In this document: in pieces, positions 1-64,000 of the stretch | Layout: each line of letters starts with the position of its first letter | How positions within the stretch are numbered: position 1 is the first letter of the stretch | Source: Bacteroidota bacterium | Lineage (GTDB): Bacteria > Bacteroidota > Bacteroidia > UKL13-3 | Assembly (NCBI GenBank): GCA_947457395.1 | Contig: CANGVA010000003.1 | Location: 142,825 to 206,824, forward strand | Direction: 5' to 3' | Length of the DNA stretch: 64,000 bases | The notes under the pieces: generated by a model | What the model was told of the DNA's origin: nothing | The model's input: the letters and a program-made list of their open reading frames with translations, nothing else | Database searches by the model: none | Made by a program: the position numbers and the translations under genes

Positions 1-1
1 T

Positions 2-88
2 AAACAGCGCTATCCTGTGCAGAAAGTTTCTGAAAATAAAAACAAAGAATTAGTATTGAAGAAAAATATTTCACCCGGATTTTTATGA
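2..88 (+). CDS. 3' end of an upstream gene (partial, unknown)
   Basis: This frame is open from the left edge to a TGA at 86-88. It encodes a lysine-rich tail of 28 residues ending in SPGFL. The TGA overlaps the ATG of the amidohydrolase gene as ATGA (85-88), the usual sign of translational coupling in an operon. The other two forward frames are closed in this stretch. Too little is present to name a family. A chance open frame of this length is possible; the ATGA overlap is the main argument for a real gene end. Confidence 0.45.
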   Translation, partial: KQRYPVQKVSENKNKELVLKKNISPGFL

Positions 89-1743
89 TAAGCAAAGGTA
101 TGAAAGGTTTAATGCAAATAAATAAATATGCAGTACTTGCCTGCTGCATAATAATTATTACTGCTTCTTGTAACAACAGAAAGCAAGTTGATATGCTGGT
201 GACAGGAGGCACCATCTACACTGTTGATTCAGCCATGAATACCGCAAATGTGATGGTGATTGATGAAGGAAAAATTCTGGAAGTTGGTAGTAGTGAGTTA
301 TTAGCAAACTATCAGGCAGACACGATTATTAATGCAATAGGAAAATTTATTTATCCGGGTCTTATTGACGCCCATTCACATTTTTACGGATTGGGCACAC
401 AAGAGCAGAAAGTTGATTTAACAGGTACCAACAGTTGGCAGGAAGTGTTGGAAAGATGTAAGTCGTTTGCTGCAATAAGTCAGCTCACGTTACTTACCGG
501 TAGAGGTTGGGATCAAAATGACTGGCCGGTGAAGGAGTATCCGGATAATAGCCTGCTTAATGAGTTGTTCCCAACTATTCCGGTGTTACTGAAAAGGGTT
601 GATGGCCACGCAGCTATTGCCAATAACAAAGCACTGCAGTTGGCCGGCATTGATATAAACACTCAAGTAGCAGGAGGTGAGTTACTGAAGAAAAATAAGG
701 TACTTTCAGGTGTATTAATAGATAATGCAGTTGATTTGGTAGAAGATAAGTTGCCTAAACCCGACAAGGAAAGCATCATCCGCTCTTTGCTGCTGGCACA
801 ACAGGCCTGCTTCCAATACGGATTAACCGGGGTATGTGATGCCGGATTGCCATCTGAAATTATTTATATCATCGACTCATTGCAGCAGGCAGGTCTTCTA
901 CACATGCGAATCTATGCCATGATAAGCGCCAATGATAAGCAGGTAGATGAATGGCTGGCACGAAAGCCTATCATTAATGAACGGCTGAACGCATCTTCTT
1001 TTAAAATGTATGCCGATGGTGCATTAGGCTCACGCGGAGCTTGTCTCACGCATCCGTATTCAGATCAGCCGAGTCATCACGGTCTTATCCTTACATCGCA
1101 TCAAAAGATGGAGGAATATGTAAAACGAATCAGTCAGTCGCCATATCAACTCAACACGCATTGTATTGGCGACTCCGCCAATCGGTTTATACTTCAACTG
1201 TATGGCAAATATTTAAATGGATATAAAGATAGACGCTGGCGCATAGAACATGCACAAGTGGTAAATCGAAATGATTTTGATTTGTTTGGTCAATTTGGAA
1301 TCATTCCTTCCGTTCAGCCAACGCATGCCACCAGTGATATGTATTGGGCAAAAGACCGATTAGGCGAGGAACGCTTAAAAGGGGCCTATGCACTAAAGAC
1401 GCTGATGAAGCAAAATGGATGGATTCCACTGGGAACTGATTTTCCGGTGGAGTCGCCCAATCCTTTTTATACTTTTTATGCAGCAGTTGCGCGCATGGAT
1501 GCCAAGCAATTTCCTGCCGGTGGTTTTCAGATTGAAAATGCACTGAGCAGGGAAGAAGCTTTGCGGGGGATGACTATCTGGGCAGCCAAAGCAGCTTTTG
1601 AAGAGCAGATCAAAGGCTCGTTGGAGAAAGGTAAATTGGCAGATTTTATACTGGTTGATAAAGACTTGATGAAAGATAATCTGGAAGATATCAGAATGCT
1701 GATGCCGGCTGCAGTGTTTTTAAATGGTAAACGTGTTAAGTAA
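85..1743 (+). CDS. Amidohydrolase-3 (YtcJ-like) lipoprotein
   Basis: This is a 552-residue metal-dependent hydrolase of the Amidohydro_3/YtcJ type. An N-terminal hydrophobic stretch ends in a lipobox, ITASC, with Cys29 as the probable lipidation site, so it should be anchored in the envelope. The metal-site motif DAHSH lies near residues 95-99, RIEHAQV near 386 and LGTDFPVE near 450, in the order expected for the family. The length matches YtcJ proteins, whose substrates are mostly unknown amides or cyclic imides. The ATG at 85 overlaps the upstream stop codon; an internal ATG at 112 would also leave a complete signal peptide. The next gene follows after 13 bases, so the two are probably co-transcribed. 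Confidence 0.85.
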   Translation: MISKGMKGLMQINKYAVLACCIIIITASCNNRKQVDMLVTGGTIYTVDSAMNTANVMVIDEGKILEVGSSELLANYQADTIINAIGKFIYPGLIDAHSHFYGLGTQEQKVDLTGTNSWQEVLERCKSFAAISQLTLLTGRGWDQNDWPVKEYPDNSLLNELFPTIPVLLKRVDGHAAIANNKALQLAGIDINTQVAGGELLKKNKVLSGVLIDNAVDLVEDKLPKPDKESIIRSLLLAQQACFQYGLTGVCDAGLPSEIIYIIDSLQQAGLLHMRIYAMISANDKQVDEWLARKPIINERLNASSFKMYADGALGSRGACLTHPYSDQPSHHGLILTSHQKMEEYVKRISQSPYQLNTHCIGDSANRFILQLYGKYLNGYKDRRWRIEHAQVVNRNDFDLFGQFGIIPSVQPTHATSDMYWAKDRLGEERLKGAYALKTLMKQNGWIPLGTDFPVESPNPFYTFYAAVARMDAKQFPAGGFQIENALSREEALRGMTIWAAKAAFEEQIKGSLEKGKLADFILVDKDLMKDNLEDIRMLMPAAVFLNGKRVK

Positions 1744-1756
1744 TGATAATAAACTA

Positions 1757-2374
1757 ATGAGTTTTGTTTGTAAAATAAAATTGAGTGAGGTAAATAATTT
1801 ATCGGATGCACGTTTTGGTGCTGCCGCAGGATTTGATTATTTGGGATTTTGCTTTGATACGTTAAATCCTGCATTTATTCCTCCGGTTAAGGCCAAGGAA
1901 ATTATTGATTGGGTTTCAGGCCCTTTTATGGTAGGTGAATTTGGTGAACAGAAGCCTGAGGAGATCAATCAGATTGCCGAGTTATTGCAGCTCGACCTGA
2001 TTGAAATAAACAACGATTTATTGCCGGATGAGGTTGCTAAACTTGGCAAGCCTGTCATCAAATACCTGAACCTTAAAACAATGAATGAGGCACAGCTAAA
2101 AGCAGAAATACAAGCATACAGTAAGGTATGTGCAGGTTATGTTTGCAAAGTATCTCCAGATGATATAGAAAGTCTGGCAGGAATACGAACCATCCTATTA
2201 AATGATACTGCATTGTTTATTACAGGCATAGACAATCCGGACGAGCTGTATAAAGCTTTTATTACCGGTAAACCAGATGGTATTTACATAACAGGTAGCA
2301 ATGAGGAAATGGTGGGGATAAAAGATTTTGAAACGTTACAACACTTAGTAGAGAAATTTACTATCATTGAATAA
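1757..2374 (+). CDS. TrpF-like beta/alpha-barrel protein, probably not a normal phosphoribosylanthranilate isomerase
   Basis: The 205-residue protein resembles phosphoribosylanthranilate isomerase in length and in its N-terminal pattern (DARFGAAAGFDYLGFCF, matching the DA..A...GAD.lGF.F pattern of TrpF). The expected catalytic Cys motif KICG reads KIKL here, and the VQLHG stretch reads IEINN. It may therefore be a barrel paralogue with another role or no catalysis. The ATG at 1757 is preferred over an upstream in-frame start at 1724, which lies inside the amidohydrolase gene. No other trp genes are nearby. Confidence 0.6.
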   Translation: MSFVCKIKLSEVNNLSDARFGAAAGFDYLGFCFDTLNPAFIPPVKAKEIIDWVSGPFMVGEFGEQKPEEINQIAELLQLDLIEINNDLLPDEVAKLGKPVIKYLNLKTMNEAQLKAEIQAYSKVCAGYVCKVSPDDIESLAGIRTILLNDTALFITGIDNPDELYKAFITGKPDGIYITGSNEEMVGIKDFETLQHLVEKFTIIE

Positions 2375-2394
2375 TAATTTAAATTATTAACCCC

Positions 2395-2844
2395 ATGAAG
2401 TTAACAAATATGCGCTTAGTTCTGCTGCTTTTAAGCACCACAATTATTTTCGCCTGCAGTAAAGATGAAGAATCTAAATCGGCAACCGATTTACTTACTG
2501 GTGGTAGTGCAAAATCTTGGAGAATTCAATCCCGCACATTTAACGGAACTTTAGACCCTATAGACTCCTGTGAAGCTGATGATTTTTTAACGTTTAACAA
2601 ATCAGGTAATACTTTTACAGATAATCCCGGCAATATTACATGTGGAGCTTCGGTTTCTTCCGGAACCTGGGCATTATCAAGTAATAATAAGGTGCTCACA
2701 ATGACTGAAGGCGGTAATTCAAACGCTATAGATATTAATGAATTATCAGAGCATAAATTAGTTTTAAAGGGGAATTCTACTGATACCATCATGGGGGTTC
2801 CAACAGCTTATACTGTTGTTGTTACATTAGGCCATGTTAAGTAA
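2395..2844 (+). CDS. Lipocalin-like lipoprotein
   Basis: This is a 149-residue small lipoprotein. The signal peptide ends in the lipobox IFAC with Cys21 as the lipidation site, followed by SKDEE. The body starts with LLTGGSAKSWRI, contains paired Cys residues (DSCEADD and ITCGAS) and alternates short polar and hydrophobic strands (SGTWALSSNNKVLTM). This is the pattern of the small lipocalin-like beta-barrel lipoproteins common in Bacteroidota. The ligand is unknown. The gene begins 20 bases after the TrpF-like gene and is followed by a strong hairpin terminator, so it probably closes that operon. Confidence 0.65.
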   Translation: MKLTNMRLVLLLLSTTIIFACSKDEESKSATDLLTGGSAKSWRIQSRTFNGTLDPIDSCEADDFLTFNKSGNTFTDNPGNITCGASVSSGTWALSSNNKVLTMTEGGNSNAIDINELSEHKLVLKGNSTDTIMGVPTAYTVVVTLGHVK

Positions 2845-2864
2845 TTTTTTTTCTTAACTTATAT

Positions 2865-2890
2865 AAAGCCATCATCCGATGGCTTTTTTT
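2865..2890. terminator. Bidirectional rho-independent terminator
   Basis: The stem AAAGCCATC pairs with GATGGCTTT across an ATCC loop and is followed by a T run on the plus strand. It sits between the convergent lipocalin-like gene and the aminotransferase gene, and overlaps the last codons of the latter. Confidence 0.85.
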
Positions 2891-4151
2891 ATTTCATCAA
2901 TTAATAAATCAATTTCTTCTTTGCGGTTATAAATATGGGTCGATACCCGCAGGGAGTTTAATCCGTTTTCAGGCACCATTCTAATTCTTACCTTAGCTTC
3001 AGCTGCCTTTTTATAAAAAGCAGCATAGTCTACCCCTTTAATTCTAAATCCGTTTACGGAGCATCTCGATTGTTCTTCTGTTGGTGTAAGCAGTTCTATT
3101 CTATTTCCCAAAGTCAGCAACTGGTCTTGGGTGTATTTACCTAAATACTTGATGCGTTCATGTATACGTGTCATCCCAATACTTTCAATAAATTCAATCG
3201 ATGCCTCAACACCTTTATATAAACCAGATGACTGTGTGCCGCCATAGTATCGGTGCGCAGAGTCGGCATAATCACCCATTTCAACAGGTATTTTTGCCAT
3301 ATTCCATTTGGCATTGTCGCTTCCTCCGCCTACAAAATAAGTTTGTAATGTTTGCTGAAAATCTTTTTCACATATAAGAATCCCGTTCCCTTGGGTCCCA
3401 GCATCCACTTGTGGCAGCAACTGGCATACATATCACAATCCATCTCTTTTAAATTGAGAGGCAACATGCCCGGACCATGTGCGCCATCAATAAAAATAAA
3501 TAATCCCTTATCTCTTCCCAGTTTACAAATTTCTTTAGCAGGTAATATCTGTCCTTGCGTGCATGGAATATGAGGTATGGCAAGCGCACGTGTTTTTTTG
3601 TTTATCAAAGCGGCAATGCGCTCCAATGTTTCTGCAGCGGTTGGTGCAGGCGTAAACGTGCGGATTACGATACCATGCAGGCGTTGTCTGTTAAGCCATG
3701 GAAATGCATTACCTACATGTTCATGTGTAGTTAGAATTACCTCATCTCCTTTTTTTAATGGCAGACCCCAGCAGGCAATATTAATTCCATCTGTTACATT
3801 GTGCGTTAGTGCAATCTCTTTTTCATCTGCCCCAACAAATGCTGCGAGTTTGGCATGCAGGTTTTCCCACCCGCCATAGTTGCCAAACTGGTCGCCATCC
3901 ATCATTCCCTTTTTCACTGCTTCAATCACGTAATAAGGTGAAGGGCCCATGGTTCCGTTATTTAAATAGGCAAAATCGTTTGCAAGCGGAAAATGTTTTC
4001 GTACATTTTTCCAGAAGGCTTCATCATCTTCATCCGCATTATTTTTCAGGCTATCCAGTGTAACAGCTGAGGCCTCTTCGTTTTGCCAGAGCAGGCTGCC
4101 CATCAAGGCCGCTGAAGAGTGTTTGATAAAGGAGCGTCTGTTTGTTTTCAT
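2872..4151 (-). pseudogene. Tat-exported class V aminotransferase (isopenicillin-N epimerase-like), frameshifted
   Basis: Two overlapping minus-strand frames together make one PLP-dependent class V aminotransferase of about 426 residues. The first frame (from ATG 4151) has a Tat-type leader (RRSFIK) and the PLP-lysine region CHKWMLGPKG. It reads GTGFLYVKK and then stops at 3330. The family-like sequence continues in the -1 frame as DFQQTLQTYFVGGG to the stop at 2872. The switch falls at the A5 run at 3364-3368 (codons AAA AAG). One missing A, or a -1 slip on G-AAA-AAG, restores a full-length protein. Causes could be sequencing error, a genuine recent mutation, or programmed frameshifting. Everything else looks intact, so decay is recent if real. 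A TTG at 4157 is a weaker start. Confidence 0.75.
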
Positions 4152-4209
4152 AGTCAATCAAATATGGTAAAAAGTTTATGAATGTAAAAAGTTAATTTCG
4201 CTTCCTGTC

Positions 4210-5289
4210 ATGAAAAACGAAATCAATGTAATTGGCCTGATGAGTGGTACTTCCATGGATGGTGTGGATATTGCACACGTAAAGTTTACAAAAGATGGGT
4301 CTGCCTGGCAATATAACTGTGCTTTTACCCAAACCATTCCTTATGAAGAGCGTTGGCGCATCCGCTTGTCTCAGTTGCACAAGCAACCTATGTTTCTCTA
4401 TCCTAAAACCAGTGCATACTATGGAAAATATCTTGGGCAACTCGTCAATCAGTTTGTTAAAAAACATGCTATCCAAGCAGATTTGATCAGTTCGCATGGA
4501 CATACCATTTTTCATCAGCCCGAAGCAGGATTTACTGCACAGATAGGCGATGGTGCAGCTATTCACGCCATTACAGGGTTGCCTGTGGTATGCGATTTCA
4601 GAACAACAGATGTAGCCCTTGGCGGACAAGGAGCGCCATTGGTACCCATTGGTGATCAATTATTGTTTTCAGCTTATGATGCTTGTTTAAACCTGGGTGG
4701 TATTGCCAATATTAGTTTTACACGATTGTCTGATGTAAAAGCATTTGATATCGCGCCCTGCAATATTGTGTTAAACCGTGTAGCCCGTTGGCTAAATCTG
4801 GTTTATGATGATGGGGGTAAAATTGCGGCCTCAGGTATAGCAGATGAGGAGCTGTTAAATAAATTAAATGACCTGGATTATTATCACCTGCAAACGGCAA
4901 AGTCTCTTGGACGCGAGTGGATCAATGAAGTGTTTTGGCCGGTTGTTAAATCTTTTTCTGACATCAGTGAGGCTGATATGATGGCTACACTATCTGCGCA
5001 CATTGCTTTTCAGATTAAACGTGTTATAGAAAAATACCGTCCTCAAAAAATGCTCATCACCGGAGGCGGGGCGTTTAATACCCATCTTATTGAGCAATTA
5101 CAGCAACAGCAAACCACACAAATCCATATTCCTGACGAGCAAGCCATTCAATATAAGGAGGCCATCATTTTTGCCTTGCTTGGTGTATTGCGGGTAAACA
5201 ACCTGAATAACAGTTTAAAAAGTGTTACCGGAGCCTCTCGCAGCAATATTGGTGGCGCCTTATATGGCGATTTTTCTGCGTTGATATAA
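4210..5289 (+). CDS. anmK: Anhydro-N-acetylmuramic acid kinase
   Basis: A 359-residue kinase that opens and phosphorylates 1,6-anhydro-MurNAc to MurNAc-6-phosphate with ATP, in peptidoglycan recycling in the cytoplasm. The N-terminal signature GLMSGTSMDGVD at residues 9-20 is diagnostic of AnmK. Further family motifs are SSHGHTIFH, LNLGGIANIS and ITGGGAFNTHL. The length is normal for the family. The gene is divergent from the aminotransferase gene, with about 58 bases between the starts, and stands upstream of the amino acid dehydrogenase. No murQ is nearby. Confidence 0.95.
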   Translation: MKNEINVIGLMSGTSMDGVDIAHVKFTKDGSAWQYNCAFTQTIPYEERWRIRLSQLHKQPMFLYPKTSAYYGKYLGQLVNQFVKKHAIQADLISSHGHTIFHQPEAGFTAQIGDGAAIHAITGLPVVCDFRTTDVALGGQGAPLVPIGDQLLFSAYDACLNLGGIANISFTRLSDVKAFDIAPCNIVLNRVARWLNLVYDDGGKIAASGIADEELLNKLNDLDYYHLQTAKSLGREWINEVFWPVVKSFSDISEADMMATLSAHIAFQIKRVIEKYRPQKMLITGGGAFNTHLIEQLQQQQTTQIHIPDEQAIQYKEAIIFALLGVLRVNNLNNSLKSVTGASRSNIGGALYGDFSALI

Positions 5290-5348
5290 ATCAGTTCCGC
5301 AGGTGAGAATTAGACCTTATCTTCCCGCAATTTTAAGAATATCCTGAT

Positions 5349-6605
5349 ATGCAGATTGACAAATTAATTCAGAAGTACGAAAGTAAGCAACCCGAGATTG
5401 TGTTTGAATGGAAGGACAGTGAAACAGAAGCAGAAGGATGGGTAGTCATTAACTCTTTACGCAACGGAAGTGCCGGTGGAGGCACGCGCATGCGTAAGGG
5501 TTTGAATAAAGATGAAGTAATTTCTTTGGCTAAAACCATGGAAATTAAATTTACCGTTTCGGGCCCCCCAATTGGTGGCGCCAAATCAGGAATTAATTTT
5601 GATCCTGCCGATCCGCGTAAAAAAGGTGTATTGGAACGCTGGTATAAAGCTGTAATGCCTTTGCTTAAAACATACTATGGTACAGGTGGCGATTTAAACG
5701 TGGATGAAATACATGAAGTAATACCTATTACAGAAAAGTATGGGTTGTTACATCCACAGGAAGGCACGGCTGTTGGTCATTTTCAACCCGATGAAGCCTC
5801 AAAACAACGCATGATCAAAAACCTGCGTGAAGGTGTTTCCAAAGTGCTGGATGATGCCCGCTTCTCTCCCGACACAACCAAGAAATATGTAGTAGCTGAC
5901 ATGATTACCGGCTGGGGTGTGGCAGAAGCAGTTCGTCATTTTTATGATTTCTGGGGGCCAAATTTTGCCTACAAGCGTGCCATTATTCAGGGATGGGGAA
6001 ATGTGGCAGCAGCAGCTGCATATTATCTATCTCAAATGAATGTGATGATTGTGGGTATTATCGACAGAGAAGGCGGATTAATTAACCCCAAAGGATTTTC
6101 AAAAGAAGAAATCAAACAATTGTTTGTGGAGCGAGATGGCAATAAACTGTCAAAAGATACCTGTAAGAAAATGGGTCTGGAGTTTATTGCGTATGACGAT
6201 ATCAATCAAAAAGTATGGAGCGTAGGTGCAGAAATATTTGTTCCTGCAGCAGCCTCACGCATGCTTACACAAGCCCAATTGGATGCAATGGTGGCTAATG
6301 ATTTAGAAGTGATTTCCTGTGGAGCCAATGTGCCTTTTGCCGATAAAGAAATTTTTCTTGGCTCTATAGGTAACAGTGCCGATGACCAAGTGGCGGTTAT
6401 ACCGGATTTTATTGCCAATTGCGGAATGGCACGTGTATTTGCCTATTGCATGAGTGAAGAATTTCAGTTGAGTGATGAAGAAATTTTTAAGGATGCATCT
6501 AAAACTATCAGACAGGCATTGATGCGTCTAAATCAATTTAATCCAAAGCGTACAGGGTTACTTAAAAAGGGATTGGAAATGAGTTTGGTGAATTTAGTTA
6601 AATAA
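5349..6605 (+). CDS. Glu/Leu/Phe/Val dehydrogenase family enzyme
   Basis: A 418-residue NAD(P)-dependent amino acid dehydrogenase catalysing reversible oxidative deamination to a 2-oxo acid. The catalytic-lysine motif PPIGGAKSGI has its lysine near residue 79. The dinucleotide-binding segment IQGWGNVAAAAAYYL lies in the second half, and SCGANVPF follows. The length fits the glutamate dehydrogenase-like branch found in Bacteroidota, but substrate choice cannot be read from the sequence by eye. The start at 5349 lies 59 bases after anmK. Confidence 0.85.
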   Translation: MQIDKLIQKYESKQPEIVFEWKDSETEAEGWVVINSLRNGSAGGGTRMRKGLNKDEVISLAKTMEIKFTVSGPPIGGAKSGINFDPADPRKKGVLERWYKAVMPLLKTYYGTGGDLNVDEIHEVIPITEKYGLLHPQEGTAVGHFQPDEASKQRMIKNLREGVSKVLDDARFSPDTTKKYVVADMITGWGVAEAVRHFYDFWGPNFAYKRAIIQGWGNVAAAAAYYLSQMNVMIVGIIDREGGLINPKGFSKEEIKQLFVERDGNKLSKDTCKKMGLEFIAYDDINQKVWSVGAEIFVPAAASRMLTQAQLDAMVANDLEVISCGANVPFADKEIFLGSIGNSADDQVAVIPDFIANCGMARVFAYCMSEEFQLSDEEIFKDASKTIRQALMRLNQFNPKRTGLLKKGLEMSLVNLVK

Positions 6606-6613
6606 CCTAAGGG

Positions 6614-6634
6614 TGTTGGGTATTAGGTGTTGGG
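6614..6634 (+). repeat. Heptamer repeat, left flank of four-helix-bundle gene
   Basis: Three tandem heptamers read TGTTGGG, TATTAGG and TGTTGGG, fitting TRTTRGG. A matching set in the opposite orientation lies beyond the four-helix-bundle gene at 7076-7110, so the gene is bracketed by degenerate inverted repeats. The upstream dehydrogenase stop is only 8 bases away. Confidence 0.7.
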
Positions 6635-6675
6635 CTTTGAAAATGTTTATTGAGAGTTGTTATAAGTAAATCTTG

Positions 6676-7050
6676 ATGAGAGATTTTAGGAAACTAAACA
6701 TATGGACTGACTCTATGGCTTTGGTTGAGCTTGTTTATCAAATACTAAAGTTACTGCCGGACAGCGAGAAGTTTAGTATGCAATTGCAAATGCAGAGATC
6801 TACAATTTCTATACCCTCCAATATTGCTGAAGGATGCAGCAGATCAAGTGAATTGGACTTCAAGAGATTTCTTGAAATTGCAATAGGCTCGACATTTGAA
6901 TTGGAAACACAGGTTTTATTGGCAGTAAGAATTGGTTATTTTACTGAACAAAAGACTGAGCCTGTATTAGCTAAAATTAATCAGGTTCAAAAACAATTGA
7001 ATGCTTTCATATCATCCATAAAGAATAGAGTTAAAAAAACAGCTAAATAA
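6676..7050 (+). CDS. Four-helix-bundle protein (23S rRNA intervening-sequence/S23 family)
   Basis: A 124-residue, mostly helical protein. The N-terminal pattern MRDFRKLNIWTDSMALVELV and the central STISIPSNIAEGCSR with FKRFLEIA are the recognisable core of the S23/IVP four-helix-bundle family. Members are encoded in intervening sequences of 23S rRNA genes or as free-standing intergenic genes in Bacteroidota; the Avd accessory protein of diversity-generating retroelements shares the fold. The biochemical role is unknown, though nucleic acid binding is likely. ATG 6676 is preferred to the TTG at 6673. The gene is flanked by inverted heptamer repeats and separates the dehydrogenase from kynU, so it looks like an insertion. 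Confidence 0.85.
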   Translation: MRDFRKLNIWTDSMALVELVYQILKLLPDSEKFSMQLQMQRSTISIPSNIAEGCSRSSELDFKRFLEIAIGSTFELETQVLLAVRIGYFTEQKTEPVLAKINQVQKQLNAFISSIKNRVKKTAK

Positions 7051-7075
7051 TAATGTTAATTTTGAGATAATTTAA

Positions 7076-7110
7076 CCAAACACCTAATCCCCAAGACCCA
7101 ATACCTATAG
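7076..7110 (-). repeat. Heptamer repeat, right flank of four-helix-bundle gene
   Basis: On the minus strand the heptamers read TATTGGG, TCTTGGG, GATTAGG and TGTTTGG (7103 down to 7076), preceded by CTATAGG. They match the TRTTRGG pattern on the left flank but in inverted orientation. They end 4 bases before the kynU start codon. Confidence 0.7.
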
Positions 7111-7113
7111 CAG

Positions 7114-8382
7114 ATGATACAATTTCAAAATACCCTCTCCTTCGCCCAACAGTTAGATAAGGAAGACTCCTTGTCTCGATTTCGTGATGCGTTTTATCTG
7201 CTAAAAAAGAATGATAAGCATGTAATATACCTCTGCGGAAATTCCTTGGGTTTGCAACCCAAATCGGTTAAAGCGGCTATCGAACAAGAGCTGAAAGACT
7301 GGGCAGAGTTAGGCGTTGAGGGGCATTTTGATGGCAAAAATCCCTGGATGTATTACCATCATTTCCTTACAGAAAATGCAGCTGCAGTGGTAGGGGCCAA
7401 ACCGGTAGAAGTAGTGGTAATGAATAATCTTACCGCTAACTTACATTTAATGATGGTGAGTTTTTACAGGCCAACGAAAACCCGATATAAAATTATGATG
7501 GAGGTCTCGGCTTTCCCTAGTGATCAGTATGCCATGGAAACGCAGGCCCGCTTTCATGGATTGGATCCTGATGATGCAATCATTGAACTTACCCCGCGTG
7601 CAGGCGAGTATACGTTACGCACCGAAGATATCATTGCCAAAATAAATGCACATAAAGATGATTTGGCAATTATAATGATGGGTGGGGTAAACTATTATAC
7701 AGGTCAGGCATTTGATATGAAAGCCATTACCGAAGCGGCACATGCAGTTGGTGCCAATGTGGGTTTTGATTGTGCGCATGCTGCCGGTAATTTGCATTTG
7801 CAATTGCACGATTGGAATGTTGATTTTGCCGTTTGGTGTACGTATAAGTATTTAAACTCAGGTCCGGGTGGCACCAGCGGTGTATTTGTGCATGAGCGCC
7901 ACGCCAATAATAAAGATTTGCCTCGTTTTGCCGGCTGGTGGGGCCATGATGAGAAAGAACGTTTTCAAATGAAAAAGGGATTTAAGCCCATGCAAGGTGC
8001 TGCAGGCTGGCAATTAAGCAATGCGCAAATTTTTCCAATGGCTATTCATAAAGCTTCACTTGAATTGTTTGCGCAGGCTGGAATGGAGAATCTGAGAAAG
8101 AAGAGTGAAAAACTAACCGGATATCTGGAGTTTATATTAAAAGATTATCAGGAGCATTTAACGGTTATTACACCGGCCAATCCTGCAGAAAGGGGTTGTC
8201 AGCTATCCATTATTGTAAAACAAAACGGCAAAAAATTGTTTGACTATTTGGTGGAGCACAATGTATTGCCCGATTGGCGTGAACCGGATGTCATCAGAAT
8301 GAGTCCGGTGCCTCTGTATAATACATTCGAAGAGGTATATCAGATTGGTCAGATTTTGAAAAAGTATGTTGAAATTAATTAG
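7114..8382 (+). CDS. kynU: Kynureninase
   Basis: A 422-residue PLP enzyme cleaving 3-hydroxykynurenine (or kynurenine) to 3-hydroxyanthranilate (or anthranilate) plus alanine. The PLP-lysine motif WCTYKYLNSGPGG places the Schiff-base lysine at K245. Other family features are YLCGNSLGLQPK near the N-terminus, GVNYYTGQAFD and VGFDCAHAAGNLHL. The length matches bacterial kynureninases. It lies 29 bases upstream of kmo, so the two make a kynurenine branch that could feed de novo NAD synthesis through quinolinate. The heptamer repeat just before the start may sit in its leader. Confidence 0.95.
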   Translation: MIQFQNTLSFAQQLDKEDSLSRFRDAFYLLKKNDKHVIYLCGNSLGLQPKSVKAAIEQELKDWAELGVEGHFDGKNPWMYYHHFLTENAAAVVGAKPVEVVVMNNLTANLHLMMVSFYRPTKTRYKIMMEVSAFPSDQYAMETQARFHGLDPDDAIIELTPRAGEYTLRTEDIIAKINAHKDDLAIIMMGGVNYYTGQAFDMKAITEAAHAVGANVGFDCAHAAGNLHLQLHDWNVDFAVWCTYKYLNSGPGGTSGVFVHERHANNKDLPRFAGWWGHDEKERFQMKKGFKPMQGAAGWQLSNAQIFPMAIHKASLELFAQAGMENLRKKSEKLTGYLEFILKDYQEHLTVITPANPAERGCQLSIIVKQNGKKLFDYLVEHNVLPDWREPDVIRMSPVPLYNTFEEVYQIGQILKKYVEIN

Positions 8383-8411
8383 TTGCAAGCGCATTCTATA
8401 AGTCATTTAAA

Positions 8412-9746
8412 ATGAAAGAACGTATAACCATTATCGGAGGCGGATTATCCGGAAGCTTACTGGCCATTTATTTAGCCAAGCGTGGGTTTGAAATCAACCT
8501 CTTTGAGCGCAGACCCGATATGCGCAAGAATAAAGTATCAGCAGGAAGGTCCATAAACCTTGCTCTATCTGTGCGCGGACTCAAGGCGCTTGAGAAAGTA
8601 GGTTTGGATAAGGAAATTATGTCGGATGCCATTCCAATGTATGGGCGCATGATGCACAGTGTAAGTGGGGAATTATCATTTCAACCTTATGGTAAGGAAG
8701 GGCAGGCCATTAATTCTGTTTCACGTGGTCGGTTAAATATGCAACTCCTGGAGTTAGCAGATGCTTTCAGCAATATCAACCTCCATTTTCAGGCAAAGTG
8801 TGTGGATGTAGATATTGAAAATGGTATTGCTAGATTTGAAATGGAAGATGGTTCAATTAAAACCGTACAATCTGACAGAATCATTGGTACCGATGGTGCC
8901 TATGCTGCAACGCGCGGGCGTTTGCAAACCACTGATAGATTTAATTACTCCCAACAATACCTGCATGTGGGCTACAAAGAGTTGTCAATACCGGCCGGTG
9001 AAGGTGGTAAGTTTCTGATGAAGAAAAATGATTTGCATATCTGGCCTCGCGGTGCCTTTATGATGATAGCCCTGCCCAATCCTTCGGGCGATTTTACCTG
9101 CACATTATTTATGCCTTTTGATGGCGAAACAGGTTTCGACCGAATTAAAACTCCGGAAGATGTGATGCAGTTTTTTAATACATATTTTCCCGATGCGGTG
9201 CCGCTTATGCCAACGCTGGTGGAGGATTATTTTAATAACCCTACTTCATCTTTGGTTACAGTTAAATGTTTCCCCTGGGTAAAATCAGACAAGTTAGCTT
9301 TGGCCGGTGATGCCGCTCATGCCATTGTTCCGTTTTTTGGTCAAGGGATGAACTGTTCTTTTGAAGATGTTATGGTGTTGGATGAATGTATTGAGAAGTA
9401 TTATCCCAACTGGACAAAGGTGTTTGCAGAATACCAGCAATTGCGTAAACCCAATGCAGATGCTATTGCCGACCTTGCCATTCAAAATTATTATGAAATG
9501 GCAGATAAAGTAGGCGATAAACATTTCTTGCATAAGAAGTTTATTGAACACGAATTGGCAGAACTTTATCCGGATAAATTTATTTCACAATATGAATTGG
9601 TATCCTTTAGCACCATGCCTTATGCATATGCATTAGCACAAGGAAAGAAAAACGATACGCTACTGGAAAAGATTATTGCAGAAAAAGCGGAGGAAAAGAT
9701 AGCGGACGCGGCATATATGGAACAACTCTGGCATTTAATTGCATAA
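8412..9746 (+). CDS. kmo: Kynurenine 3-monooxygenase
   Basis: A 444-residue FAD-dependent monooxygenase hydroxylating L-kynurenine to 3-hydroxykynurenine with NADPH and oxygen. The N-terminal dinucleotide-binding motif IIGGGLSGSLLAIYL holds the GxGxxG at residues 9-14. KVSAGRSINLALSVRG is typical of KMO, and the second FAD motif LALAGDAAHAIVPFFGQGM lies near residues 295-312. The C-terminus ends in a helical stretch without a clear membrane anchor. It follows kynU closely on the same strand. Tryptophan dioxygenase, formamidase and 3-hydroxyanthranilate dioxygenase are not in this window. Confidence 0.95.
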   Translation: MKERITIIGGGLSGSLLAIYLAKRGFEINLFERRPDMRKNKVSAGRSINLALSVRGLKALEKVGLDKEIMSDAIPMYGRMMHSVSGELSFQPYGKEGQAINSVSRGRLNMQLLELADAFSNINLHFQAKCVDVDIENGIARFEMEDGSIKTVQSDRIIGTDGAYAATRGRLQTTDRFNYSQQYLHVGYKELSIPAGEGGKFLMKKNDLHIWPRGAFMMIALPNPSGDFTCTLFMPFDGETGFDRIKTPEDVMQFFNTYFPDAVPLMPTLVEDYFNNPTSSLVTVKCFPWVKSDKLALAGDAAHAIVPFFGQGMNCSFEDVMVLDECIEKYYPNWTKVFAEYQQLRKPNADAIADLAIQNYYEMADKVGDKHFLHKKFIEHELAELYPDKFISQYELVSFSTMPYAYALAQGKKNDTLLEKIIAEKAEEKIADAAYMEQLWHLIA

Positions 9747-9798
9747 CTATATTAGATCCAACAGGGATGGCATTATGCTAAAACTTACACAAATGGCC

Positions 9799-10254
9799 AT
9801 GAAGAAATTTATTCTGATTATTTTAGTTATATCTGCATTTACTGTTTCAGCGCAACGCAAAAAACCAAAGCACATCAAACAACAAGTGCCTGATAAGACC
9901 TTGATTTTGCAGTTGCTTATTAACCAAAAGAATGCCTGGAACGATGGAAATCTGGAGCAATACATGATGGGTTATTGGAAAAGCGATTCGCTCAGCTTTA
10001 TTGGCAAAAAGGGAATAACCAAAGGCTGGCAGGCTACATTGGATACTTACAAAAAATCATACCCTGATAAGGAGAGCATGGGGCAACTGGAGTATGATAT
10101 CCTTAAAGTTGAAATTGTTTCTCCTACCCATGCCTATGTTGTTGGGAAGTGGAACCTCACCAGAAAAGAGAAAGGCAATATAGGCGGACACTTTAGTTTG
10201 CTGCTTAAAAAGATAGGAAAGCGTTGGGTGATTGTAAGCGATCACAGTAGTTAG
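9799..10254 (+). CDS. Secreted DUF4440/SnoaL-like (NTF2-fold) protein
   Basis: A 151-residue protein with a signal peptide (MKKFILIILVISAFTVSA, cleavage before Gln). The mature part contains NQKNAWNDGNLEQYMMGY and DSLSFIG, followed by strands ending in KKIGKRWVIVSDHSS. This is the pattern of DUF4440/SnoaL-like NTF2-fold proteins, often periplasmic and of unknown ligand. Starts at 9775 or TTG 9739 are also possible; 9799 leaves the cleanest signal peptide. Its TAG at 10252-10254 overlaps the stop of the convergent permease gene, with no spacer. Confidence 0.7.
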   Translation: MKKFILIILVISAFTVSAQRKKPKHIKQQVPDKTLILQLLINQKNAWNDGNLEQYMMGYWKSDSLSFIGKKGITKGWQATLDTYKKSYPDKESMGQLEYDILKVEIVSPTHAYVVGKWNLTRKEKGNIGGHFSLLLKKIGKRWVIVSDHSS

Positions 10255-11951
10255 ATTGCAGCACTATTGTTTAGCTTGCTCTTAAATCTGCCATAAGTTA
10301 GATAAATAATCAGTCCAACTAATAACCAGACAATAAAAGCAGCCCAGTTGGTAAAGTTTAACTGTGCCATCAGATAAAAATTGGTAATCATGCCCAATAC
10401 CGGAATTGCTGAATATCTTTTTATAAAGGACAATATGGCTAATACCACAAACAAGAACCAGAATAACAACATAGGAATATTCATCTGCTCTTTTGCTTGA
10501 TTCAGATTGAGGTCTTCTGCCATTGCGCCCAGTGCAATATAAAAGTATAAACTAACCAGACATAGCAAGGGAACCAGCAAGCGTCCGTTGATATAAGGAA
10601 CCCTAAAGCCAACATGGTATTCATTCTTATGGCTCTCCATTCTAATCACACCTGCGTTTACAATTACAAACGCAAACAAAGTTCCGATGCTTGATAAATC
10701 GGTTACTTCTTTCAGGTTTAAAAACAAAGCAGGCACTGCTACAAATACTCCGGTAACAATGGTAGAGAAAGCGGGCGTTTTAAATTGTTTATGTATGCTA
10801 CTGAAACGTGCAGGTAACAATCCGTCTCTGCTCATGCTCATCCATATTCTGGGTTGTCCGTTTTGAAACACGAGCAAAACACTGGCCATAGCAATTACTG
10901 CACTCACGGCTACAATGCCTTGCATCCATGGCAGGTTAATTAATTCAAAAGCATGTGCCAATGGATCGCCCACACCTAATTCTTTATAACTTACCAATCC
11001 TGTTAAGGTAAGTGCAATTAAAATATACAATACCGTACAAATAGTAAGGGATGCAATCATGGCTTTAGGTAAATCTCTTTTCGGATTTTTGCATTCCTCA
11101 GCAGTTGTAGCCAAGGCATCAAAACCAATGTATGCAAAGAAAACAGAAGCTACACCTTGCAACACACCTGCTAAACCATTAGGTGCAAATGGACTCCAAT
11201 TGCCCGGGTTTACGTAAAAAGCTCCAACAATAATGACAAGAACAATGACAGAAAGCTTGAGAGCCACAAAATAGTTGCCTACTGTTTTGGTTTCATGCAC
11301 ACCACGATAAATCAATGCAGTAATAGCAAAAACAACAGCCAGTGCGGGTAAATCACAAATCAGTTTCATGCCAAAAATTTCAGGCGCTTGTTGCCAGGCC
11401 AGCATTTGTTGTTGTAAGATTTGAGTAAGTGTTTCTCCATTTCCAAGCATAGCAGTGGCTTCGGCAAAACCATTTTTGGCACTTAAATAGTCCATGGTTA
11501 AAAATTCCGGTATATGCAAACCAATGCCTTCCATTAATCCTGTAAAATAATCACTCCATGAAATGGCTACTACAATATTTCCTATGGCATACTCTACAAT
11601 TAGTGCCCAGCCAATAATCCATGCGGTGAGTTCTCCAAACGCAGCATAAGCATAAGTATACGCACTACCTGAAATAGGAATACTGGAAGCAAACTCGGCA
11701 TAACTCATGGCTGAGAAAGAGCAGGCAATGGCTATAAAAATAAATAAGAGAATAACTGCGGGTCCGCCTGCGGCACTGGCATTTCCAATGGTGCTAAAAA
11801 TTCCTGCACCAATAATGGCTGCTATACCAAGTGAGGTAATATCACGTAGTGAGAGTGTTTTTTTGAGTGTATGCTCGCCTTGATCCAATGAATCTGCTTC
11901 TGCAGCAATTTGTGCAATGGATTTTTTTCTGAAAAAATTTGAATAGCCCAC
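10251..11951 (-). CDS. APC-superfamily amino acid permease (CAT-like)
   Basis: A 566-residue inner-membrane transporter with at least twelve predicted hydrophobic segments. The N-terminal motif LGIAAIIGAGIFSTIG is the first-helix signature of the amino acid-polyamine-organocation superfamily. The AEFASSIPISGSAYTYAYA segment and the FFAYIGFDALATTAEE segment fit the cationic amino acid transporter (YfnA/CAT) branch. Substrate is not determined. Translation appears to start at GTG 11951, since no ATG is close. The gene stands alone; its stop overlaps that of the convergent DUF4440-like gene. Confidence 0.9.
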   Translation of the reverse strand: MGYSNFFRKKSIAQIAAEADSLDQGEHTLKKTLSLRDITSLGIAAIIGAGIFSTIGNASAAGGPAVILLFIFIAIACSFSAMSYAEFASSIPISGSAYTYAYAAFGELTAWIIGWALIVEYAIGNIVVAISWSDYFTGLMEGIGLHIPEFLTMDYLSAKNGFAEATAMLGNGETLTQILQQQMLAWQQAPEIFGMKLICDLPALAVVFAITALIYRGVHETKTVGNYFVALKLSVIVLVIIVGAFYVNPGNWSPFAPNGLAGVLQGVASVFFAYIGFDALATTAEECKNPKRDLPKAMIASLTICTVLYILIALTLTGLVSYKELGVGDPLAHAFELINLPWMQGIVAVSAVIAMASVLLVFQNGQPRIWMSMSRDGLLPARFSSIHKQFKTPAFSTIVTGVFVAVPALFLNLKEVTDLSSIGTLFAFVIVNAGVIRMESHKNEYHVGFRVPYINGRLLVPLLCLVSLYFYIALGAMAEDLNLNQAKEQMNIPMLLFWFLFVVLAILSFIKRYSAIPVLGMITNFYLMAQLNFTNWAAFIVWLLVGLIIYLTYGRFKSKLNNSAAI

Positions 11952-12008
11952 AATAAGGATTGCTTAAAGAAGCAATATAAAGTTTTAGTCTGAATTACCC
12001 GTTCCCGG

Positions 12009-12140
12009 CTATTTCTTGAGCGCATGTTTGCAATTGCCTGAATCACAAGCATGGCCTTTGCTGCTGCGTATCATATTTTTAATTAGAAATACGGCTGCAG
12101 CTGCTATCATAATCCCAACTATAATTAGTTGTATATTCAT
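12009..12140 (-). CDS. Small FeoB-associated-like Cys-containing membrane protein
   Basis: A 43-residue peptide with one N-terminal membrane segment (IQLIIVGIMIAAAAVFLIK) and a short tail GHACDSGNCKHALKK with two Cys and two His residues. This layout resembles the FeoB-associated Cys-rich membrane proteins of Bacteroidota, which usually lie beside feoB. Here there is no feoB; the gene begins 9 bases after the methyltransferase stop on the same strand, so they may be co-transcribed. The tail has fewer cysteines than is typical. A metal-binding role is inference only. Confidence 0.5.
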   Translation of the reverse strand: MNIQLIIVGIMIAAAAVFLIKNMIRSSKGHACDSGNCKHALKK

Positions 12141-12149
12141 GCAAGTACT

Positions 12150-13157
12150 TTAATTAGCGGAAGACATTTCAAGTTTTCTGGGCTGATATTTGGCAGCCAT
12201 TTCAGCAATGGCTTTGATGTGCTCAGGCGTGGTACCACAGCATCCGCCTAAAATATTTACCAAACCCTCTTTACAAAATTCTTCAACCTGGCGGGTCATA
12301 AACTCGGGACTCTCATCATATTGTCCCATTTCATTTGGCAACCCGGCATTGGGATAGGCACTCACGTAGAAAGGAGCGGTATTGGCCAGTACCTGCAGGT
12401 AAGGTCTGAGTGCATTAGCACCCAGGGCACAATTTAAACCAATGCTTAACAAAGGCACATGGCGAAGTGAAGTAAGGAAGGCTTCAGTGGTTTGACCACT
12501 TAAAGTTCTGCCTGATGCATCCGTAATGGTACCGGAAATCATGATGGGATAGGTTTTACCCATTTCTTCAAATAATTCCTGTGCGGCATACAATGCAGCT
12601 TTTGCATTTAATGTATCAGTGATGGTTTCAATCAATAGTAAATCAGCGCCACCCGCTATCAGTCCTTTAATTTGCCATTTAAAAGCATGTGCAAGTTCAT
12701 CAAACGTAATGGCGCGATAACCCGGATTATTTACATCGGGCGACATGGATGAAAGTTTGGTGGTAGGCCCCATGGAGCCTGCTACGAACCTTGGCTTATC
12801 AGGATTTTTTGCCGTGTATGCATCGGCTACTTCTCGCGCAATTTTAGCCGACTCGTAATTAATCTTCCAAACCCAGTCTTCTCCTAAATGATAATCAGCT
12901 TGTGCAACGGTAGTACCGCTAAAGGTATTGGTTTCAATAATATCTGCACCCGCATCAAAGTATTGTGCATGTATGGCTTTAATTATATCAGGACGGGTTA
13001 TAGAAAGCAAATCGTTATTCCCTTTTAATGGATGCGGATGGTTTTTCAGTTCTTCGTTTCTGAAGTCGTTTTCATCCAGTTTATAACGTTGTATCATGGT
13101 ACCCATGGCCCCATCTAAAATCAAAATTCGCTTATTTAACAGGTCTTTAATATTCAT
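12150..13157 (-). CDS. Homocysteine S-methyltransferase domain protein (split MetH N-terminal type)
   Basis: A 335-residue protein matching the homocysteine-binding barrel of cobalamin-dependent methionine synthase. Motifs are [13 protein letters not shown] near the N-terminus, [24 protein letters not shown], a zinc-ligand Cys in LNCALG near residue 243 and a [10 protein letters not shown] pair near residue 304. It lacks the folate, cobalamin and activation domains. Bacteroidota often encode MetH as two polypeptides, and this would be the N-terminal one; the partner is not beside it. ATG 13157 (MNIKDLL) is preferred because the extension to 13250 shows no conserved sequence. Confidence 0.88.
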
Positions 13158-13489
13158 ATATCTACTGTAAAAGTATTCAAAATTAAGAGCTAAACACGGT
13201 ATACCCAAATAATATATATGCTTTAACGCAGGAGCTCTTGTATTAGTCATCTATTCCTGCCATTCAAGTTTGCAACCTCACACAATTAATACAGCTTTTT
13301 CGGCATATTCATTAGGTGTTATGTTTTAACTGTAATAATATTATTTCATGATTTTATGCCCTGTAGTACCTGTAATCACTCAATTTATGCTGTTTTCAGA
13401 CAGAAGTAAAAAGCCCATAATTAGCTGTAATAGTGACTATATGAAATGTTTAGCCTACCTTTGTCGCTCATTTTAATAAATAACGTACA
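13158..13489. other. Gene-free interval between divergent genes
   Basis: This 332-base AT-rich gap separates the divergent methyltransferase and helicase genes and should hold both promoters. I see a TACCTTTG box near the helicase but no riboswitch-like fold, tRNA or repeat. A minus-strand frame extends the methyltransferase to 13250, but it looks non-coding. Confidence 0.6.
13456..13463 (+). promoter_or_regulatory. Possible -7 promoter box of the helicase gene
   Basis: TACCTTTG matches the Bacteroidota -7 consensus TAnnTTTG and lies 26 bases upstream of the TTG start codon. No good -33 TTTG is found at the expected distance, so the call is weak. Confidence 0.3.
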
Positions 13490-15271
13490 TTGACAACTTT
13501 TAACGATCTGGGCTTAGACGCGTCCGTTCTAAGCGCCATCTCGGAACTGGGATTTGTGAATCCCACGCCTATTCAGGAAAAGTCCATTCCTGTTTTTTTA
13601 GAAACTGAAAGAGACATTTTAGGATTAGCACAAACCGGTACCGGAAAAACAGCAGCATTTGGCTTACCCCTTTTGCAGCTAACGGATTTCAGTGCAAAAA
13701 GCACACAAACTTTAATTATTTGCCCAACACGCGAGCTGTGTATGCAAATCTCTCGCGACCTAACCAATTACAGCAAACACATGAAAAATGTGCGTGTTGT
13801 CTCGGTTTATGGTGGTGCAAGTATTTCGCATCAGATTGATGAACTACGAAGAGGAGCGCACATTGTAGTGGCCACACCCGGCAGACTAATGGATTTGATG
13901 GAACGCAAAGCGGTTAACATCAAGAGCATTAAATATGTGGTGCTTGATGAGGCAGATGAAATGCTGAACATGGGTTTTAGAGAGGATATTGAAAACATTC
14001 TGTCTGTTACACCTGACACCAAACGTGTTTGCTTGTTCAGTGCTACCATGCCGAAAGAAATCAGACAAATTGCCGATAGGTATATGAATGATCCGGTAGA
14101 GGTTTCAGTTGGTAAAGCCAATTCTTCTAACGTAAACATTGCTCATGAATACGCAGTGGTGCATGCCAAAGATAAGTATGCTGCCATGAAGCGGGTGTTG
14201 GATTATACCAGCGAGCATTTCTATGGAATTATTTTTTGTACGACCAAGCATGAAACGCAGGAAATTAGCGATAAGTTGATACGTGATGGTTACAATGCCG
14301 ATTGCCTTCATGGTGATTTAAGTCAAAGTCAGCGTGAGAAGGTAATGAATCGCTTTCGTCATCATGCCATTAAAATTTTATTGGCAACGGATGTGGCTGC
14401 GCGTGGTATTGATGTAAGCGGATTAACACACGTTATACACTATCACCTGCCTGATGATATTGAGAACTATACACACCGAAGCGGACGTACAGCCCGTGCC
14501 GGTAAAACGGGCACCTCACTTACACTGCTTAATGTAAGAGAATTTTACAGACTTCGTGAAATTGAAAAATTAGCTAATATTAAATTTAAACGTGTCCTTA
14601 TTCCATCAGCAATGGAAGTACGTGACAAAAAATTACTGGCTTTTATTGATACCATTAATTCAACGGAAATCGAAGAAACATTTTTTGATGATGTGGTAGA
14701 GAAGCACCTGAAGCCATTATTGCTTTTAGATAAGGAAGAAGTATTAAAGAAAATGCTTAGCCTGGAGTTAAGACGTTTTAGTGCTGAGTATATGAATGGA
14801 CCTGATTTAAATGTGGGTGAGAAAGATTCAGGTAAAGCTGAAGGTGAAGCAAGGGGCAGGGGCTCACGATTATTTGTGAGCATCGGTTCAAAAGATGGTT
14901 TAAACACGGGATCAATGAAAGACTTGGTATTGAGTCTTACAGGAATTAGTGGAAAGCAATTGCTGCGCATTGATGTTAAGGGTGTATACTCTTTTATCAA
15001 TGTTGAGCCCGAAGTTGTGGAGCAGGTAACCAAAGGTTTGCATGGAAGCAACTATCGCGGAAGAACAGTGAGGGTAGAAGTTTCCGGTGAGCAAGAAAGA
15101 AGTTTTTCTAAAGGCAGAAGCGGAGACGATGGAAGATATGGTCGCAGAAGAAGTGAAGGTGGCAGAAGCCGTGAAGGCGGAAGCAGAGGTGGAGAGAGAG
15201 GAAGCGACAGAGCAGGCCGTTCATTTGGCGGAAGAAAGGAAAGAAGTGGATATTCACGTAGAAGAGACTAA
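13490..15271 (+). CDS. DEAD-box RNA helicase with DbpA-type RNA-binding domain
   Basis: A 593-residue ATP-dependent RNA helicase, likely in ribosome assembly or cold adaptation. All core motifs are visible: Q motif (NPTPIQEKSIP), motif I AQTGTGKT near 47-54, PTRELCMQI, DEAD near 153, SAT, ATDVAARGID and HRSGRTARAG. After about residue 460 comes a DbpA-like RNA-binding domain (RLFVSIGSKDGLN to FINVEPEVVEQV), then a Gly/Arg/Ser-rich basic tail from about 540. The start is TTG at 13490: an in-frame TAA lies at 13481-13483 and no earlier ATG exists. A strong terminator follows. Confidence 0.93.
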   Translation: MTTFNDLGLDASVLSAISELGFVNPTPIQEKSIPVFLETERDILGLAQTGTGKTAAFGLPLLQLTDFSAKSTQTLIICPTRELCMQISRDLTNYSKHMKNVRVVSVYGGASISHQIDELRRGAHIVVATPGRLMDLMERKAVNIKSIKYVVLDEADEMLNMGFREDIENILSVTPDTKRVCLFSATMPKEIRQIADRYMNDPVEVSVGKANSSNVNIAHEYAVVHAKDKYAAMKRVLDYTSEHFYGIIFCTTKHETQEISDKLIRDGYNADCLHGDLSQSQREKVMNRFRHHAIKILLATDVAARGIDVSGLTHVIHYHLPDDIENYTHRSGRTARAGKTGTSLTLLNVREFYRLREIEKLANIKFKRVLIPSAMEVRDKKLLAFIDTINSTEIEETFFDDVVEKHLKPLLLLDKEEVLKKMLSLELRRFSAEYMNGPDLNVGEKDSGKAEGEARGRGSRLFVSIGSKDGLNTGSMKDLVLSLTGISGKQLLRIDVKGVYSFINVEPEVVEQVTKGLHGSNYRGRTVRVEVSGEQERSFSKGRSGDDGRYGRRRSEGGRSREGGSRGGERGSDRAGRSFGGRKERSGYSRRRD

Positions 15272-15290
15272 TAACTGCATTTAAATAAAA

Positions 15291-15318
15291 AAAACCCGGC
15301 ATGCCGGGTTTTTTTTAT
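15291..15318. terminator. Bidirectional rho-independent terminator
   Basis: A perfect palindrome from 15291 to 15312, with a GC core CCCGGC/GCCGGG flanked by A and T runs. It serves the helicase gene and the convergent HU gene. Confidence 0.92.
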
Positions 15319-15336
15319 TTACAATATGTAATCAGC

Positions 15337-15609
15337 TTATTTGATTTTACCTTGTAAACCGGCACCTGCTTTAAATTTAACAACTTTCTTAGCAGGGATG
15401 TTAATTACTTTACCTGTTTGTGGGTTACGGCCTTTGCGAGCAGCACGCTTAGTTACTGAGAAAGTTCCGAATCCAACAAGGATTAATTTGTCGCCTTTTT
15501 TCAAAGCTGTTTGTGTACCTGTCATGAAAGCATCTAATGCAGCTGCAGCTTGTACTTTTGTGATACCGGCATCTCCGGCCATTTTGTCGATTAAATCTGA
15601 CTTGTTCAT
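15337..15609 (-). CDS. HU family DNA-binding protein
   Basis: A 90-residue nucleoid protein. MNKSDLIDKMAGDAGITKVQ begins the helical dimerisation part, and the signature VGFGTFSVTKRAARKGRNPQ leads into the beta-arm with KVINIPAKKVVKFKAG. Length and sequence are standard for HU, which bends and compacts DNA non-specifically as a dimer. The gene is monocistronic, with a good promoter candidate upstream and a shared terminator downstream. Confidence 0.95.
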   Translation of the reverse strand: MNKSDLIDKMAGDAGITKVQAAAALDAFMTGTQTALKKGDKLILVGFGTFSVTKRAARKGRNPQTGKVINIPAKKVVKFKAGAGLQGKIK

Positions 15610-15645
15610 AATGTTAAAAATTTATTTAGGGTTGTTTTACACTAA

Positions 15646-15676
15646 CAAACTTATAAAACTGATTGAACAAATCAAG
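15646..15676 (-). promoter_or_regulatory. Promoter candidate of the HU gene
   Basis: On the minus strand a TAAGTTTG box (15653-15646) matches the Bacteroidota -7 consensus TAnnTTTG. A CTTG element (15676-15673) lies 19 bases upstream, about where the -33 TTTG is expected. The predicted leader to the HU start at 15609 is about 30 bases. Confidence 0.55.
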
Positions 15677-15764
15677 CTACAGCAAGGCTTTGAGCCACTT
15701 TTTAACTAAATAGATTTTCACAGGTTTTCAACATTAACAGGGCTTTGGGCCTTTTCGGGGCATA

Positions 15765-16301
15765 TTAATCTGCTCGGTTTAGCAGCTGTAACGCTTGTGT
15801 AGCAACGGTTTGTAAGTTATTTACGGGCACTTTAATTTTTAGCTTAGCCTGGTTGTAGCAATGTTTACGGGCTTCAAGCAAATGGATTATATATTGTAAG
15901 CGCTCTTGCGGATTTTTTCCATCAAACAAAGGCCGCCTGCCTTCACCTGCAACAATTCGGTCTGCCAGTAATTGTGGCATTGCCTCTAAATAAATGGTTA
16001 ATCCATGCGCATTCATCCATTCCATTTGGTTAAAAAAACATGGTGTACCACCACCTGTAGCAATGATAGCTGAATGTTTAAATTTAGTTTGAAGCAAACA
16101 GTCGTGTTCTACTTGTCTGAAATATGTTTCGCCTTTGCTTTCAAAAATTTCCGGTATGGTTAATTGTACTTCTGCTTCAATTCTTGCATCTAAATCAATA
16201 AATGCATAGCCCAAAGCATTTGCAAGTTTTTTACCAAAAGTGGTCTTACCTGCACCCGGCATGCCAACAAGGTAAATTTTTTTTACAGACGTTCCCGGCA
16301 T
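15765..16301 (-). CDS. aroK: Shikimate kinase
   Basis: A 178-residue P-loop kinase phosphorylating shikimate at O-3 in aromatic amino acid synthesis. The Walker A motif GMPGAGKTT lies at residues 13-21, followed by FIDLDARIE with the substrate-binding Asp, FRQVEHDCL with the shikimate-binding Arg, and IATGGGTPCF with the Gly-rich loop. The lid region has GRRPLF. The gene starts 5 bases after the DoxX-like gene, so it is in the same transcript. The stretch between its stop and the HU promoter (15677-15764) holds no obvious gene. Confidence 0.93.
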   Translation of the reverse strand: MPGTSVKKIYLVGMPGAGKTTFGKKLANALGYAFIDLDARIEAEVQLTIPEIFESKGETYFRQVEHDCLLQTKFKHSAIIATGGGTPCFFNQMEWMNAHGLTIYLEAMPQLLADRIVAGEGRRPLFDGKNPQERLQYIIHLLEARKHCYNQAKLKIKVPVNNLQTVATQALQLLNRAD

Positions 16302-16306
16302 CTGTT

Positions 16307-17425
16307 TTATTTCATGTATTTTTTTACTGTTTCAAACGATGGAAAATTATATGCACTCCATTTTTTAATTACAGTATTTCCTTTTAATAAAATTAATCCG
16401 GGATTTGCACGCACCATTGATTTGATAGGTGTGGCATCCATTAAATAATATGAAAACGCCAATTGGTGTTCATGTCTGTAAACCTCTACTTCCTCAGGTG
16501 CAGTTGCACTCAGTGCCCAAAACGTCAAACCACTTTTTTGCCAGTTATCAGCAAGTGCAGCAATTTGCGATTCGATGCCTTTTCTACCCTCAAATACACT
16601 CTTCTGTACCAGAATTAACTTGTAGTTTTGTTTATCGGCAAGCAAAGAATCGGTATAATCGATGCCTGCATCATTATATAATTTAAAATCAAAAATGGCA
16701 GGCTTGTACCCTTCTTTAATCAGTTTATCTTTTCGGTCAATAAATTTATAATTTTCTAAATCTGCCGGTAAATTATTTGCTGTAAATTCAAATGGCTGAC
16801 CGCCTTTTTCATAAATAAAAATCATTTCATATTCGTCTCTTGGGGCTCCTTCCGGTATTTCCATGAGCTTACCAATATCATTGCCCACCTTGTATGGAAG
16901 AAAATCTATTTTGGGCAGGAACATAAAAGTATAGATGGTGAAGAAGGTTGTAACAAGCAGGGAAATAAACATGCCTATATGGCAAATGGTTCTGTTAAAT
17001 ATGGGTTTAATAAAGCTGTGTCCGATGAATATGATGCCTATAAATACAAGCAGCACCAAATCCTTAATAAATGACTGAAATGGTTTTAGTTTAATGGCAT
17101 CACCAAAACATCCGCAATCTGTAACCTTATTGGTTATGGCAGAATAGCCGGTGAGTAAGGTGAAGAAAATGATCATGAGTAATAATAGCCATGCATTTAA
17201 ACGCGCATACGTACCCACAAGCAAAACTACGCCTACCATAATTTCGAAAATGCAAATAAACATGGCTATCGGCACGGCATAATGGGCGAAGAAAGGCATG
17301 TGAAACACTTCAAAATACTCTTCCAGTTTATAGGAAAATCCTATGGTATCATTGGCCTTAATAAAACCGGAGATAATAAAAAGCACACCAACAAGTATGC
17401 GACTCAACTGTACAAGAATATTCAT
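16307..17425 (-). CDS. DoxX/MauE-like membrane protein (BT_3928 family)
   Basis: A 372-residue protein with an N-terminal four-helix DoxX/MauE-like membrane domain (about residues 1-160) and a soluble C-terminal part resembling a thioredoxin-like fold without a CxxC. The membrane domain starts RILVGVLFIISGFIKANDT and carries DCGCFGDAI, a MauE-like Cys pair after the third helix. The full architecture resembles the Bacteroidota BT_3928 family, usually near DUF1599 as here. A redox or quinone-linked role is inferred from MauE/DoxX and is unproven. Confidence 0.8.
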   Translation of the reverse strand: MNILVQLSRILVGVLFIISGFIKANDTIGFSYKLEEYFEVFHMPFFAHYAVPIAMFICIFEIMVGVVLLVGTYARLNAWLLLLMIIFFTLLTGYSAITNKVTDCGCFGDAIKLKPFQSFIKDLVLLVFIGIIFIGHSFIKPIFNRTICHIGMFISLLVTTFFTIYTFMFLPKIDFLPYKVGNDIGKLMEIPEGAPRDEYEMIFIYEKGGQPFEFTANNLPADLENYKFIDRKDKLIKEGYKPAIFDFKLYNDAGIDYTDSLLADKQNYKLILVQKSVFEGRKGIESQIAALADNWQKSGLTFWALSATAPEEVEVYRHEHQLAFSYYLMDATPIKSMVRANPGLILLKGNTVIKKWSAYNFPSFETVKKYMK

Positions 17426-17579
17426 GGTTTATCTGATTAAAACATTTTTGTAAACGAAGCAGCTCTCTTAATTATTTCTTTATGCATTATTAGTAACCTG
17501 CGTTTAAGTTAAAAGTTTTTTCCACTCATATTTTTGATTTTCGAGGTTTTTAATCAGCATTTAAACTCGTTACCCCCTC

Positions 17580-18116
17580 TCAATCTAGATGTATTAGTGC
17601 AAAAACCGCATAATTCATCATATCCCGGATATTGGCATCAATACCTTCTGACATGATGGTCTGGCCTTTGGCTTCTTCAATCTGGCGAATTCGGAGCAGT
17701 CGCATCAGTATCATATCGGTAAAGGTACTTACACGCATATCTCTCCAGGCTTCTCCATAGTCATGATTTTTTTCTTCCATCAAGGCTTTTACTTCAGTTA
17801 CCTGTTTATTATACAATGTTTCCAATTGTGTTAATGGCAAATTGGTTTCCGATAAATCTTTAAGCTCAAGCTGAATCAGTGCAATGATGCAATAATTCAC
17901 AATCCCGATAAACTCTGTGCGTTCATCTTCATTTACCTTTTTCACTGCATTTTCTTCAATAGTTCGTATGCGCTGCGCTTTTATAAAAATCTGGTCCATG
18001 AGCGAAGAAACACGCATGATTCGCCAGGAGGTACCGTAATCTTTACTCTTGGTTAAAAAAATACTGCGGCATTTGTTTATGGCCTCATCGTATTGTATGG
18101 ATGTTTTATTACTCAC
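17580..18116 (-). CDS. DUF1599 (nucleotide modification associated domain 1) protein, tandem domain
   Basis: A 178-residue protein composed of two similar halves. The first contains KSKDYGTSWRIMRVSSLMDQ and RIRTIEE, the second KNHDYGEAWRDMRVSTFTDM and RIRQIEE, about 95 residues apart. This is the DUF1599 family, also named nucleotide modification associated domain 1. Catalysis is unknown. Translation seems to start at GTG 18116. It is divergent from folP, with 112 bases to the folP ATG, and upstream of the DoxX-like gene after a 154-base gap. Association with folP and cdaA recurs in Bacteroidota. Confidence 0.85.
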   Translation of the reverse strand: MSNKTSIQYDEAINKCRSIFLTKSKDYGTSWRIMRVSSLMDQIFIKAQRIRTIEENAVKKVNEDERTEFIGIVNYCIIALIQLELKDLSETNLPLTQLETLYNKQVTEVKALMEEKNHDYGEAWRDMRVSTFTDMILMRLLRIRQIEEAKGQTIMSEGIDANIRDMMNYAVFALIHLD

Positions 18117-18228
18117 GTTGGTTTAATAATTATCTATAATCTGCATGCTGCATGGTGCTTTGTTATTCGGCAATAAAGCATTTATTTCGGTGCAGGTATA
18201 TCGCACAAAAATAACAGAGCCTTTTAAA

Positions 18229-19080
18229 ATGCAAACATTTCAAAAAAAAATAACGCTTAACTGCTGCTCTCATTTACTTGTACTTAATAAACCTGCGGTA
18301 ATGGGTATTATCAATACCACGCCAGATTCGTTTTTTGCAGGCAGCAGGCATCAGGCTGTGGAATCTGCGGTTGAGCAGGCAGGCTGCATGCTGGCTGCCG
18401 GAGCCCGCATACTGGATATTGGCGGTTACTCCACCCGACCCGGTGCAGCAGCGGTAACTGTGGAAGAAGAACTAAGCAGGGTTATACCGGTTATTGCTGC
18501 CATACATCAGTCATATCCGCAGGCTCTTATCAGTATCGATACATTTAGAGCTAGCGTTGCAACAGAGGCAGTAAGAGCAGGGGCTTGCATGGTAAATGAT
18601 GTATCTGCCGGAGAGGATGATCCGGAGATGATTAAAACCGTGGCAGCACTCAAAGTTCCTTATATTATAATGCACAAGAAAGGGACACCACAAACTATGC
18701 AGGTTAATCCGCATTATGATGATGTAGTGCTTGAGGTGATTGATTACCTAAGGCAGCGAATTGAGCTTTGCAAGGAGGCGGGTATTGCAGATATTATTAT
18801 TGACCCCGGGTTTGGTTTTGGTAAAAATCTGGAACACAACTACAGGCTGTTTGCCTCGCTGCAAGATTTGAGTATATTTGGAGTTCCGGTATTAGTGGGG
18901 GTGTCAAGAAAAAGTATGATTCAGAAGCTACTTCACGTTGATACCGCTCATGCATTAAACGGAACTACGGCCTTGCATGCCCTGGCTCTAACCAAAGGAG
19001 CTGATATACTAAGGGTGCATGATGTAGCAGAGGCCATGGAATGTATAGCAATAGTAAACGCGGTAAATGGAATTATTTAA
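18229..19080 (+). CDS. folP: Dihydropteroate synthase
   Basis: A 283-residue TIM-barrel enzyme joining p-aminobenzoate to 6-hydroxymethyl-dihydropterin diphosphate in folate synthesis; the target of sulfonamides. Motifs are VMGIINTTPDSFFAG, DIGGYSTRPGA, ISIDTFRASVA, MVNDVSAGEDD, YIIMHKKGTP and IIDPGFGFGK, all in the family order. ATG 18229 is preferred over 18145, since the extra 28 residues show no conserved sequence. The 3' end overlaps the cdaA start by 14 bases, so the two are translationally coupled. Confidence 0.95.
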   Translation: MQTFQKKITLNCCSHLLVLNKPAVMGIINTTPDSFFAGSRHQAVESAVEQAGCMLAAGARILDIGGYSTRPGAAAVTVEEELSRVIPVIAAIHQSYPQALISIDTFRASVATEAVRAGACMVNDVSAGEDDPEMIKTVAALKVPYIIMHKKGTPQTMQVNPHYDDVVLEVIDYLRQRIELCKEAGIADIIIDPGFGFGKNLEHNYRLFASLQDLSIFGVPVLVGVSRKSMIQKLLHVDTAHALNGTTALHALALTKGADILRVHDVAEAMECIAIVNAVNGII

Positions 19081-19894
19081 GTTTTACGACTTTAGGTTTA
19101 CTCTGGTAAATATTATTGATATCTTGCTGGTGGCCGGTATCATTTATCAGTTATACCGACTGCTAAAAGGCAGTCTGGCATTTAATATGCTCATCGGTCT
19201 GGTAACCATTTATTTATTTTGGGTTATTGTGCGCCTTTTTGAAATGCCGCTCCTCGAAACTATTTTAGGAGAGTTTACAAAGGTTGGTTTTATTGCAATT
19301 CTCATTGTTTTTCAGCAGGAAATAAGAAAATTTTTATTGCTCATTGGCAAAGGCACTTTTGGAAATGAAAACAGATCTGTTTTCAGATTTTTACCCTGGA
19401 ACTGGAAAATAGAAAACAGTTTTAATACCAATTTCGATGAAATTGTAGATGCTTGTGAAACATTGGCACAAAGCAAAACAGGGGCCCTTATAGTTTTTCC
19501 TAAAACATCTGAAATGAAGTTTATTGGTGCCAGCGGGGAATGGATTGATGCCAATATAAGCAAGCGCTTAATACTGAGTATTTTCAATAAAAAGAGCCCG
19601 TTGCATGATGGTGCCATAATAATAGCCAACAGCAAAATTAAAGCGGCAAACGCTGTATTACCTTTAAGCGATAATCCTGATATTCAAAACCAATATGGAT
19701 TGAGGCACCTGGCAGCAATTGGTATTACAGAGCAAACAGATGCTATTGCTTTGGTGGTTTCTGAGGAAAAGGGTAATATGACGGTGGCCAAAGGTGGTAA
19801 AATGCTGGAAGGGATGAGTCGTGAGAAAATTGCAGCATTCTTAAATAAGGAATTTGCAAGTGAGATGGTTCGGGTAAATAAATCTCAATCATAA
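19067..19894 (+). CDS. cdaA: Diadenylate cyclase CdaA
   Basis: A 275-residue membrane-bound enzyme making cyclic di-AMP from two ATP. Three N-terminal membrane segments cover about residues 10-95, followed by the DAC domain (about 115-260). The DGA motif is intact (SPLHDGAIIIANS). The usual RHR motif reads LRHLAAIGI, so the second Arg is Leu. The segment usually reading GALIVxE reads GALIVFP. The rest of the domain looks normal, so activity is likely but unproven. It overlaps folP by 14 bases, a coupling seen in other Bacteroidota. Confidence 0.9.
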   Translation: MELFKFYDFRFTLVNIIDILLVAGIIYQLYRLLKGSLAFNMLIGLVTIYLFWVIVRLFEMPLLETILGEFTKVGFIAILIVFQQEIRKFLLLIGKGTFGNENRSVFRFLPWNWKIENSFNTNFDEIVDACETLAQSKTGALIVFPKTSEMKFIGASGEWIDANISKRLILSIFNKKSPLHDGAIIIANSKIKAANAVLPLSDNPDIQNQYGLRHLAAIGITEQTDAIALVVSEEKGNMTVAKGGKMLEGMSREKIAAFLNKEFASEMVRVNKSQS

Positions 19895-19990
19895 GATTAA
19901 TATAACTGAATATCAAGATATTGCATATTAATTGAGGTTAGGATAAACACAGGTCTTTAGCTACCTTCGCACGCGTTACAACAATCTTAC

Positions 19991-21157
19991 ATGTCAGCTG
20001 ATAAATACATGAAACGCGGTGTATCTTCTAAAAAAGAAGATGTACATGCTGCCATTAAAAATGTAGACAAGGGTATTTTCCCGAAAGCCTTTTGCAAAAT
20101 TGTTCCGGATTATTTGGGGGGCGATGAAGAATACTGCAATATCATGCATGCCGATGGTGCAGGAACCAAATCATCTCTGGCATATTTATATTGGAAAGAA
20201 ACTGGCGACCTAAGTGTTTGGAAAGGTATTGCACAAGATGCAATTGTTATGAATCTGAATGATTTATTATGTGCAGGGGCATATCAGCATATTACACTTT
20301 CTTCAACTATTGGACGCAATAAAAACCTTATTCCCGGTGAAGTTATAGCTGCAATTATTGAAGGAACAGAAGAGTTTATTTCTATGTTGCAACAATATGG
20401 CATACAGGTGCACAGCACCGGTGGCGAAACAGCAGATGTAGGCGATTTGGTGCGCACCATTATTGTTGATTCAACAGTTACTGCGCGTCTCCCCAGAAAT
20501 AAGGTTATTGATAATAGTAGGATAAAGCCAGGAAACGTTATTGTTGGCTTTGCTTCTTTTGGTAAGGCTGTTTATGAACAAACATACAACGCAGGCATGG
20601 GGAGCAACGGTTTAACACTTGCGAGACATGATACACTGGGGGCTTTTTATAAATCTTTTTCAGAGTCTTATGACCCACTTTTGCCGGATGATTTGGTGTA
20701 TACAGGCAATTTAAAGTTAACCGAGCAACTACCGGGACATCCGCTGAATGTAGGCAAGATGATCTTATCTCCCACACGCACCTTCTCTCCGCTTATCAAA
20801 GAAATTATGGAGAAATATGCTCCGCAAATAGATGGGATGATACACAATACAGGTGGTGGTCAAACCAAGGTGCTGCATTTTACCAAAGGATTAAACATTA
20901 TTAAAGATAATTTATTTGAAACCCCTCCGTTGTTTCAGATGATACAGGAACAATCACAAACATCCTGGCAAGAGATGTATAAAGTATTTAATATGGGTAA
21001 TTTGCTTGAGTTTTATACAAATGAAAACACAGCCGCTGAACTTATTGCTGTTGCAAAGGCCTTTCATATTGATGCCAAAATTATTGGAAGCGTAGAGGCC
21101 GGTGAAGGAAGTGTAAAAATTATTTCGCCAGCTCATACTTTTACCTATACTTATTAA
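19991..21157 (+). CDS. purM: Phosphoribosylformylglycinamidine cyclo-ligase (AIR synthase, PurM-like)
   Basis: A 388-residue enzyme of the PurM family, which closes the imidazole ring of AIR with ATP in purine synthesis. Visible features are YMKRGVSSKKEDVHAA at the N-terminus, HADGAGTKSSLAYLYWK (the family's DGVGTK-like loop), DAIVMNLNDLLCAGA, HSTGGETADVGDLVRT and IHNTGGGQTKVLHF. The length is longer than the E. coli enzyme (345) but normal for Bacteroidota. The upstream leader has a TACCTTCG box at 19962-19969, similar to a -7 element but without a matching -33. It is followed after 15 bases by galE. Confidence 0.88.
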   Translation: MSADKYMKRGVSSKKEDVHAAIKNVDKGIFPKAFCKIVPDYLGGDEEYCNIMHADGAGTKSSLAYLYWKETGDLSVWKGIAQDAIVMNLNDLLCAGAYQHITLSSTIGRNKNLIPGEVIAAIIEGTEEFISMLQQYGIQVHSTGGETADVGDLVRTIIVDSTVTARLPRNKVIDNSRIKPGNVIVGFASFGKAVYEQTYNAGMGSNGLTLARHDTLGAFYKSFSESYDPLLPDDLVYTGNLKLTEQLPGHPLNVGKMILSPTRTFSPLIKEIMEKYAPQIDGMIHNTGGGQTKVLHFTKGLNIIKDNLFETPPLFQMIQEQSQTSWQEMYKVFNMGNLLEFYTNENTAAELIAVAKAFHIDAKIIGSVEAGEGSVKIISPAHTFTYTY

Positions 21158-21172
21158 ATCTCAAACACTGCA

Positions 21173-22201
21173 ATGAAAATACTGGTAACAGGCGGAACAG
21201 GATATATCGGCTCACATACAGTGGTTGAGTTGCAGCAGGCAGGTTATGAGGTAGTGATTATTGATAATTTTGAAAACTCACAGCCATTCATTGTAAATCA
21301 TATTGAAAGAATAACAGGAGTACGTCCGCATTTGGAACGTGGTGACCTCCGAGATAAGACAGCATTGCATGATGTGTTTAATACCTATCCTGATATTGCA
21401 GCTGTTATTCACTTTGCCGCCTACAAGGCAGTAGGTGAAAGTGTAGCGCATCCGCTCAAATATTATCAGAACAATATTGGTGGTACAGCTAATTTGCTAG
21501 AGGTTATGCAGGCGCATCACGTAAATGATTTAGTTTTCTCATCCTCGTGCACAGTTTATGGTGATGTAGCCAATCCTCCGGTAGATGAATTTACACCGGT
21601 AGTAAAAGCCAATTCACCTTATGGTAATACCAAGAAGATATGTGAAGAAATGTTACAGGACCAAACAGCAACTGCCAACCTACGTGTGGTTTCATTGCGT
21701 TATTTTAATCCGGTAGGTGCGCACGACAGTGCATTGCTTGGAGAATTACCTGTTGGTGTACCCAATAACCTTGTGCCATTTATCACACAAACAGCCATAG
21801 GTAAAAGGCAAAAACTTACGGTGTTTGGTGATGATTATCCTACAGCGGATGGCACTTGCATCAGAGATTATATTCATGTAGTAGATTTAGCTAAAGCACA
21901 CGTGGCAGCTATTTCATATTTAAAAAAGCAAATGGTAACAAGCGGTTATTATGTGTTTAATATCGGCACAGGAAAGGGTAACTCGGTAATGGAGGTTATT
22001 CGCTCATTTGAGAAAGTTAGCGGTACAAAACTCCGTTATGAAATTGGTCCTCGCAGGACTGGTGATGTGGTGCAGATTTATGCAGTATGCAACAAAGCAC
22101 AACATGAATTGGGATGGAAAGCCACTCGTGATCTTGATAACTGTATGCAAACAGCATGGCAGTGGGAACAGCAATTAAATCAGCTCAATATTCAATCATA
22201 A
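21173..22201 (+). CDS. galE: UDP-glucose 4-epimerase
   Basis: A 342-residue extended short-chain dehydrogenase interconverting UDP-glucose and UDP-galactose. The NAD motif GGTGYIGSH lies at residues 7-15. VIHFAAYKAVGES, the SSSCTVYG catalytic-Ser region and SPYGNTK with the Tyr and Lys of YxxxK follow, and RYFNPVGAH and IRDYIHVVDLA are typical of GalE. The length is standard. It opens a cluster of sugar-nucleotide genes; rfbB starts 20 bases later. Confidence 0.94.
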   Translation: MKILVTGGTGYIGSHTVVELQQAGYEVVIIDNFENSQPFIVNHIERITGVRPHLERGDLRDKTALHDVFNTYPDIAAVIHFAAYKAVGESVAHPLKYYQNNIGGTANLLEVMQAHHVNDLVFSSSCTVYGDVANPPVDEFTPVVKANSPYGNTKKICEEMLQDQTATANLRVVSLRYFNPVGAHDSALLGELPVGVPNNLVPFITQTAIGKRQKLTVFGDDYPTADGTCIRDYIHVVDLAKAHVAAISYLKKQMVTSGYYVFNIGTGKGNSVMEVIRSFEKVSGTKLRYEIGPRRTGDVVQIYAVCNKAQHELGWKATRDLDNCMQTAWQWEQQLNQLNIQS

Positions 22202-22221
22202 ATTCAGACATATATATAAAG

Positions 22222-23283
22222 ATGACAACACAAAAGAATATTTTAATTACAGGCGGTGCGGGGTTTATAGGCTCACATGTAGTGCGCTTATTCGTGAATA
22301 AATATCCACACTATCGTATTTTTAATTTAGACAAGCTTACATATGCAGGTAATCTTAGAAATATTGAAGATGTGCAAGGCAAGCCCAATTATGAATTTAT
22401 TAAAGCAGATATTGTAGACGCTGCTCAGATAAATATGCTATTTGAAACCCATCGTTTTGATGCCGTTATTCACCTGGCTGCAGAAAGTCATGTAGATCGC
22501 AGTATTACCAATCCCATGGATTTTGTAATGACCAATGTGGTTGGAACAGTAAACCTGCTCAATGCATTTAAAAATTTATGGAAGGGGCAAACGGAAGGTA
22601 AATTGTTTTATCATGTTAGTACAGATGAGGTGTACGGAAGTTTGCACGATGGTGGATTTTTTTTGGAAACAACGCCTTATGATCCACAATCACCTTACTC
22701 AGCTTCTAAAGCAAGTTCTGATCATTTCGTAAGAGCCTACCATAACACTTATAAAATTCCGGTGGTGCTCAGTAACTGCTCAAACAACTACGGGCCTAAT
22801 CAATTTCCGGAAAAACTCATTCCACTATTCATCAATAATATTCGTCATAACAAGCAACTGCCTGTTTATGGTAAAGGAGAGAATGTGCGCGACTGGCTCT
22901 ATGTTATTGACCATGCCCGGGCCATTGATGATGTGTTTCATAAAGGTAAAATAGGGCAAACGTATAATATTGGTGGCTTCAACGAATGGAAGAATATTGA
23001 TTTGATTAAAGTGATTTGTAAAACCATGGATGAAAAGCTTGGCAGGCCTGCAGGCGAATCAGAGAAACTGATTACCTATGTAACCGATCGTGCCGGACAC
23101 GATTTGCGTTATGCCATTGATTCATCTAAAATCATGAAAGAACTTGGATGGCAGCCATCTCTTCAGTTTGAAGAAGGTATTGCCAAAACTATTGATTGGT
23201 ATCTGGCAAACCAGCAGTGGATGGATGAAGTTACCAGTGGCGATTATCAGAAGTATTACGAAAACATGTACGCGAAACGATAA
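22222..23283 (+). CDS. rfbB: dTDP-glucose 4,6-dehydratase
   Basis: A 353-residue SDR enzyme converting dTDP-glucose to dTDP-4-keto-6-deoxyglucose, the second step toward dTDP-rhamnose and related sugars. Motifs are ITGGAGFIGSHVV near the N-terminus, HLAAESHVDRSI, VSTDEVYGSL with the active-site Thr-Asp-Glu, SPYSASKASSDH with YxxxK, and NNYGPNQFPEKLIPL. The ATG at 22222 is chosen over an upstream in-frame start at 22156, which lies in galE. Only 3 bases separate it from rfbA. rfbC and rfbD are not in this window. Confidence 0.95.
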   Translation: MTTQKNILITGGAGFIGSHVVRLFVNKYPHYRIFNLDKLTYAGNLRNIEDVQGKPNYEFIKADIVDAAQINMLFETHRFDAVIHLAAESHVDRSITNPMDFVMTNVVGTVNLLNAFKNLWKGQTEGKLFYHVSTDEVYGSLHDGGFFLETTPYDPQSPYSASKASSDHFVRAYHNTYKIPVVLSNCSNNYGPNQFPEKLIPLFINNIRHNKQLPVYGKGENVRDWLYVIDHARAIDDVFHKGKIGQTYNIGGFNEWKNIDLIKVICKTMDEKLGRPAGESEKLITYVTDRAGHDLRYAIDSSKIMKELGWQPSLQFEEGIAKTIDWYLANQQWMDEVTSGDYQKYYENMYAKR

Positions 23284-23286
23284 ACT

Positions 23287-24147
23287 ATGAAAGGAATAAT
23301 TTTAGCCGGAGGAAGCGGCACTCGTTTGCATCCGCTTACACTTGCTGTAAGCAAACAACTGATGCCTGTGTATGATAAGCCCATGATTTATTATCCGCTG
23401 AGCACGCTGATGCTGGCAGGCATCAATGAGATTCTCATCATTTCCACACCGCATGATTTGCCAGGATTTAAAAAATTACTGGGAGATGGCTCACAGGTGG
23501 GTTGTCGCTTCGAATATGCCGAGCAACCTAGCCCCGATGGGTTAGCTCAAGCATTTATTATTGGCGAAAAATTTGTTGGTAATGATAAGGTAGCATTGAT
23601 TTTAGGGGATAATATTTTCTTCAGCTCAGGATTAAGCAAATTATTAAAGGACAATAACAACCCGGATGGTGGCGTGGTGTTTGCCTACCATGTTAGCGAT
23701 CCTGAGCGCTATGGTGTAGTAGAGTTTGACGAACAGATGAATGCAATCAGTATTGAAGAAAAACCAGTAAATCCAAAATCTAATTATGCGGTACCGGGAT
23801 TATATTTTTATGATAACTCGGTTATTGAAATTGCAAAGAACATTAAGCCTTCTCCACGTGGTGAGCTTGAAATTACAGATGTAAACAGAGTGTATCTGGA
23901 GCAAGGCAAACTTAAGGTAGGCGTATTGCAGCGCGGCACCGCCTGGCTTGATACAGGTACTTTTGCTTCGCTTATGCAGGCCGGACAGTTTGTACAGGTT
24001 ATTGAAGAAAGGCAGGGGCTTAAAATTGGTTGCATTGAAGAAATAGCATTCAAAAATGGTTGGATAACCAAAGAAAAATTAAAGCATGAAGCAGCTAAAC
24101 TGCTCAAAAGTGGCTACGGACAATATTTATTAAATCTTATAAAGTAA
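23287..24147 (+). CDS. rfbA: Glucose-1-phosphate thymidylyltransferase
   Basis: A 286-residue nucleotidyltransferase making dTDP-glucose from glucose-1-phosphate and dTTP. The N-terminal signature [16 protein letters not shown] is followed by [23 protein letters not shown] (metal-binding Asp), [20 protein letters not shown] and [10 protein letters not shown]. The length is typical for the RmlA short form. It is tightly linked to rfbB, giving the two first steps of dTDP-deoxysugar synthesis for surface polysaccharide. Confidence 0.96.
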
Positions 24148-24160
24148 ACATCAGAATATT

Positions 24161-25141
24161 ATGAGTAATGCACAACACGAAGCGTTAAGAAAATTCAGTT
24201 ATCAAATTTCATTTGCATTGAGCCATTATAATCCTCACGGTTTATCAGCGGCAACATACAACAATATTATTATTGGCGGACTTGGAGGTTCAGGTATAGG
24301 CGGCCGTATAGTAAAATCATTGTTTGCCAATTCTTGTCCGGTTCCGGTTGAGTGTATTGCAGACTATGGTTTGCCTGCTTATGTCAATGAAAAATCATTG
24401 GTTATACTGGGCTCATATTCCGGTAACACAGAGGAAACATTGCAGATGTTTGAAGAAACCTTAAAACGTGGCAGTAAAATACTTGTGCTTACTTCCGGAG
24501 GTAAACTGGCAGAATTAGCTTCAGCAAATCATTTACATCAATATCATATCGAACCGGGCTTCCAGCCACGCATGGCACTAGGATTCTCATTAACATACCT
24601 TATTCAAATATTTAATGAATTAACCGGAAAGTCAGTTCAAACCGGATTAGAAAATATTGCTTCATTATTTGAAAACAATAAACCGTACGAAGATGAAGCA
24701 ATGGAATTATTTGAAGTAATTAAGCCTAAGGTAAAGAGTAAAGTTGTGGTTCTAACAGATGGTCCACTTGAGCCTATTGGTATTCGCTTTGCACAGCAGG
24801 TACAGGAGAATGCAAAGCATGAGTGTTTTCAACATTCATTGCCTGAAATGAACCACAACGTTATTGAGTCTTACTACGGGCAGCTTGATACTGTTTTTAT
24901 CATGCTGGATTCTATGCAAAATGAACGTGTTACTTCCAGATTCGAGTTCTTAAATAGCTTGCTTGCGGTGGAGTATAACAAGGTGATACATATGGAGCTG
25001 GCCGATTTTACTTATCACAGTATTTATAAACTCATTCATCGCCTCGACTGGTTGTCACTTTTTATTGCCGATCACCGCAAGGTGGATTCACTCAATGTTC
25101 CCAATATTGCATCCTTAAAAGAATTTTTAGAGAACGCTTAA
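24161..25141 (+). CDS. Bifunctional phosphoglucose/phosphomannose isomerase (SIS domain)
   Basis: A 326-residue sugar isomerase with two SIS domains. The first contains IIGGLGGSGIGGRIVKS and SYSGNTEETLQMFEE, with VLTSGGKLAELA. The second holds QVQENAKHECFQHSLPEMNHN, including the Glu and His of this family's active site. This matches the PGI/PMI-type proteins that interconvert fructose-6-phosphate with glucose-6-phosphate or mannose-6-phosphate. It would supply hexose phosphates to the neighbouring sugar-nucleotide genes. It begins 13 bases after rfbA. Confidence 0.85.
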   Translation: MSNAQHEALRKFSYQISFALSHYNPHGLSAATYNNIIIGGLGGSGIGGRIVKSLFANSCPVPVECIADYGLPAYVNEKSLVILGSYSGNTEETLQMFEETLKRGSKILVLTSGGKLAELASANHLHQYHIEPGFQPRMALGFSLTYLIQIFNELTGKSVQTGLENIASLFENNKPYEDEAMELFEVIKPKVKSKVVVLTDGPLEPIGIRFAQQVQENAKHECFQHSLPEMNHNVIESYYGQLDTVFIMLDSMQNERVTSRFEFLNSLLAVEYNKVIHMELADFTYHSIYKLIHRLDWLSLFIADHRKVDSLNVPNIASLKEFLENA

Positions 25142-25146
25142 ATGAC

Positions 25147-25893
25147 ATGAGATTTTTTGGCAGCCTTTTCAAAAGCACCCCTAAACTTGCCGACCGCAAT
25201 TTTATAAATCCAATAACTACGGAATTTCATTCCCATCTGCTGCCGGCAATAGATGATGGTGTGCGCACATTCGATGAAAGCCTTATTGTGCTTCAAACCA
25301 TGGCTGATATGGGATATAAAAAGGTAATCACCACTCCGCATATTATGGGCGATTTTTATAAAAACGGTTTTCATAATATCCCTGATTTGTGCAAACAGTT
25401 GCAATTGCAGTTAAAAGATAAAAATATTTCCATTGAGCTACATGCAGCAGCTGAATATATGGTAGATGACGCACTGGAGACAAAGATAAAAAACAATGAC
25501 TTGCTTACTTTTGGCGATAACCATATTTTAGTTGAGTTACCTTTTACAGAAGAGCCTGCCAACTTTAAGCAAATATTGTTTGATTTGCAGGTAAATGGAT
25601 ATAAGCCTGTTTTAGCTCATCCGGAGCGTTATGGTTATATGGCGCAGCGTAAAACAAAGTACGAAGAACTCTATCAGGCAGGTATTTTGTTTCAGGTTAA
25701 TTTATTCTCATTGGTTGGGTATTACTCCAAAGAAGTGCAAAAATCTGCTGAATGGCTTATTGCCAATAAAATGGTACATATGGTTGGATCCGATACGCAT
25801 GGTCCACGTCACTTAGACGTTTTGCAGGCAGTGGTGCGCTCACACAATTATCAAAAGGTTTGCGAATTACCATTATTGAATAATACATTATAA
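25147..25893 (+). CDS. CpsB/CapC-type PHP-domain tyrosine phosphatase
   Basis: A 248-residue metallophosphoesterase of the PHP family, related to CpsB/YwqE tyrosine phosphatases that control chain length in capsule export. Metal-ligand motifs are EFHSHLLPAIDDG with His-x-His, VITTPHIMG, ELHAAAEYM, LAHPERYGY and GSDTHGPRH. The length fits the family. The gene lies 5 bases after the isomerase, which supports a surface-polysaccharide role. No Wzc-like tyrosine kinase is in this window. Confidence 0.85.
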   Translation: MRFFGSLFKSTPKLADRNFINPITTEFHSHLLPAIDDGVRTFDESLIVLQTMADMGYKKVITTPHIMGDFYKNGFHNIPDLCKQLQLQLKDKNISIELHAAAEYMVDDALETKIKNNDLLTFGDNHILVELPFTEEPANFKQILFDLQVNGYKPVLAHPERYGYMAQRKTKYEELYQAGILFQVNLFSLVGYYSKEVQKSAEWLIANKMVHMVGSDTHGPRHLDVLQAVVRSHNYQKVCELPLLNNTL

Positions 25894-25990
25894 CCGTTTA
25901 TCACCATGCGCTGCCGCATAACTAAAAAACATATAAGATTTTAAAAACACATTCATTTTTGCTTGATGTAAAACTGTTCATCTTAATTTC

Positions 25991-28390
25991 ATGAAAATAA
26001 AATTATTACTCCTTTTCTTTATATGCTCTTCTGTATTTGCAAATGCACAGAAAAAAATACCTGTAAATGGATATCTGAAAGATGCTAAAACCGGTGAGGA
26101 ACTCATCGGTGCAACCATACTTGTTAAAGAAAACAATGCAGGTGTAGTGAGCAATGAATATGGATATTATTCTATTAGTTTACTGCCCGGCAAATACACA
26201 TTGATTTGCCAGTATATTGGGTATGAAACCCAAGCCAAGACAATTGATTTAACTGCACCACTTAAGCTTAGTTTTGAAATGGTGCCTATGGGCAAAGAAC
26301 TCAAAGAAGTAAACGTAACGGCTGAGCGAAAGGATGAAAATGTGAAACGCAATGAAATGTCTGTAAACAGACTTGATATAAAAACCATTAGTAAAATACC
26401 GGCATTACTTGGGGAAGTAGATTTGGTGAGAAGCATACAATTACTTCCCGGAGTAAGCACAGTTGGCGAAGGCGCATCAGGATTTAATGTTAGGGGAGGG
26501 AGCATAGATCAGAATATGATTTTACTGGATGAAGCTCCGGTTTATAATTCTTCACATTTGTTTGGCATATTCTCTGTATTTAATCCGGATGCAGTGAAGG
26601 ATGTAAAATTATATAAGGGAGGAATTAACGCTAAATATGGCGGCAGACTTTCTTCAATTTTGGATGTGCGCTTAAAGGAAGGTAATAAAAAAGAGTTTGC
26701 TGCACAGGGTGGTATAGGTATTATATTTTCAAGGCTTACGCTTGAGGGACCTCTATATAAAGATAAAGGTTCTTTTATTATTGCTGGCAGAAGAAGTTAT
26801 GGAGATGTGCTGGCAGCACCTTTTCTGGCCGGTAATCCAGATTTTAAGGGATTAAAATTATTTTTTTATGATTTAACCATGAAAGCTAATTACAGTATCG
26901 GTCAAAAAGATAAACTATTTGTTTCAGGTTATTTAGGCCGAGATGTATTTGGTGTGGATGAATTTGGTTTTAACTGGGGCAATGCCACTTTAACCACTCG
27001 CTGGAATCATTTGTTCAGTAATAAATTGTTTAGCAACACCACCGCATTTTACAGTAATTATGATTATGGTATTGGTGCCAGTGTAATTGGTTCAAGAGAT
27101 GGATTTAACTGGACATCAAGTATAATTAATTACAGCGTAAAGCAAGACTTCACCTGGTATCTCAATAATAAAAATACATTAAACCTAGGTGGACAGGCTA
27201 TCTATTATACATTCAAACCCGGCAAGGCTACCTTTAAAAGTGAGGGTGCTGAGCAGCGTATAGAATTGCCCGATAAGTATGCGCTGGAAAATGCACTCTA
27301 TATATCCAATGAGCAAATTATTAATAGCAGATGGTCGCTTACCTATGGTTTGCGATTCTCTTCCTATCATTACCTAGGAAAAGGTGTAAGGCAGAACTAT
27401 ACCGACAGTTTTACCATTTTTGGTCGTGAACTGGAAAGTACAGACAGTTTCAATACATTAGAAAATATACAAACCTATCCTAATTTTGAGCCTCGTTTCT
27501 CTGTGAAATATGAAATTAATGCAGCCAGCAGTATTAAGGCAAGCTACATGCGTACGGCACAATACCTGCATCTTATTTCCAATACAGCGGCCTCCATTCC
27601 ACTGGATGTTTGGACGCCCAGTACCAATAATATCAAACCACAATTATCAGACCAGGTAGCGCTAGGTTATTTCAGAAATTTTGGCGCAGCAGATGATTAT
27701 GAAACCTCTGTGGAGATATATTACAAATCCATGCAAAACCAAATTGATTATATAGATGGTGCTGATTTATTACTAAACCCATTTCTTGAGGGGCAGTTGC
27801 TTAATGGAAAAGGCAGGGCATATGGGGCTGAGTTTTACGTAAAGAAAAATACCGGTAAGCTTACAGGATTTATCAGTTATACCATTGCCCGCACCGAGCG
27901 TCAGGTAGAAAGAGTAAATAATGATGAATGGTATCCAACCCGTTTTGATAAGCTCCATAATCTAAACGTAATTGGAAGTTATGAATTAAGTTCACGCTGG
28001 ACATTGAACGGAAATTTGATTTATGGAAGTGGAACACCGGTGAACCTGCCATCTAATAAATTTGTTTTTGAAGGCTATGGTGTGCCGCATAACCCTAATG
28101 CACCAAGAAATAACGTACGTATACCTGATTTTTTAAGGGTTGATATTACGGCCAGTGTAAAAAGTAAGCCACGCAATAAGCCTCAGGAATTACCAAAATC
28201 ATTTTTTAAGCGCATGAAATATACGTATGAGTGGGAGATTGTATTTGGCGTATATAATTTACTGGGTAGGCGCAATCCTTTTGCCGTATATCCGCGTATA
28301 GCTGAGAATTCAAATTATGTAACAGAAATGGTACAGTTCTCCATGTTTGCATTTCCAATACCTGCATTTACCTATAATTTTAAATTCTAA
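25991..28390 (+). CDS. TonB-dependent receptor with carboxypeptidase-like N-terminal domain
   Basis: A 799-residue outer-membrane receptor. A signal peptide (to about residue 19) is followed by a CarboxypepD_reg-like domain (about 24-105: VNGYLKDAKTGEELIGATI), a plug domain (about 115-230: SIQLLPGVSTVGEGASGFNV, VRGGSIDQNMILLDEAPVYN) and a 22-strand-type barrel. It ends in Phe, as outer-membrane barrels usually do (AFTYNFKF). Three bases separate it from the DUF4249 lipoprotein gene, the usual partner of this receptor class. The imported ligand is unknown; no SusD homologue is present. Confidence 0.92.
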   Translation: MKIKLLLLFFICSSVFANAQKKIPVNGYLKDAKTGEELIGATILVKENNAGVVSNEYGYYSISLLPGKYTLICQYIGYETQAKTIDLTAPLKLSFEMVPMGKELKEVNVTAERKDENVKRNEMSVNRLDIKTISKIPALLGEVDLVRSIQLLPGVSTVGEGASGFNVRGGSIDQNMILLDEAPVYNSSHLFGIFSVFNPDAVKDVKLYKGGINAKYGGRLSSILDVRLKEGNKKEFAAQGGIGIIFSRLTLEGPLYKDKGSFIIAGRRSYGDVLAAPFLAGNPDFKGLKLFFYDLTMKANYSIGQKDKLFVSGYLGRDVFGVDEFGFNWGNATLTTRWNHLFSNKLFSNTTAFYSNYDYGIGASVIGSRDGFNWTSSIINYSVKQDFTWYLNNKNTLNLGGQAIYYTFKPGKATFKSEGAEQRIELPDKYALENALYISNEQIINSRWSLTYGLRFSSYHYLGKGVRQNYTDSFTIFGRELESTDSFNTLENIQTYPNFEPRFSVKYEINAASSIKASYMRTAQYLHLISNTAASIPLDVWTPSTNNIKPQLSDQVALGYFRNFGAADDYETSVEIYYKSMQNQIDYIDGADLLLNPFLEGQLLNGKGRAYGAEFYVKKNTGKLTGFISYTIARTERQVERVNNDEWYPTRFDKLHNLNVIGSYELSSRWTLNGNLIYGSGTPVNLPSNKFVFEGYGVPHNPNAPRNNVRIPDFLRVDITASVKSKPRNKPQELPKSFFKRMKYTYEWEIVFGVYNLLGRRNPFAVYPRIAENSNYVTEMVQFSMFAFPIPAFTYNFKF

Positions 28391-28393
28391 TCA

Positions 28394-29428
28394 ATGATGA
28401 AAAAGACGTTTTTATATCTGGTAATGATGATGAGCATTGGCCTTTTTAATGCTTGTATTGACCCGATTGATGTAGATGCAGGTGAAGGTGAATCGCAGTA
28501 TGTTATTGAAGGGATGATTGTGTATGATCCGGAAGACCCCAATAAGCTAATAAAGGATACGATTAAAATATCTCGCTCGGTACCATATTTATTTAATGGA
28601 GAACCGGAGCGTGTTATTAATGCTTCGGTAGCAATTATAGATACAGCCGGGGGTACAGTTAATATTGACATATGCAATCACGTAGGCAATGGCAATTATG
28701 TTACTACTACAACAGTGCCTCAACCAAACCGCAGTTATATACTTTTAGTAAGATTACCAGAAGGCGATACCCTTATATCACAGTCACGAATTAACAGACC
28801 GGTTATCTTTCATCCAGATAGCTTTTATACACGGGTATTAACTGAGCGCAGTAACGGACCAGGCGGACCAATTGCAGAGGGTGTAGGCTATGTAGAAATG
28901 AAACCAGTGGATCCGGCAGGTTTGGGTGATAGCTATCGATTAAAGTATTATGTAAAAAGAAATCCTATTGCTCAAAATCCATATCTGAAAAAAGACGGTA
29001 CAGATTGGAAATTCTATAGTGAGGTGAGGAATTTTTATGTGGTGAGTGAATCAACCAGTGGAGAAAATTCACCCAACGCACAAATTGAAATTGAGTCAAG
29101 CTTTAACTTCCCGCTAAGACGTTCAATCAATTTGGTTGAGCAAGTTCAAGGGCCAACAGCATTCTTGCCAAGCTTCTATCCTGGCGATTCGATTAAAGTG
29201 GAAGTATTAAGCATTACACGTGAGCAGTTGTTTTTTTATGTAAGGATGATTCAGGAATTAACCAATGGCACAGGTGGTGGATTCTCTGGATTGTTTGCGT
29301 CTCCTGTTGGTAATGTGCCCAGTAATATTTTACCATTAAATCCAAATTCAAAAGTAAGAGTATTAGGCTGGTTTGGTGCAGCACACAAGATCACACGTAG
29401 AACTAAAATGGTTGATTTTAAATTTTAG
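28394..29428 (+). CDS. DUF4249 lipoprotein
   Basis: A 344-residue lipoprotein. Lipobox LFNAC places the lipidated Cys at residue 21. The body begins DPIDVDAGEGESQYVIEGMIV and has a beta-rich layout typical of DUF4249, including the SRSVPYLF segment and the late PVGNVPSNI region. DUF4249 genes are nearly always next to a TonB-dependent receptor in Bacteroidota, as here. It probably sits at the outer membrane with the receptor. ATGs at 28394 and 28397 are both usable. A 132-base gap follows before the convergent regulator gene; nothing clear is in it. Confidence 0.88.
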   Translation: MMKKTFLYLVMMMSIGLFNACIDPIDVDAGEGESQYVIEGMIVYDPEDPNKLIKDTIKISRSVPYLFNGEPERVINASVAIIDTAGGTVNIDICNHVGNGNYVTTTTVPQPNRSYILLVRLPEGDTLISQSRINRPVIFHPDSFYTRVLTERSNGPGGPIAEGVGYVEMKPVDPAGLGDSYRLKYYVKRNPIAQNPYLKKDGTDWKFYSEVRNFYVVSESTSGENSPNAQIEIESSFNFPLRRSINLVEQVQGPTAFLPSFYPGDSIKVEVLSITREQLFFYVRMIQELTNGTGGGFSGLFASPVGNVPSNILPLNPNSKVRVLGWFGAAHKITRRTKMVDFKF

Positions 29429-29560
29429 GCATTATATATTAATTGCTGAAAATGCTAAAATCTTAAACTTTTAATTTTATGTATCCGAAGGCTAACTGCT
29501 GAATTTCTGAACGTTGAATTTTAAATATTAAGTTACACTCATTCAATCCCCTAGACCCCT

Positions 29561-30322
29561 TCATCTATCCAGCCATTTCTTAAACTCAGGAGCTCGTTCC
29601 CTGCTTACGGTAACTTCTTCATCCGGTGACGGAGATAAATCAACCTTTAGCTTTCCGTTAAAGTAGCTATGTACACTTTGTATACTCTTGTAGGATGCAA
29701 TACAACCTCTGTTTAGTTGAAAGAAATCTAGTTCAGGAAGTTGCGGCAGCAATTGATCCAAAGATTCATCCATAACATATTTTTGCTTCTGTATGGTAAG
29801 CAAATACACACACTTATCTGCTGCATAGAAACAGGATATTTCTGAAAGGGGAACAGAGATCCATTTGGTGCCTACCTTTAATAGGAACCTGTTTTTTATT
29901 GCCGCTGTGGTAGGTTTTTGTAATTGTTTAAGTAGTTCAGTTAAATCAGGTAAATGTGTTTTACTATTATATAGCTGTTTAAACTTTTCTATGGCTTGTT
30001 TCAGTAAATCGGCATCAACGGGTTTGAGTAAGTAATCAATACTGTTTACCTTAAACGCCTGTAATGCAAATTCATCATAGGCAGTAGTAAATATTACCGG
30101 GCATTTAATCTGTATGCGGTTAAAAATTTCAAAGCTTCTGCCATCAGCCAGTTCAATATCCATAAAAGCCAATTCAGCTTGTGGATTTTTTGCAAATAAC
30201 TCAACTGCAGACTCAATGCTATCAGCAGTTCCAATAATATCTGCTTCCGGTTCTACTTTTCTAATTAGCTTTTGCAACCGCGTTAAGGCGGGCGTTTCGT
30301 CTTCAATAATAATTATTCTCAT
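29561..30322 (-). CDS. LytTR-family response regulator
   Basis: A 253-residue regulator. The receiver domain (about 1-115) has the acidic pair IIEDET, phosphoacceptor D55 in FMDIELADG, the Thr in IFTTAYDEFA and the Lys in LLKPVD. The C-terminal LytTR DNA-binding domain (about 145-253) contains RFLLKVGTKWISVPLSEI and FFQLNRGCIASYKSI. The sensor kinase gene is 2 bases upstream on the same strand, so the two are a cognate pair. They lie between two TonB receptor genes. Confidence 0.93.
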   Translation of the reverse strand: MRIIIIEDETPALTRLQKLIRKVEPEADIIGTADSIESAVELFAKNPQAELAFMDIELADGRSFEIFNRIQIKCPVIFTTAYDEFALQAFKVNSIDYLLKPVDADLLKQAIEKFKQLYNSKTHLPDLTELLKQLQKPTTAAIKNRFLLKVGTKWISVPLSEISCFYAADKCVYLLTIQKQKYVMDESLDQLLPQLPELDFFQLNRGCIASYKSIQSVHSYFNGKLKVDLSPSPDEEVTVSRERAPEFKKWLDR

Positions 30323-30324
30323 GA

Positions 30325-31359
30325 TTAGATTAAAGGTAAGCTTACCATAAAGTAGTCTTCTGTTTCCGTAATGTCTACTTGGCCTTTTGTTAAATATCCG
30401 TAGCGGGTAATGATATTGTTTAAACCAATTCCATTGCTCTCTACATTCATTTTACGTTGCAGATTATTTCTTATATGCAGTTCTGTTTGGTTAGCAGATA
30501 TATTAATTTCTAATGGATGCTTTGCTGAAATGATATTATGCTTAATTGCATTTTCCAGTAACATTTGTAGAGAAAGAGTGGCAATAGCTTTATTTCTGCA
30601 TTCAGCCGGCACATGTATATGTACGCGCAGATTATTGCCGAAACGTATCTGATTAAGGTATACATACGCCTGTATAAATTCCAGCTCTTCCCCAAGTGTA
30701 ACTGTTTCTTTCTCCTTCTGATTTAAAACATAGCGATATACATCAGATAATTTATGAATAAATTTTGTTGCTGTGGCTGGATTTTCTTCTATTAAACTGG
30801 TAAGGGTATTCAATGAGTTGAATAGAAAATGCGGATTAATCTGACTTTTCAGTGTTTCAAATTCAGCTGATAGACTTGTTCTCTTTAGTTCTTCCTTCTC
30901 CTGTAAGGTCCTTTTCCATTGCCTGAAGAAGGCATTTGCCACAAAAATACTATTGATAAGCAGGGTTATGATTACACTGGTAACCATATTAGCAATATTC
31001 TCTTTCGATTTTAAATCACATTGATGGCCATGAATTAAAGGGAATAGAAATAAATAGAAAAGATAATGAACAGCAATGGGCCAGGTAAGAGCTATGCTGG
31101 CGCTGATAAGTAGCTTGGCTCTGAGTTGCTTCTCTAAATTAATTCTTTTATCCAACAGATTTAGCAATAAGATATTGCCATTCCAAATAATTACTATGTA
31201 CAGGAATGTTGTGAAAATATTTAATCTCAATTCTTCAACCGGATCATTCAAATGACCTATTGCACCATAAAAAATGGCCATTAGCGCAATGATAATATGG
31301 CGTATGATCAAATCACGCTTATCAAATAACTGGGGTCCGCTTTCTGTTTTTATTCCCAT
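30325..31359 (-). CDS. LytS/YehU-type sensor histidine kinase
   Basis: A 344-residue membrane kinase. Four hydrophobic segments lie in the first 145 residues (IIIALMAIFYGAIG, FTTFLYIVIIWNGNILLLNL and two later ones), then a His_kinase domain with SQINPHFLFNSLN; the phosphoacceptor is H177. The ATP-binding part carries LLENAIKHN and NGIGLNNII. No separate periplasmic sensor domain is seen, so the signal would be sensed in or near the membrane. It is paired with the LytTR regulator 2 bases downstream. Confidence 0.92.
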   Translation of the reverse strand: MGIKTESGPQLFDKRDLIIRHIIIALMAIFYGAIGHLNDPVEELRLNIFTTFLYIVIIWNGNILLLNLLDKRINLEKQLRAKLLISASIALTWPIAVHYLFYLFLFPLIHGHQCDLKSKENIANMVTSVIITLLINSIFVANAFFRQWKRTLQEKEELKRTSLSAEFETLKSQINPHFLFNSLNTLTSLIEENPATATKFIHKLSDVYRYVLNQKEKETVTLGEELEFIQAYVYLNQIRFGNNLRVHIHVPAECRNKAIATLSLQMLLENAIKHNIISAKHPLEINISANQTELHIRNNLQRKMNVESNGIGLNNIITRYGYLTKGQVDITETEDYFMVSLPLI

Positions 31360-31429
31360 AATTTACTGATGCTGCTAAATTACAAATAAATTGATGCAGG
31401 CAGATAAAATATTATCTGCCTGCCTGTAA

Positions 31430-33862
31430 TTAAAACGTATATCTGAACATGGGAACCGGGAAAAATCCTTGCTGATACTCATTAGTAATTCTGTTTCGCC
31501 TACGATCAAAACCTTGCGCAAAAATATTTTGATGATTGGTTATGTTCTGAAAATCTACACCAAATTCCATGGAGCTTTTCTTAAAATCTTTTCTGTAACC
31601 AATTTTCACATCTGATCTAAAGTAATCTGTTTGTTTTTCGCTGAAAGCTTTTGCATCGTTAAATACCACCTCACCTTTAGCAGCTGATTTTGCTTCATCA
31701 ATAGGTGTAAAGTAACGGCCGCCAACTGTGGTGAGCTTCAGATTAAAGTACACCACACTTCCTTTTTTATTTACTTTAAACTCTTTACCGGCCAGCACAT
31801 TCGCTGCATACCCAGAGTTAAATGCTGTATTGCGCTCTATACCATCACTTCCTTTGTATTTACTATCAAATACAGAACCGGTAATGAGGAAATAAAAGCC
31901 CTTGTTAAAGTAGCGTTCCAACGTTATCTCAACGCCATAATTCGTGCCTGTTCCATCATTATTCAGGTTAACATTATCAGTTGGATTGAATGATGCGCCA
32001 ACGTTTAGCATAGAGAAGCTGGAAGGAAAGGTGTTAACCGGAACCTGGTCAAGTTGCTGATAATATGTTTCTACTTTAAATTTCAGTGTTTGGGTAAACA
32101 TATTTTCATAACCTATAACAAAATGGTTGGAACGCATAAAGTCAAGATTTTTGTTGGGTGTATTACCACTTTGATCCTTTACGAATAAATTATAGATAGG
32201 TAAGGTTTGATGATGCAAACCATATCCGGCATTGATGCTTGAACGGTCGTTTATTGCAAATCGGATACCAGCCCGTGGCTCTGCCACAAATTGTTCATTT
32301 ACATCAAAATATTGCACGTGAACACCAACATTGGCTGTAAGGCGGGCATTAAAACGATGTTTAAACTGAACATAAGCCTGCGATAAATTTACATTACCGT
32401 TTTGTTTTACCCGAACGGAATCAATTGTAGCACGATTATAATAATCAGTGTTTGAATAATTAAAAACAGTTAAGTCATTTGTAAAGCCGGCATGTAATGA
32501 ATTTTTAGCATTAAACTTATGGGTGATATTTGCCACTGCTGAATATTTACTCTCAGTAAACCGGCCTCTGGCCCTTAGAAATGTGTTTTCTTCATCAGAA
32601 AGGTTCAGGCTATCTACCGTGTAGCGATCGCTGCTATAGCTGTTTGCAAGTGTAAACTTAGCCCATGTTTTAGCACCCAGATTTTTTTCATACGCAATAC
32701 CATTTACTATTTTACCATAGCGAGGGTACTGGTTACGGTCTACGTCTCCGTAAAAATCAACACCGGTTGTATCCACATCTTTTGCAAGCAAATCAATAGA
32801 GCTGATTCCACCCATACCAAAAATACTTAACTTGCTTTTGTTTTTAAAAGGAATGGCAATTTTATAATTCATGTCTTGGTACAAAGGAACAGCGGCACCT
32901 GTACCTACATTTACACCAAATGCTTTCATTACTGCAAGTGTTGAGTAACGGTAGTTGAATATAAAAGATGCTTTGGAGTTTTTGCTGAACGGCCCTTCGG
33001 CACCAAATTCAAATCCATTGAAACCAATTTGTGCAATGTATTCTCTCTTTTCATTATTGCCTTCGCGCATCACCAGATCAAATACACCACCATTTGCATT
33101 TCCATACTGCGCAGGGAAAGCACTTGTAAAAAAATCTGACTTACCAATATTATTTGCATTTAGCATGCTCACAGGTCCGCCAGTATTGAAATTGCTTCCA
33201 AAGTGGTTAGGATTAAAAATGTTTACTCCTTCTAGTTGCCACAGCATGGCATTGGGTGAGTTGCCACGAACGACTATATCATTTCTGCTATCGTTACCTG
33301 CAACCACACCTGCAAAGTTAGCAGCCATGCGACTTGGGTCGCCCAATGCACCGGCATATTTTTTTGTTTCATCCGGATTAAAGGAACGTGAGCTGATAAC
33401 AGCCATTTCATTATTGGTTACGGTTGGATCTTTTTTACGATCATAGGTTACCACTACATCATTCATCTTTACGATTGCTTCTGTCATGGTTAAATTTAGC
33501 ACAACCTCTTTACCTGCAGTTACAATAATATCTGGTACAGATAACAGTTCATAGCCCACATAAGTGGCTTGCAGGTTTCTGCGGCCTAGGGGCACATCCT
33601 GAATTTTAAAATAGCCATCTGCATCTGTTACCGATCCAAGTTTAGTTGCTTCAATTTGAATAAAAACGGTGGCACCAATCAGCGGTTGCTTACTTTCCTG
33701 ATCGATAATACGTCCTCTGACAGTTTGAGTGTTACTTTGCGCATTGGCTTGAGGTAGTATTATAATTAACAGAAACAGGAGCAAGGCTATTGGGCCTGCT
33801 AAAAGCCTAAGTACTTTTTTGCGTTGTGCATTGCTTTGCAGCAAATAGTAAATTGTATTCAT
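31430..33862 (-). CDS. TonB-dependent receptor with carboxypeptidase-like N-terminal domain
   Basis: An 810-residue outer-membrane receptor. A long N-terminal leader (to about residue 41, ending PQANAQ) is followed by a CarboxypepD_reg-like domain (about 47-130: VRGRIIDQESKQPLIGATV), a plug (about 150-260: DIVVRGNSPNAMLWQLEGVN) and the barrel, which ends in Phe (VPMFRYTF). No partner lipoprotein follows. It lies upstream of the two-component pair on the same strand, 70 bases from the kinase start, so it may be controlled by or co-transcribed with it. The ligand is unknown. Confidence 0.92.
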   Translation of the reverse strand: MNTIYYLLQSNAQRKKVLRLLAGPIALLLFLLIIILPQANAQSNTQTVRGRIIDQESKQPLIGATVFIQIEATKLGSVTDADGYFKIQDVPLGRRNLQATYVGYELLSVPDIIVTAGKEVVLNLTMTEAIVKMNDVVVTYDRKKDPTVTNNEMAVISSRSFNPDETKKYAGALGDPSRMAANFAGVVAGNDSRNDIVVRGNSPNAMLWQLEGVNIFNPNHFGSNFNTGGPVSMLNANNIGKSDFFTSAFPAQYGNANGGVFDLVMREGNNEKREYIAQIGFNGFEFGAEGPFSKNSKASFIFNYRYSTLAVMKAFGVNVGTGAAVPLYQDMNYKIAIPFKNKSKLSIFGMGGISSIDLLAKDVDTTGVDFYGDVDRNQYPRYGKIVNGIAYEKNLGAKTWAKFTLANSYSSDRYTVDSLNLSDEENTFLRARGRFTESKYSAVANITHKFNAKNSLHAGFTNDLTVFNYSNTDYYNRATIDSVRVKQNGNVNLSQAYVQFKHRFNARLTANVGVHVQYFDVNEQFVAEPRAGIRFAINDRSSINAGYGLHHQTLPIYNLFVKDQSGNTPNKNLDFMRSNHFVIGYENMFTQTLKFKVETYYQQLDQVPVNTFPSSFSMLNVGASFNPTDNVNLNNDGTGTNYGVEITLERYFNKGFYFLITGSVFDSKYKGSDGIERNTAFNSGYAANVLAGKEFKVNKKGSVVYFNLKLTTVGGRYFTPIDEAKSAAKGEVVFNDAKAFSEKQTDYFRSDVKIGYRKDFKKSSMEFGVDFQNITNHQNIFAQGFDRRRNRITNEYQQGFFPVPMFRYTF

Positions 33863-33982
33863 CGGATGGTTTATTATGTTGAAGCAAATTTGTCGTGTAT
33901 CGCATCATTATATATGCAGTTTCCGACAGGGTGCCGATTTTTACCGATGAAACGTATAAGAAATCTTCCCAACAGATTGGCC

Positions 33983-34216
33983 CTAAATGGCAACTACACG
34001 CGAAATTTGAGGGATGGCACTTTTAAGCCCATTTTCTATGCCCGCTTTCATGGTCATGTGACTCATCTCGCATGAGGAACAATTACCCGTTAACCTTAGC
34101 CGCACCTCCATATCTGTGGTTACCTCAACCAACTCCACATCTCCACCATCTGCCTGTAAAAACGGACGCATGGAATTGAGAGCCAGTTCTATTTTATCAA
34201 TTATTTCGTTACTCAT
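33983..34216 (-). CDS. NifU-like Fe-S scaffold domain protein
   Basis: A 77-residue protein equivalent to the C-terminal domain of NifU. LRPFLQADGGDVELVEV-like sequence at the N-terminus and GNCSSCEMSHMTMKAGIE with C46 and C49 form the CxxC that carries a labile Fe-S cluster. It starts 20 bases after the Mrp gene stop on the same strand, so the two are almost certainly co-transcribed in Fe-S cluster assembly. Confidence 0.92.
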   Translation of the reverse strand: MSNEIIDKIELALNSMRPFLQADGGDVELVEVTTDMEVRLRLTGNCSSCEMSHMTMKAGIENGLKSAIPQISRVVAI

Positions 34217-34236
34217 GTATCACAAATTTAATTTTT

Positions 34237-35325
34237 TCAGGCATTTGCCAAAGCGGCTTTCTGCGCATTGATGATGGCAATCCGCTGCGCCACCCTTTCT
34301 GCCATATCCATAAAGTATTTACGTGCAGGGTTCTTTTCATCCAATACTGCCGGTTTGCCTGAATCGCCACCTTCCCTGATTCCCATAAATAAGGGTATTT
34401 CACCTAGGAAAGGTACCTGTAACTCTTCGGCCATCTTTTTGCCACCACCTTGCCCGAAAATGAAATATTTATTATCGGGCAACTCTTCCGGAGTAAACCA
34501 TGCCATATTTTCAATTACGCCAAGCAGAGGTACTTTGGTTGGCATCATATTAAACATGGTTGCTGCTTTAAACGCATCGGCAAGTGCCACAGCCTGAGGG
34601 GTGGTAACCATAACCACACCGGTAAGCGGCACAATCTGAATCATGGTAAGGTGTATATCACCGGTGCCTGGAGGTAAATCCAGTACTAAATAATCCAGCT
34701 CTCCCCAATCGGTATCGTTGATAAACTGACGTAAAGCTGATGATACCATGGGTCCACGCCACACAACCGCCTGCTCAGGCTTAATTAAAAAGCCAATTGA
34801 AAGTAATTGGATACCATATTTTTCTATCGGTACCATGAGCTCCCTGCCCTCTACATTTCGCATTAATGGTTGATTATCCAGTTCGCCAAACATCATGGGA
34901 ACCGAAGGACCGTGTATATCAGCATCTAGCAGGCCAACTTTGGCTCCTCGTTGCGCAAGCGCTACAGCCAGGTTGGACGAAACGGTTGACTTGCCAACAC
35001 CTCCTTTCCCGGATGCAACTGCAATTATATTTTTAACTCCGGGTAAGGTAAGTTTATCCAATCGGTTGGTTGTAACATTCGCAATCATTTCAACTGTTAC
35101 CTCCAAACTGGCATCAACAATTGAATGAATGGCATCTTTACAATCCTGTTCCATTTTATCTTTAAGTGGACAGGCCGGTGTTGTTAGCACCAGTGTAAAT
35201 GTCACATGTTTATCTGTAATTTTGATGTTGCGCACCATATTGAGGCTCACCAGATCTTTTTTCAAGTCCGGTTCCATTACGCTTGATAGTGCTTTAAGAA
35301 TGCTGCTTTCGTTTATTTCCAACAT
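34237..35325 (-). CDS. mrp: Mrp/NBP35-family Fe-S cluster carrier ATPase
   Basis: A 362-residue P-loop ATPase. An N-terminal MIP18/DUF59 domain (about 1-85) precedes the deviant Walker A SGKGGVGKST near residues 105-114. DADIHGPSVPMMFGE and LDLPPGTGDIHLT are further Mrp motifs. The usual CxxC of the NBP35/Mrp cluster site is absent: the segment reads ENMAWFTPEELPDNKYF, a form seen in other Bacteroidota. It is co-transcribed with the NifU-like gene downstream. Confidence 0.92.
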   Translation of the reverse strand: MLEINESSILKALSSVMEPDLKKDLVSLNMVRNIKITDKHVTFTLVLTTPACPLKDKMEQDCKDAIHSIVDASLEVTVEMIANVTTNRLDKLTLPGVKNIIAVASGKGGVGKSTVSSNLAVALAQRGAKVGLLDADIHGPSVPMMFGELDNQPLMRNVEGRELMVPIEKYGIQLLSIGFLIKPEQAVVWRGPMVSSALRQFINDTDWGELDYLVLDLPPGTGDIHLTMIQIVPLTGVVMVTTPQAVALADAFKAATMFNMMPTKVPLLGVIENMAWFTPEELPDNKYFIFGQGGGKKMAEELQVPFLGEIPLFMGIREGGDSGKPAVLDEKNPARKYFMDMAERVAQRIAIINAQKAALANA

Positions 35326-35442
35326 ATGATTTTAACAAATGACGCGCAATTTAGATTTTATTTTTCTGATTTGGCAGGGTTCAAGACCTTTGAAACCTGC
35401 AACGCTTATGGATTTTGATAAACAGATATGGGCAGGAGGCAA

Positions 35443-35477
35443 TAAAAAAGCGCAGCACCTCTCGGTTACTGCGCTTT
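35443..35477 (-). terminator. Rho-independent terminator of the MarR-YceI operon
   Basis: On the minus strand AAAGCGCAG pairs with CTGCGCTTT, with an inner ACC-GAGA-GGT hairpin, and is followed by a T run. It lies 22 bases after the YceI stop. The rest of the 173-base gap to the Mrp gene has no visible gene. Confidence 0.85.
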
Positions 35478-35498
35478 AAAGCCAACTAAATAGGATTG

Positions 35499-36119
35499 TT
35501 ACTTATTTGCAACAATACGTACCTTAATATTAAACTCATCATCAATGGCTTTATCACCTATTTCTGCAAAGAATGTTTTAGAGCCATAGCGAATATCAAA
35601 CTTAGAACGGTCGATATTGAAGTCGGCAACAGCTATTACTTTTCCATTGTTGATGATAATCATGGCAGGAAATTTTACCTCCTGCGTAATACCTTTAATG
35701 GTTAAGTCTGCAACAATATTATAGTTATTGCCTGCTGGTGCAGCACCTTTAATAGCAGTTGCTGATTTTATTTTGAGGGTAGCTGTTTTGAATTTCTCTA
35801 CGGAGAAAAAGTCATCTGATTTTAAGTGGCCAACTAGTTTATCATGGTATTCACCCTGCAAATCTGTAGCATCAAGGCTTGTCATATCCACATTAATAGT
35901 TGCTGAAATCAGATTTTTACCTTCGGTAATGATTTCACCACCGGCAATTCTTACAATACCTGAGTGCTCACCGGTTACTTTTTTAGCAAGCCATTTAAGT
36001 GAGCTTTCAGTGCTGTTTACTTTGAAATTATCTGCATTAACAGATTTGGTTTTAGGAGGGGTAGCAATGGCAAGCAATCCCAGGCCTGCACATGCAATGG
36101 TTAAAATTGTAGTTTTCAT
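35499..36119 (-). CDS. YceI-family protein
   Basis: A 206-residue secreted beta-barrel (lipocalin-like) protein. A signal peptide (MKTTILTIACAGLGLLAIA) precedes the YceI domain with KVNSTESSLKWLAKKVTGEH, SATINVDMTSL and LKSDDFFSVEKFKTATLK. YceI proteins bind polyisoprenoid-like lipids and often respond to stress. The gene begins 8 bases after the MarR regulator stop on the same strand, so the regulator probably controls this operon. Confidence 0.9.
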   Translation of the reverse strand: MKTTILTIACAGLGLLAIATPPKTKSVNADNFKVNSTESSLKWLAKKVTGEHSGIVRIAGGEIITEGKNLISATINVDMTSLDATDLQGEYHDKLVGHLKSDDFFSVEKFKTATLKIKSATAIKGAAPAGNNYNIVADLTIKGITQEVKFPAMIIINNGKVIAVADFNIDRSKFDIRYGSKTFFAEIGDKAIDDEFNIKVRIVANK

Positions 36120-36127
36120 GTTATTTA

Positions 36128-36586
36128 TTATTGGTTCTTAGTTCTTAGTTTATCTAAAAGGTTATTTAGTGTTTTTGCTTCAGCTACCTTCAATGAGCCC
36201 ATGAGATTTTCAATATCATCTCGTTCTTTATCTATGGTTTCAAGCAGGTTTAATCCAGCTTCTGTTATCTTTACATCAACCTGTCTCCTGTCATTGGAAC
36301 AAGTAGTTCTGCTCACCAGGCCTTTTAGTTTCAATTTGTCTATCAACCTGGAAGCATTCGACATTTTATCGAGCATCCGTTCTTGCACCAGCGAAACAGA
36401 TGTAGCCTTTGGATATTGGCCACGTAGGATGCGCAACACATTGTATTGTTCCGGAGATAAATCATACCGCTTAAAAAAACGTACCTGGTTTGCCTGCAGC
36501 CATCCGCTTGTATACAGCAAATTCACAATCAGCTTTTCATGCTCTGACCGAAATTTTTTCTGTTGTATGGCAGTTCCTATATCCAT
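36128..36586 (-). CDS. MarR-family transcriptional regulator
   Basis: A 152-residue winged-helix regulator. FKRYDLSPEQYNVLRILRG, SVSLVQERMLDKMSNASRLIDKL (recognition helix region) and VDVKITEAGLNLLETID fit MarR. It is the first gene of a two-gene operon with YceI and likely represses it and itself; the effector is unknown. The 79 bases upstream to the SDR gene stop have no gene and would hold the promoter and operator. Confidence 0.92.
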   Translation of the reverse strand: MDIGTAIQQKKFRSEHEKLIVNLLYTSGWLQANQVRFFKRYDLSPEQYNVLRILRGQYPKATSVSLVQERMLDKMSNASRLIDKLKLKGLVSRTTCSNDRRQVDVKITEAGLNLLETIDKERDDIENLMGSLKVAEAKTLNNLLDKLRTKNQ

Positions 36587-36665
36587 TTTATAAGTATGGT
36601 TGCAAATATATGTATATACATTAAATGTTAAAACATATAAATGATATTGTTGTTTTTTTTATTGA

Positions 36666-37391
36666 TTACCAGGGCAATGTATTTTCATTAAAAATAAATT
36701 TCCCGTTGTGTCGGGTATCTGCACAAAGTGCAACAGCTGCAAGTTCTTTTGCTGCATCAGCTGCTACAAGCGGAGCCATTTCTCCACCCAAGTCGGTTTT
36801 TACCCAGCCCGGATGTATAGAAACAGCGCTATGAGCACTATTATAAAATAATTGTGCAAGGTGCACGGTGAAATGGTTTAGTGCAGCTTTTGATGCATTG
36901 TAGGCAAAGGGTTTTACTCCCCACAACTCATTTCCCGGTATGCTGTGCATCCCAAGTGAGCCCATGATGCTGGATACATTTAAAATTCTGCCTGCATCAC
37001 TTTTTTGTATAAGCGGCAGGAGCAATTGTGTCAGATAAACCGTACCAAAAAAATTAGACTGAAAGGTTTGTTGCAGTATTGCGGGTGAGATATGCGAAAC
37101 GGTATTTCCAACCCATTCCCCGTCAAGCATGGCACCGGCATTATTTATGAGTATATCAATTTTTGAATAATCATTTGTTGTTTGCTCGGCAAAGGACGAG
37201 ATGCTTTGTTCATCATCTAAATCTAAAATATAAACGCGGGCATGAGGAACAGCAGTTTTCAATGCATCACATTTCTTTTCATCTCTGCAGGTAGCAATAA
37301 CCTCCATACCTTTGCTGCAAAGCAACTTCACCAGATCAAAGCCAATTCCTTTATTGGTTCCGGTAATCACAATTGTTTTGTTGGTAGACAT
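36666..37391 (-). CDS. Short-chain dehydrogenase/reductase
   Basis: A 241-residue NAD(P)-dependent oxidoreductase of the classical SDR type. The cofactor motif is GTNKGIGFDL at residues 12-21, NNAGA near 85, the catalytic Ser in NVSSIMGS and Tyr-Lys in YNASKAALNHF. The C-terminal part carries HPGWVKTDLGG. Substrate is unknown. It is divergent from the alkyltransferase-like gene, with 47 bases between the starts. Confidence 0.9.
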   Translation of the reverse strand: MSTNKTIVITGTNKGIGFDLVKLLCSKGMEVIATCRDEKKCDALKTAVPHARVYILDLDDEQSISSFAEQTTNDYSKIDILINNAGAMLDGEWVGNTVSHISPAILQQTFQSNFFGTVYLTQLLLPLIQKSDAGRILNVSSIMGSLGMHSIPGNELWGVKPFAYNASKAALNHFTVHLAQLFYNSAHSAVSIHPGWVKTDLGGEMAPLVAADAAKELAAVALCADTRHNGKFIFNENTLPW

Positions 37392-37438
37392 ACCTATGTA
37401 ACACAGATTTACACCTAAATAGTTTTATTTGTATAGAT

Positions 37439-37777
37439 ATGGCTGAACAGCAATATAAATTCTTTGAAGACGTATGGGAGGTGGTGAGGCTTATCCCTCG
37501 CGGGCGTGTAACTTCTTACGGAGCCATTGCGCGTTATCTTGGTACAGCCAAAAGCTCTAGGATGGTTGGTTATGCTATGAATGCTGCTCATGCTTTACAT
37601 GATGTGCCTGCACATCGTGTGGTAAACAGGGCAGGTGTGCTTACAGGTAAACGTCATTTTGCAACACTTACCCGCATGCAGGAATTACTGGAGCAAGAAG
37701 GTGTTAAAGTTAAAGATGATCAGATCATCCATTTTGAAAAGCATTTTTGGGATCCCATGTTGGAGATAAGACTATAG
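37439..37777 (+). CDS. Alkyltransferase-like protein (MGMT family, no active-site Cys)
   Basis: A 112-residue protein with the DNA-binding domain of O6-alkylguanine-DNA alkyltransferase. GRVTSYGAIARYLG and the RMVGYAMNAA helix are family motifs. The expected PCHR active site reads PAHR (A58), so it cannot accept the alkyl group. This is the hallmark of ATL proteins, which bind alkylated guanine and hand lesions to nucleotide excision repair. It stands alone and is convergent with the YifB gene, with a 12-base gap. Confidence 0.88.
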   Translation: MAEQQYKFFEDVWEVVRLIPRGRVTSYGAIARYLGTAKSSRMVGYAMNAAHALHDVPAHRVVNRAGVLTGKRHFATLTRMQELLEQEGVKVKDDQIIHFEKHFWDPMLEIRL

Positions 37778-37789
37778 GCGTATTTAAGT

Positions 37790-39334
37790 TTAGCTGCCTC
37801 CCCAGGTTTCCCTGTCTAAGCTTCGATATTGAATGGCTTCGGCCAAATGTTCAATCTTAATTTCATTGCTTCCTGCAAGATCGGCAATTGTGCGTGCTAC
37901 TTTCAATATTCTGTCGTAAGCCCTGGCCGATAATTGCAGTCTTGTCATGGCGGTTTTTAGCAGGTTTTGTCCGGCTGCATTTATCTGACAAATTTCGCGA
38001 GCCATAGGAGAGCTCATCTGCGCATTGCTGTATATACCTTCTCTTTCCTTGAATCGCTCTGTCTGAAATTCTCTGGCCTTTATTACGCGATCTCTGATAC
38101 TTTCACTATTCTCTGCTTTACGTGTTTCTGATAACTGCTCAAAATTTACTGGCGTTACTTCTACATGAATATCAATTCTATCAAGCAGTGGTCCCGATAT
38201 TTTACTCAGGTATTTTTGCACGGCACCGGGTGCACATACGCATTCTTTTTCCGGATGGTTGTAGTATCCACAAGGGCAGGGATTCATGGCTGCAATCAGC
38301 ATAAAGCTTGCAGGGTACTCAATAGAAAATTTTGCACGCGATATGGTAACTCGTCTTTCTTCCAACGGCTGTCTCATCACCTCTAACACCGTTCTTTTAA
38401 ATTCCGGTAATTCATCTAAAAATAAAACTCCATTATGAGACAATGATATTTCGCCCGGTTGCGGATTATTGCCACCACCTACCAACGCTACATCGCTGAT
38501 TGTATGATGTGGTGAGCGAAAAGGACGCATATAAAGCAAGGATGTTTGTTGCCCCAATTTGCCCGCTACCGAATGAATTTTTGTTGTTTCGAGAGCTTCC
38601 TGTAATGTAAGCGGAGGGAGAATGGATGGAAGCCTTTTGGCCAACATGGTTTTACCCGCACCGGGTGGTCCGATTAATATAACATTATGTCCGCCTGCTG
38701 CTGCAATCTCTAGCGCACGCTTAATATTTTCCTGACCGCGCACATCTGCAAAATCACTATCGGTATGTGTTTGGTTTTGCTCAAACTCTTTTCTTGTATC
38801 AATTACCAGTGGTTCCAGCTTAATTTTACCATCAAAAAAATCAACCACTTCTTTCAAGCTGTTTGCTCCAATTACATTCAGGTTGTTAACAATAGCTGCC
38901 TCGCGTGCATTTTCAGCCGGTAGTATAAAGCCTTCAAAGCCCTCCTTGCGTGCCTGTATGGCTATGGGCAAGGCACCCTTTATTGGTTTGAGTGTACCAT
39001 CAAGTGCCAGTTCGCCCATGATAATGTACTTGGATAAAACTTCACCATTCATTTGTTCTGATGCAGCCAGAATGCCCAAAGCAATGGGTAAATCATAGGA
39101 TGAACCTTCCTTGCGAATATCGGCAGGTGCCATATTAATAACCGTGCGCAGGCGGGGTAATTTATAATCCATATTACGCACCGCTGTTTCAATTCTGTGA
39201 TGACTTTCTTTTACCGCATTATCAGGTAATCCCACCAGGCTGTATCCAACACCCTGATTGGATACATTCACTTCAATGGTAATGGTAACTGCATTTACAC
39301 CATAAACCGCACTTCCAAATGTTCTTACAAGCAT
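37790..39334 (-). CDS. YifB/ComM-family Mg-chelatase-like AAA+ ATPase
   Basis: A 514-residue AAA+ ATPase. The N-terminal part starts [20 protein letters not shown] (the family start), followed by [21 protein letters not shown]. The AAA core has Walker [16 protein letters not shown], Walker [12 protein letters not shown] and a sensor-like [11 protein letters not shown] with a Cys cluster. ComM in other bacteria promotes branch migration in natural transformation. ATG 39334 is preferred over GTG 39352, since it restores the family N-terminus. It is divergent from the DUF255 gene. Confidence 0.9.
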
Positions 39335-39383
39335 AAGTACCAAAATAAACACTTTCTTTGCTTACTGCAAAAAGTAATCTGTT

Positions 39384-41390
39384 ATGAAAAAAAACAGCAA
39401 TAGACTGATACATGCCTCAAGCCCTTATTTATTGCAGCATGCCCATAATCCTGTTGACTGGTATGAATGGAGTCCGGAGGCTTTTGATAAAGCCCGGAGG
39501 GAAGATAAGCTGATATTGGTTAGTATAGGCTACTCTGCCTGCCACTGGTGCCATGTAATGGAGAAGGAGTGTTTTGAAAAAGAAGATACCGCAGCCTTGA
39601 TGAATGAACATTTTGTGTGTATTAAGGTAGATAGAGAAGAACGTCCAGATATTGACCAAATTTATATGGATGCTGTTCAATTGCTTACGGGAAGAGGCGG
39701 CTGGCCGCTCAACTGCTTTACTTTACCCGATGGTCGGCCTTTACATGGAGGTACGTATTTTCCCAAAGCGGAGTGGGAACGTGTACTTAAATCTTTGGCC
39801 GATTTTTATAAAAATAAAAAAGAAGAGGCATTGCAATATGCAACTGACTTAACCATTGGTGTTAAAAAACTCGATATGTTACCTGCTGCACAGGATGAAT
39901 TGATGGATAAAGAAAAACTGGCTGCTGTGATTGGGCAGTGGAGTCAAAGTTTGGACAGGGAGTTGGGTGGTTTTAACTGGTCGCCCAAATTTCCTATGCC
40001 TACTGCGCATGCTTTGTTTATGCAGTTTGCACATCAAACTAAAAATAACGAACTACTTACTGCGGTTTATACCACACTTGATAAAATGGCTGAAGGCGGC
40101 ATATTTGATCAGGTGGGCGGTGGCTTTGCACGCTACTCAACCGACCCCTACTGGAAGGTGCCTCACTTTGAGAAAATGTTATATGACAATGCACAGCTAA
40201 TGAGTTTATACAGTGATGCCTATAAACTCAGTGGTAAGAATTTGTATAAAAACTTAGTATATAAAATACATGCAAGTGTAGACGCTGAGCTCAGTGCTCC
40301 TGATGGATTGTTCTACTCCGCATTGGATGCTGATAGTGAAGGGGAGGAGGGTAAATTCTATGTATGGAAGCAAAAGGAACTTAAGCAACTGTTGGGTGAT
40401 GATGAGCCTGTATTTAGTTTGTATTATAATATTGATGCCTATGGCAATTGGGAACATGGTAATAATATTCTTTATAAAACACGTTCCAACCAAGAGCTGA
40501 TTGCACTAACCGGAAAGCACGAAGAGGAGATTCAAGCAATCATTAACAGATGTGAAGCCATCTTATTAAAAGAGCGTAGCAAGAGAGTAAAACCGGGATT
40601 GGATGATAAAATGATTACCTCATGGAATGCATTGATGATAAAAGGATATGCCGATGCCTACATGGCTTTTGGTGATGAATTATTCTTGAATAAAGCAGTA
40701 AAGGCAACCGATTTACTCTGGGAAAAAATGTTTGACGGTAAAAAACTCTATCGCATTTGTAAAGGAGATAAAGTAACTGTTCCGGCATTTGCAGAAGATT
40801 ATGCAATTTTTACAGAAGCGTTACTTTATACTTATATCATTACTGGAATAGAAGCTTACGCATGCCATGCACACCAGTTAGCACAGCTTGCTGATGAATT
40901 ATTTTATGATGCGCAGCAAGGCTTATATCGTTTTGTTTCTGTAAGGGAAGAACAATTGATAACCAATAAACTTGATTTGAATGACGATGTGATACCTGCC
41001 GCCAATTCGGTTTTTGCAAAGAACAATCTCATGCTCGGTTATTTATTCAGCGATTTGAAGCTTTACCATAGAGCCAAGGGAATGATAAGCATTGCACAGC
41101 AAAAAATGGAAAAGTTTCCGAATGGATACAGCAACTGGATGCAGTGTTTGTTATGGATGCAAAATGGATTTTATCAAGTAGTTTGCACGGGTAAGCATGC
41201 TAAGGTGCACGTTGAGGCTTTACAAAAAAGATATGCACCCGGCAGTATGGTACTTATAAAAAATGCAGACTCAGTCTTACCCTTACTCAAGGAAAAGGAG
41301 CATGCACAGAATTTAATTTACGTATGCAAAGATTTTACCTGCGGTTTACCGGTTAACAACATCAACCTGGTTGCTGAGCAGTGGGTATAA
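39384..41390 (+). CDS. Thioredoxin-fold DUF255 protein (YyaL family)
   Basis: A 668-residue cytoplasmic protein. An N-terminal thioredoxin-like domain (about 1-165) has NPVDWYEW, the redox-type motif [11 protein letters not shown] (C53 and C56) and [13 protein letters not shown] long alpha/alpha-toroid part follows, with [17 protein letters not shown] and [19 protein letters not shown]. This matches the YyaL/SPATA20 family, whose function is not established. No signal peptide is seen. A strong terminator follows the stop. Confidence 0.88.
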
Positions 41391-41391
41391 T

Positions 41392-41417
41392 AAAAAAGCA
41401 GCCTAAGCTGCTTTTTT
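41392..41417. terminator. Bidirectional rho-independent terminator
   Basis: A run of A precedes GCAGC, a CTAA loop and GCTGC, then six T. It is placed between the DUF255 gene and the convergent small-protein gene, and its loop holds the TAG stop of the latter. Confidence 0.88.
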
Positions 41418-41963
41418 ATTAAAGTAAATTTTACGCGAGCAGTAGAGTATCCCTGCAGCAAATGCATAGTATAAGCCAGAGTCTACAGGCAAATCAGGAT
41501 CACTGGGTAATGAAGGTGTTTGCTCTCCATCCGGTTCATTGGGTGTAATCTTATCATTAGCCTTTGATGGGTCGGTTGAAAGAATTGGTTCACCTTGTTC
41601 TTGTAACAATTTTGCAGACTCATTACGTAACATTTCCTCTTCTTTGCTTTCAAACCCAGGCAATGATAAGCCACCGGGTATCGTAACTGATGAGCTATTT
41701 TCATCAACTTTTCTTTTTTTGCTCTCTATTTGTTGGTAAGCATCATAGACATTACCATTTTTATTATCATAAATAATCTTACCTCTACGATTTCGGTCGT
41801 ATCTATCGTCATAATATTCCTCTTCCTCATCCTGCTCATCCTGCTCCTGTTGTTGTGCCATACCAATTAATGGGCAGATAAATAATGTAAGGCCAATCAA
41901 ATACGCTAAAAAGTCTTTTCTCAGCAGATTTGTTTGTATATATGTATTGTTCGTGTTAACCAT
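41403..41963 (-). CDS. Small secreted protein with PID-CTERM-like C-terminal segment
   Basis: A 186-residue protein of unknown function. An N-terminal hydrophobic segment (about 18-36, ending GMAQQ) serves as a signal peptide. It is followed by a highly acidic linker (EQDEQDEEEEYYDDRYD), a charged middle part, and a C-terminal PVDSGLYYAFAAGILYC followed by basic residues. The last part has the Pro-x-Asp, hydrophobic segment and basic tail layout of a protein-sorting signal, close to what I recall as PID-CTERM in Bacteroidota. It lies 46 bases downstream of the giant T9SS gene on the same strand. The signal assignment is tentative. Confidence 0.5.
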   Translation of the reverse strand: MVNTNNTYIQTNLLRKDFLAYLIGLTLFICPLIGMAQQQEQDEQDEEEEYYDDRYDRNRRGKIIYDNKNGNVYDAYQQIESKKRKVDENSSSVTIPGGLSLPGFESKEEEMLRNESAKLLQEQGEPILSTDPSKANDKITPNEPDGEQTPSLPSDPDLPVDSGLYYAFAAGILYCSRKIYFNKKAA

Positions 41964-41999
41964 TATTCTAACTTTTTAGCGTTCGTATTTGATTTAAGC

Positions 42000-42035
42000 A
42001 AACCAGCAATTATTCAATAATCAGTTTGCTGGTTT
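42000..42035 (-). terminator. Hairpin spanning the stop codon of the giant gene
   Basis: On the minus strand AAACCAGCAA (42035-42026) pairs with TTGCTGGTTT (42009-42000), with the TAA stop at 42012-42010 in the loop. There is no T run after it, so termination activity is doubtful. Confidence 0.25.
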
Positions 42036-45000
42036 CCTGGGCATTTACCTTTACCAGATATACACCTGCTTTGAGTCCATACAAATCAATTGGCTTGCCC
42101 TGTTCAGGATTTTGTATGCTCAATACGCGTTTACCTGCTACATCAAAAATTTCAAGAAGCTTGATATTTCCATTATTAGCCATTGAAACAAATACTTCTG
42201 TAGTTGCCGGATTCGGATACAGGCTGATACCTGATTTGTTTTTACCCAAACTATACCAATCACGCAGGGAAATGCTCACTACATTGCTGGTTTGACTTTC
42301 ACCGGAGAAATCCAACTGCCTTAAGCGGTAATACAATACATCAGCCTGTTTGTTGTTTGCTTCTTTTACTGCGGCCTCATCCAGGTATGCGTAGCTAATC
42401 AAGGAATTGCTGTTGCCGGCACCTTTTAGTGTGCTTATGCCTTCAAAACTTTCTCCGTCAAACGAGCGCTCAACCACAAATGCAGCATTGTTCTTTTCGT
42501 TTGCAGTTAACCAGTTTAGTGACACGTCATCTGTTTGATTAACCCTTGTAGCCGTAAAACTTATTAACTCTACAGGTAGGGCCGACTGGTTAATGATGAT
42601 AAGCTGGAAACGGTTGCCTGATGATGAAGTGTTTGATGTAATCTGGAACGTATACACACCATTGCTTCTAAGATCAGTTGTTTGAGAAGTAAATAAATCT
42701 CTTAACAATACTGCTTTGAATGCAGGGATATTATTTAAGCCACCTACTTGGAGGCGATATGTTCCCTGAGGGGCATTGGCAAATAGGATAAACGTATCAG
42801 CAATATTGGTTAATGGTGGAACACGATTTATCTGCACCGGTGTGCCACTTATTTGATAGCCAAAATTAATATCGGGGTTTGGATACTTGCGTGCATCTTC
42901 TGCTCCGGAGTAGCTCATATTTGCACCCGGTTTAATTTGCATAAATGCAATATCACTATTGATAGAATCCCTAATCATTTCAATAGTAATTTGACTGCCG
43001 GCCGATTTGAAATAACTTGTTGGTGTTGCGGAGGATTTACAGTTTTCATCAAAGGAGATGCTTGGTGAAGCCGCAACAGCCTGCACAAAAAATGCCTGAC
43101 CGGAAGCGATGAATGGATTGTTGCTATTGTTCAAATCGCCATCTGAAGCAACATATGCATTGGTAGCAGGATTAAATGCATAGTAAAATGTACTCAGGTT
43201 ATTTTTACTAACCAATCTCCAATCGATCTGAGATGGATAAGGATTACCAACCAGATTCCAGCCATCCTCTGTTGGTGCAGATGTATTGGTATAAGTTAGT
43301 GCCGGTGAAATAGCGCCACTTGCACCGCTGTTAATGTTTTGAATAAAATCTAGTGTTACTGCATTTTGTGCAGGGAATTGACCTTGTGTAAACCAAGCCG
43401 GTGAGGCAAGTGTGCGGTCGCCTCTGACAAACACAATAGCACCCTGACCCGCACCTAAACTGCTGCTTATATTCGTTACGGGTTTCCATCCGCGGCCACC
43501 TGTGGTTGATTCCTGGTAGGTATAAATAGTTGGACCATTATTGGGTGATGCATCAAAACCATTGGTTACACCACCGGATCCGGTAACAAAAATATCATCA
43601 ATTAACTGGCTGTAGGCAAAGTTTTGTGTATTGGGTGATACCATACGGAAACGTCTGGTTACTGCAGGAATAAATCGTTGTACGGCAACATTACCTGTGA
43701 TGCTGCCACCAAGTCTGCCCACACGAGCAGTTTGTGTAGCGTTGGAAATAAGCACCAGATTGTCACCTGTTGCCAGTGTTGCACCTGTATTGCTAACCGA
43801 AACAGAGTCTATAATATTTAAAGTATTGCCTAGGGTTATGGTTCCTGTTGTTTTTGATATAACAAGTCTTCTCAGGGTGTTTGTAACTCCTGTTGTAGTT
43901 TGATCCATTATTAAACTTCCGCCATTACCTGTTCCTCCAATAATGATTGAAGAGGTACCGGAACCTGTAAAGCTTCCGATAGAGCCGATTTTAATACCAT
44001 CATTTAGTGTTAAGTTAAAACCATTTATTACAATATTGGATCCTGTAGCAAGATCAATCTTGCCATTAAAGTTCATGTCTTGCAACAGAATGGTAGTGGT
44101 ATTTGGGGCAAAAGTTGCATCATCAGAGATGTTGGAAGGAATCACAAGCGGTGTGGAGCCTCCGGTTGGATTAACAGTATTTGCCGAGCCATCCCAGTTC
44201 CCATCATTATCTGATACCCAGTAATGCATATTACCATTGGATAGATTACGATATTCAATGCGTTTAATTCCATTGGCGTTTGCATTGGGTATAATGGTTC
44301 CCCATCTGCGTGCGGTGCCATTCACATTGTTTTCATAGAACGAAGCATAACCATTGGCTGCAGTATTGGCTATGCCATCACTTTCAACAACCGATGCAGC
44401 AATTGGCCTGCCTGCGCCTGTAACATTATCAAACAACACCACCATATTTTTCTCATTGGTTAATGAGCCACCATAAACGGCTGTTCCATCATTGGCGCCA
44501 CTGCCTGTATTCAGGTCAATTACTTTTGCAGCATTGGTACTGGTAATTCTGGTGCTTACAGTTGTGCCACCATTGCCATCATTCAGCATGATGCGCATCA
44601 GCACGGAGTTGGCAGCATCAAAGCGTGCATCACCTGTTGGCTCCAGCATAAACCATCCGGTGTAGGTTCCGTTTGCATCGGTGGTAAAGCTGCCAAATGA
44701 TGAACTTAAATCAGGCGCAGTTGATCTGGTTAGTGTTGAGGTTCCTGCATTTATGAATATCGGATTCCCTGCTCCATTACTGCTTGATGCATCTGCTGCC
44801 GTTACCGCTGCATTAAAATAACGATACGTGGTTGACGGGTAAAGATTGGTAAGTGTTGCGCGGAATATATGCGGAATACGGTTATCATTCGTACCGCTTT
44901 TGCCTTGCATAAACTGAGGCATATAAATTTCTGTTAAGGATGCTACGGTTTCGGCAAACACAAAATAACCCAGACCGGTAAGTGTGGATGAAGTGATGCT

Positions 45001-48000
45001 ATTACCGTCAGGGAAACCTGTGCTCACAGCGGCATAAGTACCTGTGAGGGTAGTAGCGTTATTTGCCAGTCGGTTCAATGTGCCGATGGCACTTTCGGTT
45101 GCCCTTACCGAAGTATTAATAAAATTACTTGTACCGCTGCTGATGCTAACATCCCAATAACGGTTGGTATTAATTGAACTCAATCCTGCACCGGCACTAC
45201 CACCTGTTGCTGCATCAAATACTTCGGCTCTGATAACCACAAAACCACCTGCATTTGTAGTTGGATTTACCAAGGCAAAAGGAGTATAGGCAGCTTTGCC
45301 CAACGGGAACAAATAGGTAGAACCACTTGCAAGGTTTGCAGGCAATGTTAAGGCCACAGGCCCGCTCACATAACCTGAGGTACGGCTAACAGCACTTGTA
45401 TTGGTAGAACCTATGGTTAGCAGATTGGCTCCCATATTAAGCACACCTGCAGTAAGTGTTAGGGTTCCGTTAACGGTTAATGCCTGATCAGAAGTTAAAC
45501 CGGCACTATTATTTACAGTGAGGTTATTGATGTTTCCTGAGAAAGTAGAAGCAGGAATACTTTGAGCCGCAGACCCACCAAAGAGCACCGTAGCAGATGC
45601 ATTGCTTGCGTCAATGTTTCCCGCAGATCTAATAATGCTGCCATTTATACTCAATGTTCTTGCGCCAACTGTTAAAGTACCTGCTGTTAAGGTTAAATTA
45701 TTGGTGACTGTAATATTCTGTCCCAAACTAACACCTAAGTTATTATCTATAGTAAGATTATAGAATGCCTGACCCGCAGTGATGCTTTGAGCTGAACTGC
45801 CATTCAAAATTACAGTACTGGTACCTGTTGTTAAAGTACCACTTGAAGAAAGATTGCCATTAACTGTTAATGTATTATTGCCTAAGTCTAATGTTGCACC
45901 GCTTAAAATGGATACATTATTTACAGAAGCAGGGGCACTGCTAATCGCAGGCTGATTTGCAAAACAAGTGGATGAAGGAATAAATATATTAGCCGCTGAA
46001 GGTGCTGCTGTGGCAACTGAATAAGACGATGGGCCATTATAAATTAACCAATTATTTGCAGTATTAAAATTAATTGACTGTCCTTGCCATATATAGTCAC
46101 CTGTGGTTGCTGATATTGAAGTTAAACAAGTTGGTAAGGTATGCACTACACAAACAGATACGTTCCCGTTGGCTGCACCTACACCTGAATGATAAACCCT
46201 GAAATAGTAAGTTGTGTTGGTCGCCAACGCTGCTGCATTAATGGTTTCTGTTCCTCCGTTTCCTGTAGCATTCACACAGTTCACACTTGTCAGACTGCCA
46301 ACAGTTCCGCTGAAAAGTTGTAATACTGCATTGTATGTGCTCACTCCGGTTGCTGAAATCGCATAGGTTGTGCCGGCAATGGAATTGGTGGTGAAACTGT
46401 ACCAGATGTCATCATCAGGAGTTCCGGGTGTACCTGCCGTGCACGCTGTGATACCGGATGTAGCAGTGGCTGATAAGGTAGCAGGAAGTGTTGATGAAGT
46501 GCCGGTGCAGGTAGTACCTGTAGTGAGCACAACTGCACCCGAAGGATTATCATTAGCCGGTGGTGGTATTACCTCACTCACACAAAGAGCAAACTCACCG
46601 TTGTTAGTTGATCCAGCAGCCGCATCATAAATTCTTAAATAATATAAACTTGAAGGATTTAATGCAACAGATGCTATCAACTCAGATAATCCGGCTGCAG
46701 CTGCGTTTACACAAGTTACAGGTGTAAGTGAGTTATCCAATAGTTGCACAACTGCATCATATCCTGCTGATGGGTCAACAGAAATACGATAGTTAGAGGC
46801 ACTGGTAGTAGTGAAGCTAAAAAATACATCGTCATCTGCATTGCCTGTTATAGCTGCAGAACAGGCAGTAATACCCGGTGTTGCAGTAGCGTTTTTGCTT
46901 GTGTAAATATTACCGCAATTACTAGTACATGGGGCATTGTTAACCGCAATACCAATAGATCCTGCCACTTCATTATTAGCAGGTGCAAATGTTGAACCGA
47001 AAAATGAGCCGGATGTGGGCGCGCTTCCCGCATTGAATGAAGTACTCGGCACAAAACGATATTGCGAGTTACATTGAAGAGAATAGCCTAAAGAATTTTG
47101 GGAGGTAGCATTAAAGAAAGTACTGTTCTCGGCCTGCAAAATAATGCGCTGGTCGGTTGAGGCAGTTGCAGGTGTAGGGCCATTCATGCCAACAGAGTAT
47201 GTCCATGTTTGTGTTGATGGGTTAGTAGCCCCATTAAACATTTGGAAGTTGCCGTAGTTAAAATCAATGCTGTTATCCGCCTCATGCAGTACCACTTGGA
47301 AATTAATATTTGGGTCACCATATTGAAATCTTTCCATTTCTGCCCATTCAATTACAATATCGGCTGTGCCTGAACCTAAGGTGCCAATTATTTGATAACG
47401 CATGCTCACATCCTTATTGTTGATGTCATCTCCTCGTATAACTAAATCATCCCAAAAAGGGGCAAGCACATTAAAATCAGTTGAACCTAAATTATTAGTC
47501 CATTGATTACTTGTGTTTGAAGTGTTAAATGTCATCCAACCATTACTTGTTGCAATGAATCCCGTAATAAGACTACCCCTATATCTAAACGTAGTGCTTG
47601 GTAAATTAATAAGGTTGGTTATTCCATCATCTGCGTCCGACAGTGATGTATAAGTACTACCGGTTGACATGATAGAATTATAGGTAATTGCAGTATTTCT
47701 GGTAACCGTATAATTGCATGCCTGTACCTGCACATTTACTGAGGCTGTAGTTGCAGTAGTAGGTCCGTTGGCGCAGGTTACCTGACATACATACCAAAGA
47801 TTAGATACCGAGGTAGAAGGTACTGTATAAGTAGCACCGGTAGCCCCGGAAATATTGCTGTAGGTTCCGTTTTGTGTAGTAGCAGATTGCCATTGGTAAG
47901 TAATACCTGTACCGGAAATGGTTCCGGTTATTTGCAGCAGTGCAGCAGCGCTATTACAAACAGTAGCATTGGTAGTTGTTGCAGTAAGTGCAGGGAAAGT

Positions 48001-51000
48001 GCTGCATGTATAACCTGGTATGCCGTCAAATTCATCAGCACCAATATCTGACGAAATTGCACCTCCATTGGTTGAACCCGTTGGACCAGGTCTTGTATGT
48101 CCATCTCTGTCGGTAGTTATCCCAGAAATATTTACACCACCTGACTCTAAAACAGATGATGTTGAGTTGTTAATATGAAGATCTAATGCAGCAGTATTGC
48201 CCGTAGCATTAATAAAGTTAGGATCGTTTGATACCGAACCTGCATCTTGTGAGGTTGCTGTTTGCCAGCCGTTCAAGGTTGTTACATCTGCCGCGTTATT
48301 TAGCGCAAGAAAATTACTTCCCGTCCAGTAATCGTTATTGTTAATGGTTAAACCTGTTAAACTAGCTATTCTAATGCTGTAATGTTTGCCTGTACCTGTT
48401 CCATTTGTACGCAAGTTTGTATAAATATTATTACGTATTATTCTTGTGCCAGATGTAGCAGCAGAATGTATGGCAAATGTGTTATTGGCTCCAGTTAGAA
48501 TACCTGCACCGCCAACATAAATGCTATTAAAATAAATACCATGGTTAGATGCCGCATTGGTTTGTCTGATGCCATTAATATTTAAATTGGCTGTTATATC
48601 ATTTCCTGATGCATCTATTCCCAACCTTACCATATTGTTATACACCAAAGCATTTCCGAGATCTGCAATCTCTATACCCGAAACAGTGGAACCTGCATTA
48701 AGAGAATGTATAAGATTTGAATTTATCTCATTGGTACCTGTGGTTGGTCCGTTATAATGTATACCAGTAACATTGCTGCCTGCAGTTGCATTGCTTAAGG
48801 AAAAAATAGTGTTTTGTGAAATTAACTGGCCTGAATTTGTTGCAGCCGTAAGTGAGATTCCAATTACAGATGTCAAACTTGCAGTTCCTGTGTTTGCTCC
48901 TGAATTATTTAGGTTGCGCACTGTATTTCCTGTAGCAGAAAATACACCTCCTGATGATCCAGGCAAAGACAATCCAACTACCTGAGCACTTGAACCAGTG
49001 CTTGAATTTGTGAGGTTGGCAATAGTATTAGCAGAAATATTATTTATTAAAGATGTAGAAGCAGAAAAAATCCCAAATAAAGAAGAATTGGTGGAATTAG
49101 ATAGACTGGATGCTACTGTAGTACTACCAATAGTATTATTACTAATGGTATAACTGGTTGAGGCACCTTGTACAGAAATTCCTCTTAAATTGAGTGCACC
49201 GGTAGAAGAGTTTGAAACTGTGATGCCTCCAATAAGATTGTTAGAAATATTTATTGCACCTGGGGTGCCAGTGCCTGCTAATATGCCTGAAAAAATTGCG
49301 GCAATTGAAGTTGTACTTTGAGTAAATGTAATACTACCGGCAGATGATTGGCTGCCTATGGTATTTCCGGTTATATTTCCGCAATTAAATGACCCTGTTA
49401 AAAGCGAAATTGCAGATTGCACTGTTGATGCACTAGCAGTTGTAACTGATATATTTCTGATGGTATTGTTTTGTAATGAAGTTGCAGCTGAATTACCTAC
49501 TGAAAGTTGAATAGCTCTGAAGACCAATGTGGCTGTTGTATTTAATGTCATTGGAGTACCAGCGCAAAGAGGTTGACTTCCTCCAATAAAATTATCATTA
49601 ATTACAAAATTATTCCCCGATGAATTATTAATTAAAATAGCATTCAGCGTTACGCCAGTGCCAAATGTGGTTCTGTTCACAGTTTGGTAAAAACTGTTAT
49701 TTGTAATATTCCAATCGCTGTTTCCACCTGAAATATTGATACCACATATTTGGGTAGTGACAGAGTTATTGTAAAAATCATAAATATTATTATTAGAAAT
49801 AATATTGGCATTGTTATTTGCTGCTGAGGTGCCTGTTGAGCCAGCTGCATATATGGCATTGGTAGGTGTAAAACTTATAGGGTCAAAAGCAAAAATATTG
49901 CAATATTCAATGGTGTTGTTATCATTACCATTGGTTCCGGTTGTGTTTGAGAACACAATAGTACCGGAGGTTGTGCCTGTATTCGCACTTTCGATTAATA
50001 AATACCTAAGTGCATTGTTTGATGACTCGTTTTGATAATTAACTGCATAACCGCTCGTAGAGGAATTTTCAATATTTAACATTCTGCTTGTACCTGCGCC
50101 ACCCGGTCTGCCATCAATTATAAAGAAACTACCTTGATTGTGACTGATAGTACCTGTAGCATTATTACTTGTTATAATCAATGGTGTAGCAACAGTTGCA
50201 GCCGGTCTGATGGTAATGGTATTCGTACTGTTTGCACCAGAAACATTACCAAGTGTTAAAGGAAAGATTTCACCTGTACTAATATAATCGGGTTGAAGCT
50301 CAAGTATGGTTGGTTGGGTAATGCCGCATCCATTTAAAACCAATAACGCATCGGTAAGGCTTGAATAATCAGCGCCTGTTTGGCCAATGGTAACGGTAGC
50401 ATTAAGTGTTGGGCAAGGATTGGTAGATTGACTTCCAAATAAAGGGCTGTTTGTATTGTATATTGGACCATTCAAGCAAATGGTATCATTAAATGAGTAA
50501 ACGTAATAGTCATATGTGGTATTTGGTGCCAAACCAGTAACTACTCTGCTGGTGTTTGAACCAGATAAAACTACTGTACCGCTTCCTAATGATGCTCCTA
50601 ATGCATAAGTTGTACTATTTGAAGGGTTGGTTGGCGTTGCTGCATTAGGATAGCGAACTACAAGATACCTAATACCTGTAACTGAAACTGGAGTAAAACT
50701 AATGGTCATTTGGCCCGTGCCAATAGCGCTAAATAAAATAGAAGTTGGTTGTGCAACAGGAGCTGTACAATTTTCGATTTCTATAGCACCAATTGTAGGT
50801 GTGGTATTATTTCTTGTGGTCCCTCTATAGTCTGTGGTAATACCTGCAATTGGCGTACCTGCATTTGCAAGTGGTGTCCCATTGGTAGGAACTAAATTGG
50901 TATTTGATGTGAAAAGTGGATTGCTGCTGATTGAATTGGCATCTTGTGAGGTTGTTGTTTGCCAGTTAGATAATGCAACTTGAGCAGTACCTGCCCAACC

Positions 51001-54000
51001 ACCAGTGGCACCAACACCTGCTGTTGTCCCTCCGCCTGATACAAACAGGTTGTTGTAATTTGATGTTAAATTAGTATAGGTTGAATTATTTAAAGCAATG
51101 GATCTATTTGGACCTGAGCCTGTACTACCGGTACTTGCAAGTATATTATTTCTAATATCAATAACCGGATTGTCACTAACAGCCAAGGCTATGTTTGGTC
51201 CACTTCCTCCTGTTAAAGTTGCTGACATTGATACAGAGTTATGGTATACCCTTGTAGTTGATCCGCTGCCACCAGCAACCATTATACCAATACCACAATC
51301 TCCAAATGTTCCATTTGCTGCAACATCGAATATAATATTATTAGCAATTAAATTAATACCTGAAGTAGAAGGCGAAATAATGATACCACCCGCTCCGTAA
51401 GTGCTTGCTGCTCTAATGGAACCAATCACATTAGCTGATATAGTGGCATTGGTAACTTCATTTCCTGTAGATGGGGCTGTGCTAGTAATAGAGGTTAAAG
51501 CACCTAAATTAATTGCCCATGCGTAACTAGCACTAACACCTGAGATATTTGAGATATTGTTATTGCTAATTGTTATATTGTTTTCAAATCCAACTAATAT
51601 ACCAGATTTTGATACTTGATTTGGGGAAGCTGTGTTAATTAGATTTTGGGTAATCAGGTTCCCTGTATTTTTAGTCCCTGCTGAATTACCTTGTGAGTAA
51701 ATTGCATATTGTACCTTGCTGATATTATTATTCTGAAATGTGTTGTTATTATTGTTTGTACCCAACGAAGTTGCGCTGATGGTTGAACTTCCGCTACCAA
51801 TACCCATTAATGTAGTTGTTGGAGTATTACCCACTATATTACAGTTTATAATGTTGTTTGATGTTGCACCATTTGTTCCACTAGATTGCAGCCAAATAAC
51901 AGCAGAAGATGTTCCAGTACTTGTATTTGTTATGGTTAAGTTTCTTGATGTGGTGCCGTTGTTACTTCCATCAATGGTAATAAAATCTGCACCGTTTAGT
52001 GTAATGAGTGCGGTTGTACTTGATCCTGTTAACGTAGCTGTAGTTTGCGGTTTTATAGTTAGCGTAGCATTCGGTGTGCAACCATAAGATATTTGATTAA
52101 GCGCCACAGCACCTGTTTCTGTAACAGAAGCATCAATAATATTTGCTACCGTATTACCACTTAAACCGCCTGCATTAATGGCGGCAAATAGCCCACCCGT
52201 ACCGGTAATACTGGCATATGTTCCAGTTGCGCCAATGGTAACGCTAGTTGGTATGGCATTTCCAATATTATATGAGTTAATGGTTCCAGTAAGTGGGAAT
52301 GAGGCAGAGGTTAGAGCAACGCTTGCAGGAGCAGAAGTAAAGGTTCCACTATTTATTCCTACATTTGGGCTACTGGCATTGTCTTGTACTACTACAAAAT
52401 ATTGGATTACATCACCTGCAGCCATCGCTGACTGAAGTATACTTCCATCTATTGTGAAAGAGAATGGAGAAGAACTACTTGTAGATTCCACAAATTTCCA
52501 ACCATTGTCTGCAGAGGTATTCCCTGTATAAGTGTTATCATCGGCTGATTTTTTATAGTACAAACGAGGAGCTGAACCTGCAGAAATATTAACACCACTT
52601 GCATCTGTGATGGTAGCACTTAAAGTTGGGGCATTTGTACAAAGGGTATTGGGTATGGCGGTATAAGAGATAGATGGCCCGGTAAGGTCTGCTGCAACCC
52701 CATTCAGTTCCCAAGCTCCAATATCTGGAGTTGATACGTTACGTGTTGCTCCTAAAAAATCAGTAGTAAAACCGGAAATAGCAGCTCCACCACTTTCGGC
52801 CTGTGTTGCGATGCTTAAATCGTATTTTAAAAAGTCGGCACTTGATCCTGTTGTGCTCTGGAAGGTAATAGCTTCACTTGCTGACGAAGCATCTCGTGAA
52901 CCAATTGTTCCTGCAGTGAAAACACCTGACTTATAGGCACTCATAGTTTGTGCTGAACTTGTCCCATCAGAATAGATTAAATTGCTTGCACCCGGTGCAC
53001 CCGCATAGAAAAGGTTGTTATTAGACGTAGAAGCATAGTTGGCAAGGGTACTTGCTAACCCGGAACTTCTTCTATAAGCAACAGTTAAACCAGTACCGGC
53101 AGGGGTTGAGGTATTGACAATGATATTGTTTCTTAAATTTAATACCGCAGTAGTTGCCGTTGAACTTGCTGTATGGAAAATACCCGTAGTACCGAAATTT
53201 GCACCCGTTGATGAGGCGTTAATATTAACTGTATTGTAATAAATATTATACGTAGAATTAGTTGTAGTTGAGGTAATAGAAATACCCCTGATAGCGTCTG
53301 TGCTGGTAGAAGCGCCTGCCGAAAGATTTCCAATTAAGTTATTATTGCAATTTACAGTTGTTCCACCAGAAATCAAAATACCGTTTACACCCGGTGTAGT
53401 ATTGAAAGCACCAGTAGTTGATAAGTCATAAATATTGTTTCTGTTTACAGTTGCAGTTGTTCCACCGGTAACCATTATACCATTTGTTACGCCTGAAGTT
53501 GTACCTACACAAGTCAGAGTGTTGATGGTATTCTGGAAAATATTCGCTGTAGTTGCTGATGAGGTAATACCAACTACAGTAGCAGTCGTACTGGTAGAAG
53601 TTAAATTATTTATAGTATTAAGTGAAATATTTGTAGTTGTACTCGCAGAAGCATTTGATATGCCTGTATTGTTTCCAACTGTTGTACTATTGTTAGTGAT
53701 AATATTAGAGTTAACATTTAAAGTTGTAGCAGTACTTGAAGATCCAATAGTTAAAGCCGTAATTGCTGCTCCCCAACTTATATTGGTTATTGTATTTGAA
53801 CTAACCGAACTAGTCGTACCTCCAAAAAAGTTTACAGTCATTGGATTAATAGTTCCCGTTCCACCACTTATGTTATTAAAGGTATTTCCAGTAATAGTTT
53901 TGGTTGGAGACCCTCCATCAGTATTGTTAATTCCAACGAACCCTGTTGCGCCCGTTAATGTGATATTAGAAAAATTATTATTTTGGAAAGTAATAATTGA

Positions 54001-56250
54001 ACCAGTAACCGATGAAGCATTTGAACTAAAAAAAGTTACAGTTCCGCCTGCTCCTGATTTTGTAAATGCAGTAACAATAGAGTTTCCACTAATAGTCTGA
54101 GTTCCTCCTGATGTTGGGACAGCAATTGCATTACTTACAAATGTGATACTTCCTGTAGTCGTAGCTGAAATATTAGTGAAAGTATTATTATTGATAGTAG
54201 TATTTAAATGAGCCATAGAAGAACTGATATACGTATGTGCTCCAGTTGGAGAAGCAACCGTATGACCCATTGAGCTAAAATTGTTGGAGCTAATAGTTAA
54301 TGAACTCGAAGCAGAACCTGTTGAAGATTCAACAATTATTCCGTTTACTGTACCAGTCGTAATTCCACTTTGAACAGAAATACTATTATTACTAATCGTA
54401 CAAGTTACTGCAGTAGTTGGTGCAGCTGAAAAACTTGGTACATAGATTGCTCTTTGTGATGATGTAACTGTATTACCACCTGCGGAACTTGTTACTGTAT
54501 TATAAGAAATATTGTATCCCGCGCAGTTACGAACCAAAATACCATTCAAGGTTCCTGAAACGTTAGCATATGCTGAGAAAGAACCCGTAGTACCCCAATT
54601 GGTAATTGAGTTGCCTTGGCCGGCAGATGTTCCACCAATGTCAAGACCGGTGTTTAAATCCGCAGCAGCAGTAGGGCCAGTTACATTGATACCCTGATTA
54701 ACGTTACTTATTGTATTACCATAAATTTTCAAACCACTGTTTCCACCAGCCGTTGTTGTGGCAGAAGCAGTAGTAGTAGTTACTGCAGTAGCTGAGTGTG
54801 TTGAGTTGGAATAAATACCAAAAGTATTTTGGTAGGTGCGGTTCAGGGTAATTGTATTATTTTGAATGGTACAATTTTGTGCACCATTGGTTGTGGTGGC
54901 ATACAGCAATGCAACACCCCATTCCGTCATATTATTGGATGCGGCTGTAGTTGTAGTATTTAAAGAATTTTCTTGCATGGTAAAACCATTGATGGTTACC
55001 CAGTCAGCTCCAATTAACTTAAAAATAGCATCATTCAGGTTGCCTGAGTTGTGAGTTGTAGGTGCAGTAAAAGTTGGATTAGTACCTGTACCCGATTTCT
55101 GAAAAATGATGGCATTGCTACTACCAGTTCCTGTTGCCGTTATTGAAAACCCACCTGCTGGGGCTGTTTCTGTATAACCTGAAGGCACAAAGCAGGTAAT
55201 ATTGCCACCTGTTACTGTATGTGCGGTGCCGGTATTAATTGCTGTAATGGCCGCGGCAAGTGTTGCATACGTTGCAGAAGGAGCACCTGTTCCGGTGCTG
55301 GAGGTAACCCTGATGGGGTTAGCTGCATAAGAATAATTATTCCCACTATTATCAGCATATCTCAATGCCTCATAGGCTATGTCTGCTGCATTACCTGTTG
55401 TAATAGCAGATAAGGTCATTGTTGAACTAAAAATATAGTAAAACACATTGGTGCCTGCTGCTTGTGCAGGTATGGTTGCAGCATACGTTGTGCCACTAAC
55501 TTGGGACGCTTCTACAACTGTATTGGTAGTTGAAAAGTCGTTTGTAGTTGTGCGATAGCGCACAAAAAATCTTTCTTGTGTAGATGGGGTTCCGCTTAGT
55601 GTAAAACTTACAACGGCAGAACGGTCGCTTTGCATTGCCAGTTGTGTTGCCGGGGTATGGGTGATATTAACAGGTGCATTTGTAGTATAACCAACATAAA
55701 AGCCAGTTGAAGAATAACCTGCATCTTTAAGCACAAAAGTATAATGGCCCGCAGTGCTCATATTAAGTCCCATGTCTTGACCACCAGTAGTTACATATTG
55801 AACTCCATTAACCGCGTTAAGGGACCCACTCCCAACACCTGCAAAATTCCATTTATTGTTAAATTGACCAGCGGGTGGCCCTGAGGTAAAAATGAATCCA
55901 TTTCCGTTTCCACCGGCCATATTCAATGGTGTTACGTTGCCACCCGTTGCTTGTACATTAATCGTTGTAGCCCATTGACCCCTTCCATCACCCGGGTTGG
56001 TGGCAGTGGTAGATACTTTTCTGTATTGCAGTACGCGGTAATCACCTGCTGCAAGGTTAGTGGGTTGGCTGTAACCGTTTATTTGACCTACCCAATTCAC
56101 ACCCTCACCGCTAAAAATATTTTGTGCAGAAACAACCTGACTTGCAAATAGAATGACTAGCATTGCTAGTTTTGGTAGACCTTTACCTAAACGAGTAGCG
56201 AAAAAAACTTGCGCCTGAATGTTACAGGCTATTGTATATACTTTCTTCAT
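42010..56250 (-). CDS. Giant T9SS-secreted beta-helix protein
   Basis: A single frame of 4,746 residues, from ATG 56250 to the stop at 42010. The leader is long (MKKVYTIACNIQAQVFF, cleavage near SQVVSAQ). Beta-helix-type repeats rich in N, T, S and G cover about residues 320-1180, 1330-1820 and 1945-2735. Three choice-of-anchor-type ends (DIGAWELNG, TIGAIEIEN, DIGADEFDG) close them. A fibronectin-like part is at about 1828-1937, Ig-like at 2740-2850, and two PPC-like copies at about 3100-3370 (each with DDDxxxSFTT). Filamentous beta repeats follow. The end (LYPNPATTEVFV and GVYLVKV) is a T9SS type A sorting domain. It is probably surface-exposed; its adhesive role is inference. ATG 56307 is a less likely start. 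Confidence 0.9.
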   Translation of the reverse strand: MKKVYTIACNIQAQVFFATRLGKGLPKLAMLVILFASQVVSAQNIFSGEGVNWVGQINGYSQPTNLAAGDYRVLQYRKVSTTATNPGDGRGQWATTINVQATGGNVTPLNMAGGNGNGFIFTSGPPAGQFNNKWNFAGVGSGSLNAVNGVQYVTTGGQDMGLNMSTAGHYTFVLKDAGYSSTGFYVGYTTNAPVNITHTPATQLAMQSDRSAVVSFTLSGTPSTQERFFVRYRTTTNDFSTTNTVVEASQVSGTTYAATIPAQAAGTNVFYYIFSSTMTLSAITTGNAADIAYEALRYADNSGNNYSYAANPIRVTSSTGTGAPSATYATLAAAITAINTGTAHTVTGGNITCFVPSGYTETAPAGGFSITATGTGSSNAIIFQKSGTGTNPTFTAPTTHNSGNLNDAIFKLIGADWVTINGFTMQENSLNTTTTAASNNMTEWGVALLYATTTNGAQNCTIQNNTITLNRTYQNTFGIYSNSTHSATAVTTTTASATTTAGGNSGLKIYGNTISNVNQGINVTGPTAAADLNTGLDIGGTSAGQGNSITNWGTTGSFSAYANVSGTLNGILVRNCAGYNISYNTVTSSAGGNTVTSSQRAIYVPSFSAAPTTAVTCTISNNSISVQSGITTGTVNGIIVESSTGSASSSLTISSNNFSSMGHTVASPTGAHTYISSSMAHLNTTINNNTFTNISATTTGSITFVSNAIAVPTSGGTQTISGNSIVTAFTKSGAGGTVTFFSSNASSVTGSIITFQNNNFSNITLTGATGFVGINNTDGGSPTKTITGNTFNNISGGTGTINPMTVNFFGGTTSSVSSNTITNISWGAAITALTIGSSSTATTLNVNSNIITNNSTTVGNNTGISNASASTTTNISLNTINNLTSTSTTATVVGITSSATTANIFQNTINTLTCVGTTSGVTNGIMVTGGTTATVNRNNIYDLSTTGAFNTTPGVNGILISGGTTVNCNNNLIGNLSAGASTSTDAIRGISITSTTTNSTYNIYYNTVNINASSTGANFGTTGIFHTASSTATTAVLNLRNNIIVNTSTPAGTGLTVAYRRSSGLASTLANYASTSNNNLFYAGAPGASNLIYSDGTSSAQTMSAYKSGVFTAGTIGSRDASSASEAITFQSTTGSSADFLKYDLSIATQAESGGAAISGFTTDFLGATRNVSTPDIGAWELNGVAADLTGPSISYTAIPNTLCTNAPTLSATITDASGVNISAGSAPRLYYKKSADDNTYTGNTSADNGWKFVESTSSSSPFSFTIDGSILQSAMAAGDVIQYFVVVQDNASSPNVGINSGTFTSAPASVALTSASFPLTGTINSYNIGNAIPTSVTIGATGTYASITGTGGLFAAINAGGLSGNTVANIIDASVTETGAVALNQISYGCTPNATLTIKPQTTATLTGSSTTALITLNGADFITIDGSNNGTTSRNLTITNTSTGTSSAVIWLQSSGTNGATSNNIINCNIVGNTPTTTLMGIGSGSSTISATSLGTNNNNNTFQNNNISKVQYAIYSQGNSAGTKNTGNLITQNLINTASPNQVSKSGILVGFENNITISNNNISNISGVSASYAWAINLGALTSITSTAPSTGNEVTNATISANVIGSIRAASTYGAGGIIISPSTSGINLIANNIIFDVAANGTFGDCGIGIMVAGGSGSTTRVYHNSVSMSATLTGGSGPNIALAVSDNPVIDIRNNILASTGSTGSGPNRSIALNNSTYTNLTSNYNNLFVSGGGTTAGVGATGGWAGTAQVALSNWQTTTSQDANSISSNPLFTSNTNLVPTNGTPLANAGTPIAGITTDYRGTTRNNTTPTIGAIEIENCTAPVAQPTSILFSAIGTGQMTISFTPVSVTGIRYLVVRYPNAATPTNPSNSTTYALGASLGSGTVVLSGSNTSRVVTGLAPNTTYDYYVYSFNDTICLNGPIYNTNSPLFGSQSTNPCPTLNATVTIGQTGADYSSLTDALLVLNGCGITQPTILELQPDYISTGEIFPLTLGNVSGANSTNTITIRPAATVATPLIITSNNATGTISHNQGSFFIIDGRPGGAGTSRMLNIENSSTSGYAVNYQNESSNNALRYLLIESANTGTTSGTIVFSNTTGTNGNDNNTIEYCNIFAFDPISFTPTNAIYAAGSTGTSAANNNANIISNNNIYDFYNNSVTTQICGINISGGNSDWNITNNSFYQTVNRTTFGTGVTLNAILINNSSGNNFVINDNFIGGSQPLCAGTPMTLNTTATLVFRAIQLSVGNSAATSLQNNTIRNISVTTASASTVQSAISLLTGSFNCGNITGNTIGSQSSAGSITFTQSTTSIAAIFSGILAGTGTPGAINISNNLIGGITVSNSSTGALNLRGISVQGASTSYTISNNTIGSTTVASSLSNSTNSSLFGIFSASTSLINNISANTIANLTNSSTGSSAQVVGLSLPGSSGGVFSATGNTVRNLNNSGANTGTASLTSVIGISLTAATNSGQLISQNTIFSLSNATAGSNVTGIHYNGPTTGTNEINSNLIHSLNAGSTVSGIEIADLGNALVYNNMVRLGIDASGNDITANLNINGIRQTNAASNHGIYFNSIYVGGAGILTGANNTFAIHSAATSGTRIIRNNIYTNLRTNGTGTGKHYSIRIASLTGLTINNNDYWTGSNFLALNNAADVTTLNGWQTATSQDAGSVSNDPNFINATGNTAALDLHINNSTSSVLESGGVNISGITTDRDGHTRPGPTGSTNGGAISSDIGADEFDGIPGYTCSTFPALTATTTNATVCNSAAALLQITGTISGTGITYQWQSATTQNGTYSNISGATGATYTVPSTSVSNLWYVCQVTCANGPTTATTASVNVQVQACNYTVTRNTAITYNSIMSTGSTYTSLSDADDGITNLINLPSTTFRYRGSLITGFIATSNGWMTFNTSNTSNQWTNNLGSTDFNVLAPFWDDLVIRGDDINNKDVSMRYQIIGTLGSGTADIVIEWAEMERFQYGDPNINFQVVLHEADNSIDFNYGNFQMFNGATNPSTQTWTYSVGMNGPTPATASTDQRIILQAENSTFFNATSQNSLGYSLQCNSQYRFVPSTSFNAGSAPTSGSFFGSTFAPANNEVAGSIGIAVNNAPCTSNCGNIYTSKNATATPGITACSAAITGNADDDVFFSFTTTSASNYRISVDPSAGYDAVVQLLDNSLTPVTCVNAAAAGLSELIASVALNPSSLYYLRIYDAAAGSTNNGEFALCVSEVIPPPANDNPSGAVVLTTGTTCTGTSSTLPATLSATATSGITACTAGTPGTPDDDIWYSFTTNSIAGTTYAISATGVSTYNAVLQLFSGTVGSLTSVNCVNATGNGGTETINAAALATNTTYYFRVYHSGVGAANGNVSVCVVHTLPTCLTSISATTGDYIWQGQSINFNTANNWLIYNGPSSYSVATAAPSAANIFIPSSTCFANQPAISSAPASVNNVSILSGATLDLGNNTLTVNGNLSSSGTLTTGTSTVILNGSSAQSITAGQAFYNLTIDNNLGVSLGQNITVTNNLTLTAGTLTVGARTLSINGSIIRSAGNIDASNASATVLFGGSAAQSIPASTFSGNINNLTVNNSAGLTSDQALTVNGTLTLTAGVLNMGANLLTIGSTNTSAVSRTSGYVSGPVALTLPANLASGSTYLFPLGKAAYTPFALVNPTTNAGGFVVIRAEVFDAATGGSAGAGLSSINTNRYWDVSISSGTSNFINTSVRATESAIGTLNRLANNATTLTGTYAAVSTGFPDGNSITSSTLTGLGYFVFAETVASLTEIYMPQFMQGKSGTNDNRIPHIFRATLTNLYPSTTYRYFNAAVTAADASSSNGAGNPIFINAGTSTLTRSTAPDLSSSFGSFTTDANGTYTGWFMLEPTGDARFDAANSVLMRIMLNDGNGGTTVSTRITSTNAAKVIDLNTGSGANDGTAVYGGSLTNEKNMVVLFDNVTGAGRPIAASVVESDGIANTAANGYASFYENNVNGTARRWGTIIPNANANGIKRIEYRNLSNGNMHYWVSDNDGNWDGSANTVNPTGGSTPLVIPSNISDDATFAPNTTTILLQDMNFNGKIDLATGSNIVINGFNLTLNDGIKIGSIGSFTGSGTSSIIIGGTGNGGSLIMDQTTTGVTNTLRRLVISKTTGTITLGNTLNIIDSVSVSNTGATLATGDNLVLISNATQTARVGRLGGSITGNVAVQRFIPAVTRRFRMVSPNTQNFAYSQLIDDIFVTGSGGVTNGFDASPNNGPTIYTYQESTTGGRGWKPVTNISSSLGAGQGAIVFVRGDRTLASPAWFTQGQFPAQNAVTLDFIQNINSGASGAISPALTYTNTSAPTEDGWNLVGNPYPSQIDWRLVSKNNLSTFYYAFNPATNAYVASDGDLNNSNNPFIASGQAFFVQAVAASPSISFDENCKSSATPTSYFKSAGSQITIEMIRDSINSDIAFMQIKPGANMSYSGAEDARKYPNPDINFGYQISGTPVQINRVPPLTNIADTFILFANAPQGTYRLQVGGLNNIPAFKAVLLRDLFTSQTTDLRSNGVYTFQITSNTSSSGNRFQLIIINQSALPVELISFTATRVNQTDDVSLNWLTANEKNNAAFVVERSFDGESFEGISTLKGAGNSNSLISYAYLDEAAVKEANNKQADVLYYRLRQLDFSGESQTSNVVSISLRDWYSLGKNKSGISLYPNPATTEVFVSMANNGNIKLLEIFDVAGKRVLSIQNPEQGKPIDLYGLKAGVYLVKVNAQETSKLIIE

Positions 56251-56432
56251 AGACTTGTATTGTTTTAAGTACAATTGAACATCAACTTTATGGATAAAAA
56301 ATGACAATAAGAAGCCCTTTTATGATAAAAGTCATTTTTTAATGTATTGAAGAAATCAATAACTATTGCAAAACCAATATTAATAGGTGTTTTACAGGCC
56401 ATAATCGCAGGTCATTTAAGGGAAATTTAAGC

Positions 56433-56493
56433 AAATATCGGTTTTGTTGATATTTAATATCGTTTATAATTAAAAAAGATATAACCGATATTT
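56433..56493 (+). promoter_or_regulatory. Inverted repeat before the Fic gene (operator candidate)
   Basis: AAATATCGGTT at 56433-56443 is matched by its exact complement AACCGATATTT at 56483-56493, 39 bases apart. A smaller palindrome GATATTTAATATC lies between them (56449-56461). The right arm ends 6 bases before the GTG start codon, so a repressor bound here would block fic. No regulator gene stands beside it; autoregulation by the protein's own C-terminal helix-turn-helix is inference. Confidence 0.5.
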
Positions 56494-56498
56494 GTGGG

Positions 56499-57470
56499 GT
56501 GGATTGGAAAAACATACATATAGATGCAACAACAACATTACTCCTGCAGCGTCTGGATGATAAACTGCAACACATTAAACAGGTAAGGCCTTTACCTGCT
56601 GCTGCCCTTGCACGCATTAAAGAAGGCCTATCGCTGGAGTGGACATACAATAGTAATAGCATAGAGGGTAATACCCTTACCCTGCAGGAAACCAAACTGG
56701 TATTGCAAGACGGGATGACGGTGAAAGGAAAATCCTTGCGAGAACATTTTGAAACCGTAAACCACCATGATGCCGTTGCATATATTGAATCTGTTGCACA
56801 AGCCGCTAAACCCATTGCAGAGTATGATGTGCTTCATACCCACGCTTTGGTATTAGATAAGATTGAAAAAGATTTTAGCGGGCGTTTTAGAAACGCTGGT
56901 GTGCGCATTACCGGTGCCAACTTTACACCACCCAATGCCCGCAAGGTTTATGATTTGGTGCATGAGCTGATGCATTGGGTAAATCAGGAATCAGGGTACC
57001 TGCATTGCCTGGTGCGTGCTACCGTTTTTCATCACCGCTTTGTTTGGATACATCCTTTTTTTGATGGCAATGGCCGCACCGTGCGCTTGCTGTTTAATCT
57101 GCTATTAATGAAGGAGGGTTATCCGCCTGCTATTATCCTTCGCAATGACCGTAAAAAATACTACGATGCACTGAACAAAGCCAATGCCGGTGATTATAGC
57201 AAATTGTTGCTGCTCACATGCCAGGCTATGGAGCGCAGCCTCGATATTTACCTAAGCAATCTGGATGATGATGCAGAGGATTATAAACCCATTACCTCCA
57301 TTGTTGAGGAAAGTGCAATGCCATACGGCTACGGCAAAGAATACATTAGCTTACTTGCCAGAAGAGGTGTGATTGATGCCTACAAAGAGGGGCGTGTTTG
57401 GTATACTACAGAGAAGGCGATTCATGCTTATGTGAAAGGAAGAAGGAGGAAGAGGAGATTGAACGGTTAG
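56499..57470 (+). CDS. Fic-family protein (class II, with inhibitory motif)
   Basis: A 323-residue protein of the Fic AMPylase type. The active site HPFFDGNGRTVR starts at H185, and the N-terminal inhibitory motif SNSIEGN (S52, E56, G57) marks it as class II. A C-terminal winged-helix-like part (about 265-310: SIVEESAMPYGYGKEYISLL) precedes a basic tail ending RRKRRLNG. Fic proteins mostly transfer AMP to target hydroxyls; the target is unknown here. The start is GTG 56499. The last codons and the TAG at 57468-57470 fall inside the octamer repeat array. Confidence 0.88.
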   Translation: MDWKNIHIDATTTLLLQRLDDKLQHIKQVRPLPAAALARIKEGLSLEWTYNSNSIEGNTLTLQETKLVLQDGMTVKGKSLREHFETVNHHDAVAYIESVAQAAKPIAEYDVLHTHALVLDKIEKDFSGRFRNAGVRITGANFTPPNARKVYDLVHELMHWVNQESGYLHCLVRATVFHHRFVWIHPFFDGNGRTVRLLFNLLLMKEGYPPAIILRNDRKKYYDALNKANAGDYSKLLLLTCQAMERSLDIYLSNLDDDAEDYKPITSIVEESAMPYGYGKEYISLLARRGVIDAYKEGRVWYTTEKAIHAYVKGRRRKRRLNG

Positions 57471-57608
57471 AAGGTTGGAAGATTAGAAGATTGAAAGATT
57501 GGGAGGTTGAAAGATTAGAAGATTGAAAGATTGGGAGGTTGAAAGATTAGAAGGTTGGAAGATTAGAAGATTGAAAGATTGGGAGGTTGAAAGATTAGAA
57601 GGTTGGAA
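57457..57608 (+). repeat. Degenerate octamer array, consensus GRTTRRRA
   Basis: Eighteen consecutive octamers from 57465 to 57608 all fit G-R-T-T-R-R-R-A without one slip; GATTGAAC at 57457-57464 is an imperfect nineteenth unit. With A=GATTAGAA, B=GATTGAAA, C=GATTGGGA, D=GGTTGAAA, E=GGTTGGAA and F=GGTTAGAA, the order is FE ABCD ABCD AE ABCD AE, so 32-base superunits recur. The strand is purine-rich. No CRISPR-like spacers are seen. The remaining bases to 57671 hold nothing recognised. Confidence 0.9.
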
Positions 57609-57671
57609 GATGGATGTTTGAAGTTGAGTTCTATGCAGGCAGAATGTATGGTGCATTACCTGTGAGTCTTT

Positions 57672-58241
57672 TTACAGATTTACCAGTTTAAACTCCAGCT
57701 TATCAGCCAGTGAGCGGTAGTAGGTTTTGATATGGTGCATCACACTGTCAATGTTTTTAAATTCCTGCAGCAAATCAATGAGCAGGATATCAAAAACGCA
57801 GCCTTCAACAAATTTTATTTCTTTGCCAAATCCGCAAACGCATAAAGCATTGGTTTTTCTAAGAAAGCGTTTAATATGCCTGCGATCGGTATTGAGCGTG
57901 TGGCAGGTGCCAAAATGAATGATTTTGTTGTGGCAGTTGGGTCCCAACATATCGGCCAGTTCATCCAACGTCACAATCTCTTTGCCCACCAGAATCTGAT
58001 TTGGCTTGCCATGAAATGCAATATATAATATGGAGTAATCCTTGTACCGTTTAAGACTCCATTGGTTGATATAGTATTGCAGGTTTTCTTTGGTGCCGCA
58101 GTGGCGGTGAATGTATTCAATCTGCCTGTTTTGTTTTAAAAACATCAGCACCGCCTGCACAGAGGTTTGATGCTTAAGGTTTTTACTCCAGTCGCCCTCC
58201 AGGCAAAATACTTCTTTGTTATATGTTTTGGCAAATTTCAA
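57672..58241 (-). CDS. Putative caspase/CHAT-like protein (DUF6642-like)
   Basis: A 189-residue protein that I do not recognise with certainty. The N-terminal VFCLEGDWSKNLK matches what I recall of DUF6642. A hydrophobic strand leads to LYIAFHGKP (H78-G79), and a second to IIHFGTCHTL (C113). A His-Gly after one strand and a Cys after the next is the layout of the caspase/CHAT fold, so a cysteine protease role is proposed. The start is TTG 58241; a TAG stop is directly upstream in frame. The gene is convergent with fic, with the array between. Confidence 0.55.
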   Translation of the reverse strand: MKFAKTYNKEVFCLEGDWSKNLKHQTSVQAVLMFLKQNRQIEYIHRHCGTKENLQYYINQWSLKRYKDYSILYIAFHGKPNQILVGKEIVTLDELADMLGPNCHNKIIHFGTCHTLNTDRRHIKRFLRKTNALCVCGFGKEIKFVEGCVFDILLIDLLQEFKNIDSVMHHIKTYYRSLADKLEFKLVNL

Positions 58242-58290
58242 CTATACGAAGGTATTGAATATAGCAATGCAGAGTTATCTTTCACATAAA

Positions 58291-58318
58291 TAAAAAAGGA
58301 TGGCAATTGCCATCCTTT
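58291..58318 (-). terminator. Rho-independent terminator
   Basis: On the minus strand AAAGGATGGC pairs with GCCATCCTTT across an AATT loop and runs into a T tract. It lies 20 bases after the stop of the DUF4177-like gene. Confidence 0.88.
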
Positions 58319-58337
58319 CAAATTATAAAATATTGAT

Positions 58338-58748
58338 TTACTTTGATTTGCGGAATAAATAGCGGGTAATAAAGATACCATTGCTGGTACTGCCATTATT
58401 TTGGCTGGTGCTTGAACCTGTGGTTACCTGGTACAATTCCCACCCTTCTGCGCAGTATTCATTAATCTTATCTACGATGAGTTTATCGTTGTTAGAAATA
58501 TTGCTAAAGTTAATGCCCACCAGGCTGTAAAAGTTCATCAGGTCTTTTTCAACCATGGTTCCGCTTTTATCAGTAGAAAGAATACGCGAACGTCCGAGAC
58601 CTCCGGGAACGATTGATTCAACGGTAGAAAATTGTTTGAATTCATAATTGGTTGTTTCTTTTTTCTCTGAAGGTTTAAACGCCCAGATGGTAAAAAGGCA
58701 TAAGGTGAAGGCAGCACCCAGTGCCGCATACTTAAAATCGTTTTTCAT
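58338..58748 (-). CDS. Small membrane-anchored protein with DUF4177-like domain
   Basis: A 136-residue protein. One N-terminal hydrophobic segment (about 7-23) anchors it, and the rest is soluble. The C-terminal half contains DKINEYCAEGWELYQVTTG followed by a strand with ITRYLFRK, the pattern of DUF4177-type domains (helix, GWEL, two strands). Function is unknown. ATG 58748 is preferred over the 58793 start, which would extend over the divergent promoter. It is divergent from the small secreted protein gene, with 43 bases between starts. Confidence 0.6.
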   Translation of the reverse strand: MKNDFKYAALGAAFTLCLFTIWAFKPSEKKETTNYEFKQFSTVESIVPGGLGRSRILSTDKSGTMVEKDLMNFYSLVGINFSNISNNDKLIVDKINEYCAEGWELYQVTTGSSTSQNNGSTSNGIFITRYLFRKSK

Positions 58749-58791
58749 AATATTTAGTATTTTTGAGTTGAATACGAAATAAAAATAAAAC

Positions 58792-59235
58792 ATGAAAATT
58801 ACCTCATTTATTATTTGCCTGGCCGTTGGTTTGATGGCTCATGCGCAAAGCGAAGATTATACCCGTTTGAATATAACGGATGTTGTTGTTAAAGAAAATA
58901 ATATGGAATCTGCTGGTTTTGGTGGCACCATTGACTTAAAGAACAAGAGCAAACTACGTGATGTAGAGTTGTACAAATCAGCAAACCTTACCATTACTGC
59001 AGATTTTAAGGTGTCCACCAACTACTCGCGCAGGAGTTCATCAAAGTCCGGTTCTATTACCTTAGATGTTGTTTACTTTACTGATTATGGTGGAAAGAAA
59101 GACAAACGTACAGCACAGTATATATTTTTTCTGGATGATGAGCGCAGGTTTGAAGCCAAGGAGCAATTTGTTTTTAAAAATGGCCTTAAACCCAGGCAAA
59201 TAAAGCTAAGCTATAAGGGGCAGTTTCAGGATTAA
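58792..59235 (+). CDS. Small secreted protein of unknown function
   Basis: A 147-residue protein with a signal peptide (MKITSFIICLAVGLMAHA, cleavage before Gln). The mature part is beta-rich with DVELYKSANLTITADFKVS, DVVYFTDYGG and YIFFLDDERRFEAKEQF, ending in GQFQD. I do not recognise the family. Cys is absent from the mature protein. It is divergent from the DUF4177-like gene and convergent with ftsZ, with a shared terminator. Confidence 0.6.
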   Translation: MKITSFIICLAVGLMAHAQSEDYTRLNITDVVVKENNMESAGFGGTIDLKNKSKLRDVELYKSANLTITADFKVSTNYSRRSSSKSGSITLDVVYFTDYGGKKDKRTAQYIFFLDDERRFEAKEQFVFKNGLKPRQIKLSYKGQFQD

Positions 59236-59307
59236 TAAATAAAGCAGCTTTACTATATATCAAGTATTGCGGCAAGTATCGTATATTTAACCGGTAGTAC
59301 TAAAAAC

Positions 59308-59344
59308 AAAAAAGGGACTTAACTTTCGTTAAATCCCTTTTTTT
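59308..59344. terminator. Bidirectional terminator between small secreted protein gene and ftsZ
   Basis: A run of A leads into GGGACTTAAC, a TTTC loop and GTTAAATCCC with a T run; one stem position is mismatched. On the minus strand it also ends with T, so it serves ftsZ too. Confidence 0.8.
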
Positions 59345-59365
59345 GTGTGAGGTTGTAATTTAATA

Positions 59366-61003
59366 TTAATCTACGTTATCGTGTAAGAAAGAATTGTTGG
59401 TGCGTAAGCCGGAGCGGTTATTGTCATCAAACAAAGTTAATCTTGAGATCTGGCTCTCTGATGAGTGTGGCACATCATTCAGTTTTTTGTTTTTCCTTTT
59501 GTATGCAGGTTCTTTTTCAAGGTCTCTGATACCACCCGGTGAGTTAAGCGTTACATTCAGGTTTTTTAGTTCCTTAATGCGCTGAATCTGTTTTTCTATT
59601 TTGGCTTCCTGCTCATCATTTTCGCTTGTTTCCTGATCGTACTCAAGTTCAAATAATTCGAAATGTTCCGTTTCTTCAGCTTGTATTTCTGCAGATGCAG
59701 GGGGGGCAGGTGCCTCCATAGAAAAGATGTTTAAAGACTCTTCTTCTTCTTCTGTTTCCTCCTGTATTTCATTTACTGCAGGAGAAATCTCTATAAATTC
59801 ATCAGCAGTTTCATCCAGCGGAAATGTTTCTTCTTCTTCTATTCTGAGTTCCAGTTTAATTTCATCCGTTATTTCTTCTGCTTTAATTTCTGGTTTTATT
59901 TCCTGCACCGGTTCTATTTTTACAGGCTCATCGTTGAGGATGATAGGGGTAACCTTCATTTCTTCTTTTTGTGAAGGCACATACAAAACATGTTTGGTAC
60001 TTGGTGCAACTTCCTCGTTGCGTGAAATAATTTTATTCTGACGGGTTTCAAAACCGGTAGCAATTAGGGTAACAGAAATTTTATTACCCAGTGTTTCATC
60101 AAATGAAGTACCCAGAATAATATCTGCAGTGAGGCCTGCTTCATTTTGTATAAAATTGGAAATGATATCTACTTCATCCATCAATACTTCTTCGCTACCT
60201 GAAGTGATATTGAGTAAAATATTTTTTGCTCCGGTTATCTGATTATCATTCAGCAGTGGTGAAGCCAATGCCGATTTCACGGCTTCCATGGCACGGTTTT
60301 CACCTTCAGCTGTTGCCGATCCCATGATGGCCACACCGCTGTTTTGCATCACCGTTTTTACATCTTCAAAGTCCACATTGATATAGCCGGGATAGGTAAT
60401 GATTTCGGCAATACCTTTTGCAGCTGTGGTAAGTATGTTGTTGGCATGGCTAAACGCTTCACGCAGCGGCAGGTTGCCATACATTTCTTTTATTTTATCA
60501 TTGTTAATTACCAGCAGGCAGTCTACGCTTTTCTTCAGATTTTCCAAGCCCTCATCAGCAAAGCCTTTGCGTTTGCGACCTTCAAAAGCAAAAGGTGTGG
60601 TAACGATGCCTACTGTTAAAATATCCAGTTCACGTGCCGCTTTTGCAATGATGGGTGCAGCGCCTGTTCCGGTTCCGCCACCCATACCAGCGGTAATAAA
60701 AATCATTTTGGTATTTACACCCAGGATTTCAATAACATCTTCTATGGCCTCCATGGCTGCTTTTTTGCCAACCTCAGGATTAGCACCGGCACCCAAACCA
60801 GAGGTAAGGCCCGCGCCCAATTGTATTTTGTTTGGTATGGGGCTGTTTTCAAGCGCCTGCAAATCGGTATTGCATATTACAAAGTCAACACCTTTTATGC
60901 CTTGCTCAAACATGTGGTTAATGGCATTGCCACCGCCACCGCCAACGCCCAGCACTTTAATGATGCTCGACTTATCTTTGGGTAAATCAAATTTTAAAGT
61001 CAT
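59366..61003 (-). CDS. ftsZ: Cell division protein FtsZ
   Basis: A 545-residue tubulin homologue forming the division ring. The N-terminal Gly-rich loop GVGGGGGNAINHM starts at about residue 19, and the GTP-binding tubulin signature GGGTGTG is at 109-115. The core ends near residue 330; a long acidic, disordered-looking tail of about 200 residues follows, richer in Glu than usual. The last residues RTNNSFLHDNVD match the conserved tail I recall from Bacteroidota FtsZ, which binds FtsA and other partners. It is last in the ftsQ-ftsA-ftsZ run, 43 bases after ftsA. Confidence 0.96.
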   Translation of the reverse strand: MTLKFDLPKDKSSIIKVLGVGGGGGNAINHMFEQGIKGVDFVICNTDLQALENSPIPNKIQLGAGLTSGLGAGANPEVGKKAAMEAIEDVIEILGVNTKMIFITAGMGGGTGTGAAPIIAKAARELDILTVGIVTTPFAFEGRKRKGFADEGLENLKKSVDCLLVINNDKIKEMYGNLPLREAFSHANNILTTAAKGIAEIITYPGYINVDFEDVKTVMQNSGVAIMGSATAEGENRAMEAVKSALASPLLNDNQITGAKNILLNITSGSEEVLMDEVDIISNFIQNEAGLTADIILGTSFDETLGNKISVTLIATGFETRQNKIISRNEEVAPSTKHVLYVPSQKEEMKVTPIILNDEPVKIEPVQEIKPEIKAEEITDEIKLELRIEEEETFPLDETADEFIEISPAVNEIQEETEEEEESLNIFSMEAPAPPASAEIQAEETEHFELFELEYDQETSENDEQEAKIEKQIQRIKELKNLNVTLNSPGGIRDLEKEPAYKRKNKKLNDVPHSSESQISRLTLFDDNNRSGLRTNNSFLHDNVD

Positions 61004-61046
61004 AAGTTATTGTATTATGAGGAGTTGTTCCCTTTTCCTCAGATGA

Positions 61047-62354
61047 TTAATCGTAATCTTTCATATCGTCATCGTTGAGCCATGCTTTGCCTTTTTCCAG
61101 CCAACGTGATAGAAACCCACTGTTGTGTTGATGTTGCTTCTTCTCTTTCTTGTCATCATCTTCGTGCGTTATTTCAACTTCATCTGCCGTATGCAAACCT
61201 TTTAGCACAAGTCCAACGCCTGTTGCATACATAGGGCTTTTAATTTCCTCCACAATTGATTTGGCAATATGCTCATTCGGATATCCGATGCGCGCATCAA
61301 TACCGGTTACAAACTCAACCAGTTTATCAAGGTGTTTCAGTTGTGATCCGCCACCTGTAATTACAATACCTGCATTGAGTTTACGCTCCAATCCTGAACT
61401 TTTTATTTCATATAAAACCGATTCGAAAATTTCTTCTACGCGCGCCTGAATAACCATAGCCAGATTTTTTACCGATACCTCCTTTGGTGGTCTGCCGTGG
61501 AATCCGGGTATGCACACAATTTCATTTTCTTTGTTTTCCTCTGCTAAAGCAGAACCGAATTTGAGTTTGAGCAACTCTGCCTGGTTGCGCAACACCTGGC
61601 AACCTTCTACAATATCATCAGTAATGATGTTACCTCCGAAAGGAATAACTGCCGTATGGCGAATAATGCCATTCTTAAATATGGCCACATCGGTTGTTCC
61701 GCCACCAATATCAACCAAGCACACACCGGCTTCCATTTCTTCCATGGTTAAAACAGATTCTGCTGATGAAAGTGGTTCCAGAATTAAATCAGCAACATCC
61801 AGCCCTGCACGGTTCACACTCTTGTAAATGTTTTTGATGGCATCTACATTACCTGTAATGATGTGGAAATTTCCCGACAGGCGCACACCTGCAATACCAA
61901 CCGGATCGGTAACATCAGTAAACTCATCCACCTGATACTCCTGCGGTAATACATGAATAATTTTATCACCCGGAGGAAGCGCCAGATTAAACGTGTCTTT
62001 AATCAGTTTGTCAACATCCTCTTTTGTGATTTCGTCTTCGGTATTGTTGCGGCTAATGGAGTTGCGGTGCTGCAAACTTTTGATATGCTGTCCTGCAATG
62101 CCCACATGAACGGAATTAATTTCAATGCGAATTTTACCGTTGGCCATTGATTGTTTGGCTTTTTCAACAGCTTCGCGAATGGCTTTAACGGTTTTATCAA
62201 TATTTCTTACTTCACCCCGTATTACGCCCAAGGACTCGGCTTTGCCCATTCCTAGAATTTCTACCTTACCATGCTCATTTGTTGCACCAACTATGGCGCA
62301 TACCTTGGTGGTACCAATGTCTAATCCTACAATTACTTTTTTGATATGCTCCAT
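61047..62354 (-). CDS. ftsA: Cell division protein FtsA
   Basis: A 435-residue actin-like protein that tethers FtsZ to the membrane. The N-terminal VGLDIGTTKVCAIVG is the phosphate-1 motif, LVDIGGGTTDVAIF is phosphate-2, and VITGGGSQLKHLD is the adenosine motif. HVLPQEYQVDEF and GVRLSGNFHIITG are typical of FtsA. The C-terminal FLSRWLEKGKAWL could form the membrane-targeting amphipathic helix. It lies between ftsQ and ftsZ, 9 bases after ftsQ. Confidence 0.96.
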   Translation of the reverse strand: MEHIKKVIVGLDIGTTKVCAIVGATNEHGKVEILGMGKAESLGVIRGEVRNIDKTVKAIREAVEKAKQSMANGKIRIEINSVHVGIAGQHIKSLQHRNSISRNNTEDEITKEDVDKLIKDTFNLALPPGDKIIHVLPQEYQVDEFTDVTDPVGIAGVRLSGNFHIITGNVDAIKNIYKSVNRAGLDVADLILEPLSSAESVLTMEEMEAGVCLVDIGGGTTDVAIFKNGIIRHTAVIPFGGNIITDDIVEGCQVLRNQAELLKLKFGSALAEENKENEIVCIPGFHGRPPKEVSVKNLAMVIQARVEEIFESVLYEIKSSGLERKLNAGIVITGGGSQLKHLDKLVEFVTGIDARIGYPNEHIAKSIVEEIKSPMYATGVGLVLKGLHTADEVEITHEDDDKKEKKQHQHNSGFLSRWLEKGKAWLNDDDMKDYD

Positions 62355-62363
62355 ATCAGTTGT

Positions 62364-63164
62364 CTAATTTTTTTTCTTACAAACAATCTGGTTCCTGAAT
62401 CTTAAATCAATGCTGCTGTACTGTTCCCAACCAACACGGCTCAATGCTTCTTTGTAAAACACCATTAACTTTTTAAACTTTGCTTCTGTGTCTTCCGAAT
62501 TCCCGAAATAGATGATGTGGTCACCTACTTTGGGTATAAGAATTAATTCACTTTCGGCAGTAACAAATATCTGTTCGATCTGCGCCTTCCAGAAAGCATC
62601 TTTATCAACATATGTGGCTATCTTAAACAGCTCACTTAGCACGAAGGATTCGATGGAATCGCGGTTACGGTAACCTTCAAATATGTTTCCGGTGGCTACT
62701 GGTACACGGGCTGTAAATGCACTGCTAACAGGCATTTTGCCCCCCTGTTGGTCAATGTAATAACTCTCGCCTTCATTGTTAATAATGCGCAAAACGGGCT
62801 CACGTTGCTCAATGTGGATATGTACAATACCGTTCATATCTGTGAACACTTCTGCAGCCTTAATGAGCTTATTTTGTTCCAGCAGTACTTCGAGCTCCGG
62901 CAATTGTAAATCGGCTATTTTTTTACCCAACAATTTATTTTCATCACCATCGGCACGCATGGTTCGGATAACCATTTCACGATCGATAAACAACAATTCT
63001 TTTTCAGGTTTGATATGCACCACAATTTTACTGCATGTTACTTTATCATGTTCTTTCTGTACAAATGCAAGACTTATCAGCAGGCCTGCAGTTAACGCTA
63101 CCCAAAGGGTAATAAGCCCGGCAAGGCGCAGTCTTTTCAACCATATTTCTTTATCAAATTTCAC
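62364..63164 (-). CDS. ftsQ: Cell division protein FtsQ
   Basis: A 266-residue bitopic protein of the divisome. A short cytoplasmic part (FDKEIWLKRLR) leads to one membrane helix (about 11-31), then a periplasmic POTRA-like domain with VVHIKPEKELLFID and a beta domain with REPVLRIINNEGESYYIDQQ. The sequence is divergent; assignment rests on topology and position between murC and ftsA. The start codon is GTG at 63164, in a GTGA overlap with the murC stop, so translation is coupled. Confidence 0.85.
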   Translation of the reverse strand: MKFDKEIWLKRLRLAGLITLWVALTAGLLISLAFVQKEHDKVTCSKIVVHIKPEKELLFIDREMVIRTMRADGDENKLLGKKIADLQLPELEVLLEQNKLIKAAEVFTDMNGIVHIHIEQREPVLRIINNEGESYYIDQQGGKMPVSSAFTARVPVATGNIFEGYRNRDSIESFVLSELFKIATYVDKDAFWKAQIEQIFVTAESELILIPKVGDHIIYFGNSEDTEAKFKKLMVFYKEALSRVGWEQYSSIDLRFRNQIVCKKKN

Positions 63165-64000
63165 TCTGCTTTCAGTTGTTGCGCTAATACTTCTTTTATA
63201 GGTTCCACAAACTGATCAATATCACCGGCACCCAGGGTTAGCAATACTTCGGGTTTGGCTGCACTAATTTTTTCAAGTAGTTGCTGTTTGCTGCTCAGTG
63301 ATTTTTGTTTAAGCGACATTTTATTCAAAATCATTTCTGAGGTAATACCGGGTATAGGTAACTCCCGTGCTGGATAAATTTCCATCAGAATGGTTTCATC
63401 TGCCATAGAAAGTGTTTCGGCAAATCCATCGGCAAAATCGCGTGTGCGGGTATACAGGTGGGGCTGAAATACCACTGTTATTTTTTTCCCTGCATACATC
63501 TGCTTTACCGATCCGATGATGGCTCTCAGCTCTTCCGGATGATGCGCGTAATCGTCAATATAAATCAGATTTTTAGATTTGATGATGTATTCAAATCTTC
63601 TTTTTACGCCTTTAAAAGATGCCAATCCTGCGCGTAATTCTTCTTCATCGATTCCTGCTGCAAGTGCGGCTGCCGAAGCAGCAACAGCATTTTCTACATT
63701 ATGTAATCCGGGTATGCCCAGATATAATCCTGTAACAGTCTGATTAAAGTAGTGCAGATCAAAACTATATCTGTCATTTTCAATGGAAATGTTTTCTGCC
63801 CAAACATCAGCCGTTTGTTTGATGCTATAGGAGTAAATATTTTTATGTTGTTTCCATTGTGCAGCACACTCATCAAACAAGGCCAGCTCTTTTTTAATGA
63901 ATAATGTATTTTTTACCTGTGCTGCATAATCGGCAAATGATTTTTTCAGGGCATCATGCTCACCATAAATATCCAGGTGGTCTGCATCGGTTGAGGTAAT
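63161..64000 (-). CDS. murC: UDP-N-acetylmuramate-L-alanine ligase (partial)
   Basis: The C-terminal 279 residues of MurC; the start is outside the window and the frame is open to its right edge. The enzyme adds L-alanine to UDP-MurNAc in peptidoglycan synthesis. Visible motifs are STDADHLDIYGEHDAL at the cut end, IPGLHNVENAVAASAAAL, the ATP/ligand segment YIDDYAHHPEELRA and QPHLYTRTRDFADGF. The stop overlaps the ftsQ GTG. Gene order murC-ftsQ-ftsA-ftsZ matches Bacteroidota division clusters. Confidence 0.95.
   Translation of the reverse strand: MTSTDADHLDIYGEHDALKKSFADYAAQVKNTLFIKKELALFDECAAQWKQHKNIYSYSIKQTADVWAENISIENDRYSFDLHYFNQTVTGLYLGIPGLHNVENAVAASAAALAAGIDEEELRAGLASFKGVKRRFEYIIKSKNLIYIDDYAHHPEELRAIIGSVKQMYAGKKITVVFQPHLYTRTRDFADGFAETLSMADETILMEIYPARELPIPGITSEMILNKMSLKQKSLSSKQQLLEKISAAKPEVLLTLGAGDIDQFVEPIKEVLAQQLKAE

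What the first reader, a model, noticed from the sequence alone, without database searches (positions are those of the whole stretch)
6614..7110. Four-helix-bundle gene bracketed by inverted degenerate heptamer repeats
The gene is flanked by TRTTRGG-type heptamers: three at the left on the plus strand, and four or five at the right on the minus strand. It stands between a dehydrogenase and kynU as if inserted. S23/Avd-type proteins are found inside rRNA intervening sequences and retroelements, so a small mobile unit with repeat ends is possible. The heptamers look like relatives of the GRTTRRRA octamers at 57.5 kb, which have no four-helix gene beside them.
Basis: partly seen in the sequence, partly recalled or inferred. 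Interest (0 to 1): 0.62.

Follow-up and report, generated by a model that had tools for sequence, protein, structure and literature searches.

The report
Four-helix gene with heptamer-repeat ends
A small gene of unknown function is one of many across bacteria that carry matching inward-pointing seven-letter repeats on both sides, which suggests that the widespread and unexplained seven-letter repeats of bacterial genomes are the ends and relics of one family of mobile elements.

Summary
Window gene 6676-7050 (PF05635/S23) lies between 24-nt arms, 88% complementary, of TRTTRGG-like heptamers. Of 243 distinct S23 genes from about ten phyla, 176 carry a period-7 array within 200 nt; where both sides have one (96), the units match inverted in 64 (chance 3.4%). 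There are 167 different units, nearly all G-rich inward. Arrays travel with the gene: similar S23 proteins at different sites share heptamers (39 of 239 pairs, null 3.9). Single operon junctions hold unrelated S23/array pairs although flanking proteins are over 95% identical; the window's junction is one such case. In Bradyrhizobium the element is in 11 of 98 genomes; 19 of 19 empty junctions read lack arrays. Genomes with S23 hold about seven times more arrays, many being S23-less hairpins. In the Lysobacteraceae/Xanthomonas family the arrays read GGGAATC, a published orphan repeat. Best reading: a REPIN/RAYT-like mobile element whose partner protein is S23. Mobilisation by S23 is inferred, not shown.

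The parts
6611..6634 (+). left arm: three tandem TRTTRGG heptamers (6614-6634), G-rich strand pointing into the element
6676..7050 (+). S23 / 23S_rRNA_IVP four-helix-bundle gene (ATG 6676; ORF tool start TTG 6673), 124-125 aa
   Evidence: AlphaFold model pLDDT 96.6, best PDB match 2gsc
7076..7103 (-). right arm: four degenerate heptamers on the minus strand, complementary to the left arm
   Evidence: arms pair in the RNA fold
5349..6605 (+). host gene upstream: ELFV (Glu/Leu/Phe/Val) dehydrogenase; the left arm begins 5 nt after its stop
7114..8382 (+). host gene downstream: kynureninase (kynU)
   Evidence: TIGR01814 E=2e-140

Best explanation
The unit 6611-7103 is one copy of a bacterial mobile element made of an S23 gene between two inward-pointing, G-rich arrays of a degenerate heptamer special to that element. 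Shown by comparison: arrays and gene form one unit; the unit is present or absent at the same junction in related genomes; different units replace each other at one junction; the arrays also occur without the gene as short hairpins, and are more numerous in genomes that own an S23 gene. Inferred: the S23 protein (a homopentameric ring in the solved XCC0516 structure, according to PMC4990558) binds its own heptamer array, most likely as the folded hairpin RNA or single strand, because its fold is that of Avd, a subunit of DGR reverse-transcriptase ribonucleoproteins. Bound S23 helps a host polymerase or recombinase to copy the hairpin into new intergenic spots. Elements in operon junctions are transcribed with the operon, and the paired arms probably let RNase III cut the S23 message out, as in 23S rRNA intervening sequences. 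It thus works like REPIN/RAYT, with a four-helix bundle instead of a tyrosine transposase.
For: Period 7 (and 14) is the dominant period in S23 flanks: 33.9% of 254 flanks score 14 or more at lag 7, 6.3% at lag 8, 0 shuffles at lag 7, 0.4% of 252 distant windows; in a second sample 68 of 146 against 0 of 142. Inverted matching: 92 of 127 inverted against 28 of 127 direct, mismatched pairs 3.5%; 55 against 7 of 73. Same unit or one mismatch in 64 of 96 two-armed loci against 3.4%; G exceeds C inward in 131 of 147 upstream and 114 of 125 downstream arrays. Unit travels together. Turnover: with both flanking proteins at least 90% identical, 11 of 55 pairs have S23 under 60% identical, and in all 11 the arrays are unrelated; where S23 is at least 60% identical, arrays are shared in 38 of 44. 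Empty and filled sites. Gene-less inward pairs: 8 besides the S23 copy among 24 array clusters in one Bradyrhizobium. Array number follows S23: medians 82 against 12, p=1.4e-6; 31 of 54 against 9 of 65 genomes in the Lysobacteraceae/Xanthomonas family, p=6e-7. S23 is under purifying selection (median dN/dS 0.08, 49 of 90 pairs usable) with Q38, S45, E52, E75 near invariant. Avd fold: Z about 15. Independent print: Coxiella's 23S IVS has tandem GACAGAT heptamers before its S23 ORF.
Against: No excision intermediate, no target-site duplication and no recombinase motif was seen. 48 of 243 S23 genes show no array at lag 7 or 8 by the threshold used. Arrays occur in genomes without a detected S23 (9 of 65; nearly all Bradyrhizobium), so they persist without it. 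22 of 156 other gene ends in the S23 loci also carry a lag-7 array, against 272 of 486 S23 flanks, so arrays are not exclusive to S23. The same 11 Bradyrhizobium genomes own both the S23 and the filled junction, so gain cannot be told from loss plus recombination. Direct binding of heptamers by S23 is untested. Loci are not phylogenetically independent.
Confidence: 0.68

Rival explanations
1. The arrays are host repeats that serve as landing sites; S23 genes insert into existing heptamer arrays and the arrays are not part of the element.
For: Arrays are common without S23 and one junction can receive different S23 genes.
Against: Empty junctions have no array: 19 of 19 read at nuoC|nuoD and 7 of 30 loci read at a hairpin site. 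Arrays are inverted on the two sides, not direct as an insertion into a tandem array would give. Similar S23 genes at different sites share units.
Confidence: 0.1
2. The paired arms are an RNA-processing or regulatory device: a stem in the operon mRNA that RNase III cuts and S23 binds to tune its own or the operon's expression; mobility is ancient or incidental.
For: 187 of 236 classified copies lie between co-directional genes and 166 of the 187 read with them; arms pair in the fold; the 23S IVS stem is cut by RNase III (PMC4990558, passages); S23 is under purifying selection.
Against: Presence/absence and replacement by unrelated units at one junction; many S23-less hairpins at other sites.
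Confidence: 0.2
3. S23 is a passenger or a copy-number/stability factor, and another enzyme (for example a RAYT-like or IS200/IS605 transposase, or a reverse transcriptase) moves the arrays.
For: S23 has no known nuclease motif; arrays exist in genomes without S23; the Avd fold suggests an accessory role to a reverse transcriptase.
Against: No other gene is annotated between S23 and its arms in the annotated loci read, and the array is tied to S23 across many phyla.
Confidence: 0.3
4. Chance or low-complexity intergenic sequence.
For: Units are short and degenerate; 14% of other gene ends in these loci also score.
Against: Only lags 7, 8 and their multiples stand out, dinucleotide shuffles give none at lag 7, and the matching is inverted.
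Confidence: 0.01

Closest known systems
23S rRNA intervening sequences (IVS) with an S23p ORF (Coxiella; Leptospira; PMC4990558, abstract and passages read)
   Same: Same protein family, about 430-nt unit, inverted ends that pair into a stem; Coxiella's has tandem GACAGAT heptamers upstream of the ORF, 2-3 copies by strain.
   Different: The IVS sits in rRNA and is described as an isolated case whose protein is probably not made; the elements here sit in operon junctions, have locus-specific heptamers on both sides, a protein under purifying selection, and gene-less hairpin copies.
REPIN/RAYT systems (PMC3116915, passages read)
   Same: One trans-acting gene flanked by its own repeat type, plus many short inverted pairs of the same repeat forming hairpins in extragenic space; repeat type and gene go together.
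   Different: The protein is a four-helix bundle and not a Y1 tyrosine transposase; repeats are tandem 7-mers, not 20-40 bp REP palindromes.
Orphan heptamer tandem repeats: GGGAATC in Xanthomonas (PMC4692102), TAACTGA in Beggiatoaceae (PMC4679880), heptamers as the most abundant intergenic tandem repeats (PMC6344855); cyanobacterial STRR (recalled name)
   Same: Same period, intergenic, G-rich; the Xanthomonas paper reports 70-75 convergent pairs per genome, and S23 genes of that family carry GGGAATC/G arrays.
   Different: Those papers name no partner gene in the passages read; [quoted passage not shown]
Avd of diversity-generating retroelements
   Same: Same fold (4dwl Z 15.1, rmsd 1.5 over 109; DGR RNP 8ub7 Z 14.9), weak profile similarity (bAvd E=1.6e-4).
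   Different: Below the Pfam and NCBIfam cut-offs (22.6 against 40; 22.4 against 80 bits).

Membership tests
S23 / 23S_rRNA_IVP protein family (PF05635, TIGR02436) | profile score above the curated cut-off | tested here: met
   115.7 against 33.8 bits; 110.9 against 24
23S rRNA intervening sequence (IVS) | inserted in an rRNA gene | tested here: not met
   window copy lies between dehydrogenase and kynU; 40 of the 48 array-less loci searched with Rfam, no match; the 195 array-bearing loci were not searched with Rfam
23S rRNA intervening sequence (IVS) | complementary ends forming a stem around the S23 ORF | tested here: met
23S rRNA intervening sequence (IVS) | excision from RNA by RNase III | not testable with these tools
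   needs RNA work
REPIN/RAYT | Y1 (REP-associated) tyrosine transposase gene | tested here: not met
   the gene between the arms is PF05635; fold is a four-helix bundle
REPIN/RAYT | short inverted repeat pairs forming hairpins dispersed in the same genome as the gene | tested here: met
   G062: 9 inward pairs of 24 array clusters, one of them holding S23; by analogy of arrangement only
REPIN/RAYT | REP sequence (20-40 bp palindrome with GTAG/CGTC tag) | not tested
   no search for REP tags was made
Diversity-generating retroelement Avd | Avd profile above cut-off | tested here: not met
   NF033474 22.4 against 80 bits; PF22296 22.6 against 40
Diversity-generating retroelement Avd | adjacent reverse transcriptase and template/variable repeats | not tested
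   neighbours in the window are dehydrogenase and kyn genes; RT genes elsewhere were not searched
Orphan heptamer repeats (GGGAATC type) | intergenic tandem 7-mers, often in convergent pairs | tested here: met
   window arms; GGGAATC/G arms at S23 loci L299, L301, L303, L316

The most novel reading that the evidence does not exclude
S23 proteins are the trans-acting factors of a new, near-universal class of bacterial mobile elements. Each S23 recognises its own heptamer array and copies inward-inverted arrays, with or without the S23 gene, into operon junctions, perhaps through an RNA hairpin and a borrowed reverse transcriptase, as the Avd fold hints. The commonest intergenic tandem repeats of prokaryotes (heptamers, including cyanobacterial and Xanthomonas types), the 23S rRNA intervening sequences and the 'CRISPR-associated' S23 genes would all be forms of this one class.
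Probability: 0.4. Interest if true: 0.93.

Novelty: categorically new. Interest (0 to 1): 0.86.

Why it matters
Heptamer repeats are reported as the most abundant intergenic tandem repeats in prokaryotes with no clue to their function (PMC6344855, section read), and S23 proteins have had a solved structure since 2006 (2gsc) but no function. Joining the two gives each a partner and turns both open questions into bench tests: does an S23 bind its own heptamer, and does its removal stop the spread of arrays? It also recasts S23 genes listed as CRISPR-associated (PMC3936711, PMC10910872; passages) as elements lodged in operons. The same genes sit in suf, met, nuo, acc, gua, car, sdh and nrd operons.

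Tried and rejected
Rejected: a fixed TRTTRGG motif for the whole family, since the early count missed that each locus has its own unit. A first impression that the element sits inverted at dehydrogenase|kynU in another genome (L030) was wrong: loci of the genome search come on the contig's plus strand (corrected); counts on minus-strand genes are not used. I first read L182 and L220 as sufB|sufC; for L220 the families say an ABC substrate-binding protein and ATPase, so suf is claimed only for L001. The idea that array-less S23 genes are rRNA insertions found no support (no Rfam match in 40 of 48 loci). A link of S23 to the 57.5 kb octamer was not found. Phages: no tblastn match. Structural neighbours other than S23 and Avd (pectin methylesterase inhibitors, copper storage proteins, designed bundles) are taken as common helical bundles. 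The neighbour-orientation count rests on open frames of 110 codons or more and picks antisense frames in some G+C-rich loci (seen for L213, L316, L291), so it is rough.

Full report
Observation. The window holds a PF05635/TIGR02436 gene at 6676-7050 between an ELFV dehydrogenase and kynureninase. Its arms, 6611-6634 and 7076-7099, are 24 nt and 88% complementary and consist of tandem TRTTRGG-like units. Three-unit arrays occur only here in 64 kb (3 matches, 0.03 expected), while single TRTTRGG heptamers are not enriched. The arms pair at the base of the predicted RNA fold (z -4.3).

The rule behind it. I collected S23 genes without regard to their flanks: own genome, 58 genomes of the same family and class (54 with a match), 80 further loci's listing, plasmids, 80 named contig loci (the best 80 of 371 relatives of a Nostoc S23 protein), and 119 genomes of the family of Lysobacteraceae bacterium NML95-0200 (54 with a match; that this family contains Xanthomonas is recalled). 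Genes were placed by a profile of my own. In the first set, 127 of 131 genes kept (four short ones dropped), self-matching of 150-nt flanks stands out only at lags 7, 8 and their multiples: 33.9% of 254 flanks score 14 or more at lag 7, 6.3% at lag 8, none of the shuffles at lag 7, 0.4% of 252 windows 450-600 nt away. In the second set (73 of 80 loci, seven with too little flank) it is 68 of 146 against 0 of 142. Inverted matching of the two flanks beats direct matching 92 to 28 of 127 and 55 to 7 of 73. In the combined set of 243 distinct genes (at least 85 aa and 200 nt of flank, duplicates removed), 176 have an array (score 10 or more) in at least one 200-nt flank, against 5 of 480 distant windows; 96 have both, and in 64 of 96 the two units are identical or differ at one base when one side is read as reverse complement (3.4% for mismatched pairs). 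167 different units occur. On the strand that points inward, G exceeds C in 131 of 147 upstream and 114 of 125 downstream arrays. A stricter control, 200 nt after the stop of other long open frames in the same loci, gives 22 of 156, the window itself 0 of 34, and loci around dehydrogenase relatives 3 of 55, against 272 of 486 S23 flanks. So arrays are enriched at S23 but not confined to it. 48 of 243 genes show none at lags 7 or 8.

The arrays belong to the gene. Among pairs of S23 genes at non-homologous sites, shared arrays rise with protein identity: 0.65% below 35% identity, 3.4% at 50-60%, 13% at 60-70%, 39% at 70% or more; for 60% or more it is 39 of 239 against a permutation mean of 3.9 and maximum of 12 in 500. 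Across phyla the effect is weaker, 15 of 110 against 5.1 (p 0.009). This shows that gene and arrays move together; it does not by itself prove recognition. Conversely, at one and the same junction the occupant changes. Of 55 pairs whose two flanking proteins are both at least 90% identical, 11 have S23 proteins under 60% identical, and in all 11 the arrays are unrelated; in the 44 others arrays are shared in 38. The window's own junction is one of the 11: in the same-genus genome the flanking proteins are 97 and 99% identical, the S23 only 56%, and the arrays are of another family. In further relatives the junction holds a broken S23 remnant with arrays (G002) or arrays alone (G009) (read by eye).

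Presence, absence and gene-less copies. In a sample of 98 Bradyrhizobium genomes S23 occurs in 11, all 11 carrying it at nuoC|nuoD (G276 has a second gene). I read 19 of the empty junctions base by base: none has an array; nuoC and nuoD overlap or lie within about 20 nt. In filled copies the last codons of nuoC are replaced, an array unit or the base next to it supplies the stop, and a short linker precedes the nuoD start; no target duplication is visible. In the tree of nuoC/D from 30 of the 98 genomes the 11 carriers are scattered, and in the six sister pairs that I could pick by eye the carrier has more arrays each time (the tree rests on the genes beside the element, so it is not an independent record). 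Over all 98 genomes three-unit GCGARTRG arrays number a median of 82 in carriers and 12 in the others (p 1.4e-6), the pattern read backwards giving 1 match in all. In G062, with one S23 gene, 24 array clusters include 9 inward pairs of 50-454 nt, one holding S23, and no outward pair; a cluster that counted as one-armed (L317) has a degenerate second arm on inspection. At one hairpin site 22 of 30 loci read have the inverted arrays, 7 are empty and 1 has another repeat. In the Lysobacteraceae/Xanthomonas family GGGAATY arrays are present in 31 of 54 genomes with S23 and 9 of 65 without (Fisher 6e-7; not corrected for kinship), and S23 loci there carry GGGAATC/GGGAATG arms beside accB|accC (L299 tested by families; others by eye). 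That is the orphan heptamer of PMC4692102, which reports 70-75 convergent pairs per genome (passages).

Where they sit. 187 of 236 classified copies lie between co-directional genes and 166 of these read with them (rough). Junctions confirmed by family search are sufB|sufC, the two parts of a split metH, nuoC side, accB|accC, guaB|guaA, carA side and sdhA|sdhB; by record annotation nrdB|nrdA and cas6|cas4. The orientation bias suggests that the S23 gene lives on host transcription (inference).

The protein. AlphaFold gives a confident four-helix bundle (pLDDT 96.6) whose best matches are the two solved S23 structures and then Avd, alone and in the DGR reverse transcriptase complex (Z 20.7, 17.3, about 15). 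S23 is under purifying selection (median dN/dS 0.08 over 49 usable of 90 pairs) with Q38, S45, E52 and E75 at or near 100% and N49 at 96% in 243 proteins. Such polar invariants suggest an active or nucleic-acid-binding site (inference).

Reading. Unit structure, turnover, empty sites, gene-less hairpins and dependence of copy number on S23 are what a mobile element with non-autonomous derivatives shows, and the layout matches REPIN/RAYT (PMC3116915, passages) with a different protein. It is not a RAYT system, because the tyrosine transposase is absent, and not an rRNA IVS by location. The Coxiella IVS, with paired ends and two to three tandem GACAGAT units before its S23 ORF (PMC4990558, passages), looks like a member that landed in rRNA. 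I call the system categorically new because, as a system, it fits no family I tested; its separate parts (S23 genes, IVSs, heptamer repeats) are known. The chemistry of movement, and whether S23 itself does it, are not shown.

Prior print. Searches of the held library for S23/four-helix-bundle terms with heptamer/repeat terms returned no paper that, by listing, abstract or passages seen, ties S23 genes in general to heptamer arrays. The Coxiella paper notes heptamers in one IVS, and the heptamer papers name no S23 in the passages searched. Most subscription papers and bioRxiv are not held, so novelty is provisional.

Noticed in passing
window 57459-57611: Long octamer array GATTGAAA/GATTRGAA with a 48-bp higher-order unit (TRF score 229). 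Similar octamers occur at other places of the same genome (L037, L040, L053), once facing a heptamer arm; no S23 gene among 243 carries this unit.
   Followed up: partly
window 36134-36150: Short GTTCTTA heptamer array next to a gene start, the same unit as the arrays of the S23 locus L005.
   Followed up: no
L056, L059 (cyanobacterial plasmids): S23 elements with unrelated heptamers (AGCTTTT; GGTGACA) sit at the same cas6|cas4 junction of CRISPR operons, which may explain why S23 has been listed as CRISPR-associated (PMC3936711, PMC10910872).
   Followed up: partly
L047 (G000:C18:36615-36735, own genome): A 21-bp tandem made of three heptamer-like units repeated about six times, no S23 gene seen beside it.
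   Followed up: no
nuoC|nuoD copies (L325-L335): An array unit often supplies the stop codon of the upstream gene, and a linker with a ribosome-binding-like sequence precedes the downstream start; the target end of nuoC resembles the heptamer in some empty sites, so microhomology may guide insertion. One site only.
   Followed up: partly
L369 (site of the Bradyrhizobium hairpin): A different palindromic repeat occupies the same intergenic spot where relatives carry the heptamer hairpin.
   Followed up: no
L175, L185 (Chloroflexota): S23 genes with arrays in both orientations on one side, as if one element had inserted into another.
   Followed up: no

What the first reader, a model, noticed from the sequence alone, without database searches (positions are those of the whole stretch)
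57457..57608. Eighteen-unit degenerate octamer array that supplies the fic stop codon
Every unit from 57465 to 57608 fits GRTTRRRA with no phase slip, though the R positions vary in six forms that recur in an ordered FE ABCD ABCD AE ABCD AE pattern. The array begins inside fic, and its first full unit GGTTAGAA carries the TAG. It therefore seems to have inserted or expanded into the gene's end, possibly replacing its original C-terminus. Conserved length with varying purines suggests selection on spacing, or repeated copying of 32-base superunits. The function is unknown; protein binding, phase variation or mobile-element remnants are possible.
Basis: seen in the sequence. Interest (0 to 1): 0.65.

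Follow-up and report, generated by a model that had tools for sequence, protein, structure and literature searches.

The report
Variable short-repeat array ending fic gene
A real run of 18 near-identical 8-letter DNA repeats sits just after a bacterial fic gene; it is one of several such unstable arrays in this genome and resembles known short-repeat arrays of other bacteria, and its supply of the gene's stop codon follows from the repeat's own letters and does not truncate the gene.

Summary
In detail: 18 perfect GRTTRRRA units at 57465-57608, order FEABCDABCDAEABCDAE, with the fic TAG in the first unit, far beyond chance. The array is not unique: this genome has at least three more octamer arrays plus heptamer arrays (RTTRGSK), and a sister species carries two at the same loci with changed unit counts. 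Octamer arrays occur sporadically in Bacteroidota, Chloroflexota, Cyanobacteria, Lentisphaerota and others. The fic C-terminus was not replaced: orthologues end at about the same length, and one relative has fic and the same convergent DUF6642 neighbour 6 bp apart without an array. Most unit forms hold a stop (T-R-R, positions 4-6), so a frame entering on the purine strand soon ends; pyrF here ends the same way. Best reading: an STRR-like degenerate VNTR grown by copying 32- and 48-bp blocks, with no demonstrated function. Two wider regularities emerged: arrays of one genome share unit sequences beyond GC effects, and the purine strand begins at the upstream gene's stop codon far more often than the pyrimidine strand does, a placement already published for Xanthomonas and Nostoc heptamers.

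The parts
56499..57470 (+). fic gene (Fic/DOC family), GTG start as called, 323 aa; its last codons and TAG stop lie in repeat sequence
   Evidence: ORF list; Pfam PF02661, E 1.4e-19; orthologues of about equal length
57457..57464 (+). imperfect leading unit GATTGAAC inside the coding end of fic
   Evidence: sequence, unit split
57465..57608 (+). 18-unit GRTTRRRA array, unit order FEABCDABCDAEABCDAE
57468..57470 (+). TAG stop codon of fic, at positions 4-6 of the first full unit GGTTAGAA
57513..57560 (+). first exact copy of the 48-bp superunit ABCDAE
   Evidence: unit order; period 48 in TRF
57561..57608 (+). second exact copy of the 48-bp superunit ABCDAE
   Evidence: unit order; period 48 in TRF
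57609..57671 (.). 63-bp non-repeat spacer between the array and the DUF6642 stop; single-copy in the genome, no inverted partner array
57672..58241 (-). convergent neighbour gene, DUF6642; in relative G015 it lies 6 bp from fic without an array
   Evidence: Pfam PF20347, E 8.3e-32

Best explanation
The feature is a degenerate short-unit tandem array (an octamer VNTR of the STRR-like kind) that grew in the convergent gap between fic and a DUF6642 gene. Shown: a relative has the same gene pair with a 6-bp gap and no array; the array contains exact block copies; orthologous arrays elsewhere differ by whole units between sister species. Inferred: growth by replication slippage or unequal recombination that copies blocks of one to six units, and seeding of new arrays from the unit set already present in the genome (template switching or gene conversion). 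The stop codon follows mechanically: GRT-TRR-RA holds T-R-R at positions 4-6, a stop in every form except TGG, and 8 is not a multiple of 3, so a frame that enters the array on the purine strand soon meets a stop. Fic is almost unaffected and no selected function need be assumed.
For: Other octamer arrays in the genome and in the sister species at the pyrF and polX-type loci with one-unit and many-unit differences. Site without array in G015, 6 bp against 201 bp. Fic orthologues of equal length. pyrF shows the same stop take-over without loss of C-terminus. Exact 48-bp copies. Heptamer arrays of the same style in the genome and class. Array edges mutate at all positions, with transitions favoured at most purine positions. 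Stops in all three frames of the purine strand. No RNA structure. Same kinds of repeats and the same placement described by Rehm 2015 (PMC4692102) and MacGregor 2015 (PMC4679880).
Against: Strain-level length variation at this locus was not observed. Within this array only A/G changes at four positions occur, fewer kinds than neutral mutation would suggest for several independent changes. The strand polarity at stop codons and the genome-specific unit sets are not predicted by plain slippage.
Confidence: 0.74

Rival explanations
1. The array is a functional 3'-end element: its unstructured transcript (purine on one strand, C- and U-rich and G-free on the other) acts in Rho-dependent termination, mRNA protection or as a back-up set of stop codons between convergent genes.
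For: Purine-sense arrays start at or contain stop codons far more often than pyrimidine-sense ones (34/52 vs 6/48; heptamers 10/17 vs 1/19). The minus-strand transcript is unstructured and free of G. Convergent gaps are slightly more frequent than divergent ones (19 vs 14).
Against: No orientation bias in tandem gaps (29 vs 24); arrays absent from fic orthologues; sporadic occurrence (10 of 395 genomes for octamers); unit counts change between sister species.
Confidence: 0.1
2. The array is a polar, actively propagated element: genome-specific units are copied to new gene ends by a dedicated or unrecognised DNA-synthesis process, and convergent inverted pairs are its full form.
For: Unit composition shared within genomes beyond GC (0.67 vs 1.66 +/- 0.15); inverted partners on the 3' side only (27 vs 2; strict 15 vs 1); 5' end of the purine strand close to gene ends.
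Against: No inverted partner in the window or in Bacteroidia heptamer arrays; no shared flanks or enzyme found; single-copy spacer; common descent of base composition or ordinary gene conversion could give shared units.
Confidence: 0.12
3. The array is a phase-variation (contingency) repeat that switches Fic by changes in unit number.
For: Unit number varies at orthologous arrays; the unit length is not a multiple of three.
Against: The array lies after the conserved part of fic; loss of any number of leading units gives a tail of 1-30 residues and does not truncate the Fic fold; it is not in a promoter or the 5' part of the gene.
Confidence: 0.03

Closest known systems
G-rich heptamer repeats GGGAATC (Xanthomonas) and GGGGA(C/T)T (Nostoc), Rehm et al. 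2015, PMC4692102; the Nostoc type resembles the tandem heptanucleotides (STRR) of Calothrix
   Same: Short intergenic tandem arrays, perfect or heterogeneous; dispersed in the genome; [quoted passage not shown] nearer the 5' neighbouring ORF; convergent inverted pairs in Xanthomonas.
   Different: Unit is 8 bp with TT in the middle and few G runs, so no G-quadruplex is expected (not tested); a handful of loci per genome instead of over a hundred; no inverted partner here.
TAACTGA heptamer direct repeats, Beggiatoaceae, Cyanobacteria and some Bacteroidetes, MacGregor 2015, PMC4679880
   Same: Short intergenic arrays of sporadic phyletic range; forward repeats give stop codons in all three frames and so end any ORF that enters them; long arrays in some Bacteroidetes absent at the same place in close relatives.
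   Different: A fixed 7-mer, mostly just upstream of start codons; GRTTRRRA is a degenerate 8-mer whose purine strand begins at stop codons.
Simple sequence repeats / VNTRs of contingency loci
   Same: Head-to-tail units, unit-wise indels between relatives.
   Different: Position after the stop region means unit number cannot switch the gene on or off.

Membership tests
STRR-like intergenic degenerate short-unit (7-8 bp) tandem arrays | Head-to-tail units of about 7-8 bp with limited degeneracy | tested here: met
   18 units of GRTTRRRA
STRR-like intergenic degenerate short-unit (7-8 bp) tandem arrays | Several dispersed, mainly intergenic loci in one genome | tested here: met
   at least four octamer loci and several heptamer loci in G000
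STRR-like intergenic degenerate short-unit (7-8 bp) tandem arrays | Sporadic presence, absent at the same place in relatives | tested here: met
   no array at fic in G002, G015, G010, G006; 10 of 395 genomes of the class
STRR-like intergenic degenerate short-unit (7-8 bp) tandem arrays | The classical STRR heptamer sequences of cyanobacteria | tested here: not met
   the window unit is an 8-mer of other sequence; only the neighbouring RTTRGSK heptamers of this genome resemble them
Phase-variable contingency SSR | Unit number changes alter frame or promoter of the gene | tested here: not met
   only the 1-30 residue tail changes
Phase-variable contingency SSR | Length polymorphism within a population or among strains | not testable with these tools
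   no second strain of this species was found in the collections used; only a sister species
Intrinsic terminator / structured RNA element | Stable RNA fold | tested here: not met
   z-scores 0.22 and 0.14
MITE or other transposable element remnant | Multi-copy flanks with terminal inverted repeats and target-site duplication | tested here: inconclusive
   the 3' spacer is single-copy and no inverted array lies beside it; terminal repeats and target duplications were not searched for
TAACTGA-type translational repeats | TAACTGA unit placed just upstream of start codons | tested here: not met
   other unit; the array follows the stop codon of fic

The most novel reading that the evidence does not exclude
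Purine-rich 7-8-mer degenerate arrays form a cross-phylum class of polar elements: the 5' end of the purine strand is anchored at gene ends, an inverted arm (when present) is on its 3' side, and each genome propagates its own unit set to new gene ends by an unrecognised copying process, for example template-switching synthesis primed by the purine strand.
Probability: 0.13. Interest if true: 0.66.

Novelty: new member of a known kind. Interest (0 to 1): 0.33.

Why it matters
It explains a puzzling stop codon: the array supplies it because of the repeat's own letters, without shortening the gene. It extends a poorly studied class of bacterial repeats, described in the papers found here mainly from cyanobacteria, Xanthomonas and Beggiatoaceae, to octamers in many phyla. 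The two regularities, unit sets private to each genome and purine strands that start at stop codons, are testable and not obviously explained by slippage alone.

Tried and rejected
(1) Rho-dependent terminator: in G000 the pyrimidine strand lies downstream of a gene at all four octamer loci (read), but the wider sample shows no bias in tandem gaps (29 vs 24). (2) Selection on an invariant G.TT...A frame: units at array edges change at all eight positions at similar rates (0.14-0.31 per unit) and interior off-pattern units include T>G and G>C; the strict pattern is partly imposed by the search. (3) Stop codon as nucleation seed: where a gene keeps its own stop next to the array, the stop is not in fixed register with the units. 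(4) RNA hairpin in the window array: none. (5) Hairpin with an inverted array: seen in Chloroflexota and others but absent here and in Bacteroidia heptamer arrays. (6) Polarity caused by transcription alone (R-loops past the stop): Rehm et al. report repeats nearer the 5' ORF whatever its orientation, which argues against it; my start-codon distances were inconclusive. (7) Literal unit strings in the literature: no bacterial paper found. (8) The reversed-pattern control of the genome search is not clean for GRTTRRRA, because arrays with G at position 6 and A at position 7 also match it.

Full report
OBSERVATION. The 18 octamers at 57465-57608 are exactly as described: all fit GRTTRRRA, in six forms ordered FEABCDABCDAEABCDAE. 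TRF finds the array at periods 16 and 48. Markov simulations of 64 kb never gave more than two in-phase units. The order is most simply explained by two block duplications (32 bp ABCD, then 48 bp ABCDAE) from about eight ancestral units, FE ABCD AE. That history is inference; the identity of the two 48-bp copies is seen directly.

WHAT IT DOES TO FIC. The gene is a Fic/DOC protein (PF02661). Four orthologues (61-76% identity over 319-321 of 323 residues) end at about the same place...YVKGRRRKRRLNG* here...YVKGRKRMRKTGS* in G002...YMSNRKRKH* in G015. Only the last few residues and the stop lie in repeat sequence. In G015 fic and the same convergent neighbour, DUF6642, are 6 bp apart with no array; here the gap is 201 bp. 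The array plus a single-copy 63-bp spacer therefore fills what is a 6-bp gap in that relative. The sister species G001 keeps DUF6642 but lacks this fic.

WHY THE ARRAY CARRIES THE STOP. Unit positions 4-6 are T-R-R, a stop in every form except TGG, and eight is not a multiple of three; the purine strand of this array has stops in all three frames. The fic frame entering the array ends after 1-30 residues, whichever number of leading units is lost. pyrF in the same genome and in G001 also takes its TAG from a first unit GATTAGAA, again without loss of C-terminus relative to 18 orthologues. In the wider sample 17 of 19 in-array stops sit at positions 4-6. MacGregor 2015 (PMC4679880) made the same point for TAACTGA repeats.

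GENOME AND RELATIVES. G000 has octamer arrays at pyrF (C3:44.5 kb), after a crotonase-like gene (C12:85.7 kb) and before a polX-like gene (C20:35.2 kb), plus two-unit fragments (the crotonase and polX names are by eye). In 864 kb of this genome examined with TRF only a few comparable regions appear. Heptamer arrays RTTRGSK, reminiscent of cyanobacterial STRRs, lie beside the polX octamers and at other sites. Between G000 and G001 (flanks 93-97.5% identical) the pyrF array differs by one exact unit and a few substitutions; the polX array has 16 perfect units against 5, and its adjacent heptamer tract is much longer in G001. Across 395 genomes of the class, 10 have four or more octamers in a row and 34 four or more heptamers. 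A scan of named genomes stopped at its limit with 116 stretches in Bacteroidota, Chloroflexota, Cyanobacteria, Lentisphaerota, Poribacteria and others. Viral contigs gave 11.

TWO REGULARITIES. (a) Arrays at different loci of one genome share unit composition: mean distance 0.67 against 1.66 +/- 0.15 when values are shuffled among genomes of similar GC. (b) Polarity: the purine strand starts within 10 bp of, or contains, the stop codon of the gene 5' of it in 34 of 52 cases, against 6 of 48 for the pyrimidine strand (p 5e-8). This holds with strict array borders (p 1e-4), with one array per genome (median p 2e-6), and in the independent heptamer sample (10 of 17 against 1 of 19, p 0.0008). Part of it is mechanical, because stop-rich purine arrays end ORFs while pyrimidine arrays are read through; genes that keep their own stop show it too (15 vs 2). 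Within convergent gaps alone the paired test is not significant (17 arrays, p 0.49). Inverted partner arrays, where present, are on the 3' side (27 vs 2 of 109; strict 15 vs 1). Rehm et al. 2015 describe the same placement, and convergent pairs in Xanthomonas, for G-rich heptamers. Limits: ORFs were called mechanically, several arrays come from the same MAGs, and these tests were devised after looking at the data; only the heptamer sample is a hold-out.

MECHANISM. Growth by copying of one- to six-unit blocks (slippage or unequal recombination) is supported by the exact superunits and unit-wise indels. Spread between loci of a genome is inferred from shared unit sets. No function is shown: no RNA structure, no orientation bias in tandem gaps, no conservation at the locus. 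What sets the polarity is open; a purely transcriptional cause is weakened by the published finding that repeats lie nearer the 5' ORF whatever its orientation.

VERDICT. A real but ordinary-in-kind feature: a new octamer member of the STRR-like class of dispersed degenerate short-unit arrays. Strain-level variability at this locus could not be tested, and the copy number in a draft assembly may be inexact.

Noticed in passing
L015:2324-3358 (G000:C3, about 43.3-44.4 kb): A reverse transcriptase gene (PF00078) lies convergent to pyrF on the far side of the pyrF octamer array, in G000 and G001; no link to the repeats was shown.
   Followed up: partly
L185:15631-16041 (G000:C3, about 35.6-36.0 kb): Composite repeat region: a 30-bp tandem repeat followed by 65- and 81-bp repeats that mix GATTAGAA-type units with GTTTGTT and GCGGGTTAATGATT words; its TAATAACAAACC word is shared with the pyrF array about 9 kb away.
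   Followed up: partly
L187:12077-12405 (G000:C3, about 72.1-72.4 kb): A 92-bp tandem repeat, 3.6 copies, 98% matches, whose unit holds a terminator-like AAAGCCC...GGGCTTTTTT.
   Followed up: no
G274: One genome of the class has 93 matches to four-unit RTTRGSK arrays, mostly ATTAGGT, far more than any other of 395 genomes: a good subject for studying spread.
   Followed up: no
L084, L087, L098, L114, L117, L149, L155: In Chloroflexota MAGs the octamer arrays come as convergent inverted pairs (GATTGAGA... loop ...TCTCAATC), a hairpin-capable form of the same repeat.
   Followed up: partly
window 42010-56307 (-): A 4765-residue ORF with long low-complexity, repetitive sequence and a C-terminal tail that looks by eye like a type IX secretion sorting domain.
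   Followed up: no
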